DNA from: a virus
Length of the DNA: 40,260 nucleotides
Direction: 5' to 3' (one strand)
Virus record (IMG/VR): IMGVR_UViG_3300021961_000225
Span: 1 to 40,260 of that record
The position numbers were made by a program, and so were the translations under genes. Every line of letters begins with the position of its first letter. Position 1 is the stretch's first letter. Below are positions 1-40,260 of the stretch, piece by piece. The notes beneath the pieces were generated by a model. That model did no database searches, was not told the origin of the DNA, and saw only the letters and a list, made by a program, of their open reading frames with translations.

Positions 1-24
1 GGTACCTTTGGAGTAGAGTCTACG

Positions 25-336
25 ATGAATAAGATCAAAGAGGTTACTCAGTCCATTGGTAATGTTAATGTGACCTTCAAGGCTTTGCCTGAGGATAAGA
101 AGAAGAACTACTACAAGCTATATGGCGAGGTAGTAAAGCGAGATAAGACAGTTAAGTCTTTTATCCAAGACAATAAGAAAGGAACTTATATTGTACTGGT
201 CGCTAAGCACGCCTTCACTATCAAGGATGGAGTCCTGATTGATAATCAAGGAGAGGAGTTCCGCCCCACTCGTAAGGTACAAGATGCCTTCAAAGTAGAA
301 GCCTCAGTACAGACAGGACAGCTATCATTGTTCTAA
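25..336 (+). CDS. Small protein with C-terminal sliding-clamp-binding motif, possibly N-terminally truncated
   Basis: A 103-residue protein of unknown function. Its last five residues are QLSLF, which equals the bacterial beta-clamp-binding consensus QL(S/D)LF, so docking on a sliding clamp is inferred. The middle reads GTYIVLVAKHAFTIKDGVLID, a beta-strand/His pattern faintly reminiscent of small papain-like phage proteins; I would not name it on that. The reading frame stays open upstream to base 1 (eight codons before this ATG), so the true start may lie outside the window. A hairpin terminator follows 25 bases after the stop. Confidence 0.65.
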   Translation: MNKIKEVTQSIGNVNVTFKALPEDKKKNYYKLYGEVVKRDKTVKSFIQDNKKGTYIVLVAKHAFTIKDGVLIDNQGEEFRPTRKVQDAFKVEASVQTGQLSLF

Positions 337-360
337 TATACTCAGACATAGATATCATAG

Positions 361-381
361 AGAGGGCTATATAAGCCCTTT
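361..381 (+). terminator. Intrinsic terminator after the first gene
   Basis: AGAGGGCT (361-368), loop ATATA, AGCCCTTT (374-381) form an 8-bp stem with one G-T pair, followed by TCCTT. The T tract is short, so it may be leaky. It sits between the first gene and the non-coding repeat block. Confidence 0.55.
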
Positions 382-410
382 CCTTGTATATAAGAGTACC
401 GGCCTCTGGA

Positions 411-465
411 CAGCAAGGTGACGTCAAGGTTACAGCAAGGTGACAGAAAGTTGCCAGTAGATTTC
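411..465. repeat. Degenerate 11-bp tandem repeats in non-coding DNA
   Basis: Reading in 11-base steps gives CAGCAAGGTGA (411-421), CGTCAAGGTTA (422-432), CAGCAAGGTGA (433-443), CAGAAAGTTGC (444-454) and CAGTAGATTTC (455-465). The first and third units are identical, and the exact match extends to 13 bases (410-422 and 432-444). The 11-base period is not a codon multiple and is close to one helical turn, as expected for protein-binding sites lined up on one DNA face. No gene was seen in 337-584. Confidence 0.6.
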
Positions 466-540
466 ACTAGACGGTTTGCTGGACGGTTATCTAGGCCAGA
501 CCTATTCGTATATTTCTGCTCAGATTTTGGTTATAGTAAT

Positions 541-560
541 ATATATTTATATATGTAAAG
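541..560 (+). promoter_or_regulatory. Late-promoter-like element, first copy of a 20-bp direct repeat
   Basis: The sequence atatatttatatatgtaaag contains TATTTATA (544-551) and recurs exactly at 1104-1123. It points rightward into the 3' end of the reverse-strand gene, so transcription from it would be antisense to that gene. Confidence 0.4.
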
Positions 561-584
561 AGAAGGTACTACGCTCTCTAACGA

Positions 585-962
585 TTAATAATTAATTTTT
601 TCTTTATAACCTCGTTCTACCCTAGAGATTTCTTTCTCTAATTGTCTTAATTGCTGTCCAATATTATAGTCTAGCTTATCTGCTCTACTATCTATATAGC
701 CGCGTAAACTATCTACCTCACTCATAACGTTATTATTTAGAGCATCGGTGTAGTTAGTAGTCTCGGATTGTAATTTTTCTCGAGCTTCTACGTGTTTTTC
801 TAACTGTCTATAGAGATCTTCAGAGTTTCTCTCCATATACATTGTTAGATTTTTAATTTCCTCTCTCAGGACTTTGATTGTCATGTGATTCACAGACGTG
901 CCCACGATCATCATAATGACGATAACCGCACACACACCTAAAATAAATGATGTAATTTCCAT
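585..962 (-). CDS. Single-pass membrane coiled-coil protein (only reverse-strand gene)
   Basis: A 125-residue protein with a hydrophobic segment near residues 5-24, followed by a long charged heptad-like region that predicts a coiled coil. It probably sits in the inner membrane with the coiled coil facing one compartment. No family was recognised. It is the only convincing gene on the reverse strand. It has its own promoter-like sequence at 1047-1018 and is bracketed by exact 20-bp direct repeats (541-560 and 1104-1123), suggesting it arrived or was duplicated as a unit. Confidence 0.75.
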   Translation of the reverse strand: MEITSFILGVCAVIVIMMIVGTSVNHMTIKVLREEIKNLTMYMERNSEDLYRQLEKHVEAREKLQSETTNYTDALNNNVMSEVDSLRGYIDSRADKLDYNIGQQLRQLEKEISRVERGYKEKINY

Positions 963-1017
963 AGTAATGTTTTTTAAAGTGTCAAAGAACTTTGTAGTAC
1001 CAAATCCTTACTCTTTT

Positions 1018-1047
1018 TAAGATACGAACTTTTGGTGTAGTAGGCAA
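1018..1047 (-). promoter_or_regulatory. Early/middle-type promoter for the reverse-strand gene
   Basis: On the reverse strand TTGCCT (1047-1042) is followed after 17 bases by TATCTT (1024-1019), within AGTTCGTATCTTA. The same core and spacing occur at 1565-1595, 2516-2545 and 20682-20711. The start codon of the reverse gene is 57 bases downstream. Confidence 0.55.
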
Positions 1048-1103
1048 GAAACTCGGGGAAATTTTTCGGAAAAACTTTTTGCTATATAAAACAGTATATA
1101 GAG

Positions 1104-1138
1104 ATATATTTATATATGTAAAGTTGTTACTATTTATA
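1104..1138 (+). promoter_or_regulatory. Two late-promoter-like elements
   Basis: TATTTATA occurs at 1107-1114 (inside the second copy of the 20-bp direct repeat, 1104-1123) and again as CTATTTATA at 1130-1138. The second ends only three bases before the ATG at 1142, so the upstream copy is the more natural promoter for that gene unless the message is leaderless. Confidence 0.5.
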
Positions 1139-1141
1139 AAC

Positions 1142-1576
1142 ATGAAACGCTTAGATCCTTCTTTTTTTGATATGTTCGACTATTCGGACGAAAGAGACCT
1201 TGAGAGAGCAGGAGCTATCGAGGCGTTGAGTGATTATTTAGAGCATCCTTACATTTTATTCGGTTCAGTTATTAGAGGTGTGGAGAACTACTATATCATA
1301 AGAGAGATGATGAGTAGAAGACATGGGGAGCAATTTGCAGCAATTGAGGAGAGCTTACAGCAGAAGTACTTTAATAGGTTATACATTATGCTAGAAAGAT
1401 TCGATGAGAGCAATTGCGATCATGTCTTAGAAGCACAGCGTTTTGAGAGGCATGAGAGTGGTTGGGCATTGTTAGAGCTTAGACAGTATTTTGAAGCAGT
1501 AGAGGATTATGAGAAGTGTGCTAAAATTCAGTCTATACTCACTACACTTTTATTACACGAGGAGTTGCCTATATGA
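1142..1576 (+). CDS. Hypothetical protein with UVR-like C-terminal helix pair
   Basis: A 144-residue mostly helical protein of unknown function. I chose the ATG at 1142, directly after the TATTTATA element, over an in-frame ATG at 1079 that lies in AT-rich promoter DNA. Near the start it carries FFDMFDY, resembling the clamp-binding tail FDMFDF of T4-type DNA polymerases. The end (roughly residues 118-140, EAVEDYEKCAKIQSIL) resembles the UVR motif of UvrB/UvrC and Clp-type proteins. Both resemblances are by eye and weak. Confidence 0.7.
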   Translation: MKRLDPSFFDMFDYSDERDLERAGAIEALSDYLEHPYILFGSVIRGVENYYIIREMMSRRHGEQFAAIEESLQQKYFNRLYIMLERFDESNCDHVLEAQRFERHESGWALLELRQYFEAVEDYEKCAKIQSILTTLLLHEELPI

Positions 1577-1595
1577 AAATAAGTTCATATATTTA
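1565..1595 (+). promoter_or_regulatory. Early/middle-type promoter
   Basis: TTGCCT (1565-1570), 17 bases, TATATT (1588-1593) with the core AGTTCATATATTT. The TTGCCT hexamer is identical to that of the reverse promoter at 1047-1042. The ATG at 1620 is 27 bases after the TATATT, the same distance as in the primase promoter. Confidence 0.55.
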
Positions 1596-1619
1596 AGTAT
1601 AATAAAAAGATAAACGGTT

Positions 1620-1814
1620 ATGATTAATGGAATTATTACTTACTTGATTATCGGAGTTGTATTTAACTTCGTATTCGATTTACTTGTTAACGTTTCGGGT
1701 GATGAAAATCACCGCTTTACAATGTTTGAACGTTTTACTATGACTCTTATATGGCCTATAGGTGTTATTATGTTTGCTGTTCACTTCTTTAAGCAATTCT
1801 TTTCTAATAAGTAA
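1620..1814 (+). CDS. Small two-helix membrane protein
   Basis: A 64-residue protein with two hydrophobic stretches (about residues 3-24 and 40-60) separated by a short polar loop (SGDENHRF). It is likely an inner-membrane hairpin protein. No family was recognised. It is the first gene after the promoter at 1565-1593 and precedes the GIY-YIG-like gene by three bases, so the two are probably cotranscribed. Superinfection exclusion or host-membrane modification would fit such a protein but is only a guess. Confidence 0.65.
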   Translation: MINGIITYLIIGVVFNFVFDLLVNVSGDENHRFTMFERFTMTLIWPIGVIMFAVHFFKQFFSNK

Positions 1815-1817
1815 GTT

Positions 1818-2444
1818 ATGCGACGTAGTAGAATCTCTCTGGAGAAAGCTATGAAGTTAGAATCTGAGTCTCTTTTGACTCTATACTTCCCCAGTACCTC
1901 CCATAATGACCTCCCCGATATCCCTTATATTGGTAAGTATACTCAGAACTTCATTGACGCTGCAGGTAAATACCGTAAGGTTGATATTGGTAAGCTTCTT
2001 ACCTACATTGATCCCGAATACCAGATTGAGGTTCCGGTCTTAAGTGATCTCGAAGGAGGCTTCTTTGAATGGGCTTACCTCTACGGTAAGTCTAAGAAGA
2101 CTCAAGAGATCCATGATCAAGCTCTAGAGAAAGGACAGTACGTTTACGTACTCGTTAACCCTACTTACGATTTTGTAAAGATCGGTAAGGCTGTTAATCC
2201 TCAATCAAGGGTTAAGCAGATTAACGGAGCAGGAACGGTTTCCGAATGGAAACTCTATTGGGCATTGCCGGTCACCGATGATTATCGTGTAGAATATTTA
2301 GTGCATCAACACTTTGCTGATAAGCGATTAGGTTCCGATCAAGGGTCGGACCGAGAGTTCTTTCAAGTTACGAAAGAGGAAGCAATCGAGGCAATCTTGT
2401 TTATTGCCGAAGATTATTATAATGGAGATCCTACGTTCTACTAA
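1818..2444 (+). CDS. T5orf172/GIY-YIG-superfamily domain protein
   Basis: A 208-residue protein. Residues about 107-195 match the T5orf172/MUG113-type GIY-YIG domain: YVYVLVNP (108-115) is the first strand, KIGKA (121-125) replaces YIG, R131 follows as the usual arginine, and VEYLVHQHF (158-166) and REFFQV (179-184) complete the pattern. The N-terminal 100 residues have no recognised domain. Nuclease or DNA-binding activity is inferred from the family. It lies three bases after the membrane-protein gene and ends before a GC-rich non-coding block. Confidence 0.75.
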   Translation: MRRSRISLEKAMKLESESLLTLYFPSTSHNDLPDIPYIGKYTQNFIDAAGKYRKVDIGKLLTYIDPEYQIEVPVLSDLEGGFFEWAYLYGKSKKTQEIHDQALEKGQYVYVLVNPTYDFVKIGKAVNPQSRVKQINGAGTVSEWKLYWALPVTDDYRVEYLVHQHFADKRLGSDQGSDREFFQVTKEEAIEAILFIAEDYYNGDPTFY

Positions 2445-2448
2445 AATC

Positions 2449-2482
2449 TGCGTGGCGACTTCGTGCGCGTGCGCGGCGCGGG
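2449..2482. other. GC-rich island in AT-rich non-coding DNA
   Basis: About 34 bases dominated by GCG/CGC steps (for example tgcgcgtgcgcggcgcggg) stand out sharply from the flanking DNA. A GCGAC-TTC-GTGCGC segment can fold into a short stem with a bulge. It lies just after the stop of the GIY-YIG-like gene and could end that transcript or mark a protein or replication site. Confidence 0.5.
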
Positions 2483-2515
2483 TTAAATCTTTTTATAAAC
2501 TTTTTTATAAAGCAG

Positions 2516-2545
2516 TTTGAGCCTATTGATATAGTTCGTATATTA
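2516..2545 (+). promoter_or_regulatory. Early/middle-type promoter feeding the purine/AT tract
   Basis: TTTGAG (2516-2521), 17 bases, TATATT (2539-2544), with the full core AGTTCGTATATTA at 2533-2545. It can also be read as the Bacteroidota pattern TTTG-N19-TAnnTT. The transcript would begin at the homopurine tract. Confidence 0.55.
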
Positions 2546-2550
2546 CCAAT

Positions 2551-2640
2551 GAAGGAGGGAGAAAAAAAGGAGAGAAAAAAGTAATATATTATATATAATA
2601 ATTAATATATTATTTATATTATATAAAGAATAATAATTAG
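2551..2640 (+). other. Homopurine tract followed by an A/T-only tract: candidate R-loop origin
   Basis: Bases 2551-2581 are all purine on this strand. Bases 2582-2625 contain only A and T, and the AT-rich stretch continues to about 2640. A promoter lies immediately upstream. T4 origins such as oriF (uvsY) combine a middle promoter with a downstream unwinding element where the transcript forms an R-loop; the order of parts here is the same. The purine tract also reads as an 11-codon frame, MKEGEKKERKK, from the ATG at 2549 to the TAA at 2582-2584. Origin function is inference. Confidence 0.35.
2611..2618 (+). promoter_or_regulatory. Late-promoter-like element
   Basis: TATTTATA lies 31 bases before the ATG at 2649. 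In so AT-rich a tract a chance match is quite possible. Confidence 0.3.
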
Positions 2641-2648
2641 TAACGTTT

Positions 2649-2828
2649 ATGAGAAACAAGAATATTTTCCAAGAAAAAATTACTCGTCTAGAATCTACAT
2701 TAAATACTATTGGACGAGCAGTGGCTTTGAATGATCGAGAGCAAGCTTACGAGCGTATCGAAAAGAGCAAGGCTATCCTTTCGGATATGCAATCTATGTT
2801 GAATCGAGAAGAAGAATACTACAAATAA
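2649..2828 (+). CDS. Small coiled-coil hypothetical protein
   Basis: A 59-residue protein: MRNKNIFQEKITRLESTLNT at its start, then two amphipathic helices with heptad spacing, ending EEEYYK. The frame is uninterrupted from the ATG at 2649 to the TAA at 2826-2828. It stops one base before the HD-hydrolase gene, which supports it as a real gene. No family is recognised with confidence. Its place next to an origin-like tract and early replication/regulatory genes suggests a small accessory factor. Confidence 0.7.
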   Translation: MRNKNIFQEKITRLESTLNTIGRAVALNDREQAYERIEKSKAILSDMQSMLNREEEYYK

Positions 2829-2829
2829 T

Positions 2830-3561
2830 ATGCTTACTGCCGAACAAATCCTCGAGAACTACGAGCATCACTTACAAATCATCGATAACTACATCGGTGA
2901 TAGAAAAGATGCTGTTAAATCTATGATTGAATCCTTAGGAGAAAACTATGTTATGTCTCCTGCTAGTGGAAAATCATGGTACCATAATGCTTTTGCCGGT
3001 GGATATGTTGATCATGTTAACCGAGTAGTAGAAACTTCTGTAAAAATGATGAAGTTCTGGGCGTCAATGGGTGGTTCTATTGATTTTACCCAAGAAGAAC
3101 TCATTTTTGCCGCTCTTTTCCATGACCTTGGTAAGATTGGTGACGAAAATCATCCTGGATACCTTGAGCAAATGGATAACTGGCGTAGAGATAAGCTAAA
3201 TGAGATGTATACTCCTAATCCTGAGCTCGATTTTATGATGATTCCCGATCGGTCCCTATTTTTACTTCAGAGATTCGGCATTCAGGTAAGTCAGAAAGAG
3301 TATTTAGGTATCAAACTACATGACGGCATCTTTGATGACGGTAACAAACCGTACTTCTTTAGCCACAACCCAGATTCTCGTATGAGAACCAACATCGTTA
3401 ACATTTTACACATGTCAGACTACATGGCTTCCAAGGTAGAGTACGACATGTGGAAAGGTAATGGAGGTAAAACACAGCCGAGCACTCAAAAAACTAAATC
3501 TTCTAACGGTAAGACAGTAAAATCGTCGGAAGGCTTGACAAATTTCGTTAAAAATTTATAA
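2830..3561 (+). CDS. HD-domain metal-dependent phosphohydrolase
   Basis: A 243-residue protein with an HD-superfamily core. H62 sits in GGYVDHVNRV, the signature H98-D99 lies in LFHDLGKIG, H164-D165 in IKLHDG, and a last pair H194/D197 in LHMSDYMAS. These residues would bind the metal ions used to hydrolyse phosphoester bonds. The substrate (nucleotide, cyclic nucleotide or RNA end) cannot be told from sequence. The C-terminal 35 residues are Lys/Ser/Thr-rich and probably flexible. It is followed one base later by a membrane-anchored coiled-coil gene. Confidence 0.85.
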   Translation: MLTAEQILENYEHHLQIIDNYIGDRKDAVKSMIESLGENYVMSPASGKSWYHNAFAGGYVDHVNRVVETSVKMMKFWASMGGSIDFTQEELIFAALFHDLGKIGDENHPGYLEQMDNWRRDKLNEMYTPNPELDFMMIPDRSLFLLQRFGIQVSQKEYLGIKLHDGIFDDGNKPYFFSHNPDSRMRTNIVNILHMSDYMASKVEYDMWKGNGGKTQPSTQKTKSSNGKTVKSSEGLTNFVKNL

Positions 3562-3562
3562 A

Positions 3563-3832
3563 ATGTTGGTAGTCTCAATAATTTTCGCTATCTTATCCAT
3601 TATCCTCGGGTATTTTACTTGGAATCTTATGAAAAAAGTAGAACGGTACGAGGATATTGCACAATATCAACAAAACTATATCGATAATATCTCAACCATC
3701 ATTGGTGAATCAGAAAAAAGGTTACAGGAAGTGGATCAAAAAGGAACCTTCGAATCAGACGACGAAGTAGGTTTCTTTTTTAACACAATAAAAGAGATTC
3801 AGAGAATACTCGGTGAGTTCAACCTAAAGTAA
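3563..3832 (+). CDS. N-terminally membrane-anchored coiled-coil protein
   Basis: An 89-residue protein with a hydrophobic N-terminal segment (about residues 2-20), then a charged helical region, and a C-terminal piece DDEVGFFFNTIKEIQRILG. Function not recognised. It is packed tightly between the HD hydrolase and gp55 (one and three bases away), so all three are likely on one transcript. Confidence 0.7.
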   Translation: MLVVSIIFAILSIILGYFTWNLMKKVERYEDIAQYQQNYIDNISTIIGESEKRLQEVDQKGTFESDDEVGFFFNTIKEIQRILGEFNLK

Positions 3833-3835
3833 CCT

Positions 3836-4540
3836 ATGGGTAGAAAGAAGAGTAAAGCAAATTACTTCACACAAGATACAGAAGATGCAATAGTAGAGTA
3901 TAATAATTCAACAGATATGGTCTTTAGAGATCGAATCTTTACGGAAAGAATTTATTTTCCATTCTATAAATTAGTTGAAAATATTATACACACTTTTAAA
4001 TTCTACTATACCGATGTAGACGATCTCGAGGATTTAAAACTTGAGGTCGTTTCCTTGTTAGTAGAAGAAAAAATGCATATGTTCGATCCTACTAGAGGAG
4101 CAAAAGCATATTCATATTTTGGAACTATTGTTAAGCGTCATCTTATTAACTACAATAATAAAAACTATAAAAGATTAAAACAGTTAACTACTGTTGATGC
4201 ATATGAAGGTTCTTATGATTTAGATACACCAGAAGTACGTCCTTATGCTATGAGCCTTAAAGAAGTATTTAACATCTATATTGAACGTACTTACAAAAAA
4301 CTTGATCATCTATTTCCAAAAGAGCAAGACCGCCAGATTGCAGACGCTGTATTAACACTATTTGAAAAACGTTACGATCTAGAGATATTTAAGAAAAAAG
4401 CTCTGTATATCTATATCCGAGAAATGACCGGTACAGAAACTCCATATCTTACTAAGGTTATAAACATTCTTAAAGACGAATTTTACGATCTGTATAACGA
4501 TTTATACGAAAAAGGGTTTATTGACCTAAATAAGTACTGA
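3836..4540 (+). CDS. 55: Late-transcription sigma factor, gp55-like
   Basis: A 234-residue protein resembling T4 gp55 (185 residues), the phage sigma factor that directs host RNA polymerase to late promoters. The clearest region is residues about 79-118: MHMFDPTRGAKAYSYF, then KRHLIN and a lysine-rich stretch. This matches sigma region 2 in gp55, where LHNFDETKYKNPHAYI occupies the same place. T4 gp55 ends in a sliding-clamp-binding tail; here the end is DLYEKGFIDLNKY, which could serve the same purpose but is not a clear match. The first late-type promoter lies directly after its stop. Confidence 0.8.
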   Translation: MGRKKSKANYFTQDTEDAIVEYNNSTDMVFRDRIFTERIYFPFYKLVENIIHTFKFYYTDVDDLEDLKLEVVSLLVEEKMHMFDPTRGAKAYSYFGTIVKRHLINYNNKNYKRLKQLTTVDAYEGSYDLDTPEVRPYAMSLKEVFNIYIERTYKKLDHLFPKEQDRQIADAVLTLFEKRYDLEIFKKKALYIYIREMTGTETPYLTKVINILKDEFYDLYNDLYEKGFIDLNKY

Positions 4541-4542
4541 TT

Positions 4543-4551
4543 CTATTTATA
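4543..4551 (+). promoter_or_regulatory. Late promoter for the baseplate operon
   Basis: CTATTTATA lies in the short gap after gp55, 11 bases before the ATG at 4563, followed by an A-rich leader. It is one of about a dozen matching elements placed before structural operons. Confidence 0.6.
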
Positions 4552-4562
4552 AAAGAAAAGGT

Positions 4563-4913
4563 ATGGGTCTCGATAAAAAACTTTTTAAGGACAAGACTTT
4601 TGCCGATGTACTAGAGGAGATCTACGGTAATTCTAAAAAGAAGGAAAAGCAGATTAACACTCTCATCGGTGAACTTAAACCTCTTATTGAAAACATAGGA
4701 GACGCAACTCTTGTTGTTCCTATGATTGCTAACTATCTTGAAATTGGTGTTAAGAATGATAAGCACCTTATCGACATGCTTGCTGTTGTACAGCGCATGG
4801 AGAATGCATCTAAGAGTGGTGACGCTGCTGGCTTTGAATTAGGAGCAGAAGAACTAGCTCAAATCTTAGAGCAAATGGAAGAAGAAGTACAGGAACCTAA
4901 AAGAGGGGAGTAA
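4563..4913 (+). CDS. Hypothetical protein, first gene of the baseplate operon
   Basis: A 116-residue acidic, helical protein with no recognised domain. The middle is moderately hydrophobic (ATLVVPMIANYLEIGVKN) but not a membrane segment, and the end is Glu-rich. It begins just after a late promoter, and its stop overlaps the ATG of the spike gene (TAATG). A role as a baseplate hub component or assembly chaperone would fit the position but is not shown by sequence. Confidence 0.7.
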   Translation: MGLDKKLFKDKTFADVLEEIYGNSKKKEKQINTLIGELKPLIENIGDATLVVPMIANYLEIGVKNDKHLIDMLAVVQRMENASKSGDAAGFELGAEELAQILEQMEEEVQEPKRGE

Positions 4914-6004
4914 TGGGATACAACTACAACCTTCAGAGCATTTCTCGCTCTGGGCAGAAATTATCAAATTCAGAAATACTAGTTCCTGCTAGAGTTGTAG
5001 ATGTAATACTAGACAGTACTCACCCAGAGTTTGAAAAATACGGTAGGTGGGGAAGTATAGGTCTTATAAAATATAGGGTGTTAACCAAACAACAGAACAC
5101 TCAACAAACCACTACTCTACCTATTGCATACCCGCTTCAAGCTCATATAAAACATTTACCGTTAAAGAACGAGATAGTTTTAATTGCATCATTTCCTTCA
5201 GAAAATTTAGGTGAATCTGCTACTAATGATAAAAACTATTATATAGATATAGTTAACCTTTGGAATCACCCTCACCATAACGCACATCCGGGTAAGAGTG
5301 AGAACCCTGACCTTGGAGATGATTTTGAAGAATTAGCAGATGTTAACCCAATGCGCCCCTTTGAAGGAGATATTATAGTAGAAGGAAGACAAGGACAATC
5401 CTTAAGATTCTCTACCTCAGTTAAAGGTAAGACCCCTTGGGAAGGAGTTAAAAAAGGTGCTCCTATTATAGTACTAAGTAACGGGCAAATACCAACTGAT
5501 AATGGATTTGAGTATATAACAGAGGATATAAACTCTGACTTTAGCTCAATCTACCTAACCGCAGACCAGAAGCTTAACTTAAATCCTTCCCAAACTTTTT
5601 CAATCTTTAAACCCACTAAATCATCCGAGTACAACTTAAATCAAGTTGCGCTTACAAGCGGTCGAATAGTACTTAACTCGAAGGATGAACATATACTCCT
5701 GACTTCTAAACTAGATACGGGTATTAAAGGAGCTAATATATATTTTGAAAGCACACAAAATACCGTACTAGAAGGTACCCGAATCAATCTTGGAACTGGA
5801 GCAAGCGAACCTGCTATTCTTGGACAGACCATGCTATCCCGCTTAGCATCAGTCATTACACAACTCAACGCTCTAGCAATCGGACTTAGTAGCATCGGTA
5901 TACCACAGGTTACAGCACCAGCAAGTGAAGTAATCAGAACCGCAACAGAATTCCTCACAGCTGTTCCTACAATGAAGTCTACTAAAGTTTACATTAAGCG
6001 ATGA
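4913..6004 (+). CDS. 5: Baseplate hub/central-spike protein, gp5-like, without lysozyme domain
   Basis: A 363-residue protein. The N-terminal part (about residues 20-120: ILVPARVVDVILD, IKYRVLTK, LPLKNEIVLIASFP) has the strand pattern of the gp5/gpV OB-fold. RPFEGDIIVEGRQGQSLRFS (about 149-168) and following strands (TSGRIVLNSKDEHILLTS, IYFESTQNTVLEGTRINLG) look like a beta-helical spike. Unlike T4 gp5 (575 residues) there is no room for a lysozyme domain. It would form the trimeric needle at the baseplate centre. The C-terminal helix and its 4-base overlap (ATGA) with the next gene suggest coupled translation. Confidence 0.7.
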   Translation: MGYNYNLQSISRSGQKLSNSEILVPARVVDVILDSTHPEFEKYGRWGSIGLIKYRVLTKQQNTQQTTTLPIAYPLQAHIKHLPLKNEIVLIASFPSENLGESATNDKNYYIDIVNLWNHPHHNAHPGKSENPDLGDDFEELADVNPMRPFEGDIIVEGRQGQSLRFSTSVKGKTPWEGVKKGAPIIVLSNGQIPTDNGFEYITEDINSDFSSIYLTADQKLNLNPSQTFSIFKPTKSSEYNLNQVALTSGRIVLNSKDEHILLTSKLDTGIKGANIYFESTQNTVLEGTRINLGTGASEPAILGQTMLSRLASVITQLNALAIGLSSIGIPQVTAPASEVIRTATEFLTAVPTMKSTKVYIKR

Positions 6005-6981
6005 GTAAATTTAGTCTAAAGGTACCGGATAGTCGTAACGTACTTGAAAAATTAAGTGATCGTCTACTGCAAAAAACAGTAGAGGTGAAGAGTAGAGTAT
6101 GTAAAGAGAGTGCAAAGATCCTTAATTCACTTGGACAAGATATAACCCCCTGTGACTTATATACCGATGAACTTTACGATATACTGCAATCAGGAGATCA
6201 AACCAGAGCAGTAAGTTATATTTTATCAAGCAATACAGGTAATATAACTCAACCGGATATTTCTGAAGCTACTATAAGACGTACTCTAACAGTTATTGAA
6301 AACATCAGTAGAAGCATTAACTCTCTTTCAATAACACTGAATAGCCTTACAAGGATCGTTAATAAATCTACTGTAACAATTAATATAACTTCTGAAATAC
6401 TACAAGGAATTAAGATTGCAACCATTGCAGCAGACACTACCCTTGCAGCAACCGCTGCTACTCCGACCGGTATTGCTGCTACTTTTGCAAGATTTATACA
6501 AAAGCTAGATAAACTTACAGATAAGTTTAGAGCAGATATAAACGGACCTAGCAGTAGATTTGGGGAAAAAGGACTTAAAGCAGTCATTAATAGGTCTGCC
6601 GCTGTTTTAGCGTATGTAAATATTCAAGTACTAGCTTTGCAAGTTATATTAAAGGTGGTGATAAGTGTGTTAGAAAGTAAACTAACTGACGACTCTGTTA
6701 AAAAATTAACATCTAATATCAAATTAGAATCCCTCGAACAGATATCCCCAGAGCTCGCTACCACAACTAAACAAAACTATCAGAATCTAGAACAGACATA
6801 CAAAGGGTACACAATTCAAGTAAAGCAAGAACCAAGTACAATACCTGGCGCTGTAAAGAGTTTTGCAATTGCATTTGATCAGAACGGGAATGTTGTCTAC
6901 CGCGGTACAGCTTCTTTTAGTCCTAATATCAATATATTAGTAGAAGAAGTTAAGTTTGCCTTAGACAGACTAATTGGTTAA
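6001..6981 (+). CDS. Predicted baseplate/tail structural protein
   Basis: A 326-residue protein, not recognised. Residues about 85-230 are long helices rich in Ala, Ile, Ser and Thr with repeated NSL/NSIT-type segments. The end (about 265-326) switches to beta strands (YKGYTIQVKQEP, SFAIAFDQNGNVVYRGTASF) and a final helix. Its start overlaps the spike gene by four bases and a late promoter follows. Its place between the spike and gp25 suggests a hub or tail-tip component. Confidence 0.65.
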   Translation: MSKFSLKVPDSRNVLEKLSDRLLQKTVEVKSRVCKESAKILNSLGQDITPCDLYTDELYDILQSGDQTRAVSYILSSNTGNITQPDISEATIRRTLTVIENISRSINSLSITLNSLTRIVNKSTVTINITSEILQGIKIATIAADTTLAATAATPTGIAATFARFIQKLDKLTDKFRADINGPSSRFGEKGLKAVINRSAAVLAYVNIQVLALQVILKVVISVLESKLTDDSVKKLTSNIKLESLEQISPELATTTKQNYQNLEQTYKGYTIQVKQEPSTIPGAVKSFAIAFDQNGNVVYRGTASFSPNINILVEEVKFALDRLIG

Positions 6982-6983
6982 AT

Positions 6984-6992
6984 CTATTTATT
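6984..6992 (+). promoter_or_regulatory. Late promoter-like element abutting a start codon
   Basis: CTATTTATT, with only three bases (ATT) before the ATG at 6996. If this is the promoter for that gene the message has essentially no leader; otherwise it serves genes downstream. Confidence 0.45.
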
Positions 6993-6995
6993 ATT

Positions 6996-7409
6996 ATGAA
7001 AGCATCTCAATTTAAAGAATTAATTAAAGAAGCGGTAAGAGAAGTTCTAAGAGAAGAGCTTACATCTACCACCCCACCCCCACCGGTGCAGGAGCAGGTT
7101 AAGTATAAACCTACCGGGAATGCTATGCTCGATATATTAAACGAAACCAGAGCTAATATGTCGACTAGTGAATATAGAAATATTACAGGTGGCACCTTAG
7201 GATCTTCGCTAGCTCAGAGCTACAATAGAAGTGTATTTATGCCCAACCAGAACCTTACACCTGCTTCAAACGATCCTAACGTTGTAGCTAGATCAGTTGC
7301 ATCTGCTCCTAAAATTGGAATCGATATATCCCAACTGGGATTTGTAAATAAAGCAGCTGCTATCGTAAGTACTGCAACAAAAAAAGATAAAGAGAGACTT
7401 GGAGGGTAA
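6996..7409 (+). CDS. Baseplate-cluster protein with N-terminal helical tag
   Basis: A 137-residue protein that begins MKASQFKELIKEAVREVLRE, the same kind of amphipathic tag carried by the 22-32 kb genes. A proline-rich linker (TPPPPVQEQ) follows, then a polar region (GNAMLDILNETRANM ...). No family recognised. The tag has several LxE/IxE sites. It overlaps the gp25 start by one base (TAATG), so it belongs to the wedge operon. It may be a baseplate or tail-internal protein. Confidence 0.7.
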   Translation: MKASQFKELIKEAVREVLREELTSTTPPPPVQEQVKYKPTGNAMLDILNETRANMSTSEYRNITGGTLGSSLAQSYNRSVFMPNQNLTPASNDPNVVARSVASAPKIGIDISQLGFVNKAAAIVSTATKKDKERLGG

Positions 7410-7819
7410 TGGCATACAAGGTACAAAAAATAGATCCTTTAGACCTACAGCCAAGAAAGGCAATCGGGGTAAGTCTACCGTTCTCAGCAAGAGCGGTGTT
7501 TCACTCTACCTACCAGTCAAAAGATGCTATAAGAAGTAACTTAATTAACTACTTCCTTACAGGTAAAAATGAACGAGTATTAAATTTAAATTTTGGCGCT
7601 AGCTTAAGGAACCTATTATTTGAAAACATTACGCAAGATAGAATAGATGAAATTCGCGAACTATCCTTACAGGGACTAGAGGTGTATTTCCCTAGAGTTG
7701 TAGTAAAAGAACTAACAATAAATTCGCTACCGGATAGTAACTTGGTTAACTTCCTACTAAAGTACTCGGTTTCAGAAACTAACATCTCAGATGAGATTGT
7801 AATTAACTTCGAAGTATAA
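7409..7819 (+). CDS. 25: Baseplate wedge protein gp25
   Basis: A 136-residue protein matching the gp25/gpW lysozyme-like-fold family (T4 gp25 is 132 residues). The key stretch is LNLNFGASLRNLLFENI (about residues 60-76), equivalent to the family's FGSGLRRLLFEP-type motif, followed by IDEIRELSLQGLEVYFPRVVV and alternating strands. gp25 sits at the sheath-baseplate junction and helps nucleate sheath assembly. Order gp25 then gp6, with one-base TAATG overlaps, is as expected for a contractile-tail wedge operon. Confidence 0.85.
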   Translation: MAYKVQKIDPLDLQPRKAIGVSLPFSARAVFHSTYQSKDAIRSNLINYFLTGKNERVLNLNFGASLRNLLFENITQDRIDEIRELSLQGLEVYFPRVVVKELTINSLPDSNLVNFLLKYSVSETNISDEIVINFEV

Positions 7820-9636
7820 TGGCTGAAGAAAGAGACATAAAATACGTAAATAGGTCTTTCAGTGACTTACGTCAAGAACTTATTGACTACGCTAAAAACT
7901 ATTTCCCTGACACCTATAACGACTTCTCCCCTACATCACCAGGTATGATGTTTATGGAGATGGCTGCTTACGTAGGAGATGTAATATCTTTCTACCAGGA
8001 TATACAGGTACAGGAAACACTACTTCAGTACGCTCAAGAGCCGGCCAACTTATACTCTATGGCCTATATGATGGGATACCGTCCAAAAGTTACTACTGCT
8101 GCAACTGTTGATATAGATGTATATCAGAGAGTAAATGCTATAGCAAACGTACCGAACTGGGATCAAGCACTAACCATCTCTGAAAATGTTGAACTCGAAT
8201 CTGCAACAGATAACCCTGCTAGCTTTTTTATAGATAAGAAAGTCAATTTTGCATTTTCAAGCTCTTACGATCCAACAGAAGTTACAATCTACTCTTCAAC
8301 AGGAAATACTGTTAATGAATTCCTTCTAAAGAAAAAAGTAAAAGCTTTTTCAGCTGAAGTAAAGACAAAAACCTACACAATAACATCACCAGAGCGATTT
8401 AAGACAATAACGCTAGAAGATGTTAACATTATCGGGATACTGGAAGTACAAGACTCGAGCACTAACTACTGGTATGAAGTACCTTATTTAGCTCAAGATA
8501 CAATCTTTAAAGAAGAAGCTAACACTAATTCAGATAAAGGACAAGTTCCTTATCTACTAACCTTACAAAAAGTTCCTCGTAGGTTCGTAACAAGATTTAA
8601 TTCTGCAGGTAAATTACAGATACAGTTCGGATCAGGTACAAACTCTCAAGATGACTCTGTAATTACCCCAGATCCTACCAATGTAGGGTTAGGCGCTAAC
8701 ACCGGAGTAAGTAAGATAGACGTAGCTTATGATCCATCAAACTTCATGTTTACAGGCACATACGGACTTGCTCCTTCTAATACGGTACTAACTATAACGT
8801 ACTTAGTTGGCGGAGGCGTTGAAGCGAATGTACCTGCTAACACAGTTACCAATGTAACAACACCCGGTACAGTAACAGGTATAGATACAAGCAGATCCGA
8901 CACAGTTGCGTACACCAATCCTCAAGCAGCAACAGGAGGTAAAGATGGAGATAGTGTTGAAGAAATTCGCCAAAATAGCTTGCGTTCTTTTAACGAACAG
9001 TTAAGAGCTGTAACAAAAGAAGATTACAGTGTACGAGCACTCTCAATGCCGCCCCGCTTTGGTTCGATTGCTAAAGTACTTGTACTTCAAGATCAATTGT
9101 CAAGCACAGCAAGTACTACTGACGCAATTATAGACAGTAATCCTCTTTCTTTATCAATGTATGTATTAGCATATGACGGTAATCGTAACCTAATTAACGC
9201 AAGTACAAACCTACGTCAAAACTTAAAACAGTACCTATCTCAGTATAAGATGATTACTGACGCAGTAAATATTAAAGATGCGTTCGTAATCAATATAGGA
9301 GTAGAGTACCAAGTTATTATTAGACCTGATTTCGCAGCTAGAGAAGTACTCCTTAGATGTACCCAAGCTTTACAGAGTCACTTTGACGTAAGAAAGTGGA
9401 ATATAAACCAACCAATTAACTTAGCTTCCATCTACACTCTACTTGACAAAGTAAAAGGTGTGCAGACTGTACAAGAAGTGAAAATTAAAAACAAAACAAA
9501 CGGTAATTACTCTCAGTACTCTTACGACATTGAAGGCGCAACAAGAAATAACATAGTTTACCCTTCATACGACCCTTGTATTTTTGAAGTTAAATTCCCT
9601 GATGTAGATATTGTAGGACGAGTAACAACATTATAA
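7819..9636 (+). CDS. 6: Baseplate wedge protein gp6 (gpJ-like)
   Basis: A 605-residue protein close in length to T4 gp6 (660). The N-terminus DIKYVNRSFSDLRQELIDYA, then NDFSPTSPGMMFMEMAAYVG and SFYQDIQVQETLL, is typical of gp6/baseplate J-type proteins. The C-terminal half carries DSVEEIRQNSLRSFNEQLRAVTKEDYSVRAL, the characteristic J-family stretch (about residues 376-406). It dimerises around the hub to form the inner baseplate ring. The gene follows gp25 with a one-base overlap. Confidence 0.9.
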   Translation: MAEERDIKYVNRSFSDLRQELIDYAKNYFPDTYNDFSPTSPGMMFMEMAAYVGDVISFYQDIQVQETLLQYAQEPANLYSMAYMMGYRPKVTTAATVDIDVYQRVNAIANVPNWDQALTISENVELESATDNPASFFIDKKVNFAFSSSYDPTEVTIYSSTGNTVNEFLLKKKVKAFSAEVKTKTYTITSPERFKTITLEDVNIIGILEVQDSSTNYWYEVPYLAQDTIFKEEANTNSDKGQVPYLLTLQKVPRRFVTRFNSAGKLQIQFGSGTNSQDDSVITPDPTNVGLGANTGVSKIDVAYDPSNFMFTGTYGLAPSNTVLTITYLVGGGVEANVPANTVTNVTTPGTVTGIDTSRSDTVAYTNPQAATGGKDGDSVEEIRQNSLRSFNEQLRAVTKEDYSVRALSMPPRFGSIAKVLVLQDQLSSTASTTDAIIDSNPLSLSMYVLAYDGNRNLINASTNLRQNLKQYLSQYKMITDAVNIKDAFVINIGVEYQVIIRPDFAAREVLLRCTQALQSHFDVRKWNINQPINLASIYTLLDKVKGVQTVQEVKIKNKTNGNYSQYSYDIEGATRNNIVYPSYDPCIFEVKFPDVDIVGRVTTL

Positions 9637-9637
9637 G

Positions 9638-10789
9638 ATGGCGGTATATAAGATTTTTCCTGAGAAAACTGCAACAATGTACTCACAGTATCCGGATATG
9701 AATACCGGACGTGATGAGATACTAGAAGTATCTTCGTACTATATCGGAGATTCATCGTATGTAAACAGAAGTTTAATACAGTTTGATCTCACAGAAATAA
9801 ACCAGGTATTAGATAACTACGTAGCTACAGATACAGGAGCAGCTACAAATTTTAGTGCTTCTCTAAAACTATTTCTAGCTAGTGCAAACGAAGTTCCTAC
9901 AAGTTATACTTTAGAAGCTCATCCTGTCTATATACCAAACGAAGAGTTTCCTTCATGGGTAGCAGGCAACGGCAAATTTGGCGACCTACCTAGAAACTCA
10001 AGCGGGGTATCCTGGATATACACGCAATCATCTGGATCAGATGACGGTTGGGTATGGTACGAACCAGGAGCTAATCAAACTGATAACTACTACTCAAGTA
10101 GTGAAGCCGGAGGCGGTCAATGGTGGGTTGCAACAGGAGACTATACATTTAATATGTCCCAATCTCATACTGTTACCTCTACACACGATATAGATATTAA
10201 CGTAACAGACGGAGTTCTCGCCCAATACGACAGTACAATTTCAAACGCTGGATTTCTTCTAAAACTTTCTAGCAGTTTAGAATTCAATGCTTACTCCAAC
10301 CAAAGACAGTTATACCTAAGATACTACTCAGGACAAACCCACACCGTCTACCCACCCTGCCTAGAGATTAAATGGGACGACTCAGAATATCAAACTAACC
10401 TAAATCTCATCACAGACTCTAACGCTACGATTAAGATTAAAAACAATAGAGGAGAGTATACAGATGAAGGTAAACAAAGGTTTGAACTTGCTGTTAGACC
10501 TAAATATCCTGTTCGAACTTTCTCAACATCTTCAAACTACCTAACAAACTACAGATTACCTGCTAATACATACTGGGGGATCCGTGATGAAAATACAGAA
10601 GAAATGGTTATTGACTTTGATACGAACTTTACAAAAGTAAGTGCAAGTCCGTCTAGTAGTTACTTTGATGTATACATGGAAGGGTTGGAGCCGGAAAGAT
10701 ATTACCGTATATTATTAAAAACTAATATCAACGGCTCTACTAATATTATTGACGAAAATATCGTATTCAAAGTTGTAAGAAATGGCTAA
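9638..10789 (+). CDS. Baseplate/tail structural protein with DNRLRE-like beta domain
   Basis: A 383-residue protein. The start KIFPEKTATMYSQYPDMNTG, followed by VNRSLIQFDLTEI and later strands, resembles DNRLRE-type jelly-roll domains (ATI/Y...NTG...RSLIQFDL), in about residues 1-240. The rest is beta-rich and tyrosine/asparagine-rich, ending with an Ig-like segment (YFDVYMEGLEPERYYRILLKT). It lies between gp6 and the gp7-like gene, so it is probably a wedge or peripheral baseplate component. Exact T4 equivalent unknown. Confidence 0.65.
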   Translation: MAVYKIFPEKTATMYSQYPDMNTGRDEILEVSSYYIGDSSYVNRSLIQFDLTEINQVLDNYVATDTGAATNFSASLKLFLASANEVPTSYTLEAHPVYIPNEEFPSWVAGNGKFGDLPRNSSGVSWIYTQSSGSDDGWVWYEPGANQTDNYYSSSEAGGGQWWVATGDYTFNMSQSHTVTSTHDIDINVTDGVLAQYDSTISNAGFLLKLSSSLEFNAYSNQRQLYLRYYSGQTHTVYPPCLEIKWDDSEYQTNLNLITDSNATIKIKNNRGEYTDEGKQRFELAVRPKYPVRTFSTSSNYLTNYRLPANTYWGIRDENTEEMVIDFDTNFTKVSASPSSSYFDVYMEGLEPERYYRILLKTNINGSTNIIDENIVFKVVRNG

Positions 10790-11135
10790 ACAGGAGGTAA
10801 AAATACAGAAGACTGTATACCGTGGTAATGCGTTGAATAGAGTAGTTGATACTGCTTTCTCTACGTATGTAACACAATCTCCGTTAGATGAAGCAGATAC
10901 AGACACGGTAGAAGAACTTTTTAGACTGTACGATATACTAGCGTTACAAATACCTGCAGAAGGTGATACTATGTCACACAGGTACCTGGTAACAAGAAGC
11001 TCAGAGTTTCTACAAACAGAAGAGATTAATAATGATATACAGCCTTTATTAGATGAAATTGCAGAATTAAGAGAAGAACTACTAACTGCAAACCAACAAA
11101 TAGTAGAGTTAAATCAACAGTTGACAAATGGCTGA
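10782..11135 (+). CDS. Small structural-operon protein with C-terminal coiled coil
   Basis: A 117-residue protein. The first 80 residues are mixed; the end (about residues 85-117: IQPLLDEIAELREELLTANQ and on) is a clear parallel coiled-coil pattern. Both ends overlap neighbours by eight bases, implying translational coupling with the beta-domain protein and the gp7-like protein. It may be a trimerising or bridging component of the baseplate. No family recognised. Confidence 0.7.
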   Translation: MAKQEVKIQKTVYRGNALNRVVDTAFSTYVTQSPLDEADTDTVEELFRLYDILALQIPAEGDTMSHRYLVTRSSEFLQTEEINNDIQPLLDEIAELREELLTANQQIVELNQQLTNG

Positions 11136-13731
11136 AATTAAGTACACTGTAATTCCTTCTAACTTAGTTAATGTAGGTTACGAAGATCTATCAACAGAAG
11201 ACAAGAGTATTGCACAAAGCCTTCTCTTAAATTCTAGCTTTGATGAGACTCTACATAAAGTCGAGTTACACATATATAGCCTCGACGGAGCACTCCTATA
11301 CTCAGATAGTAATTTTAGAGGAGCTCAACAACTATTAAACTCTGTTAACGGAAGTAACCTGTATTTAGATACTCAACAGGATATAGTCGAAGCAGGATAT
11401 GAAAACGGTGGAGTCCGAGTAATCTATAACTTCCTTCAAGAGTACAGTAATCAGCAGTTTATAGTAAAAGAGATCTCAGAAGATCGAACCGAACTAAAAG
11501 TATTCCCATTTAATACAGGACTAAGTGTTACCGATATAGTTAACACTATCTTAGAAGACTTAGCAAATACTCCATACTTCCCAGAGTTTAGATTAAACCT
11601 AGGTAGTAACGATTTGCTGATAGGAATAAATATTGCTGAGTTTAACGGAGAAATAATAGTAAAACTCTACGAACCACTTCCCGCACAATACTCAACAAAA
11701 CAGCTCTTCTCTTTTGTAAAACGTATAGCAGATAGTGCTGCATTTGAGCTACAATCGGAATTTACACCGGATCCTCCTAGAACCATTGAACTAAAAGGAG
11801 CAAACTTCTCAGTAGATGCTGGGGATATCAATCTACAATCTACAGAGTATCTAAGTTACGATAACTTATATAATTACCCTGTTACTAGTAGCTACCATCA
11901 AACTCTAACAGCCCTATCTCAAAGCGGAGCAGCAATCAGTATTGACTATACAGATTACGCAGAATATATACACTTCTCCTCTGCTGAAGAACGACTACGA
12001 AACTTCAACTATAAAGTTGGACTGCTAGAAGAGTATGCTTTTAGCGCTTCTATCGCTACAAATTACCAGCCACACTACGACAACCTGATTGCAAATATCA
12101 TAAGTAAGTTTGACGGGTATGAGAAATTTTTATACTTTGAAAGTGGAAGTAAGTCATGGCCAAAAATCAATAGCACAACACCGTACATTAACGATACAGT
12201 ATTAAACGCAACAGCTTGGTATAACGAGCAAATAGCTAGTGCGTCTCTGTATGATGAATTAAACGAATCAAGACTTACATATACTACCCCAGCTTTTATT
12301 AGAGAGGATAGTACAAATGCTCCGTACGAGCTATTCCTTGACATGATCGGACAGCATTTCGATAATTTATGGATTTACGCAAAAGCCGTGACCGATAAGT
12401 ACGATGCTGACAACAGATTAAATTACGGTGTATCAAAAGACTTAATTGCGGATGTACTTAAGGGTTTTGGCGTTAAGTTGTATTCTTCAAATTTCGGAGT
12501 AAGTAGTTTAGCTGCGAATCTTCTAGGGGAATTCTATAATACAGGATCCGAACAGATCAACACATTTGTTACTGCATCTAACGATCCAACCCCAGATAAA
12601 GATATACTGCAGGAAACTTATAAGAGAATATACCACAACCTCCCCTACCTTATTAAGACAAAAGGTACTGAAAGAGGTTTAAGAGCATTAATTAATACAT
12701 TCGGTATACCAAGTGGATCTTTAAGTATTTACACTTTTGGAGGAGTACAAAGACCGGGTAGTACACCGTACTTTGCTTCTGCTTACCCAACCGGAAGTAA
12801 AATTAGATTAGAAAACACAGGAAGTATAGTCCCTGGAGGAACACTTTCTCAATACACCTCTATTCAAAAAGACGATCAAAAATTTACTCAAGATCAGCAT
12901 ATAGTTGAAGCAGGATTCTCTCCTACTTACAACATTGATAATTACATCCTAGATAACATCACAGGAAGTTTTAACATAGATCAATATATTGGAGATCCAC
13001 GGTACCTTTATAGTAAAGCTTATAACAACGATACTAACGGTAACCTCAAAGATTTTGCTGAAACTCTTTTATCAGGCTCAGATGCATACGACGTATTCGA
13101 CTTCGTAAGGCTAATCAAGTTCTTCGATAACCAGCTGTTTAAGATGGTTAAAGATTTTCTTCCTGCAAGAGACGTGACAACATCGGGTATTATAATTAAA
13201 CCTCACTTACTAAACAGAAGTAAGGTACAGTCTGCACAAGCTACCTATACCCGCCCAGAATATACCGCATCAATAGATACTCTATTTGTAACAGGATCTG
13301 ACGGAGGAGTTATTAATGAATATTCAACTGCTCACACTGCAAGTGTGTTAGGATTACTAGGAACTGTAACCGAGATTAGAAACACAGAAGTTGAAAAGAT
13401 TAACGGCGAACTAGGAGGATCTTTACTGGATATATACGGTAAAAGTTTAAATGAAGCTAACGTACTTAAAATATCTCCAAACGACCCGCTTCTTGTATAC
13501 ACATCATCAGGATCTGGACAAATCAATCCTCCTGCTGGAGAATTCTACTGGCGTAAAGGAGATATGAGAGGTTCTGGAGGGTCATATACAGGAGTACAAG
13601 TTAAGTATATCTATATAAACGAAATAGACGAAAACGGAGTTAATATAGAGAATGCTCTAACTAACTTGAAACCCGGGGATAAGATCACATTCACTGTGAG
13701 ATACGACAATCAAGGACTAGTAGGCGATTAA
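11128..13731 (+). CDS. Large baseplate wedge protein, probable gp7/gpI equivalent
   Basis: An 867-residue protein. The central part (about residues 395-550) has the pattern of tail protein I: FLDMIGQHFDNLWIYAKAVT, then LQETYKRIYHNLPYLIKTKG and TERGLRALINTFGIP. In the minimal contractile baseplate gp25, gp6 and gp7 correspond to phage P2 W, J and I, and this gene is the only gpI-like candidate here. The N-terminal 250 residues and the C-terminal beta-rich 200 residues would be phage-specific peripheral domains. T4 gp7 is 1032 residues. Confidence 0.65.
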   Translation: MAEIKYTVIPSNLVNVGYEDLSTEDKSIAQSLLLNSSFDETLHKVELHIYSLDGALLYSDSNFRGAQQLLNSVNGSNLYLDTQQDIVEAGYENGGVRVIYNFLQEYSNQQFIVKEISEDRTELKVFPFNTGLSVTDIVNTILEDLANTPYFPEFRLNLGSNDLLIGINIAEFNGEIIVKLYEPLPAQYSTKQLFSFVKRIADSAAFELQSEFTPDPPRTIELKGANFSVDAGDINLQSTEYLSYDNLYNYPVTSSYHQTLTALSQSGAAISIDYTDYAEYIHFSSAEERLRNFNYKVGLLEEYAFSASIATNYQPHYDNLIANIISKFDGYEKFLYFESGSKSWPKINSTTPYINDTVLNATAWYNEQIASASLYDELNESRLTYTTPAFIREDSTNAPYELFLDMIGQHFDNLWIYAKAVTDKYDADNRLNYGVSKDLIADVLKGFGVKLYSSNFGVSSLAANLLGEFYNTGSEQINTFVTASNDPTPDKDILQETYKRIYHNLPYLIKTKGTERGLRALINTFGIPSGSLSIYTFGGVQRPGSTPYFASAYPTGSKIRLENTGSIVPGGTLSQYTSIQKDDQKFTQDQHIVEAGFSPTYNIDNYILDNITGSFNIDQYIGDPRYLYSKAYNNDTNGNLKDFAETLLSGSDAYDVFDFVRLIKFFDNQLFKMVKDFLPARDVTTSGIIIKPHLLNRSKVQSAQATYTRPEYTASIDTLFVTGSDGGVINEYSTAHTASVLGLLGTVTEIRNTEVEKINGELGGSLLDIYGKSLNEANVLKISPNDPLLVYTSSGSGQINPPAGEFYWRKGDMRGSGGSYTGVQVKYIYINEIDENGVNIENALTNLKPGDKITFTVRYDNQGLVGD

Positions 13732-13740
13732 AACCAACAC

Positions 13741-15513
13741 ATGGCAGTAATTACACAAACATATACAGCAACAGTCGAAGATATTTCTGCAGTATCAACA
13801 GGAGTATGGCGTATAACTATTGCTAATGCTCAAGCTATTATTACAAATAATATAGAGCATACTATTGTCTACGATTATATTGCGGATACTAATGTAAAAT
13901 TATCTCCGTATATAAATGTACCGAATGTTGCTTACCACCCCTACAATGCTATATTAAACAATGCTTCGCTAATTGCAAACTCTGCTAACGTCCAAAAAAT
14001 AGATTATTCTAACGGATCACTAGTCCCGCTAAATATAGATCAGATTAGAAATAATACTGCGGATAAAGCTAACGTTCAGGAGTATGTTTATAACAGCGCC
14101 GGATTTGTTAGAGGTCGATATGGAGGCGAGCAGCTAGTTGGAGCAGAAGTAAACAAGTACACAGAAGGAGATACTTCGTACGGTAAAGTACCGGTAGTCG
14201 AGCAGACAACTCCATACTTCTGTATCTTTGACTACATTTCAGGATTCTCACCAGAACACAACCAAGCTAATGCTATTCTAATCGCATACATAGTTGACGA
14301 AGAAGGAAATCTATTCACACCAGACTCCCCACTAGCTTTAGATATACTAAAACAAAGTTTTCCAAGCAACACAGAGTTTGAAATATCTATACAAGCTGCA
14401 AATATTGGCGGCGCTGAAGCAAGCTTATCAGGTACACATACAATACTAAGATCTGGAGTTAGGTTAGAACCTATTGTTTTTTCCTATACTGCCGCAACAT
14501 ACCTAAATCCTGTCTTTAGTACAAGTGCTAAATTAGAATTTGATACCGACCCTACTCTAGCTACTTACGACGTAAGAGCAACCGGAAGTAATCAAATAAT
14601 TAATAACCTTACCGTAGGTGCTAGTACTCAACTCACTTTCGGTAAAGAGTTAAAAGACGATGCAGGGTATTACGCTACCGCAACTTCTAAGTACTTATTC
14701 TCCTACGATACAGAGCAACCTGTTAAATTTACTGCGAACCTTACTATAGAAGGAGATGGATGGCCTAATCCTTATGGAGGAGATCCTGGACAAGCTACAG
14801 TAAAAATACAGTTAGCAACAGACGGAGGAAACTTCCTTCCTCAATACACAAGCGTAATTGGAAGTAAAACATTTACTTATCAAAATTTCCTACCTGTTAC
14901 CGTATCTGCAACTACTGCACTAAGAAACTTTAATAGTGGAGAAGCTGTAAGAGTTATAGTTGAGATAGAAGAACCTACCACAGACCTAACAGTCACGACG
15001 GGAATTTTTAACGCTATTAGCGCTGAATCTGGATCGAGCTATATAGATATCAGCTCAGGTCTCTTTACAACCGGAAGTAACCAGACTCCTACAGTGCTTA
15101 CTGGAAGTCAAGCATTATCGGATAAATACGAAAAGTACTTTGTAGGTATATCAGGTTCCGCTACACAAGGATTTAACGAAGTTAACCTTCCATTTGTAGT
15201 CTCTAGAGGAGATGAAATTAAATTCAACAACACTGAAGGTAAAACTTACTTAATCACAGATGTAAAAACTCCTGCAGAAACAACTAATGGACGCTTATAC
15301 CTTACATTAGATAAACAAATGTCTACAACAGACAATAAAGACTTTTTTGCAATCCGTAGATACGTTGATACTTCTAACATGGTATTAATGAGTGTACCTA
15401 GAGTAGGAGGAACTCAAAACACAGGTATTTTATACCCTAAGTATCCATCTGTTAAATTAAAACAAAACTACGAAAAAATTATTTCAGATTTAAAAACAAA
15501 AGGGATTATATAA
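13741..15513 (+). CDS. Large virion structural protein, beta-rich
   Basis: A 590-residue protein, mostly beta-strand by eye, with Ser/Thr/Asn-rich linkers and several Ig-like stretches (QPVKFTANLTIEGDGWP, FNSGEAVRVIVEIEE). No family recognised. It ends with a short helix (NYEKIISDLKTKGII). It begins ten bases after the gp7-like gene without a Shine-Dalgarno and ends before a late-promoter-like element. Outer baseplate or appendage-attachment protein is the likely role, from position only. Confidence 0.65.
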   Translation: MAVITQTYTATVEDISAVSTGVWRITIANAQAIITNNIEHTIVYDYIADTNVKLSPYINVPNVAYHPYNAILNNASLIANSANVQKIDYSNGSLVPLNIDQIRNNTADKANVQEYVYNSAGFVRGRYGGEQLVGAEVNKYTEGDTSYGKVPVVEQTTPYFCIFDYISGFSPEHNQANAILIAYIVDEEGNLFTPDSPLALDILKQSFPSNTEFEISIQAANIGGAEASLSGTHTILRSGVRLEPIVFSYTAATYLNPVFSTSAKLEFDTDPTLATYDVRATGSNQIINNLTVGASTQLTFGKELKDDAGYYATATSKYLFSYDTEQPVKFTANLTIEGDGWPNPYGGDPGQATVKIQLATDGGNFLPQYTSVIGSKTFTYQNFLPVTVSATTALRNFNSGEAVRVIVEIEEPTTDLTVTTGIFNAISAESGSSYIDISSGLFTTGSNQTPTVLTGSQALSDKYEKYFVGISGSATQGFNEVNLPFVVSRGDEIKFNNTEGKTYLITDVKTPAETTNGRLYLTLDKQMSTTDNKDFFAIRRYVDTSNMVLMSVPRVGGTQNTGILYPKYPSVKLKQNYEKIISDLKTKGII

Positions 15514-15518
15514 TCTTC

Positions 15519-15527
15519 ATATTTATT
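15519..15527 (+). promoter_or_regulatory. Late promoter-like element for the appendage genes
   Basis: ATATTTATT in the 32-base gap before the ATG at 15546; 18 bases separate it from the start. Confidence 0.45.
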
Positions 15528-15545
15528 AGTATAAACCACTGAAAC

Positions 15546-16202
15546 ATGGCATATTTAAACAACTCGGTAGTCACAGTTGACGCTATCTTAACAAAGAAGG
15601 GTAGAGAACTTCTAGCAAGAGGTGACGGTTCCTTCCGCATCACTCAATTTGCTCTTGCTGACGACGAAATTGATTACACCCTTTACAATACTACACATCC
15701 ATCTGGATCTTCTTACTACGGTGAGGCAATTGAAAATATGCCGCTACTGGAAGCCTTCCCTGACGAGACCCAGATTATGAAGTATAAGCTTGTGACTCTT
15801 CCTAGAGGTACTGCAAGATTACCTATTTTAGATTTAGGTTATTCTGCTATTACTCTTAAGCAAGGTGCTTCTCTAGCAATCACCCCTCAAACTCTTAACT
15901 ACTTAGGAGCTAATCAAACATTTGAAACCAGCGGTTATACAGCGACAATTGCTGATGCTAGAGTATTATCTACATTCAACGGCGTAGGTGTCAACACAGA
16001 TGAAGCAGTTAGATTGAACTCAACTACTACGCTAGGATCTAATGTATCTAAGACAGTAATTGGAACTTCTATCAACCTTACTGCAACTGCTACAAATACT
16101 TTATTTGGAACCAGCACCCAACTACAGACTACGATCACAGTAATTGGTAGAGACTCTGGAGCTAGGTTAACTATTCCAGTAACTATCACTAAAATAAACT
16201 AA
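15546..16202 (+). CDS. Virion structural protein, conserved N-terminal domain
   Basis: A 218-residue protein. The first 95 residues (VVTVDAILTKKGRELLARGD, then SFRITQFALADDEIDYTLYN and AIENMPLLEAFPDETQIMKY) look like a strongly conserved domain that I have the impression of seeing in marine T4-like phages. Its function there is unknown to me. The remainder is a Thr-rich beta domain that may be variable. It is first after a late promoter and precedes two paralogous appendage proteins. Confidence 0.65.
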   Translation: MAYLNNSVVTVDAILTKKGRELLARGDGSFRITQFALADDEIDYTLYNTTHPSGSSYYGEAIENMPLLEAFPDETQIMKYKLVTLPRGTARLPILDLGYSAITLKQGASLAITPQTLNYLGANQTFETSGYTATIADARVLSTFNGVGVNTDEAVRLNSTTTLGSNVSKTVIGTSINLTATATNTLFGTSTQLQTTITVIGRDSGARLTIPVTITKIN

Positions 16203-16208
16203 TAAGAT

Positions 16209-17219
16209 ATGTCATTTAAGAGATTTGAAGCTGATGATCTAGTAGTAAGCGCTGAACCAGTATCAGCTCCGGTATGGAGCACTGGCACTCCAATACTTAC
16301 TTCTTTTATAACATCGTCTACCCAACCTGGAACTACCTCGGGAAATTATTATCTTGACGTATATCAAACTAGCTCAATATTAGACGGTGCTGCAGTTCAA
16401 TTTGCTATTGCGTACGCAGATGCTGTTGGATCAGGCTCTAACCCATACAATAGTGCTGTACAAGGTAAGAGTTATTCTACTACAATTTACGGACAGTATA
16501 GATCGTTAATACTAGGAGATGAAGAATCTAGCTTTACTTTTGGTGGATACACTTCTGAATTCTTTCACGCAATTACTATCGATAGAGACAGATTTAAAGA
16601 ATCATTACTCCCGGGTAGTTTTAACTTAACACTTACTAACGGATCAGACACTGTACATTTAACAGATAATAGTAATTACTCTACTACATTAACATTTAGC
16701 GACGCTGGTAGAATATACCAAGTAGTAAGTGGTTCAAACGGTACACCTTACAGCGGAACAGGGTACACCGCAAACTCCGGATCATACGGTTACTTCCTTC
16801 CAGACATTGGAGTAATACTTCTAAACGGCGCAGCTCTCAGCGGCTCAGCAGCAGGCGGCGGTATTAGTTTAAATACTGAAAGAGGTTCTACAACTCCTAC
16901 TCCAACAAATATGGCAAGCCTATATAATGCTATTGTGGACGGAGGTTCTTTCCAGTTAAATTATAAAGAAACCATTTCTTCACAGTTTGTATTTACAAGA
17001 GTGCGCAACAGCGAATTTAACTATTCTACTAATCCATCCTATATCACCGGTTCAGGTGATTTAAGAATTGGAGAGATGGTTGATGCTCCTCAAACATACA
17101 TTACAACTGTAGGTATGTACAACGACAATAACGATCTTCTAGCTGTAGCAAAATTATCTAGACCCCTATTAAAAGACTTCACTAAAGAAGCCCTTATTAG
17201 AATCAAGCTAGACTTCTAA
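16209..17219 (+). CDS. Appendage/tail structural protein, paralogue 1
   Basis: A 336-residue beta-rich, Gly/Ser/Thr-rich protein. The N-terminus SFKRFEADDLVVSAEPVSAP is proline/aspartate-rich. The C-terminal 70 residues (FNYSTNPSYITGSG ... YITTVGMYNDNNDLLAVAKL) match the C-terminus of the next protein. That shared domain is probably the docking or trimerising end. No enzymatic motif. It sits seven bases after the preceding structural gene. Confidence 0.65.
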   Translation: MSFKRFEADDLVVSAEPVSAPVWSTGTPILTSFITSSTQPGTTSGNYYLDVYQTSSILDGAAVQFAIAYADAVGSGSNPYNSAVQGKSYSTTIYGQYRSLILGDEESSFTFGGYTSEFFHAITIDRDRFKESLLPGSFNLTLTNGSDTVHLTDNSNYSTTLTFSDAGRIYQVVSGSNGTPYSGTGYTANSGSYGYFLPDIGVILLNGAALSGSAAGGGISLNTERGSTTPTPTNMASLYNAIVDGGSFQLNYKETISSQFVFTRVRNSEFNYSTNPSYITGSGDLRIGEMVDAPQTYITTVGMYNDNNDLLAVAKLSRPLLKDFTKEALIRIKLDF

Positions 17220-17222
17220 TGA

Positions 17223-18104
17223 ATGAGTGCGTTTATAAAATTAAACAAACAGGATGCATACATAACATCCTATACTGCGCATAAGACCTGGGTCGTCGTC
17301 AAAGACGATCTAGCGAACTATGGAGTAAACGTATATACTGCACTATCAAGCTCAGGAGATATATATGTAGAGCAAACAACAAGCACTACCGATAATCAAC
17401 TGCAGGAGCTAGTATATAAAAACCTTCACCACCTATACTACACAAGGTTTAACTCCGGAAGTGCAATAAGTAGTTCGTACTATAATTACGATCAAACTAC
17501 TCTTCATGAAAGTGCTTCAAGGCAGCTATACACTACTGCAGCTTTAGTTTCTATACCTAAAGAAGTTTACGGACACGCTATTAAACCTGGCAGCTTTAGT
17601 ATGGCAGCCGGTACTGAATCCTCTAAGTACGTATCCTCTAGCTACGTCTCAGGAGGGTATATTATAGAAAATGACAGTGATGGATTTAGAATATATGACG
17701 ACGGAGAAGGTATACTAAGAGACGCAGATAAAAATCATATGAAAGTTGGGGATATTATATACACCCACGGGCATGCTATTATTACAGATGAGACAACTGT
17801 AGCTGAGCTAGATTTTCAAGCTGAGTATACAGTAGGCTGGCAATCCTCCCATACTCTTTACACTCACCACTACCGTTGTAAAATAAATGAAAGTCAACTT
17901 AACTACTCGCAGAACCCATCTATTAAATCAGGGAGTAACGGGTACGTGTACGACTTTGCAACCGGTAGCTACTTCCAACCTTATATTACAACTGTAGGGT
18001 TATACAACGACGCAAATGAGCTAATAGCTATAGGAAAGCTAGCACAACCAGTACCTAAGTCTAGGTATACAGATATGACCTTCGTAGTAAATTTTGATAT
18101 TTAA
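17223..18104 (+). CDS. Appendage/tail structural protein, paralogue 2
   Basis: A 293-residue protein whose end (LNYSQNPSIKSGSNGY ... YITTVGLYNDANELIAIGKL) aligns by eye with the end of the upstream protein, while the N-terminal two-thirds differ. This suggests duplication followed by divergence of the exposed part. The middle is rich in Tyr, Ser and His. It starts four bases after its paralogue's stop and precedes the tail-fibre gene. Confidence 0.65.
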   Translation: MSAFIKLNKQDAYITSYTAHKTWVVVKDDLANYGVNVYTALSSSGDIYVEQTTSTTDNQLQELVYKNLHHLYYTRFNSGSAISSSYYNYDQTTLHESASRQLYTTAALVSIPKEVYGHAIKPGSFSMAAGTESSKYVSSSYVSGGYIIENDSDGFRIYDDGEGILRDADKNHMKVGDIIYTHGHAIITDETTVAELDFQAEYTVGWQSSHTLYTHHYRCKINESQLNYSQNPSIKSGSNGYVYDFATGSYFQPYITTVGLYNDANELIAIGKLAQPVPKSRYTDMTFVVNFDI

Positions 18105-18116
18105 TATAAAAGAGTA

Positions 18117-20033
18117 ATGGCAATCACGTTAAGATATACGGCAACAGATACCGGAGGTAGCGCAGACGAGCTCACCTACCAGGAAATGAATGACAACTTT
18201 AAGAGCTTCTACCACTCTAGCTCTTTTGCCAGTAATACTCTCGTACTCTACACCACCGGAAGTGTAAGTCATTCTATCGATTTATCTAGCTTGCTAGATG
18301 ACACAAATACAAACATAGGTAATACAAGTCTCACCCTAACTGGTAACAGAACTTTAGGTTTAGCTACCTATGATTTAACTTTTGATGCTCTTCAAGGCAA
18401 TAACATTAATTTTGCAATAGAAAACGCAGGAGTTTTAGATATAAATCTTGTTGATGATAGTTTAATGAAAGTAAGAGGTTTACTATCTCCTGCATCAAGT
18501 GGCAGTTACTATATAGGATATAATACTTCAACAGGACTATTAACCTACCATGCCACTAGCTCTATTACTAGTCAAGTTACTAGTAGTAACATTTACAATA
18601 CCGACGGTACTCTTACTGCTGCAAGAACAGTAACTGCTAACAGTAATGATTTATCTTTTAGCTTTGGTGACGCAGATTACACTATCACTACTGGTGGCGA
18701 ATTCGGCGGCGGTTTCTACCTGCAAGATATCTACGAAGCTTCTGGATCACACTTTCTAGGTATGATTGGATCTAGAGTAGTAAAATTTACTACCAGTTCC
18801 TTTGTAGGTGGAGGCGGAACTCCTGGAGGTTCAAATACTCAAGTACAGTTTAACGATGGAGGATCTTTTGGAGGCGATACAGGCTTAACCTATAATAAGA
18901 CCAACAACACACTTACGATTATCTCTGCCGGTTCTGGTAGCGACGCTACTACGACATACCCGGCTTTAATACTCTCCTCTTCTGATACCGCTCCTGCAGA
19001 TGGAGATGTATTAGGTCTATTAGCAGCTAGCAATGCTGCCTATGGAGGTACAAACTACAATGCTGCAATTGCTTTTAAAGCAGACGGGAATTGGGGCGGT
19101 GGTGGATATCATTCAAAAATTGAATTCCAGACCGTACAGAATACTATTGAATCTACTAAAATGGCAATTCACCGTGATGGTGAAATTAAACTTAACAGAT
19201 ACGGCTCAGGATCATTTACAGGAACAGACGCCTACTATTTAGCAGTATCAGCTTCTGGTGAAGTTATTGAGACAACTTCTCCGATAAATCTAAGCAGACC
19301 AACCTCAGTAGATCAAGCAGTTGATTTTGATGAGATTTTAGATTCTGATCAGGAAACATGGGGATACGTTTCGGGATTTGGCACGCCTACCTCCACAAAT
19401 TTCACCGCCAATAGTGCAACTGTTTCTTCAATTACCGCTTTAAAGATACACCACACCAGTGGTCAAACCGGAGACTTAACTGCTGCTTTTGATACAATCT
19501 CTTCTGGTGGTACTATTCAACTTGGTGACGATAATACGCCCTCTAACACAGCAAGTGCTACTGTTAGACAGGTTGTAGATAACGGAACTTACCATACTAT
19601 CTACGTATCTAACTGGAGTATCCTTGGACTAACATCTCTAACATCTGTTAATGCTCGAATTGGATTTAGCACCGATAAGCAAGTAGAACTTAGTGATAAA
19701 GCATATAACAGGATTACTTTAAAGAATAGTGTAGGTGCTCAAAAGACTGTAAGGTTTAAAGCGCCATCAACTGCCTCTACTGGAGACTACATTTTAGTTG
19801 AAGTAACAGCAGAAGGTACAAACGCTAACAATATGTTACTAGAGTACGTATACTATACAACAGGTACGACAACAACCTTTACAGAAAGTAGCAATGCAAT
19901 TTACTACCATAATAACGCAGCTACATTAACACAGTTAAATATTAACAGCACCTATCAACAAGCAATTATCGAATTTAGAGTAACTCCTAGCGGTAATTTA
20001 GCATTAATGGGAGCAGATAAAGTATTAAGGTAA
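18117..20033 (+). CDS. Tail-fibre-like protein
   Basis: A 638-residue protein. The start ITLRYTATDTGGSADELTYQ is followed by long Ser/Thr/Asn/Gly-rich strands and segments typical of tail fibres: GGSNTQVQFNDGGSFGGDTG and LTYNKTNNTLTI (about residues 238-270), then KMAIHRDGEIKLNRYGSG. The C-terminal 250 residues form a separate beta-rich domain (ARIGFSTDKQVELSDKAYNR ...) that may contact the host or neighbouring structures. No chaperone domain was recognised. Receptor binding is inferred from composition and position. Confidence 0.7.
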   Translation: MAITLRYTATDTGGSADELTYQEMNDNFKSFYHSSSFASNTLVLYTTGSVSHSIDLSSLLDDTNTNIGNTSLTLTGNRTLGLATYDLTFDALQGNNINFAIENAGVLDINLVDDSLMKVRGLLSPASSGSYYIGYNTSTGLLTYHATSSITSQVTSSNIYNTDGTLTAARTVTANSNDLSFSFGDADYTITTGGEFGGGFYLQDIYEASGSHFLGMIGSRVVKFTTSSFVGGGGTPGGSNTQVQFNDGGSFGGDTGLTYNKTNNTLTIISAGSGSDATTTYPALILSSSDTAPADGDVLGLLAASNAAYGGTNYNAAIAFKADGNWGGGGYHSKIEFQTVQNTIESTKMAIHRDGEIKLNRYGSGSFTGTDAYYLAVSASGEVIETTSPINLSRPTSVDQAVDFDEILDSDQETWGYVSGFGTPTSTNFTANSATVSSITALKIHHTSGQTGDLTAAFDTISSGGTIQLGDDNTPSNTASATVRQVVDNGTYHTIYVSNWSILGLTSLTSVNARIGFSTDKQVELSDKAYNRITLKNSVGAQKTVRFKAPSTASTGDYILVEVTAEGTNANNMLLEYVYYTTGTTTTFTESSNAIYYHNNAATLTQLNINSTYQQAIIEFRVTPSGNLALMGADKVLR

Positions 20034-20034
20034 G

Positions 20035-20226
20035 ATGACTACAGAGTTAAAATTTTACGTAGCTAAAGACGGGTACTATTTAGATAGTAACGCTACTCCA
20101 GTTGCCATCGGTAAGATAGGCGCAACCCACTTCAACTCAGAAACTTCTGCTGTTGAATTCTTAAACGCAAGTGGTTCAGTAGGAGAGTATACACTACACT
20201 CTTACGTAGAGATCACAGAAGAATAA
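20035..20226 (+). CDS. Small protein after the tail fibre
   Basis: A 63-residue protein with alternating strands (ELKFYVAKDGYYLD, AVEFLNASGSVGEYTLHSYV). It begins two bases after the fibre stop, so it is probably translated with it. No family recognised. A fibre accessory or chaperone is a guess based on position. Confidence 0.6.
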   Translation: MTTELKFYVAKDGYYLDSNATPVAIGKIGATHFNSETSAVEFLNASGSVGEYTLHSYVEITEE

Positions 20227-20230
20227 GGTT

Positions 20231-20698
20231 ATGACAGAACCTACCTGGGAGCATAAGGGGAGGCTTATAACCGAAATCTCAGACATGCCTGAAGGTACGT
20301 TTGGCTTCGTTTATAAGATTACTCATATCCCATCAAACAAAAAATACATCGGTAAAAAGGTGCTCTATAACAATAGAAAGAAACCTTTAACTAAAGCCGA
20401 GATAGCAGAACAGACCGGACCAGGTCGTAAGCCAACTCACAAGATTGTAACCACAGAAAGTGATTGGAAGAAATATTGGGGCTCAAATAGTGAATTTAAA
20501 AAGCTTACTCAGATTCATTCCAAAGATCAATTCTCAAAAGAGATCATAGAATTTGCCCCTAATAAGAAACTCCTAACGTACTACGAATGTAAGTACTTAT
20601 TTTCAATGGGAGTCTTAGAAGACCCTCAAATGTACGCCAACGATAATATCTTAGGAAAGTTCTACACAAAAGACTTTTTAGTTGGAGATAACAAATAA
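20231..20698 (+). CDS. GIY-YIG endonuclease-like protein
   Basis: A 155-residue protein. GFVYKITH (25-32) and KKYIGKK (37-43) are the two conserved strands of the GIY-YIG nuclease core, DWKKYWGSNSEF (79-90) follows, and E119 in YYECKYLF is in the place of the catalytic glutamate. T4 Seg homing endonucleases share this core, but no separate DNA-binding module is obvious. It could be a homing-type or repair endonuclease. It closes the late operon and carries the primase promoter at its 3' end. Confidence 0.75.
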   Translation: MTEPTWEHKGRLITEISDMPEGTFGFVYKITHIPSNKKYIGKKVLYNNRKKPLTKAEIAEQTGPGRKPTHKIVTTESDWKKYWGSNSEFKKLTQIHSKDQFSKEIIEFAPNKKLLTYYECKYLFSMGVLEDPQMYANDNILGKFYTKDFLVGDNK

Positions 20699-20711
20699 AG
20701 TTCGTATATTA
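20682..20711 (+). promoter_or_regulatory. Early/middle-type promoter for the primase gene
   Basis: TTGGAG (20682-20687), 17 bases, TATATT (20705-20710); the core AGTTCGTATATTA (20699-20711) is identical to that at 2533-2545. The primase ATG is 27 bases after TATATT. The -35 part lies inside the upstream gene. Confidence 0.6.
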
Positions 20712-20736
20712 GAGAGTTAACTAGTTATACTTCTAT

Positions 20737-21663
20737 ATGGAGAATACTCTACTGCTGAATGCAATAGAAGGCGTTTTAGGTAAATCTCACAAACGAGCAA
20801 GAGACAATTATGCGTTTCATTGCCCGTTCTGTAATCACCGTAAACCTAAGCTTGAGATCAAGATGGTACCTGATGAGAAGGGTAACAATCCTTGGGAGTG
20901 TTGGGTTTGTAATACCCGTGGACGTACTGTAAAGTCTCTTCTCCGTCAAATGAAACTTGGCAAGGAAGAGGCTATTGAAGTATTAAAGTACGTTAAGAAA
21001 GGTGAGAAGATTACCTACCACGATCTAGAAGTAGTAGAGCTTCCTAAAGAATTCCAACCACTAGCATTAGCATCAACAACCTCAGTAATTGCAAATAAGA
21101 TTCGTAATTACCTGTATAAGAGAGGTATGACTGAGAATGACTTTATAAAATATAATATCGGTTACTGCCTTACAGGAGAGTATGCCGGTCGTATTATTAT
21201 TCCATCTTACGATGAGAATAGCCGCTTAAACTTCTTTGTAGGTAGAACATTCGAAAATGCTTTTATGAAGTATAAGAATCCTTCTGCCTCTAAAGACGTT
21301 ATAGTATTTGAAAATATGATTAACTGGGATCAGCCCGTTGTTCTAGTCGAAGGAGTCTTCGATGCAATGGCTGTTAAGCGTAATGCCGTTCCAATCTTAG
21401 GTAAGACATTATCCAAGAGCTTATTGCAGAAATTAGTTTCTAACAAGGTTGAAGACATTTATATAGCGTTAGATAGGGATGCATTAAAAAGTGCGCTACG
21501 GTACTGTGAGCAATTCCTCTCTATGGGTAAAAGAGTGTTTCTAATCGATATGTTAGACAAGGATCCCTCAGAGATGGGTTTTTCTAGTTTCACTCATCAC
21601 GTACAACAGGCACAGGAGGTAACCTTCAGCGACTTACTGCGCCATAAACTACAACTAGCATGA
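20737..21663 (+). CDS. 61: DNA primase, gp61-like
   Basis: A 308-residue primase. The N-terminal zinc-binding module has C29-x2-C32 and C55-x2-C58 (HCPFCNH, CWVCNTRG). The TOPRIM catalytic domain shows E205 in VLVEGVFDAMAV and D246/D248 in YIALDRDA. It would make RNA primers for lagging-strand synthesis with the phage helicase. Length is close to T4 gp61 (342). It has its own promoter rather than a late one, as expected for a replication gene, and overlaps the next gene by four bases. Confidence 0.85.
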   Translation: MENTLLLNAIEGVLGKSHKRARDNYAFHCPFCNHRKPKLEIKMVPDEKGNNPWECWVCNTRGRTVKSLLRQMKLGKEEAIEVLKYVKKGEKITYHDLEVVELPKEFQPLALASTTSVIANKIRNYLYKRGMTENDFIKYNIGYCLTGEYAGRIIIPSYDENSRLNFFVGRTFENAFMKYKNPSASKDVIVFENMINWDQPVVLVEGVFDAMAVKRNAVPILGKTLSKSLLQKLVSNKVEDIYIALDRDALKSALRYCEQFLSMGKRVFLIDMLDKDPSEMGFSSFTHHVQQAQEVTFSDLLRHKLQLA

Positions 21664-22442
21664 TTTACAAAGGTGCAAACGTTCTCTATGAACATAAGAG
21701 AAAAAACTTAATGTTCGATGGAGAGCTTGAACAGATTACATTCCTAGATCGTAGAGTTTACAAGAAAGAAGAAGGAGTATATTACCCTTCAGTAACGACC
21801 GTCTTACAGTACATGCCAAAGAATAAGTTCTTTGATAACTGGTTAAAAGACGTAGGACACAACGCTGATCTTATTATGAGAAAGGCAGCTGAAGAAGGAA
21901 CAGCAGTACACAATGCTGTCGAAGCTCTTATCAAAGGAGAAGAGATTACCTGGATGGATGACTTCGGTAATGCTAAATACAATCTTACTGTCTGGCAGAT
22001 GATCTTAAAAGCTGCTGAGTTCTTCAAACTACACAACCCAGAAGTCATCGCTGCAGAAGAATTTACATTCTCAGATCAGCATGAGTATGCAGGTACTGCT
22101 GACTTGATTGTTAAGATGGATGGAGAGATCTGGCTACTTGATGTTAAGACCTCTAACAATCTACACCGTTCTTACGACCTGCAGTTAGCAGCTTATGCTA
22201 AGGCCTGGGAAGAGATGTTTGGTCAAAAAATTGATAGAACCGGTATCTTATGGTTAAAGTCTAGTAAAAGAAGCGCTTCCAAGAAGGAAGGAGTATACCA
22301 AGGTAATGGATGGGAAATTAAAGTCATTGATAAGATTGACGAAAACTTCGAGCTATTTAAAACGATCTACAGTTTATTCAGACTAGATAACCCAACTATA
22401 GAACCTATTTATAATCATTACCCAACTAAGATCAAGCTATGA
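21660..22442 (+). CDS. PD-(D/E)XK nuclease, RecB/Cas4-like
   Basis: A 260-residue nuclease. Motifs in order: H84 in GTAVHNAVEAL, E133/E134 preceding the core, D148 in YAGTADLIV, D161-x-K163 in LLDVKTSNN, and Q175/Y179 in DLQLAAYAKAW. This is the complete RecB/Cas4-type exonuclease signature, and the metal-binding residues are intact. No four-cysteine iron-sulphur cluster motif was seen, unlike Cas4. It likely processes DNA ends in replication or recombination. It overlaps both neighbours by four bases. Confidence 0.85.
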   Translation: MIYKGANVLYEHKRKNLMFDGELEQITFLDRRVYKKEEGVYYPSVTTVLQYMPKNKFFDNWLKDVGHNADLIMRKAAEEGTAVHNAVEALIKGEEITWMDDFGNAKYNLTVWQMILKAAEFFKLHNPEVIAAEEFTFSDQHEYAGTADLIVKMDGEIWLLDVKTSNNLHRSYDLQLAAYAKAWEEMFGQKIDRTGILWLKSSKRSASKKEGVYQGNGWEIKVIDKIDENFELFKTIYSLFRLDNPTIEPIYNHYPTKIKL

Positions 22443-23377
22443 AGTTAATGGAGGCTCTTTTATCTGAAGCAAAGGCACGTCCTAAAGCGTTAATCATGGC
22501 CGGCGGTGCCGGTACTGGTAAGACACATATGGTTAATACTTTGAAAAAAGCTGCTGCTCTACCTGAAGATATCACGATCTTCAACCCAGACCAGTACGTC
22601 GAAGATAAGAAGAGTCCTGCATTTAATAACCTATCGATGGCTTCAGCTATGACTGATAAAGCCGCTTCTGAGCACGCTTATGATGGAGAGCCATTCGTAT
22701 GGGATACCACGGCCAACAACCCAGATAAGACAGTTAACGACATTAGAGCAAAAGGATACGATGTGATGATGATTATGATGATCACTCACCCTGCTATCTC
22801 TCTTCTTAAGAATTTTGAAAGAGAGCGTAACATTCCTAAGATTGCTGTATTTGAAACTTGGATGAGAAGCTTTGACCTTATTGGGTATTATTCCAAGCTT
22901 TTAAAAGATAACTTTGTTATCGTACCAAATATGATGGGTGGCTCTTACGATGCTGAGGTTCGTAAGTTTAATCATGCTGCTAAGAGAGGTGGTGAAGGTA
23001 TTTTAGAGTATATTGATTCTCTAGGAGAACTGAAATCATCGTTTAGAAAGCCGTTTGAGATCGAAGATGAAGCTGCTCTAGCTGCTTATGAGGAGTTAGT
23101 AAAACCTCTTAGGTTAGATTCTAGCGACGAAGATATGACTAAGAATCTTAAGAAGCACTTCATGGCTACTTGGGACAAGAAAGGCGAAGGTCCTACGTTT
23201 GACTCAATGAAAAAGAAGGTTGCTGCTATCGAACGTAACAGAGACAGTGCTGAAAAGAAATACAAAGATATCCTCAATAGAGTTGCAAAAGTTGTTAATA
23301 GCGACCAGTACGACATGGTGACTAAAGGTACTACTGATGCTCATGTAATCTCTAAGACTAAAAAGTTCTTTGCATGA
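22439..23377 (+). CDS. P-loop kinase (zeta-toxin-like) with N-terminal capsid-targeting-like tag
   Basis: A 312-residue protein beginning MKLMEALLSEAKARP, like the T4 internal-protein signal MKTYQEFIAEA, with LSE followed by A at residues 8-11. A Walker A motif follows directly (AGGAGTGKTH, 21-30), then NPDQYVED and VWDTTANN, and a Lys/Glu-rich C-terminal helical region. The arrangement resembles zeta-toxin/polynucleotide-kinase-type phosphotransferases; the substrate is unknown. It overlaps both neighbours by ATGA junctions. Virion packaging is inference from the tag. Confidence 0.7.
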   Translation: MKLMEALLSEAKARPKALIMAGGAGTGKTHMVNTLKKAAALPEDITIFNPDQYVEDKKSPAFNNLSMASAMTDKAASEHAYDGEPFVWDTTANNPDKTVNDIRAKGYDVMMIMMITHPAISLLKNFERERNIPKIAVFETWMRSFDLIGYYSKLLKDNFVIVPNMMGGSYDAEVRKFNHAAKRGGEGILEYIDSLGELKSSFRKPFEIEDEAALAAYEELVKPLRLDSSDEDMTKNLKKHFMATWDKKGEGPTFDSMKKKVAAIERNRDSAEKKYKDILNRVAKVVNSDQYDMVTKGTTDAHVISKTKKFFA

Positions 23378-25368
23378 AACTAGCAGTATTTGGAGGAGGA
23401 TTTAAACCACCAACCGCCGGACATTTTAGAGTAGTCGAAGCAGCTACTACACAAGTTCCTGATGCGGACAAATACATTGTGTACGTAGGAAAAGAAGCTA
23501 GAGACGGTATTGATCAAGATACTTCTTACGATATTTGGAAGATCTATCAGAAGTACCTCCCGGGTAATGTTGAGATTGTAAAAGCATCAAAACCACCTAT
23601 CGGAGAGATATACTCACTAGCATCCAAGAACCCAGACGATCAAGTAGTTTGGATTTTAGGAGCAAGAGAAGGTAGAGAAGACGACCTAGAAGATATTCAA
23701 GATCGTACTTCATACTTTAAAAAGAATCAAGAAAAATACCCTAATTTAGAGGTTAAGGTTGTACAGACTCCTGATAGTGGTATGAGCGGTACAAATGCCC
23801 GTAAAGCTATTTTAGCAGGAGACAAAGAAGAATTTTTTAAATACCTTCCTGCAGTAGTTAAGCAGAAAGATATGATATTTGACATCCTGATTAAGGCTAT
23901 GAACAGTACACCAGAGAAAAAAATGGCAGATGCTATTGATGAAGTATTTGCTAACCTTACCTACACAAAAGAGGATATAGAATGGTTAAACGCTCCAATG
24001 GGACCTCTTGAAGAGATTACCAAAGGATCACCAGCAGCACCGATTGCTGTACTACCTTCTAAGGAGAGACAAAAACTTCAAAATTATACTAAAATTTTGC
24101 AGGATGCTTTACCTGATGAATTTGATGTAGAGTATAGACAAGACCATATTAGAGTTTCTGTCCCTTATTTTGATAAGAATAAAAACTTTAAACAAGACTG
24201 GACTCCTCAGCAAAGAATACTCCCTGAAGAGACTGTCGGTCAGTTTGAATTTGCTCCTCATATTGCTTCTATCTTAGAATACTGTATGGAGCAAGGTATG
24301 TCAGTAGTACCTATCCCAGACGTTACGCTTAAGCACGATGATGAGAATGCTGCCGATCTTTTTGGTAAGACAGCATACTATCAGCCAGATACTCAACAAA
24401 TTGCACTATATGTAACAGGACGTCATCCTAAGGACGTTTTACGTTCTTTCTGTCATGAACTTATACATCACATTCAAAACGTAGAAGGACGTCTACCAGC
24501 CTTCACTACTCAAAATACTCAAGAAGATGATGTATTAAGAGAGATCGAACAAGAAGCTCATATGGGAGGTTCGATGCTGTTCCGTGAGTGGGAAGACACT
24601 TGCAAAAAAAAAGATCTTGAAGAAGGTACAAAGTATCGCTCCTTAGTAGTTGATATTAGAAAGGCAGTAAATGCTGCTCTTAACACACTTTTATCAGGAG
24701 GCAAGTTTAAAGGCTATAATATAAAAACCAAAAGAGAGCCTTCAGAAAAAGATAGAGAGTTTGCTGAAAAGTATGGAATGTCTCCTCTAGGAGCTATGCT
24801 CTATAACGAATATCAAACTGCATATTTAGGTAGTTTTGAAAGTAAAAGCGAGAAAGGTACACCAACCACGGTAGGAGTGTCTCTTAAGTTTGCTTTAACA
24901 GATGAAGTAAAGCCTGGTAAGTTTCACATTGATGGAGAAGCAGGATCCGACGAAGGAGAAATCGACATCATTTTAGCATTTAATCCTGCTGACGGTACTA
25001 ATATGCTTCAGACTATCCAGTCCACCCTAACAGACCTCATCCGTCACGAGACTGAGCATTTAACTCAAAGCGGGGAGGAAGTTAAGCCAACTAAGTGGAT
25101 GAGAAAAGATGAGGCTAGACGAAGAGAGATTAGACAAAACCCTGAAATTTGGTACAAATACTACCTACTACCAAAAGAAGTAGATGCTAATATTCAAGGC
25201 TTATATGCTAAAGCAAAATACGAAAAGAAAGATTTTCAAAACGTTGTAGATACTTACCTAACTGACTTAGTAGGTGATGGAATTATCACTCAAGCTAATA
25301 GTAAGCAGATTTACAGTAAGTGGAAAGCAAGAGCTACACAAATTGGTGGAATACCAGAATTAAAATAA
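23374..25368 (+). CDS. Nucleotidyltransferase fused to two HExxH metallopeptidase-like domains
   Basis: A 664-residue protein. Residues 1-170 are a cytidylyltransferase/NMN-adenylyltransferase-type domain: GGFKPPTAGH (8-17) and SGTNAR (138-143) are the two nucleotide-binding signatures. A second region has HELIH (361-365) with EIEQEAH (390-396) downstream. A third has HETEH (558-562) with KEVDA (601-605) downstream. In each, the later acidic residue is placed to be a third zinc ligand (gluzincin-like). No tag at the N-terminus. I know of no named protein with this layout. It follows the kinase by an ATGA overlap. Confidence 0.7.
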   Translation: MKLAVFGGGFKPPTAGHFRVVEAATTQVPDADKYIVYVGKEARDGIDQDTSYDIWKIYQKYLPGNVEIVKASKPPIGEIYSLASKNPDDQVVWILGAREGREDDLEDIQDRTSYFKKNQEKYPNLEVKVVQTPDSGMSGTNARKAILAGDKEEFFKYLPAVVKQKDMIFDILIKAMNSTPEKKMADAIDEVFANLTYTKEDIEWLNAPMGPLEEITKGSPAAPIAVLPSKERQKLQNYTKILQDALPDEFDVEYRQDHIRVSVPYFDKNKNFKQDWTPQQRILPEETVGQFEFAPHIASILEYCMEQGMSVVPIPDVTLKHDDENAADLFGKTAYYQPDTQQIALYVTGRHPKDVLRSFCHELIHHIQNVEGRLPAFTTQNTQEDDVLREIEQEAHMGGSMLFREWEDTCKKKDLEEGTKYRSLVVDIRKAVNAALNTLLSGGKFKGYNIKTKREPSEKDREFAEKYGMSPLGAMLYNEYQTAYLGSFESKSEKGTPTTVGVSLKFALTDEVKPGKFHIDGEAGSDEGEIDIILAFNPADGTNMLQTIQSTLTDLIRHETEHLTQSGEEVKPTKWMRKDEARRREIRQNPEIWYKYYLLPKEVDANIQGLYAKAKYEKKDFQNVVDTYLTDLVGDGIITQANSKQIYSKWKARATQIGGIPELK

Positions 25369-25370
25369 TA

Positions 25371-26000
25371 ATGGGAAAGTTAGCAGAATTACTACTCACA
25401 GAAGATGAACAGAGCCCAACTAAGAAGTTTAGGCTATATTGCGATATGGACGGAGTACTTTGTGACTTCGATAAGCAGTTTATAGATATGCTTAAGAATC
25501 GTGAATTCGGAGGTAAGCATTACCGCAGTGAAGAGTTAGAAGGAATCAGTAGTCCATCTGATTTTGAATCTAAATTTGGAGGTCCTGAATTCTGGAAGTT
25601 TATTGATGAGATTTGCGGTAAAGACTTCTGGGCTAAGATGGAATGGACACCTGGAGGACGTCAACTATGGGGTGTAATTAGTAACTATAGTCCATCCCTG
25701 CTCACAGCTCCATCTAGAAATATGGTATCTAGAATTGGAAAAAGATCTTGGGCAAAATCACATTTGTCTCCCTCACCAGAAGGTATTATATTTAAGTACT
25801 CAGCGTATAAGCAAGAGGTCGCCGAACAGGATGTAGCAAAAGGTCTAGAGCCAATTTTAATTGATGATAGACAAGATATTATCGATCGTTGGCAAGCAGC
25901 CGGAGGCATCGGTATTAAACATCCTAAGAATGGAGATCCGTCTCAAGTTATAAAAAGAATACAGAAGTTATATGGAGAGTCATCTCAAGAAGGAATTTGA
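25371..26000 (+). CDS. HAD-superfamily hydrolase with N-terminal tag
   Basis: A 209-residue protein. I chose the ATG at 25371, two bases after the preceding stop, over an in-frame ATG at 25320 inside the upstream gene. The tag MGKLAELLLTEDEQ precedes HAD motif I, D25-x-D27 in YCDMDGVLCDF. TAPSRN is a candidate motif II and ILIDDRQD (about 166-173) is motif IV. Likely a phosphatase such as a 5'-nucleotidase; the substrate is unknown. The LLTE stretch could be a protease site. Confidence 0.75.
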   Translation: MGKLAELLLTEDEQSPTKKFRLYCDMDGVLCDFDKQFIDMLKNREFGGKHYRSEELEGISSPSDFESKFGGPEFWKFIDEICGKDFWAKMEWTPGGRQLWGVISNYSPSLLTAPSRNMVSRIGKRSWAKSHLSPSPEGIIFKYSAYKQEVAEQDVAKGLEPILIDDRQDIIDRWQAAGGIGIKHPKNGDPSQVIKRIQKLYGESSQEGI

Positions 26001-26541
26001 TTCCAAAGCAGTAAGTAGGGCTAGAAACCTTATCTCTAAAGATTTTGGTAAACGTACTACGGTCGGAACTGGTTATGAAAAAAAGAGAGAAAAGCATAGC
26101 GAAGGCGACATCTGGGAAGAAGATGGTAGAACCTGGACCATAAGGAACGGTGTTAAACAAAATATAACACGTTTAGATTCTGCCAAAAAACTAGCTCAAA
26201 TACCTTTAACCTGTCCAAAGTGCGGCGGATCGATGAAACATCATCTAGCTAAAAAGATGTATAAGATTCACGGCTTCTGCTTTGATTGTACTATTGACAT
26301 GGAAGCCGATCTACGTAAAGCCGGACTATATCAGCAGTACGAAAAACAAATGATGCAGGGGAATATGAAAGCCTGGGCTCAAGGATTAGAACAATGGGTT
26401 GCGGATCAAATTAGTGAAAACATAACCTTTGTAACAGAAGACGGTACGATCGAAGATTGGAAAGGAAACGACTCGCAAAAAGGTAAACTTCTGAAAGGAA
26501 TGTACGAATACCTTAAACATCTAAAGGAGCACATGGAGTAA
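25972..26541 (+). CDS. Zinc-ribbon protein conserved in T4-like phages
   Basis: A 189-residue protein overlapping the HAD gene by 29 bases. It has GDIWEEDGRTWTIRNGVKQN (about residues 45-64) and a four-cysteine zinc ribbon, CPKCGG and CFDC (about residues 81-106). The C-terminal half is helical. The WEEDGRTWTI...CPKCG pattern is one I associate with environmental T4-like phages, where function is not known. A DNA- or protein-binding role is plausible. No clear tag at its N-terminus. Confidence 0.7.
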   Translation: MESHLKKEFDSKAVSRARNLISKDFGKRTTVGTGYEKKREKHSEGDIWEEDGRTWTIRNGVKQNITRLDSAKKLAQIPLTCPKCGGSMKHHLAKKMYKIHGFCFDCTIDMEADLRKAGLYQQYEKQMMQGNMKAWAQGLEQWVADQISENITFVTEDGTIEDWKGNDSQKGKLLKGMYEYLKHLKEHME

Positions 26542-26550
26542 CTATTTATT
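26542..26550 (+). promoter_or_regulatory. Late promoter inside the tagged-protein cluster
   Basis: CTATTTATT, 11 bases before the ATG at 26562, placing this part of the cluster under late control. Confidence 0.5.
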
Positions 26551-26561
26551 AAGAAACATCC

Positions 26562-27884
26562 ATGCTTTTAACTGAATCTAAATTAACAGAGGTACTAACG
26601 GAAGGTCTTCGATATCACCTGGAGACTAAGACACCTCTATATAAAACCATATTCCGCCCAGGTTCAGAAGAATACTTCAAAACCATCAAGCAAGCCCGTC
26701 TTTTAATGAATGAAGGAGTTCTTACCGAACTTTGCCTAGAAGACATGGAGCTTCTATTTGAAACAGAAGTCGGCGAGTATGGTGAGTACAACGGTAAAAA
26801 AGTGCCGTTAGACTTTCCAATGCTAAACGAGATTGCAATGGTGATTCCTTCACCGGCTACCTCCTGGAGAGAAGCCTCTCAAGAGCCTCTAGTAATGAAG
26901 ATGGGTGAAGAGAGATGGATGGATTTAGCAGGAAAAGCTAAAGCAGGCGGAGGATTAGGCTATCAAACCAAATACTCAGACATCAAGTCATTCTTAGGAG
27001 AGCTACCCGCTGGTACAGTAACATTCTCAGATACTGATCAGATTCAGATGCCAACGGCATTAAAGTATATGAACGGTAATCAAGTAGATTATAAGCTTAT
27101 TGCCGGTGCTGATGTACTAGCTTCCATTCTACCAGAAGATCCGGACCCAGATATGTGGGTGGTAGATATTACAGGTGAAGCACAAGATACACCTTTACAG
27201 GAGATTCTTAGCATGATCGATGAAGCAGGCTTAAAAGACTTTGAAAAGCAGGCATTAATCATGAAGATTAAAAAAGCCGCCCAAGGTTCAGCTTCTTCTA
27301 AACATCTAGAGCAAATCATTGACGACTTAGTTAAGAAGCTTGAAAAGCCTTCCGCCACTGGAGTTAAGTATGCTTATGGTAAAAGAGTAGAAGAAGCTAC
27401 ATTTGACTCTCCTGCCCATATCGCTATCTACAGCGGTCCTGAAGGAGACGTAGATGTTTACAAAACTGCTGATGGAGGTTTTTATTTTGACACTGGTGAC
27501 TACGATGGAGAGGCACCTAATGCTGAAGAAGCAGCTAAATGGCTAAAGCGTAACGGGTTTACTACTTTACAAGCCGGTAAACTTGATGAAGCTAAATATA
27601 AAGGTAAAGAGGTTAAACTCAACAAACCAATGAGAAGCTCAGGACCTAAGAAATATAAGGTCTATACTAAGAACGCTAAGGGTAATGTAATTGTAGTTAA
27701 CTTTGGTGATGCTAAAGGCGGACTAACAGCTAAGATCAATAACGCTAAAGCTCGTAAGGCTTTCTCAGATCGTCATAACTGCCCTACTAAAAAGGATAAA
27801 ACTAAAGCAGGTTACTGGTCATGCAGACTGCCTCGTTACGCTAGTTTATTAGGATTAAAATCTAGCTTTGGAGGCTACTGGTAA
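26562..27884 (+). CDS. Tagged multidomain phage protein with C-terminal HNC/YWSC domain
   Basis: A 440-residue protein. The N-terminus MLLTESKLTEVLTEGLRYH is a tag with several LTE sites. Residues about 90-260 form a mixed domain (FPMLNEIAMVIPSPATSWRE ...) of unknown function. The C-terminal 95 residues (YKGKEVKLNKPMRSSGPKKY, then VIVVNFGDAKGG, RHNCPTKK, GYWSCRLPRYA) look like a small basic Cys-containing module I associate with several phage proteins. It is first after the late promoter at 26542. Structural or internal head protein is inferred. Confidence 0.65.
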   Translation: MLLTESKLTEVLTEGLRYHLETKTPLYKTIFRPGSEEYFKTIKQARLLMNEGVLTELCLEDMELLFETEVGEYGEYNGKKVPLDFPMLNEIAMVIPSPATSWREASQEPLVMKMGEERWMDLAGKAKAGGGLGYQTKYSDIKSFLGELPAGTVTFSDTDQIQMPTALKYMNGNQVDYKLIAGADVLASILPEDPDPDMWVVDITGEAQDTPLQEILSMIDEAGLKDFEKQALIMKIKKAAQGSASSKHLEQIIDDLVKKLEKPSATGVKYAYGKRVEEATFDSPAHIAIYSGPEGDVDVYKTADGGFYFDTGDYDGEAPNAEEAAKWLKRNGFTTLQAGKLDEAKYKGKEVKLNKPMRSSGPKKYKVYTKNAKGNVIVVNFGDAKGGLTAKINNAKARKAFSDRHNCPTKKDKTKAGYWSCRLPRYASLLGLKSSFGGYW

Positions 27885-27885
27885 T

Positions 27886-28203
27886 ATGAAATTAAGAGAC
27901 ATTATTTTAGAAGAGACCTCAGAGAAGTTCGATAACTTTGCTGAAACTAGAGGAGAAGGAACAGGAAAGATTGCTGCATCTGCCAAAGAAAAAGGCGGAC
28001 CTTCTATGCTAACCTACCACCACTTTAACGTTAAGCTTCCTTACTATAAGAAAGCAGCTGAAGGTAAATTTGATTTAGAAGCAGCTAAAAAAGAATTTGA
28101 AGTTACATACAAAAAAATCTCTCCTTCTATGGGGATGGTTGAGTTTCAAAAGGAGATGGGCCGTCTAGAAGTACTAGGAGAGCTCATCATCAAACATGGA
28201 TAG
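27886..28203 (+). CDS. Small tagged protein
   Basis: A 105-residue protein. I chose the ATG at 27886, one base after the previous stop, giving the tag MKLRDIILEETSEKF; a longer start at 27868 lies inside the upstream gene. The rest is helical and Lys/Glu-rich (LPYYKKAAEGKFDLEAAKKE). No family recognised. IILE in the tag is a potential protease site. The gene overlaps the next by eight bases. Confidence 0.65.
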   Translation: MKLRDIILEETSEKFDNFAETRGEGTGKIAASAKEKGGPSMLTYHHFNVKLPYYKKAAEGKFDLEAAKKEFEVTYKKISPSMGMVEFQKEMGRLEVLGELIIKHG

Positions 28204-28486
28204 ACCCTATTCAGATATTCAGATTGACGATCATTGCGTACTAAGAAGATTTGACGCAAACGTAGAATCACAAGAGCTTTACTGGCACAGAGACGACGAA
28301 GATCGTTCTGTAGAAATTATAGAATGCGGTGAGGGATGGAAGATGCAATACGACAACCAACTGCCAATCAACCTTACTGAAGGAATTACTCTATTTATTC
28401 TAAGACACGAATGGCATCGTGTTATTAAAGGTTCTGGAGATTTACTTATAAAAATTTACAAACATGGCAAAGAAAAAACAATCTGA
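28196..28486 (+). CDS. Small cupin-like protein
   Basis: A 96-residue protein with an all-beta pattern: WHRDDEDRSVEIIECGEGW, ITLFILRHEWHRVIKGSGDL and a final strand LIKIYK. The HxxxD and RHEWHRV segments suggest a small cupin-like fold, possibly metal-binding. No tag at the N-terminus. It overlaps the flanking genes by 8 and 23 bases. Function unknown. Confidence 0.65.
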   Translation: MDRPYSDIQIDDHCVLRRFDANVESQELYWHRDDEDRSVEIIECGEGWKMQYDNQLPINLTEGITLFILRHEWHRVIKGSGDLLIKIYKHGKEKTI

Positions 28487-28709
28487 TAACGAGATCATCG
28501 ACGAACTACTCGCAAAACCTTCAATAGCTGAAGAGATTATCGCCGCTCCAGTACTTAAAGTAAAAGCAGAAGAGAAGAAAGCTCCTGGCATGTATCATAA
28601 CGGAAAGCTTATTACAAAAGTTCTTACTCGGTTAGGTAAGCAGTGGAGCGTTGTGATTGAGGGTAAAAGAACAAAAGTTTTAAAATCAGAGATTGAAATT
28701 GTTGGCTAA
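28464..28709 (+). CDS. Hypothetical basic protein
   Basis: An 81-residue Lys-rich protein. The N-terminal half is helical (NEIIDELLAKPSIAEEIIAA) with an LxxP break, and the C-terminal half has strands (LITKVLTRLGKQWSVVIEG) resembling a small SH3-like barrel. Its start overlaps the previous gene by 23 bases and its stop overlaps the next ATG (TAATG). No family recognised. Confidence 0.6.
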   Translation: MAKKKQSDNEIIDELLAKPSIAEEIIAAPVLKVKAEEKKAPGMYHNGKLITKVLTRLGKQWSVVIEGKRTKVLKSEIEIVG

Positions 28710-28852
28710 TGGCTAAGATTAAGTCTCAAACCGCCGCTACTGCTTACGAAAAACCAAATGTAAGCAGACCAGGAGTTCATGCTAAGACAAAGACATCAGG
28801 ACTAAAGACCAGTAGAAACTATAAGAAGAAGTACCGTGGACAAGGTAGATAA
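28709..28852 (+). CDS. Very basic 47-residue phage protein
   Basis: A short frame with ATG at 28709 (TAATG with the previous stop) and TAA at 28850-28852. The protein contains SRPGVHAKTKTSGLK and ends NYKKKYRGQGR, with about a quarter Lys/Arg. The RPGVHAKTKTS pattern looks familiar from environmental T4-like phages but has no known function. It probably binds nucleic acid. The overlapping junctions support translation. Confidence 0.65.
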   Translation: MAKIKSQTAATAYEKPNVSRPGVHAKTKTSGLKTSRNYKKKYRGQGR

Positions 28853-28880
28853 GAAATACGGAGTAGGTACATCTGCTTTT

Positions 28881-29039
28881 ATGCGCGACCTTATCAGAGA
28901 GGTTCTAGCAGAAGAGAAACCCGGCCTATGGGCTAATATTAGAGCCAAAAGAGCTAGAGGTGAGAAGCCTTCACATAAGAACTCAAAAGCTTTCAAAGAC
29001 GCTGTCAAAGCCGGTAAAGAAATTAATAAGAATAGCTGA
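28881..29039 (+). CDS. Small tagged basic protein
   Basis: A 52-residue protein starting MRDLIREVLAEEKPG, followed by LWANIRAKRARGEKPSHKNS and a basic end. I chose the ATG at 28881 because it makes the tag N-terminal as in its neighbours. A GTG at 28836 in the same frame would add 15 residues and overlap the preceding gene. Nucleic-acid binding is likely from its charge. LAE followed by E is a possible cleavage point. Family unknown. Confidence 0.6.
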   Translation: MRDLIREVLAEEKPGLWANIRAKRARGEKPSHKNSKAFKDAVKAGKEINKNS

Positions 29040-29130
29040 AATGCTTCCTACCTCAGAAATCCGAAGAAGAACTGCGTCAGGGAGAATAGGAGGTTAATTA
29101 TAATGTTTTTGTAGTTTCCATTATACAGCA

Positions 29131-29643
29131 ATGAAAAAGAGTCAATTAACAGAGATCATTAGAGAGGTGCTTGCCGAGACTATCCGTAAGGTAGACGGCA
29201 AGTATGTTGTGTACCCTAAGCACGGTGGAGATAGATTAGGTACTCATGATACTAGAGAAAAGGCTTTAGCTCAATTAAGAGCTATTGAAGCCTCTAAGCA
29301 TGAAGAGATTACTCCTGCCGATCCATCTAAAGTAGATCCTCATCAATTAAAGATGGGAATCAAAGTAGAGATGGAGCACACCAATGACCCTAAAGTAGCT
29401 GAAAGAATAGCCCTGCAGCACCTAGCTGAAGACCCTCAGTACTACACCAAGCTTACTAAAGCTGGCTTGGAAGAAGGTCCTCACGATGCTATGAACCCTG
29501 GAATCCTTTCTAAAGACTCAAGCTTAAAGGGTGCAGACGGTAAGATTAAAATCTCTAAGGTAAGAGCAAAGCTTAGCAGTACGAAAGATAAAGGAAGTAC
29601 AAAGGCTAAAGCTCTGCGTAGATTTATTAACTACCACGATTAA
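29131..29643 (+). CDS. Tagged DUF5661-like protein
   Basis: A 170-residue protein. The tag MKKSQLTEIIREVLAETIRK is followed by a short strand module (GKYVVYPKHGGDRLGTHDTR, then EKALAQLRAIEA) that occurs in phage proteins. Residues about 70-108 (LKMGIKVEMEHTNDPKVAER, then IALQHLAEDPQYYTKL) match the pattern of the DUF5661 family. The C-terminus is basic. Function of the family is unknown. The 91-base gap before it holds only an 18-codon frame that I do not call. Confidence 0.7.
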   Translation: MKKSQLTEIIREVLAETIRKVDGKYVVYPKHGGDRLGTHDTREKALAQLRAIEASKHEEITPADPSKVDPHQLKMGIKVEMEHTNDPKVAERIALQHLAEDPQYYTKLTKAGLEEGPHDAMNPGILSKDSSLKGADGKIKISKVRAKLSSTKDKGSTKAKALRRFINYHD

Positions 29644-29646
29644 CCG

Positions 29647-29655
29647 CTATTTATA
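29647..29655 (+). promoter_or_regulatory. Late promoter
   Basis: CTATTTATA, followed by AAGAAATAATATTATC and the ATG at 29672; 16 bases separate element and start. Confidence 0.55.
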
Positions 29656-29671
29656 AAGAAATAATATTATC

Positions 29672-30472
29672 ATGGCCATATCTTTCAAAAAAGAAGTCAT
29701 TACGGAAGCTATTAAACAGGTACTTGCTGAAGCAGAAGTAGTAGTGATTGGTAAAGAAGATCCTAAAAAGGATATCGCTCTTGCAAAAGACAGAATGAAG
29801 AAAGCAGGAGTAAACAACCCAGAAGCTTACAAAAACCTAGACTCTTTAAAACCGGGTGATACTGTTACTGCGGAAGACCATCACGAAGATCCAAACGATG
29901 AATCGGATATGGCTAAGGTACAGCTTGCTAACGTAATTCATTACGCTCAAGAGCTTTTAACTATGATCAAAGACGGTCAGCAGTTAGATGCTTGGGTTCA
30001 AAGCAAGTTAACTATCGCTTTTGATTACATCGATTCAGTTAAGCACTACCTAGAAGGTGAAGATTACTTAGCTGCTACTGAAGCACCTGCTGAAGAAGAG
30101 CCAATCGCTGAAGAAGAAGACTACGATATGGACTTAGATAACCTAAAAGGTCCCTCTAAAAAAGATCTTGAAGGAGAAAAAGTAAAAAGTGTAGCATCCG
30201 ATAAAGCAGAAGCCTTCAACAGAGCTTTAGCATTTATTAAGAAGTATAAAGATAAGCCTGAAGTAGTTAAAGCAATGCTACAGAAAGCTAAGGATGTTTA
30301 TAAGCTACCGAAACCTCTGCTTAAAAACTTAGCTTCAGCAGCTCTAGATGAAGTACTAGCAGAAGGAGTATCATGCTGCGGAAGATGTGGTAGAGTACAC
30401 GAAAGCTCTCAAGAATGTAAAAAGCCTTATATATCAAAAGACAGTCCAAAACATTGCAAGAACAAGAAGTAA
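29672..30472 (+). CDS. Tagged helical protein with Cys-rich tail
   Basis: A 266-residue protein. The tag ISFKKEVITEAIKQVLAEAE spans residues 3-22 with LAE followed by A at 18-21. Residues about 76-135 (DESDMAKVQLANVIHYAQEL ... AWVQSKLTIAFDYIDSVKHY) form a helical domain I associate with phage structural proteins. An acidic linker and a helical region follow. A second LAE followed by G (229-232) immediately precedes a cysteine cluster (C235, C236, C239, C249, C262) that could bind zinc. Possible internal head protein. Confidence 0.7.
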   Translation: MAISFKKEVITEAIKQVLAEAEVVVIGKEDPKKDIALAKDRMKKAGVNNPEAYKNLDSLKPGDTVTAEDHHEDPNDESDMAKVQLANVIHYAQELLTMIKDGQQLDAWVQSKLTIAFDYIDSVKHYLEGEDYLAATEAPAEEEPIAEEEDYDMDLDNLKGPSKKDLEGEKVKSVASDKAEAFNRALAFIKKYKDKPEVVKAMLQKAKDVYKLPKPLLKNLASAALDEVLAEGVSCCGRCGRVHESSQECKKPYISKDSPKHCKNKK

Positions 30473-31344
30473 TGAAGCGACAAGATCTAAGAAATATCAT
30501 TGAAGAAGCTTATTATGAGCTTTTAGAAGAGCAGGGAATGATCTCTACTCCAGAACAAGCTATGTACGAAAAAGCTTGTAAGATGAGTGAAGCTCAACTC
30601 AAAACCCTTCTTAATGAATTAGAAACTCAAGAGTTCTTAGACGCAGTAGAAGATGAATTTGATCTAGAGACTCTTCAGTTAATGAAAGGAGTAATCGAAA
30701 AGAGATTATCCTTCCTAAATAAAGCTATGGATATAGCTAACCCTAGAACAGTAGTTAAAGGCTACATTAAGGAAGCTGAAGGAGATGAGGAAGAAGTTCC
30801 TACTGAAGAACCAGCTGAAGAAGAGACTCCTGATACAGAATTTCCTGATGCAGGCGATCTAGAAGGAGCAGAAGAAGAAGCTCCTGATGCTACTGCTGAT
30901 ATCTTAGCTAAATTTCCTACTCTAAAGAAGACTATAGTTCACTTAATGACTCCTGAATTTGAGGAGTTTGTAGAGAAAGTAGGCTGGATGTCTCCTAAGC
31001 CATCTACATTTAAGGTAGAGCTTAAGAACGGCCAGGACTTTTTATTAAAGTGGATGGGAGAAGGCTTTGAAGCTACTGTAGAAGGTAAAAGATACTACCT
31101 ACAGAACCTATCCGAATATCAGCAGTGCCTAGATAAACTCACAGATATGTTAGCTTCTGGACCAATCCAAAGCGGTATGGGAACCGAGAGCGGTGAAGAT
31201 GTATTTGGAGGTGTTGAAGGTGGAGGTGGCGAGTTTCCTGGAGCAGAAGGCGGAGCAGAAGCAGGCGCTGAAACTGGTGCCGAAGCAGGAACGGAAGCAC
31301 CAGCCGGAGGTGAAGAAGATGTATTTGCCGGTGTAGAAGCATAA
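30472..31344 (+). CDS. Tagged acidic protein with low-complexity C-terminus
   Basis: A 290-residue protein. The ATG at 30472 (TAATG overlap with the previous stop) is preferred over one at 30454. The start MKRQDLRNIIEEAYYELLEE is a tag. Residues about 100-140 are an acidic Glu/Pro linker, 145-228 a folded domain (TLKKTIVHLMTPEFEEFVEK ...), and 240-290 a Gly/Ala/Glu-rich stretch bracketed by EDVFGGVE (242-249) and EDVFAGVE (282-289). Unknown function; the very acidic body resembles prohead core proteins in composition. Confidence 0.7.
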   Translation: MKRQDLRNIIEEAYYELLEEQGMISTPEQAMYEKACKMSEAQLKTLLNELETQEFLDAVEDEFDLETLQLMKGVIEKRLSFLNKAMDIANPRTVVKGYIKEAEGDEEEVPTEEPAEEETPDTEFPDAGDLEGAEEEAPDATADILAKFPTLKKTIVHLMTPEFEEFVEKVGWMSPKPSTFKVELKNGQDFLLKWMGEGFEATVEGKRYYLQNLSEYQQCLDKLTDMLASGPIQSGMGTESGEDVFGGVEGGGGEFPGAEGGAEAGAETGAEAGTEAPAGGEEDVFAGVEA

Positions 31345-31347
31345 GCT

Positions 31348-32532
31348 ATGAATCTTATAGACAAAATAGTTACAGAGTGGTCTTGGAGAACAGTCAAAGG
31401 CTACCCTGATGTTAATTCTCAAGAAGATCTAGATATCTTATGGGAAGCTTTAGGTATTGACCTAGACGAAGCTTATACTTTCTTTCCTAAGTCTGTAGAT
31501 GAATTAGAAGATGAAAAGCTAGAAGCTCTACTAACTATCATCAAGGATTACCCTAATCTTAAAATGGAAGATCCTTTAGCAGTTGATACTAATAAACCTA
31601 ATAAGCCAAAGATCTCTCGCTCATTAAGCAGGGATAATCGCTTTATCGAATACCTTCAGGATAAATTAGGAGTTCCGGTAGATCCGATGGACACTATTAA
31701 ATGGAATGGCTTAATCATTAGCTTTGGTGAAGGATCAAGAGGAGGTAGAGGAGCTGCTTCTAAAGGACTTTCTTTCGAGAAAGAGTTAGAACAGGATCTT
31801 AATAACTACAAAGAAGGAGTTAAAGAATTCCAGCACCCTGATCTTACCAGAGATATTGTACAGCAGTTTGATCTTACCCCGGATAACTTTAGGATTGTAC
31901 CTGAAGGGGGTGAAAACAAACCACGTCCTTTAGAATTTACATCTGACGGTCCTATCATCGGATTCTCAGGTCCTTCTATTGCTGCTACATTAACAGACCT
32001 CACTATCGATAAAGGTGGTGAACCAGTCTACTTATCTCTTAAGTTTGGAAAGACACTAACCTTCTTTAACTCAGGAGTAGCTAGAATATTCACACCAGAA
32101 GACTTCCAAGACGGTAAGATTGATAATCCTGAAGGAGCTTCTCTATTAGAGACGTTTGGTATTGATAACGAAATCTTCTGTAAGGTATTTAACGAATACG
32201 GCAAAGAAGACTTTACTCAGTACCATAAGACAGTTACCGATTATGATCAAACCAAACTATATAACTTAGTACATTCAGGTATCGGAAGCGGTTACTGGAT
32301 GGTAAAAGGAGGTAAAGGTAAGTATTCTTTCTTTGAAGTAACTGACGAGTTTGCTAAAAAAGCTGCTACTCCTCAAGGAGGTATTACAATCCTATATGGA
32401 GGAGATACCGGTAAAGGAAAACGTATTGATATTAAGTTTGAATCAGAATACTATGTATTTAAACTCAACATCAGAAACAAGCAAGGAAAGCTTTATCCGT
32501 CTCACATTATGTGCGACTATGTAAGAAAATAA
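31348..32532 (+). CDS. Tagged large protein, possible PD-(D/E)XK-like nuclease
   Basis: A 394-residue protein beginning MNLIDKIVTEWSWRTVKGYP, a variant of the tag (IVTE). Residues about 138-235 carry GLSFEKELEQDL, then LTDLTI with D217 and EPVYLSLKFG with K232. The helix-D-strand-SLK order recalls restriction-endonuclease-like folds where S replaces the usual acidic residue, but this is weak. The C-terminus ends in strands and helix (YYVFKLNIRNKQGKLY). It closes the tagged cluster and precedes a late promoter. Confidence 0.6.
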   Translation: MNLIDKIVTEWSWRTVKGYPDVNSQEDLDILWEALGIDLDEAYTFFPKSVDELEDEKLEALLTIIKDYPNLKMEDPLAVDTNKPNKPKISRSLSRDNRFIEYLQDKLGVPVDPMDTIKWNGLIISFGEGSRGGRGAASKGLSFEKELEQDLNNYKEGVKEFQHPDLTRDIVQQFDLTPDNFRIVPEGGENKPRPLEFTSDGPIIGFSGPSIAATLTDLTIDKGGEPVYLSLKFGKTLTFFNSGVARIFTPEDFQDGKIDNPEGASLLETFGIDNEIFCKVFNEYGKEDFTQYHKTVTDYDQTKLYNLVHSGIGSGYWMVKGGKGKYSFFEVTDEFAKKAATPQGGITILYGGDTGKGKRIDIKFESEYYVFKLNIRNKQGKLYPSHIMCDYVRK

Positions 32533-32540
32533 AAAGTATA

Positions 32541-32548
32541 TATTTATA
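32541..32548 (+). promoter_or_regulatory. Late promoter-like element abutting a start codon
   Basis: TATTTATA, with three bases (TAT) before the ATG at 32552. The surrounding sequence tatttatatatatg resembles the 20-bp repeat at 541 and 1104. Confidence 0.5.
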
Positions 32549-32551
32549 TAT

Positions 32552-32896
32552 ATGAACAACAAGTTATCTTCCCTAATCATAGTAATTGCAGTGTTAATCG
32601 CAGCAATGTATGCTACTGGATTATACAATCCATACAAAGCAGCTTACCTCAAAGAGCTGAAAGATCAAAGAGAAGCTAGCGAGGCTAGAGAATTGCAGCT
32701 TATCAAGCGTATCGACTCTTTAGCCTTTCAAGGCGGATTATTACAAGCTAAAGCTGACTCTATTGAGAACGCTCTAGATATTGAAGAGGCAAAACGTAAA
32801 AGAGAAAGAGATGCATTTAATCAAAAAATGGCTGAGCTTAGCAAGCTTTCTGTTGATAGCTTACCCGGCTACTTCGCAAAGCGTTACAATCGTTAA
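32552..32896 (+). CDS. Rz-like spanin component (membrane anchor plus coiled coil)
   Basis: A 114-residue protein with an N-terminal transmembrane segment (about residues 6-24) and a long charged coiled coil (about 34-97), ending LSVDSLPGYFAKRYNR. This is the topology of an inner-membrane Rz-type spanin that spans the periplasm in the last step of lysis. The next gene begins inside its 3' end in another frame, as in Rz/Rz1 pairs. Assignment rests on topology and overlap, not on sequence identity. Confidence 0.6.
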   Translation: MNNKLSSLIIVIAVLIAAMYATGLYNPYKAAYLKELKDQREASEARELQLIKRIDSLAFQGGLLQAKADSIENALDIEEAKRKRERDAFNQKMAELSKLSVDSLPGYFAKRYNR

Positions 32897-33230
32897 GGGA
32901 GATACGCTAGTATGCTTCCCTGACCATATGGTTAGACAGATCATCGCTGATTTAGAAGCCGGTGATCAATGTGCTATTGAGAGAATCAGCTTAGAAAAGA
33001 GTATTGAAGATTATAAGAAGCTTGTTGAAACTAATAAAGCACAGCTCGACAACCTACAGCAAAGATTAGTTGCTTACGACGATATTTTTATCGAAAAACA
33101 GAGCCAAATTGACCTAAGAGATAAAGAGATCTCAGTCCTAGAAAAAGAAAAGAAAGCTAAATTCTGGAGCGGATTATCCTTAGGGGGAGTTAGTGGAGCT
33201 GGTATTATAGCAATCTTACTCCTATTATGA
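32811..33230 (+). CDS. Secreted coiled-coil protein with C-terminal membrane segment, spanin partner
   Basis: Using the ATG at 32811 gives 139 residues: a signal peptide (HLIKKWLSLASFLLIAYPATS), a periplasmic coiled coil (about residues 55-115) and a C-terminal hydrophobic segment (LSLGGVSGAGIIAILLLL). An alternative ATG at 32781 adds ten charged residues ahead of the signal and is less likely. There is no lipobox cysteine, so it is not a classic Rz1 lipoprotein. It overlaps the upstream gene by 86 bases and terminase by four. Confidence 0.6.
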   Translation: MHLIKKWLSLASFLLIAYPATSQSVTIVKGDTLVCFPDHMVRQIIADLEAGDQCAIERISLEKSIEDYKKLVETNKAQLDNLQQRLVAYDDIFIEKQSQIDLRDKEISVLEKEKKAKFWSGLSLGGVSGAGIIAILLLL

Positions 33231-34804
33231 GTGAGCAGCAAAATGTTAAGCAGATAGTAGTACAAGAATACGCAAAGTGTGCCAAAGATCCGGCATACTT
33301 TATGCGTAAGTACTGCTATATTCAACACCCTCAAAGAGGAAGAATCTTATTTAATCTTTATCCTTTCCAGGACAAGGTATTACATATATTTAGAGATCAT
33401 CAATTCTTAATTACGCTTAAATCTAGACAGCTAGGAATTTCAACTCTAGCATCAGGTTATGCGTTATGGTTAATGATCTTTCACAAAGATAAGAACGTAT
33501 TAGCTCTTGCAACCACTCAAGCTACTGCTAGAAACCTGGTAACCAAGGTACAGTTTATGTACGAACAGCTTCCTAGCTGGTTAAGATTAAAAGCAGTAGA
33601 AAAGAACAAACTTTCACTAAGACTGGTAAACGGATCTAGAATCTCAGCTAAATCATCAAACTCAGATGCTGCTCGTTCAGAAGCAGTATCATTATTGTTA
33701 ATTGATGAGGCTGCATTCATTGAGAATATTGATGATACGTTTGCAGCTGCTCAACAAACATTAGCTACCGGAGGTCAATGTATGGCCTTATCAACTCCTA
33801 ACGGTATCGGTAACTGGTTCCACCAGACCTGGGAGAAAGCAGAGACAGGGGAGAATTCCTTTGTACCTATTAAGCTACCCTGGACAGTACATCCTGAAAG
33901 GAACCAAGCCTGGAGAGATCAACAAGACGCTGATCTAGGTCCTAGAATGGCTGCTCAAGAGTGCGACTGTGACTTCTTATCATCTGGAGAAACAGTATTT
34001 GAACCTGAAGATTTGATTTTCATGGAAACTACCTCACAGCATGATCCGTTAGAAAAAAGAGGTATAGACGGCAACTACTGGATCTGGGAGTACCCTGATT
34101 ATATGAAATCCTACATGGTTGTAGCTGACGTTGCTCGAGGTGACGGACAGGACTATTCTACATTCCATATCTTTGATGTAGAAGCAGCTTCTCAAGTTGC
34201 TGAATTTAAAAGCAAGGTACCTCCAAAAGACTTTGGTAACATGTTAGTAGGAGTTGCTACTGAATATAACAATGCCCTACTAGTAGTTGAAAATGCTAAC
34301 ATTGGATGGTCTACTATTGAACAGATTATTGAAAGAGAGTACCCTAATCTCTACTACTCTTCTAGATCAGATCAGGATACTGTAGAGACTTATATGAATA
34401 AGATGGAACGCGGTAACTTAGTTCCAGGCTTCACAATGTCTATGAGAACTAGGCCATTAGTAATTGCCAAGATGATGGATTATGTTAGAGAAAGATCTGT
34501 AACAATTAAATCACAGCGCCTACTTAAAGAGATGAGAGTCTTTGTGTGGAAGAATGGTAAAGCTCAAGCACAGACTAATTACAATGACGACCTTGTAATG
34601 GCCTTTGCAACCGGGTTATATGTTAGAGATACCGCTTTAAAATTAAGACAGCAAGGTATGGAATTATCTAGAGCTTCTTTATCAGCTATAAGTAATCTTA
34701 ATAATAGACAAGGAGGAGCTTATAAAAATGTTGGATATATGCAAAATAATCCGTATACTATAGATACTCCACACGGTACCGAGGATATATCTTGGTTACT
34801 GTAG
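33227..34804 (+). CDS. 17: Terminase large subunit gp17
   Basis: A 525-residue DNA-packaging motor. The ATPase domain has a Walker A-like KSRQLGIS (65-72), Walker B LLLIDEA (156-162, D160/E161) and the coupling region STPNG (189-193). The RNase H-like nuclease domain has D301 in VVADVARGDGQDYS, E355 in VVENANIGWS and D454/D455 in NYNDDLVMAF. It docks on the portal, pumps DNA into the prohead and cuts the concatemer. Slightly shorter than T4 gp17 (610). No small-terminase gene is visible beside it. Confidence 0.95.
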   Translation: MSEQQNVKQIVVQEYAKCAKDPAYFMRKYCYIQHPQRGRILFNLYPFQDKVLHIFRDHQFLITLKSRQLGISTLASGYALWLMIFHKDKNVLALATTQATARNLVTKVQFMYEQLPSWLRLKAVEKNKLSLRLVNGSRISAKSSNSDAARSEAVSLLLIDEAAFIENIDDTFAAAQQTLATGGQCMALSTPNGIGNWFHQTWEKAETGENSFVPIKLPWTVHPERNQAWRDQQDADLGPRMAAQECDCDFLSSGETVFEPEDLIFMETTSQHDPLEKRGIDGNYWIWEYPDYMKSYMVVADVARGDGQDYSTFHIFDVEAASQVAEFKSKVPPKDFGNMLVGVATEYNNALLVVENANIGWSTIEQIIEREYPNLYYSSRSDQDTVETYMNKMERGNLVPGFTMSMRTRPLVIAKMMDYVRERSVTIKSQRLLKEMRVFVWKNGKAQAQTNYNDDLVMAFATGLYVRDTALKLRQQGMELSRASLSAISNLNNRQGGAYKNVGYMQNNPYTIDTPHGTEDISWLL

Positions 34805-34809
34805 TAGGC

Positions 34810-34818
34810 CTATTTATA
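34810..34818 (+). promoter_or_regulatory. Late promoter for the portal gene
   Basis: CTATTTATA in the 30-base gap between terminase and portal, 16 bases before the portal ATG. Confidence 0.6.
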
Positions 34819-34834
34819 ATTAAACTATTTTTGA

Positions 34835-36718
34835 ATGGCTGATACTTCTTTATTTGGTAGATTACAGAGATTATTTTCTACCGACGTAGTAATTCGTAAC
34901 GTTGGCGGCAATCAGCTGAAAATCGCCGATGTAAACCATATTCAGAGCACTGGTCGCTATGAGACAAACTCACTAGTAGACCGCTTCTCTCGTCTATACA
35001 TATACAACAACAAGAACATCTTTAATCCGAACCTTAACTATCAAACGTTAAGGATTCAATTATATTCGGATTACGAAGCAATGGATACAGATCCAATTAT
35101 TGCTTCTGCATTAGATATCTTAGCTGATGAGGCATGTCTTAAAAACGACATGGGAGACATCCTCACCATTAAGACATCAGACGAGAACGTTAAAAAGATT
35201 CTAACTAACCTATTCTATGACGTATTGAATATTGAATTCAATTTATGGTCATGGACTCGTAATATGGTTAAGTACGGTGACTTCTTCTTGAAGTTAGAGA
35301 TTGCAGAGCAATTTGGTGTCTACAACGTTTTACCTTACACTGTATACAGTATGGTAAGACATGAAAGTCAAGACCCAGACAACCCGGCTAAAGTAACATT
35401 TACTATTGACCCAGATGGAATTGCCTCCTCTACTGATCCAAACTATATCCCTAGACATAAGGATAAAATTATTCAGTTAGATAACTACGAAGTAGCACAC
35501 TTTAGATTATTATCGGATACTAACTATCTACCTTACGGACGTTCTTATATCGAACCTGCTAGAAAGATCTTCAAGCAGTTAACTTTGATGGAAGATGCGA
35601 TGTTAATTCACCGTATCATGAGAGCTCCTGAGAAAAGAGTATTCTATGTAAACGTTGGTCAAATTCCTCCTCAAGAGGTTGAACAGTTTATGCAGAAGAC
35701 TATCAATCAGATGAAAAAAACTCCTTATGTTGATCCGCAGACCGGTCAATATAACCTGCGTTTTAATATGCAGAACATGATGGAGGATTTCTACATTCCG
35801 GTTAGAGGAGGAGATGCTACAACTCGTATTGATACTACTAAAGGCCTGGAGTACGACGGTACAAACGACGTTGAATACCTAAGAGACAAAATGTTTGCTG
35901 CACTTAAAGTACCTAAAGCGTACTTTGGTTACGAAGGAGATTTACAAGGTAAAGCGACATTAGCTGCAGAAGATATTAGATTTGCTAGAACTATTGAGCG
36001 TATCCAACGTATCATCGAATCAGAGTTAACTAAGATTGCTTTAGTACACTTATATACTCAAGGCTATAAAGGAGAAGGCTTAACAAACTTCGAGCTTAAA
36101 TTAACTACTCCTTCTATTATTTACGAGCAAGAGAAAATTGCTCTAATGAAGGAAAAGATTGACCTATCTTCTCAAATGGTAGAATCCAAAATGTTCTCTA
36201 CAGACTATATTTACGAAAACGTATTTAACTTATCTGAAGATCAGTACAACGAACAGAGAGATCTAGTTAGAGAAGATAGCAAAAGAGCCTTTAGAATCGC
36301 TCAGATTGAAAACGAAGGTAACGACCCAGCTAAATCTGGAGTTACCTACGGTACACCTCACGATCTCGCCTCTATGTACGGTAGAAGAGGTTTCGATACA
36401 CCTAAAATGCCTGTTGGATATGATGAGACAAATCCTGAAGGAAGACCTCAAATTCATGCGTCTACTTACGGAACTCAAGAGAGTCCATTTGGAAGAGATA
36501 GACTAGGACAGCATGATATGCATGGTGGGTATGATAATGAAGAAGATTCTACTATTCATATAGCAGAGACTTCAAAAACTACTAATGTTACAACTAAGTC
36601 GGTATTCTATCAAAACCAAGATATCTTTACACCAAAAAAGAGTCTTATCTTTGAAAAGAAAGAAGAACAAGAATCAGATTTACTCAATGAGAGTAATATT
36701 AAAGATTTAGGGCAGTAA
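34835..36718 (+). CDS. 20: Portal protein gp20
   Basis: A 627-residue protein with the T4-type portal pattern: QLYSDYEAMDTDPIIASALD, DILADEACLKND, then MVKYGDFFLKLEI, LPYTVYSMVRHE, APEKRVFYVNVGQIPP and MEDFYIPVRGGDATTRIDTT, and LKVPKAYFGYEGD. It forms the dodecameric ring at the head vertex, the docking site for terminase and the neck. It is longer than T4 gp20 (524) because of a C-terminal polar extension (about residues 490-627) rich in Gly, Tyr, Thr and Glu. Confidence 0.95.
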   Translation: MADTSLFGRLQRLFSTDVVIRNVGGNQLKIADVNHIQSTGRYETNSLVDRFSRLYIYNNKNIFNPNLNYQTLRIQLYSDYEAMDTDPIIASALDILADEACLKNDMGDILTIKTSDENVKKILTNLFYDVLNIEFNLWSWTRNMVKYGDFFLKLEIAEQFGVYNVLPYTVYSMVRHESQDPDNPAKVTFTIDPDGIASSTDPNYIPRHKDKIIQLDNYEVAHFRLLSDTNYLPYGRSYIEPARKIFKQLTLMEDAMLIHRIMRAPEKRVFYVNVGQIPPQEVEQFMQKTINQMKKTPYVDPQTGQYNLRFNMQNMMEDFYIPVRGGDATTRIDTTKGLEYDGTNDVEYLRDKMFAALKVPKAYFGYEGDLQGKATLAAEDIRFARTIERIQRIIESELTKIALVHLYTQGYKGEGLTNFELKLTTPSIIYEQEKIALMKEKIDLSSQMVESKMFSTDYIYENVFNLSEDQYNEQRDLVREDSKRAFRIAQIENEGNDPAKSGVTYGTPHDLASMYGRRGFDTPKMPVGYDETNPEGRPQIHASTYGTQESPFGRDRLGQHDMHGGYDNEEDSTIHIAETSKTTNVTTKSVFYQNQDIFTPKKSLIFEKKEEQESDLLNESNIKDLGQ

Positions 36719-36721
36719 CAT

Positions 36722-36730
36722 ATATTTATA
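36722..36730 (+). promoter_or_regulatory. Late promoter for the prohead genes
   Basis: ATATTTATA starts three bases after the portal stop, 19 bases before the ATG at 36750. Confidence 0.55.
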
Positions 36731-36749
36731 TTAGTAGAATAGCATACTC

Positions 36750-37601
36750 ATGAAAATAAAGCATTCGAAGTACAAAAACACTGGATTAATCTTTGAGCTG
36801 CTGGTAAAGCAGATCGCTGCCGATACGCTGTCCCGTAAAGACTCGCCGGCCGTTAAGATCATGAAAAAATTCTACACAGGAAAATCTTCCTTAGTTAGAG
36901 AGTTTAAATTGTACGAATATATCCTTAAAAACAAAGGAGTATCCCAACAGAAGGGTGAAACCATCCTTTCCACTATTACAGAAATTTCCCTTAAATTAGA
37001 TAGAGAGGCTGTTAAGAAGCAGAAATACGATCTTATTGCTGAGATTAAAAACAGCTACGATCTAGATGAATTCTTCTCTATGAAGGTTAGAGATTACAAA
37101 GCTCTAGCTGCTCTATACTGTCTAATGGAAGCACAGAGTGCTGATTTAGCCGACCCACAGACTTTAGTAGATAATAAAATGACTGTACTAGAGCACTTAA
37201 CTGAATCTAAGCAAAACGAAGAAGACGTTAAAGATGCTTTAGTAGAAGAGTATGCAAAGTATGATAAGGATCTAAGGATGCTTACATACAAGATTTTACT
37301 TGAGAAATTTAACGGAGAGTATAGTAACCTCCTACCAGAGCAGAAAGCTATTCTAAGAGAATTTATCAATGCATCTGAATCTCAGGTAAAACTAAGAACA
37401 TTAATTAACGAGGAGCTTGAAAAAATTAGCCTTGCTGTCGAGGAGATGAAGACTAAGGTTAAGAACGACATTGCTAAGATTAAATTAGACGAAGTCGCAA
37501 AAACCATCAAGCCTCTTACCAAACAAACTCGCGTAAACGATAGTCATATTGTTAATCTATTACAGTATTACGAATTAGTTAGCGAGTTAAAGACTTTATG
37601 A
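36750..37601 (+). CDS. Conserved prohead-region protein
   Basis: A 283-residue, mostly helical, charged protein. The start KIKHSKYKNTGLIFELLVKQ is followed by DTLSRKDSPAVKIMKKF, a pattern I have the impression is shared by environmental T4-like phages between portal and protease. No T4 equivalent was recognised; in T4 the small core proteins gp67 and gp68 occupy this place. It may belong to the assembly core or chaperone portal incorporation. The next gene overlaps it by four bases. Confidence 0.7.
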   Translation: MKIKHSKYKNTGLIFELLVKQIAADTLSRKDSPAVKIMKKFYTGKSSLVREFKLYEYILKNKGVSQQKGETILSTITEISLKLDREAVKKQKYDLIAEIKNSYDLDEFFSMKVRDYKALAALYCLMEAQSADLADPQTLVDNKMTVLEHLTESKQNEEDVKDALVEEYAKYDKDLRMLTYKILLEKFNGEYSNLLPEQKAILREFINASESQVKLRTLINEELEKISLAVEEMKTKVKNDIAKIKLDEVAKTIKPLTKQTRVNDSHIVNLLQYYELVSELKTL

Positions 37602-37819
37602 AAAAGCACGAGGTAGCCGAGTTACTAAGAGAGTTTGTTAGAGAGCAGCTTTCTGAAATGAACGTTACCGGCAATGTTGGTGCATACCAAACACCTTTTG
37701 CTTTTTCTAAAGGAGACAGAGATAACTTAGCCACCAAGTTTATGGCTAAAATGGGTTTCAAGAAAACACAAAGACCGAAAAGACCTTCTAGTACAAAATT
37801 AGTAGACTACAGACAATGA
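37598..37819 (+). CDS. Small tagged prohead-region protein
   Basis: A 73-residue protein beginning MKKHEVAELLREFVREQLSE, the same helical tag as the 22-32 kb cluster, here beside the prohead genes. The remainder (GAYQTPFAFSKGDRDNLATK, then a basic end RPKRPSS) is polar and basic. LSE at residues 18-20 is a possible gp21-type cleavage point. It overlaps both neighbours by four bases. It could be an assembly-core protein comparable in size to T4 gp67 (80 residues). Confidence 0.7.
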   Translation: MKKHEVAELLREFVREQLSEMNVTGNVGAYQTPFAFSKGDRDNLATKFMAKMGFKKTQRPKRPSSTKLVDYRQ

Positions 37820-39111
37820 GAACACTACAAGAAAAATATAACGCTGTTGTAGAAGGTAACTTCTCAAAAGAGCAATTCAGAAGAGATGCTGCTATGCAAC
37901 TCCCTAATTTAGTTTCTAAGTTTAATAGCTTTGAGGATATGTCTACCATCCTTAAGAATAGAGGAATGATTGCTGAAGCTAAGAAAATGCAAGAGCCTAA
38001 ATACTCTACAGCCAAGCCTGAAGATGCTATTGCTCCTGATGTACTAGATACAGGTATTAAGTTTGAGCTTGATAAAAAATACGGTACTTTAGATGTTACT
38101 GACGAGCAGTATGCTAAGTGCAGAGAGATGGCTATTAAAAACTTAGCTAACGACGTTCTTTACTACGTTAAGCAGGATAGCATTCAGCTAGAGACTCCAG
38201 GAGAAAAAATGGAGAAAGTAAAGCTTAACGAAGAGATTCAAAACATCGAAAACGATGAGCAGACTAAAAAGCGTATTGCTGGTCTAACCAATCAATTACT
38301 TCAAGATGCTGATCCTAGAGATGAATATGTTAAAGCATATGCTGTATCAGTAAAAAGAGATTTAGAATCAGGAGATGCTTCTAGAATGTCTCAATATAAA
38401 AACATCTTATCTCTAGACGATCTTAAAGACGATATGGAGCATTACATCACTCACGATGTAGATCAAATGGAAGAAGGTAAGTCAATTGAGCTTTCTGCCG
38501 AAGATATGGAAAAGCTTCACAAAGACGGTAAGATTACATTACCAGACGGAAGCGTATTACATTTCGTAGGCAAGCCTGCTAATGAAGAAGACGAACATCA
38601 AGCCTATAAAGATGGAGTCACTCAAGATTCAATTGATATGGCTATGAAGCAAGCTGGTATGAAAGAAGCACAGCTCAAAGAGACTATCAAGAAGATCATC
38701 GCTAAAGTAATTACAGAAGAGGTAAACGAAAGTATTAAAGAAGGAGAGAAGGTAGACTTAACTAAAAAACTACCAAAGCTGGCTAAACCGTTAATGGACA
38801 TCGGTAAAGAGTTAGATCAGAAGCTTAAAGCAGCAGGATTCCAAACTAAAATCTTCATGGGTAAAATCAGTGTACCGAGAGAGTTTTTCGATGTAGTTAA
38901 AGACAACGAAGTAGAAGCCGGTATTGCTTTCGCTCAATATACTGACGGTACGGGAAAGAAAGAAGTTCTAGATATTGCAACAAATGGAAATAAACTTAAA
39001 GAGTTAGAAGAGGTTCTCAAATCTTTTAATATTCCAGCAGAAAACGGAGGAAAGCCTCAGAGATGGGGACCAAATCTAGTACAAACCACAATCCGAACAT
39101 CAGTAGATTAA
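37816..39111 (+). CDS. Prohead-associated protein with an internal tag-like helix
   Basis: A 431-residue acidic, helical protein just upstream of the protease. The N-terminus (LQEKYNAVVEGNFSKEQFRR) and FEDMSTILKNRGMIAEA are helical. Residues about 284-303 (EAQLKETIKKIIAKVITEEV) repeat the tag pattern internally, followed by a folded domain (GKELDQKLKAAGFQTKIFMG ...). Such a tag at a domain boundary suggests a proteolytic processing point. Probably a core or scaffold component; no T4 counterpart recognised. Confidence 0.65.
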   Translation: MRTLQEKYNAVVEGNFSKEQFRRDAAMQLPNLVSKFNSFEDMSTILKNRGMIAEAKKMQEPKYSTAKPEDAIAPDVLDTGIKFELDKKYGTLDVTDEQYAKCREMAIKNLANDVLYYVKQDSIQLETPGEKMEKVKLNEEIQNIENDEQTKKRIAGLTNQLLQDADPRDEYVKAYAVSVKRDLESGDASRMSQYKNILSLDDLKDDMEHYITHDVDQMEEGKSIELSAEDMEKLHKDGKITLPDGSVLHFVGKPANEEDEHQAYKDGVTQDSIDMAMKQAGMKEAQLKETIKKIIAKVITEEVNESIKEGEKVDLTKKLPKLAKPLMDIGKELDQKLKAAGFQTKIFMGKISVPREFFDVVKDNEVEAGIAFAQYTDGTGKKEVLDIATNGNKLKELEEVLKSFNIPAENGGKPQRWGPNLVQTTIRTSVD

Positions 39112-39137
39112 TTAAACATACCTATAGTAAAAGAATC

Positions 39138-39716
39138 ATGGCAAACGTACTAGTAGAATATACTCCATTCAAATCCGTTCTTAGAGAATCTAAGGAAAGA
39201 CCGGGTGTATTTGAAGTAGAGGGTATCATGCAGAGAGCAGGATCTCAAAACCAAAACGGTAGAGTATACTCCCCAGAAGTACTAAAAAGGGAAGTTGAGG
39301 CCTACATGGAAAACTTCGTTAAAGTAGGTAATGCTTACGGAGAGTTAGACCATCCAGAATCTCCTATTGTATCTTTAAAGAATGCCTCTCACGTAGTTAA
39401 AGACTTATGGTGGGATGGAGATAATCTTTGCGGAAGAGTAGAACTATTAAATACTCCAGCAGGAAACATCGTAAAAGAAATTATTAAAGGTGGACACACA
39501 ATCGGCATCTCTTCTAGAGGTACAGGTTCTGTTAAACCTACAAACGAAGGATATCTAGAGGTTCAAGATGACTTTGAGTTAGTATGTTGGGATTTTGTTT
39601 CTAATCCATCTACTCACGGTGCATTTATGAATCCTATTTCATTGAACGAAGGAGCTGTTAAGCAAGATAAGTATTCTAAATTAGATTCTATCTTAAATGA
39701 CATCCTAAGAGCTTAA
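39138..39716 (+). CDS. 21: Prohead core protease gp21
   Basis: A 192-residue serine protease of the T4 prohead type (T4 gp21 is 212 residues). H72 in GELDHPESPIV and S125/S126 in HTIGISSRGTGSV are the likely catalytic pair, and VCWDFVSNPSTHGAFM is the conserved C-terminal block. I chose the ATG at 39138; an earlier in-frame ATG at 39063 lies inside the upstream gene. It cleaves core and capsid proteins after (I/L)xE during maturation, and its presence supports processing of the tagged proteins. Confidence 0.9.
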   Translation: MANVLVEYTPFKSVLRESKERPGVFEVEGIMQRAGSQNQNGRVYSPEVLKREVEAYMENFVKVGNAYGELDHPESPIVSLKNASHVVKDLWWDGDNLCGRVELLNTPAGNIVKEIIKGGHTIGISSRGTGSVKPTNEGYLEVQDDFELVCWDFVSNPSTHGAFMNPISLNEGAVKQDKYSKLDSILNDILRA

Positions 39717-39734
39717 TTTTAAATTTAATTTGTT

Positions 39735-39905
39735 ATGACATCACAAGAATTATTCGATCAAATCGCTACTCATTTTGAAACTCTTCAAGCTGAGCATGGT
39801 AAGACAACCAAAGCTGCTCACTCTAGAGCTAGAAAGGCAGCTGGTGAGATCAAGAAACTGATCACTGAATACAGAAAAGCCTCTACTGCTGAAGATAAAG
39901 CATAA
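39735..39905 (+). CDS. Histone H1/Hc1-like small protein
   Basis: A 56-residue protein. The stretch TKAAHSRARKAAGEIKKLIT resembles the KAAGTRARKALQELK-type motif of Bacteroidota Hc1/histone-H1-like proteins, and the preceding FETLQAEHGK also fits. It would bind DNA through its basic helices. It lies between the protease and the next head gene, so it may be packaged or help condense DNA. Its stop overlaps the next ATG (TAATG). Confidence 0.6.
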   Translation: MTSQELFDQIATHFETLQAEHGKTTKAAHSRARKAAGEIKKLITEYRKASTAEDKA

Positions 39906-40021
39906 TGGGAAAGCAGAAGAAAGAGAACAGAAAGCCTACCAGTAGAGCTTCAGTACTCAAGAGAGCAAAGAGAAACGCAGCCAATTATAAAGTGCTAGCA
40001 AAACTCGAAAAAGAAGTTTAA
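39905..40021 (+). CDS. Very small basic protein
   Basis: A 38-residue protein, MGKQKKENRKPTSRASVLKR at the start and Lys/Arg-rich throughout, ending KLEKEV. It starts at the overlapping TAATG of the Hc1-like gene and stops 29 bases before a strong terminator. It is probably DNA-associated. At this size, the evidence is the tight junction and composition. Confidence 0.5.
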   Translation: MGKQKKENRKPTSRASVLKRAKRNAANYKVLAKLEKEV

Positions 40022-40050
40022 GAAGCCTGCTACCTTAGGCAATAGTAAAG

Positions 40051-40088
40051 CCCGTAGATTCGAAAGAGTTTGCGGGTTTTCTTTTTTT
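40051..40088 (+). terminator. Strong intrinsic terminator after the prohead operon
   Basis: CCCGTAGA (40051-40058) pairs with TTTGCGGG (40069-40076) with two G-T pairs, followed by TTTTCTTTTTTT (40077-40088). It separates the protease/basic-protein genes from the next head gene, which has its own late promoter. Confidence 0.8.
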
Positions 40089-40093
40089 AAATG

Positions 40094-40101
40094 TATTTAT
40101 A
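40094..40101 (+). promoter_or_regulatory. Late promoter for the next head gene
   Basis: TATTTATA right after the terminator. It resembles the extended form at 541 and 1104 (tatttatatatgaa). The ATG at 40199 is 97 bases downstream, giving an unusually long leader. Confidence 0.55.
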
Positions 40102-40148
40102 TATGAATATATCGTCTGATACGGTATCTATATTATAAAAATTTTATT

Positions 40149-40178
40149 ACGTTTGGCCGTTCGGCCCCTATTAAACGT
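40149..40178 (+). promoter_or_regulatory. Hairpin in the leader of the next head gene
   Basis: ACGTTT (40149-40154) pairs with AAACGT (40173-40178), enclosing GGCCG-TT-CGGCC (40155-40166). No T tract follows, so it is more likely an mRNA-stabilising or translational element than a terminator. It ends 20 bases before the start codon. Confidence 0.55.
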
Positions 40179-40198
40179 AGAAATCACAAGTTAACATT

Positions 40199-40260
40199 AT
40201 GGCTAACAAAGATTTATTTAAGCAGGCTATTGCTGATGCTAAATCTATCCGTGAAGCTGC
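40199..40260 (+). CDS. Start of a head gene, probably prohead scaffold gp22 (partial)
   Basis: Only the first 20 codons are in the window: MANKDLFKQAIADAKSIREA. The charged amphipathic helix resembles the start of gp22-type prohead core scaffolds more than gp23 capsid proteins, and T4 gene order (21, 22, 23) predicts gp22 here. It has its own late promoter and a structured leader, fitting a highly expressed protein. The gp23 alternative cannot be excluded from 20 residues. Confidence 0.55.
   Translation, partial: MANKDLFKQAIADAKSIREA

Follow-up and report, generated by a model that had tools for sequence, protein, structure and literature searches.

Why should a run of phage proteins with unrelated bodies begin with nearly the same few residues? 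The question is posed by the genes at 22439-32532 of an IMG/VR record, a linear window of 40,260 bases that makes up the whole stretch of DNA analysed here (the window). The window comes from a marine phage, T4-like and of the type that infects Flavobacterium in its named relative immuto. Its structural genes, including S77 protease, portal and terminase, are T4-like, and the named phages nearest to it by terminase large subunit (TerL) are Flavobacterium phage immuto (74.5% identical) and then Microcystis phage Mel-JY01 (51%). The window ends within the scaffold gene (Table 1), which in relatives is followed next by the capsid gene. Directly before terL, at 32552-33230, lie two small genes that overlap and that encode a membrane or signal segment at the N-terminus, possibly a spanin pair.

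Table 1. Features of the window. A slash within a sequence marks the predicted cut.
Position	Strand	Feature	Evidence or remark
6996..7409	+	Tagged protein among baseplate genes (MKASQFKELIKEAVREVLREE)	PSSM
22406..22413	+	TATTTATA, late-promoter candidate	33 nt before first cluster gene
22439..23377	+	Tag MKLMEALLSE/AK; zeta-toxin-like P-loop kinase	Pfam Zeta_toxin 5e-12
23374..25368	+	Cytidylyltransferase/NMNAT-like, untagged; two HExxH motifs	phrog_3041 6.5e-9
25371..26000	+	Tag MGKLAELLLTE/DEQ; 5'(3')-deoxyribonucleotidase (NT5C, HAD)	Pfam NT5C 1e-6; phrog_2643 5e-20
25972..26541	+	Zinc-ribbon-like protein, untagged, conserved	
26562..27884	+	Tag MLLTESKLTEVLTE/G; uncharacterised body	C-terminal phrog_7595 domain
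27886..28203	+	Tag MKLRDIILEE; uncharacterised body	Corrected start
28196..28486	+	Small conserved protein, untagged	
28464..28709	+	Doubtful tag (NEIIDELLA)	Weak regex match alone
28709..28852	+	Small basic protein, untagged	Conserved in immuto
28881..29039	+	Tag MRDLIREVLAEE; small basic body (KPGLWANIRAKRARGEKPSH)	ATG 28881
29131..29643	+	Tag MKKSQLTEIIREVLAE; body with DUF5661	Pfam DUF5661 8.5e-14
29648..29655	+	TATTTATA motif	24 nt before 29672
29672..30472	+	Tag MAISFKKEVITEAIKQVLAE/A; acidic body	
30472..31344	+	Tag MKRQDLRNIIEEAYYELLEE; acidic body	
31348..32532	+	Polymorphic slot: ~40-aa N-terminus MNLIDKIVTE/WSWRTxKGYPD.., variable body	phrog_8438 4e-67
33227..34804	+	Terminase large subunit	Anchor for comparison of relatives
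37598..37819	+	Tagged small protein (MKKHEVAELLREFVREQLSE/MNVTG)	gp67/68 position, between portal and protease
39138..39716	+	S77 (gp21-like) prohead protease	PF03420 E=3.7e-34 at 39198-39650
40199..40260	+	Scaffold gene, gp22-like, start	Cut by window end

Nine of fourteen genes in the block are tagged

Counting the small ones, the block holds 14 genes, nine of which are convincingly tagged. An initial annotation of this DNA had described a tagged cluster of ten or more genes; the nine tagged genes stand, while the remaining five (23374, 25972, 28196, 28464 and 28709) are untagged or doubtful. The nine N-termini that it quoted are all present where it had placed them, with four starts corrected (25371, 27886, 28881, 30472): the NT5C/HAD gene begins at ATG 25371, not GTG 25320, the MKRQDLRNII N-terminus begins at 30472, and for the gene with tag MRDLIREVLAEE the corrected start is ATG 28881, with GTG 28836 a possible alternative. 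The kinase, HAD hydrolase and DUF5661 bodies that it had named were each matched by Pfam. Its broader claim, of a large set of enzymes packaged in the head and ejected into the host, is sustained as regards a portable signal tied to the prohead protease, but just three or four of the bodies in the tagged block are recognisable enzymes.

The pattern [ILV][ILV]xE falls within the ∼26 N-terminal residues of 9 of the 14 block genes, compared with 65 of 758 internal 26-residue windows (8.6%; binomial p=3.4e-7). A position-specific scoring matrix (PSSM) built from 88 distinct tags of IMG/VR relatives, with the window left out of training, placed 10 of 13 genes of the cluster, against 4 of 34 elsewhere in the window, beyond the 98th percentile for internal windows (Fisher 4e-5), a test that is not wholly independent because orthologues of the cluster genes sit in the training set. 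Two of the four positives outside the block, 6996 and 37598, resemble real tags, neither of which the initial annotation had pointed out. Counterparts of the former, whose tag is strong, lie at 81525 in immuto and at 52479 in contig G014 (113 kb), and its product is either a head protein encoded among baseplate genes or a counter-example to head targeting. The description of the tag helices as amphipathic did not hold: their hydrophobic moments lie mostly near the mean of internal windows and are not unusual, and strong amphipathicity is unsupported by this comparison.

Scans of the cluster proteins against Pfam and PHROGs found no homologues of T4 IPI, IPII, IPIII or Alt, and comparison of the cluster with defence families gave just marginal ATPase matches, to the kinase. 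In relatives, the tag before the P-loop of this kinase varies (LLQE/AR, IILE/Q). The product of gene 23374, which is also labelled cytidylyltransferase/metallopeptidase, differs from the cytidylyltransferase of Mel-JY01, which bears the tag MGKLxxxLLSE.

Across 80 related contigs found via TerL, 33-63% of genes per 1-kb bin are tagged at 2-9 kb before terL, against 10.7% of internal windows, and the gene listings of these relatives reveal a common layout in which a tagged block precedes terL while its gene content changes. In the complete genome of immuto, 10 of 19 cluster genes are tagged, compared with 13 of 136 early genes (Fisher 3e-5). The early-gene rate equals background; certain of these early tags look real, such as MIKLIDLLTE and MSLINEIKQILSE. 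A BLAST search of a 20-residue tag against named phages returned no match, and we found no paper giving a virion proteome of immuto or Mel-JY01.

Two other recurrent N-termini were seen in immuto (MW353175) and in contigs L029 and L035. MENFDLKKFLVENKLTxNSxxL occurs at four places per immuto genome with different bodies behind it, and MKKQILSEQFxRMQxLAGIITES occurs at two places. Both contain LxE/IxE sites.

One front end precedes many bodies

The slot before terL (31348) joins a constant front of ∼40 residues to six mutually non-alignable groups of bodies among 43 distinct relatives. A member of group 1 was modelled (pLDDT 80) as two N-terminal helices, a disordered linker (residues 42-56) and a folded body; this body has just a weak restriction-enzyme-like match (MspI, E=3e-3, TM 0.28), and very distant homology between slot groups may therefore exist. 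The model of the 31348 protein itself (pLDDT 52) is too poor for fold assignment. Other tags behave similarly in relatives: MTRERLTEIIREVLAE is joined to several bodies, the tag type of the 29131 protein precedes other bodies, and MKLIDLLLEE stands before two unrelated bodies within one contig.

A degenerate DNA pattern for MKKSELxxIIKE, run on IMG/VR with the reversed pattern as control, matched 36 stretches, and its reversed form matched none. These 36 loci were picked for one tag and not for arrays. On a single contig, up to nine proteins share 86% identity over their first 15 residues and 7% over residues 21-45. Pairs of proteins alike in the tag and unlike just after it were present at 25 of the 36 tag loci and at 0 of 81 control loci, the latter taken from a shorter DNA pattern; two other control patterns gave 0 and 5 matches. 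Thus the portable signal on unrelated bodies that had been proposed is borne out, both by the six slot bodies and by such arrays. Among 774 differing tag codons, 427 are synonymous and 347 are not, and half of the differences fall at third positions, which argues that the tag peptide is what is kept. A DNA-level element (a recombination or translation signal) behind the sharing of tags is disfavoured on the same grounds, most differences being synonymous or falling in the third base of the codon.

The tag resembles a predicted prohead protease site

The initial annotation had placed a gp21 gene about 7 kb away, and the S77 protease gene does lie 6.6 kb downstream of the block. Near its N-terminus this protease contains [ILT]xE/S, kept in relatives (SVLRE/SK in the window copy), which is a candidate site for its N-terminal self-processing. 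The capsid proteins of relatives start MELNSLLNE/S, and their propeptide ends AKQ[LI][VI]xE, with the E invariant and P2 variable in 12 of 12 distinct sequences; the maturation site is a prediction, placed by analogy to T4 gp23. The tags end in the same form, [LI][VI]xE, as this predicted site. The tag is also carried by the protein that occupies the place of T4 genes 67/68 (37598), with 32 distinct N-termini among relatives.

S77 protease was detected in 17 of 34 contigs with the tag and in 3 of 50 random contigs (p=4.5e-6) or, among contigs of at least 30 kb, in 11 of 14 and 2 of 26 (p=1e-5), an association that could come partly from shared ancestry. Certain tagged genes lie far from head genes, and in one large contig the tag array is 43 kb from terL.

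Read together, these sequences give good support to a portable signal at the N-terminus that is linked with the prohead protease. The shared N-termini are probably propeptides that target a large and exchangeable set of cargo proteins to the capsid: given that nine unrelated proteins share a front end matching a capsid-protease cut site, the phage probably loads custom cargo into its head. While the prohead assembles, the scaffold or core would bind the short helix at the N-terminus. The S77 protease would then cut after [ILV][ILV]xE, as predicted for the capsid protein, and so release the body within the head, and the bodies (a zeta-type kinase, a deoxynucleotidase and a number of small or uncharacterised proteins) would be exchangeable cargo that enters the next host with the DNA. 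We infer the packaging, cleavage, ejection and host function of these proteins by analogy.

Some T4-like contigs that bear the tag (L099, L100, the 140-kb L104, L112, L120, L127 and L132) read TGA as sense: they have 1-12 in-frame TGA codons, and an uninterrupted frame for TerL, portal, protease or capsid protein is obtained only with table 4. The portal reading frame of L100, L112 and L104 is ∼1010-1060 residues long, and the portal profile is split near position 100 (L112, L104) or near 371 (L100), suggesting that these portals hold an inserted intein-like element of ∼400 residues.

A candidate promoter motif favours head and tail genes

The motif TATTTATA has 11 copies in the window (544-40101), all on the coding strand (+) and mostly 11-38 nt upstream of a start codon. 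In the counts that go with those for immuto, it stands upstream of 4 of 10 head, 10 of 49 other structural, 1 of 21 cluster and 5 of 136 early genes, which makes it a candidate late promoter, and a better marker of head and tail genes than of the cluster. The T4 late-promoter consensus TATAAATA is absent from the coding strand of the whole window, all 11 copies lying on the minus strand, and we rejected T4 late promoters in T4 orientation. Of the late promoters earlier proposed inside the cluster, there remain the TATTTATA copies at 22406 and 29648, but not the orientation of the T4 consensus.

Alternative explanations

Counting against the cargo reading are the five untagged or doubtful cluster genes, including the conserved cytidylyltransferase, as well as the tagged 6996 among baseplate genes and the scattered tag-like N-termini in immuto early genes. 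The tag could be a prohead-core assembly helix only, its bearers being auxiliary scaffold that is processed and largely lost; this would suit the tagged protein in the gp67/68 position and the long acidic tagged proteins 29672 and 30472, which look scaffold-like. However, kinase and deoxynucleotidase folds and fast-changing bodies are ill-suited to a structural core, and related enzymes occur in finished cyanophage virions (PMC10665884, PMC9602691), making us sceptical of this explanation, which we consider unlikely. We rate a shade lower the idea of a generic interaction helix with some other partner (a tail/baseplate, replication or membrane complex), in which the [ILV]xE ending is incidental. 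The unremarkable hydrophobic moment, the tagged genes in early regions, and 6996 and its relatives among baseplate genes would all be expected of such a helix, yet the tag is common to prohead proteins, ends in the predicted cut motif of the capsid protein, and occurs on contigs enriched for S77 protease.

Least probable by far is a compositional or start-site artefact, whereby AT-rich phages, with an abundance of L, I, K and E, would give such N-termini by chance. A loose regex does have a background of 8-10%, but the binomial test (3e-7), the profile (10/13 against 4/34), the reversed DNA pattern (0 matches against 36) and the conservation of tags in relatives, where selection acts on the amino acids, all speak against it. 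A chance or compositional origin is ruled out by the internal windows, the reversed DNA pattern and the control loci.

Returning to the cargo reading, a wider proposal can be made, for and against which we judge the chances to be about equal: that a 'polymorphic cargo' system is widespread in many non-enteric T4-like phages, some with TGA as sense, in which a constant, head-sorting and self-removing N-terminal module is combined with dozens of swapped bodies, both as arrays and within a slot reserved for them before terL. If so, each phage would own an arsenal of proteins injected with its DNA. If the cargo reading is right, a short sequence pattern would flag many otherwise uncharacterised proteins of phages as cargo of the head, reaching the host at time zero, the stage at which counter-defence proteins such as T4 IPI and takeover enzymes such as Alt do their work. 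The tag would also be a candidate sorting signal for loading proteins into non-T4 capsids.

Comparison with known systems

The virion proteome of cyanophage S-CREM2, obtained by mass spectrometry, comprises 52 proteins (PMC10665884). A T4-type pattern (the start, then F-hydrophobic-x-E within ∼14 residues) is found in 6 of 217 S-CREM2 proteins, 5 of the 6 being virion-detected (Fisher p=0.003, or p=0.00025 excluding annotated structural proteins), p-values that are indicative because the sequences had been seen before the pattern was fixed. The five are a SAM hydrolase, an APH-like kinase, a cytidylyltransferase and two unknowns. S-CREM2 gp12 (OR473000), annotated as Cas9, is another virion protein; its N-terminus resembles a targeting signal, with the motif, ending ASFMAE/A, slightly further in. 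As a predictor of virion proteins in S-CREM2, [ILV][ILV]xE showed no enrichment (p=0.55), as would be expected of clade-specific consensus motifs, and we rejected it as a universal predictor; the link of our tag to virions is thus by analogy. The T4-like cyanophages S-CREM2 and S-SCSM1 (PMC10665884, PMC9602691) resemble the present phage in their cytidylyltransferase/NMNAT and kinase cargo, and differ in tag consensus and gene set, and in that the window's cytidylyltransferase is without an N-terminal tag. Genes for NT5C, zeta-kinase and cytidylyltransferase are also found together in Pelagibacter phage HTVC008M, and Methylophilales phage Melnitz has those for NT5C and cytidylyltransferase together, in each case behind other short leaders.

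The inner-body and ejection proteins of phiKZ and SPN3US (PMC5694885) are numerous, head-packaged and made with N-terminal propeptides cut after xE, but several of these propeptides exceed 100 residues, the consensus is A-x-E or S-x-E, and the phages belong to a different group. In a limited literature search we found no description of the clade-specific tag, the number of tagged genes or the slot of one front and many bodies.

The proposed mechanism is nevertheless of a known kind, that of the T4 internal-protein system. In T4, no more than ten residues of IPIII are needed for entry into the head, and gp21 removes them (PMC9026906). Like the tagged proteins described here, T4 IPI, IPII, IPIII and Alt (PMC9026906) have an N-terminal propeptide of ∼10-20 residues ending hydrophobic-x-E in front of unrelated, variable bodies, and in both cases a gp21-type S77 protease and head genes of the gp20-22-23 kind are encoded close by. 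Unlike the T4 form, the consensus here is MKxxxLxxIIREVLxE or MKLIDLLLE, about nine tagged genes stand in one block where T4 has four, several bodies resemble metabolic enzymes, and one slot combines a constant 40-aa front with interchangeable bodies.
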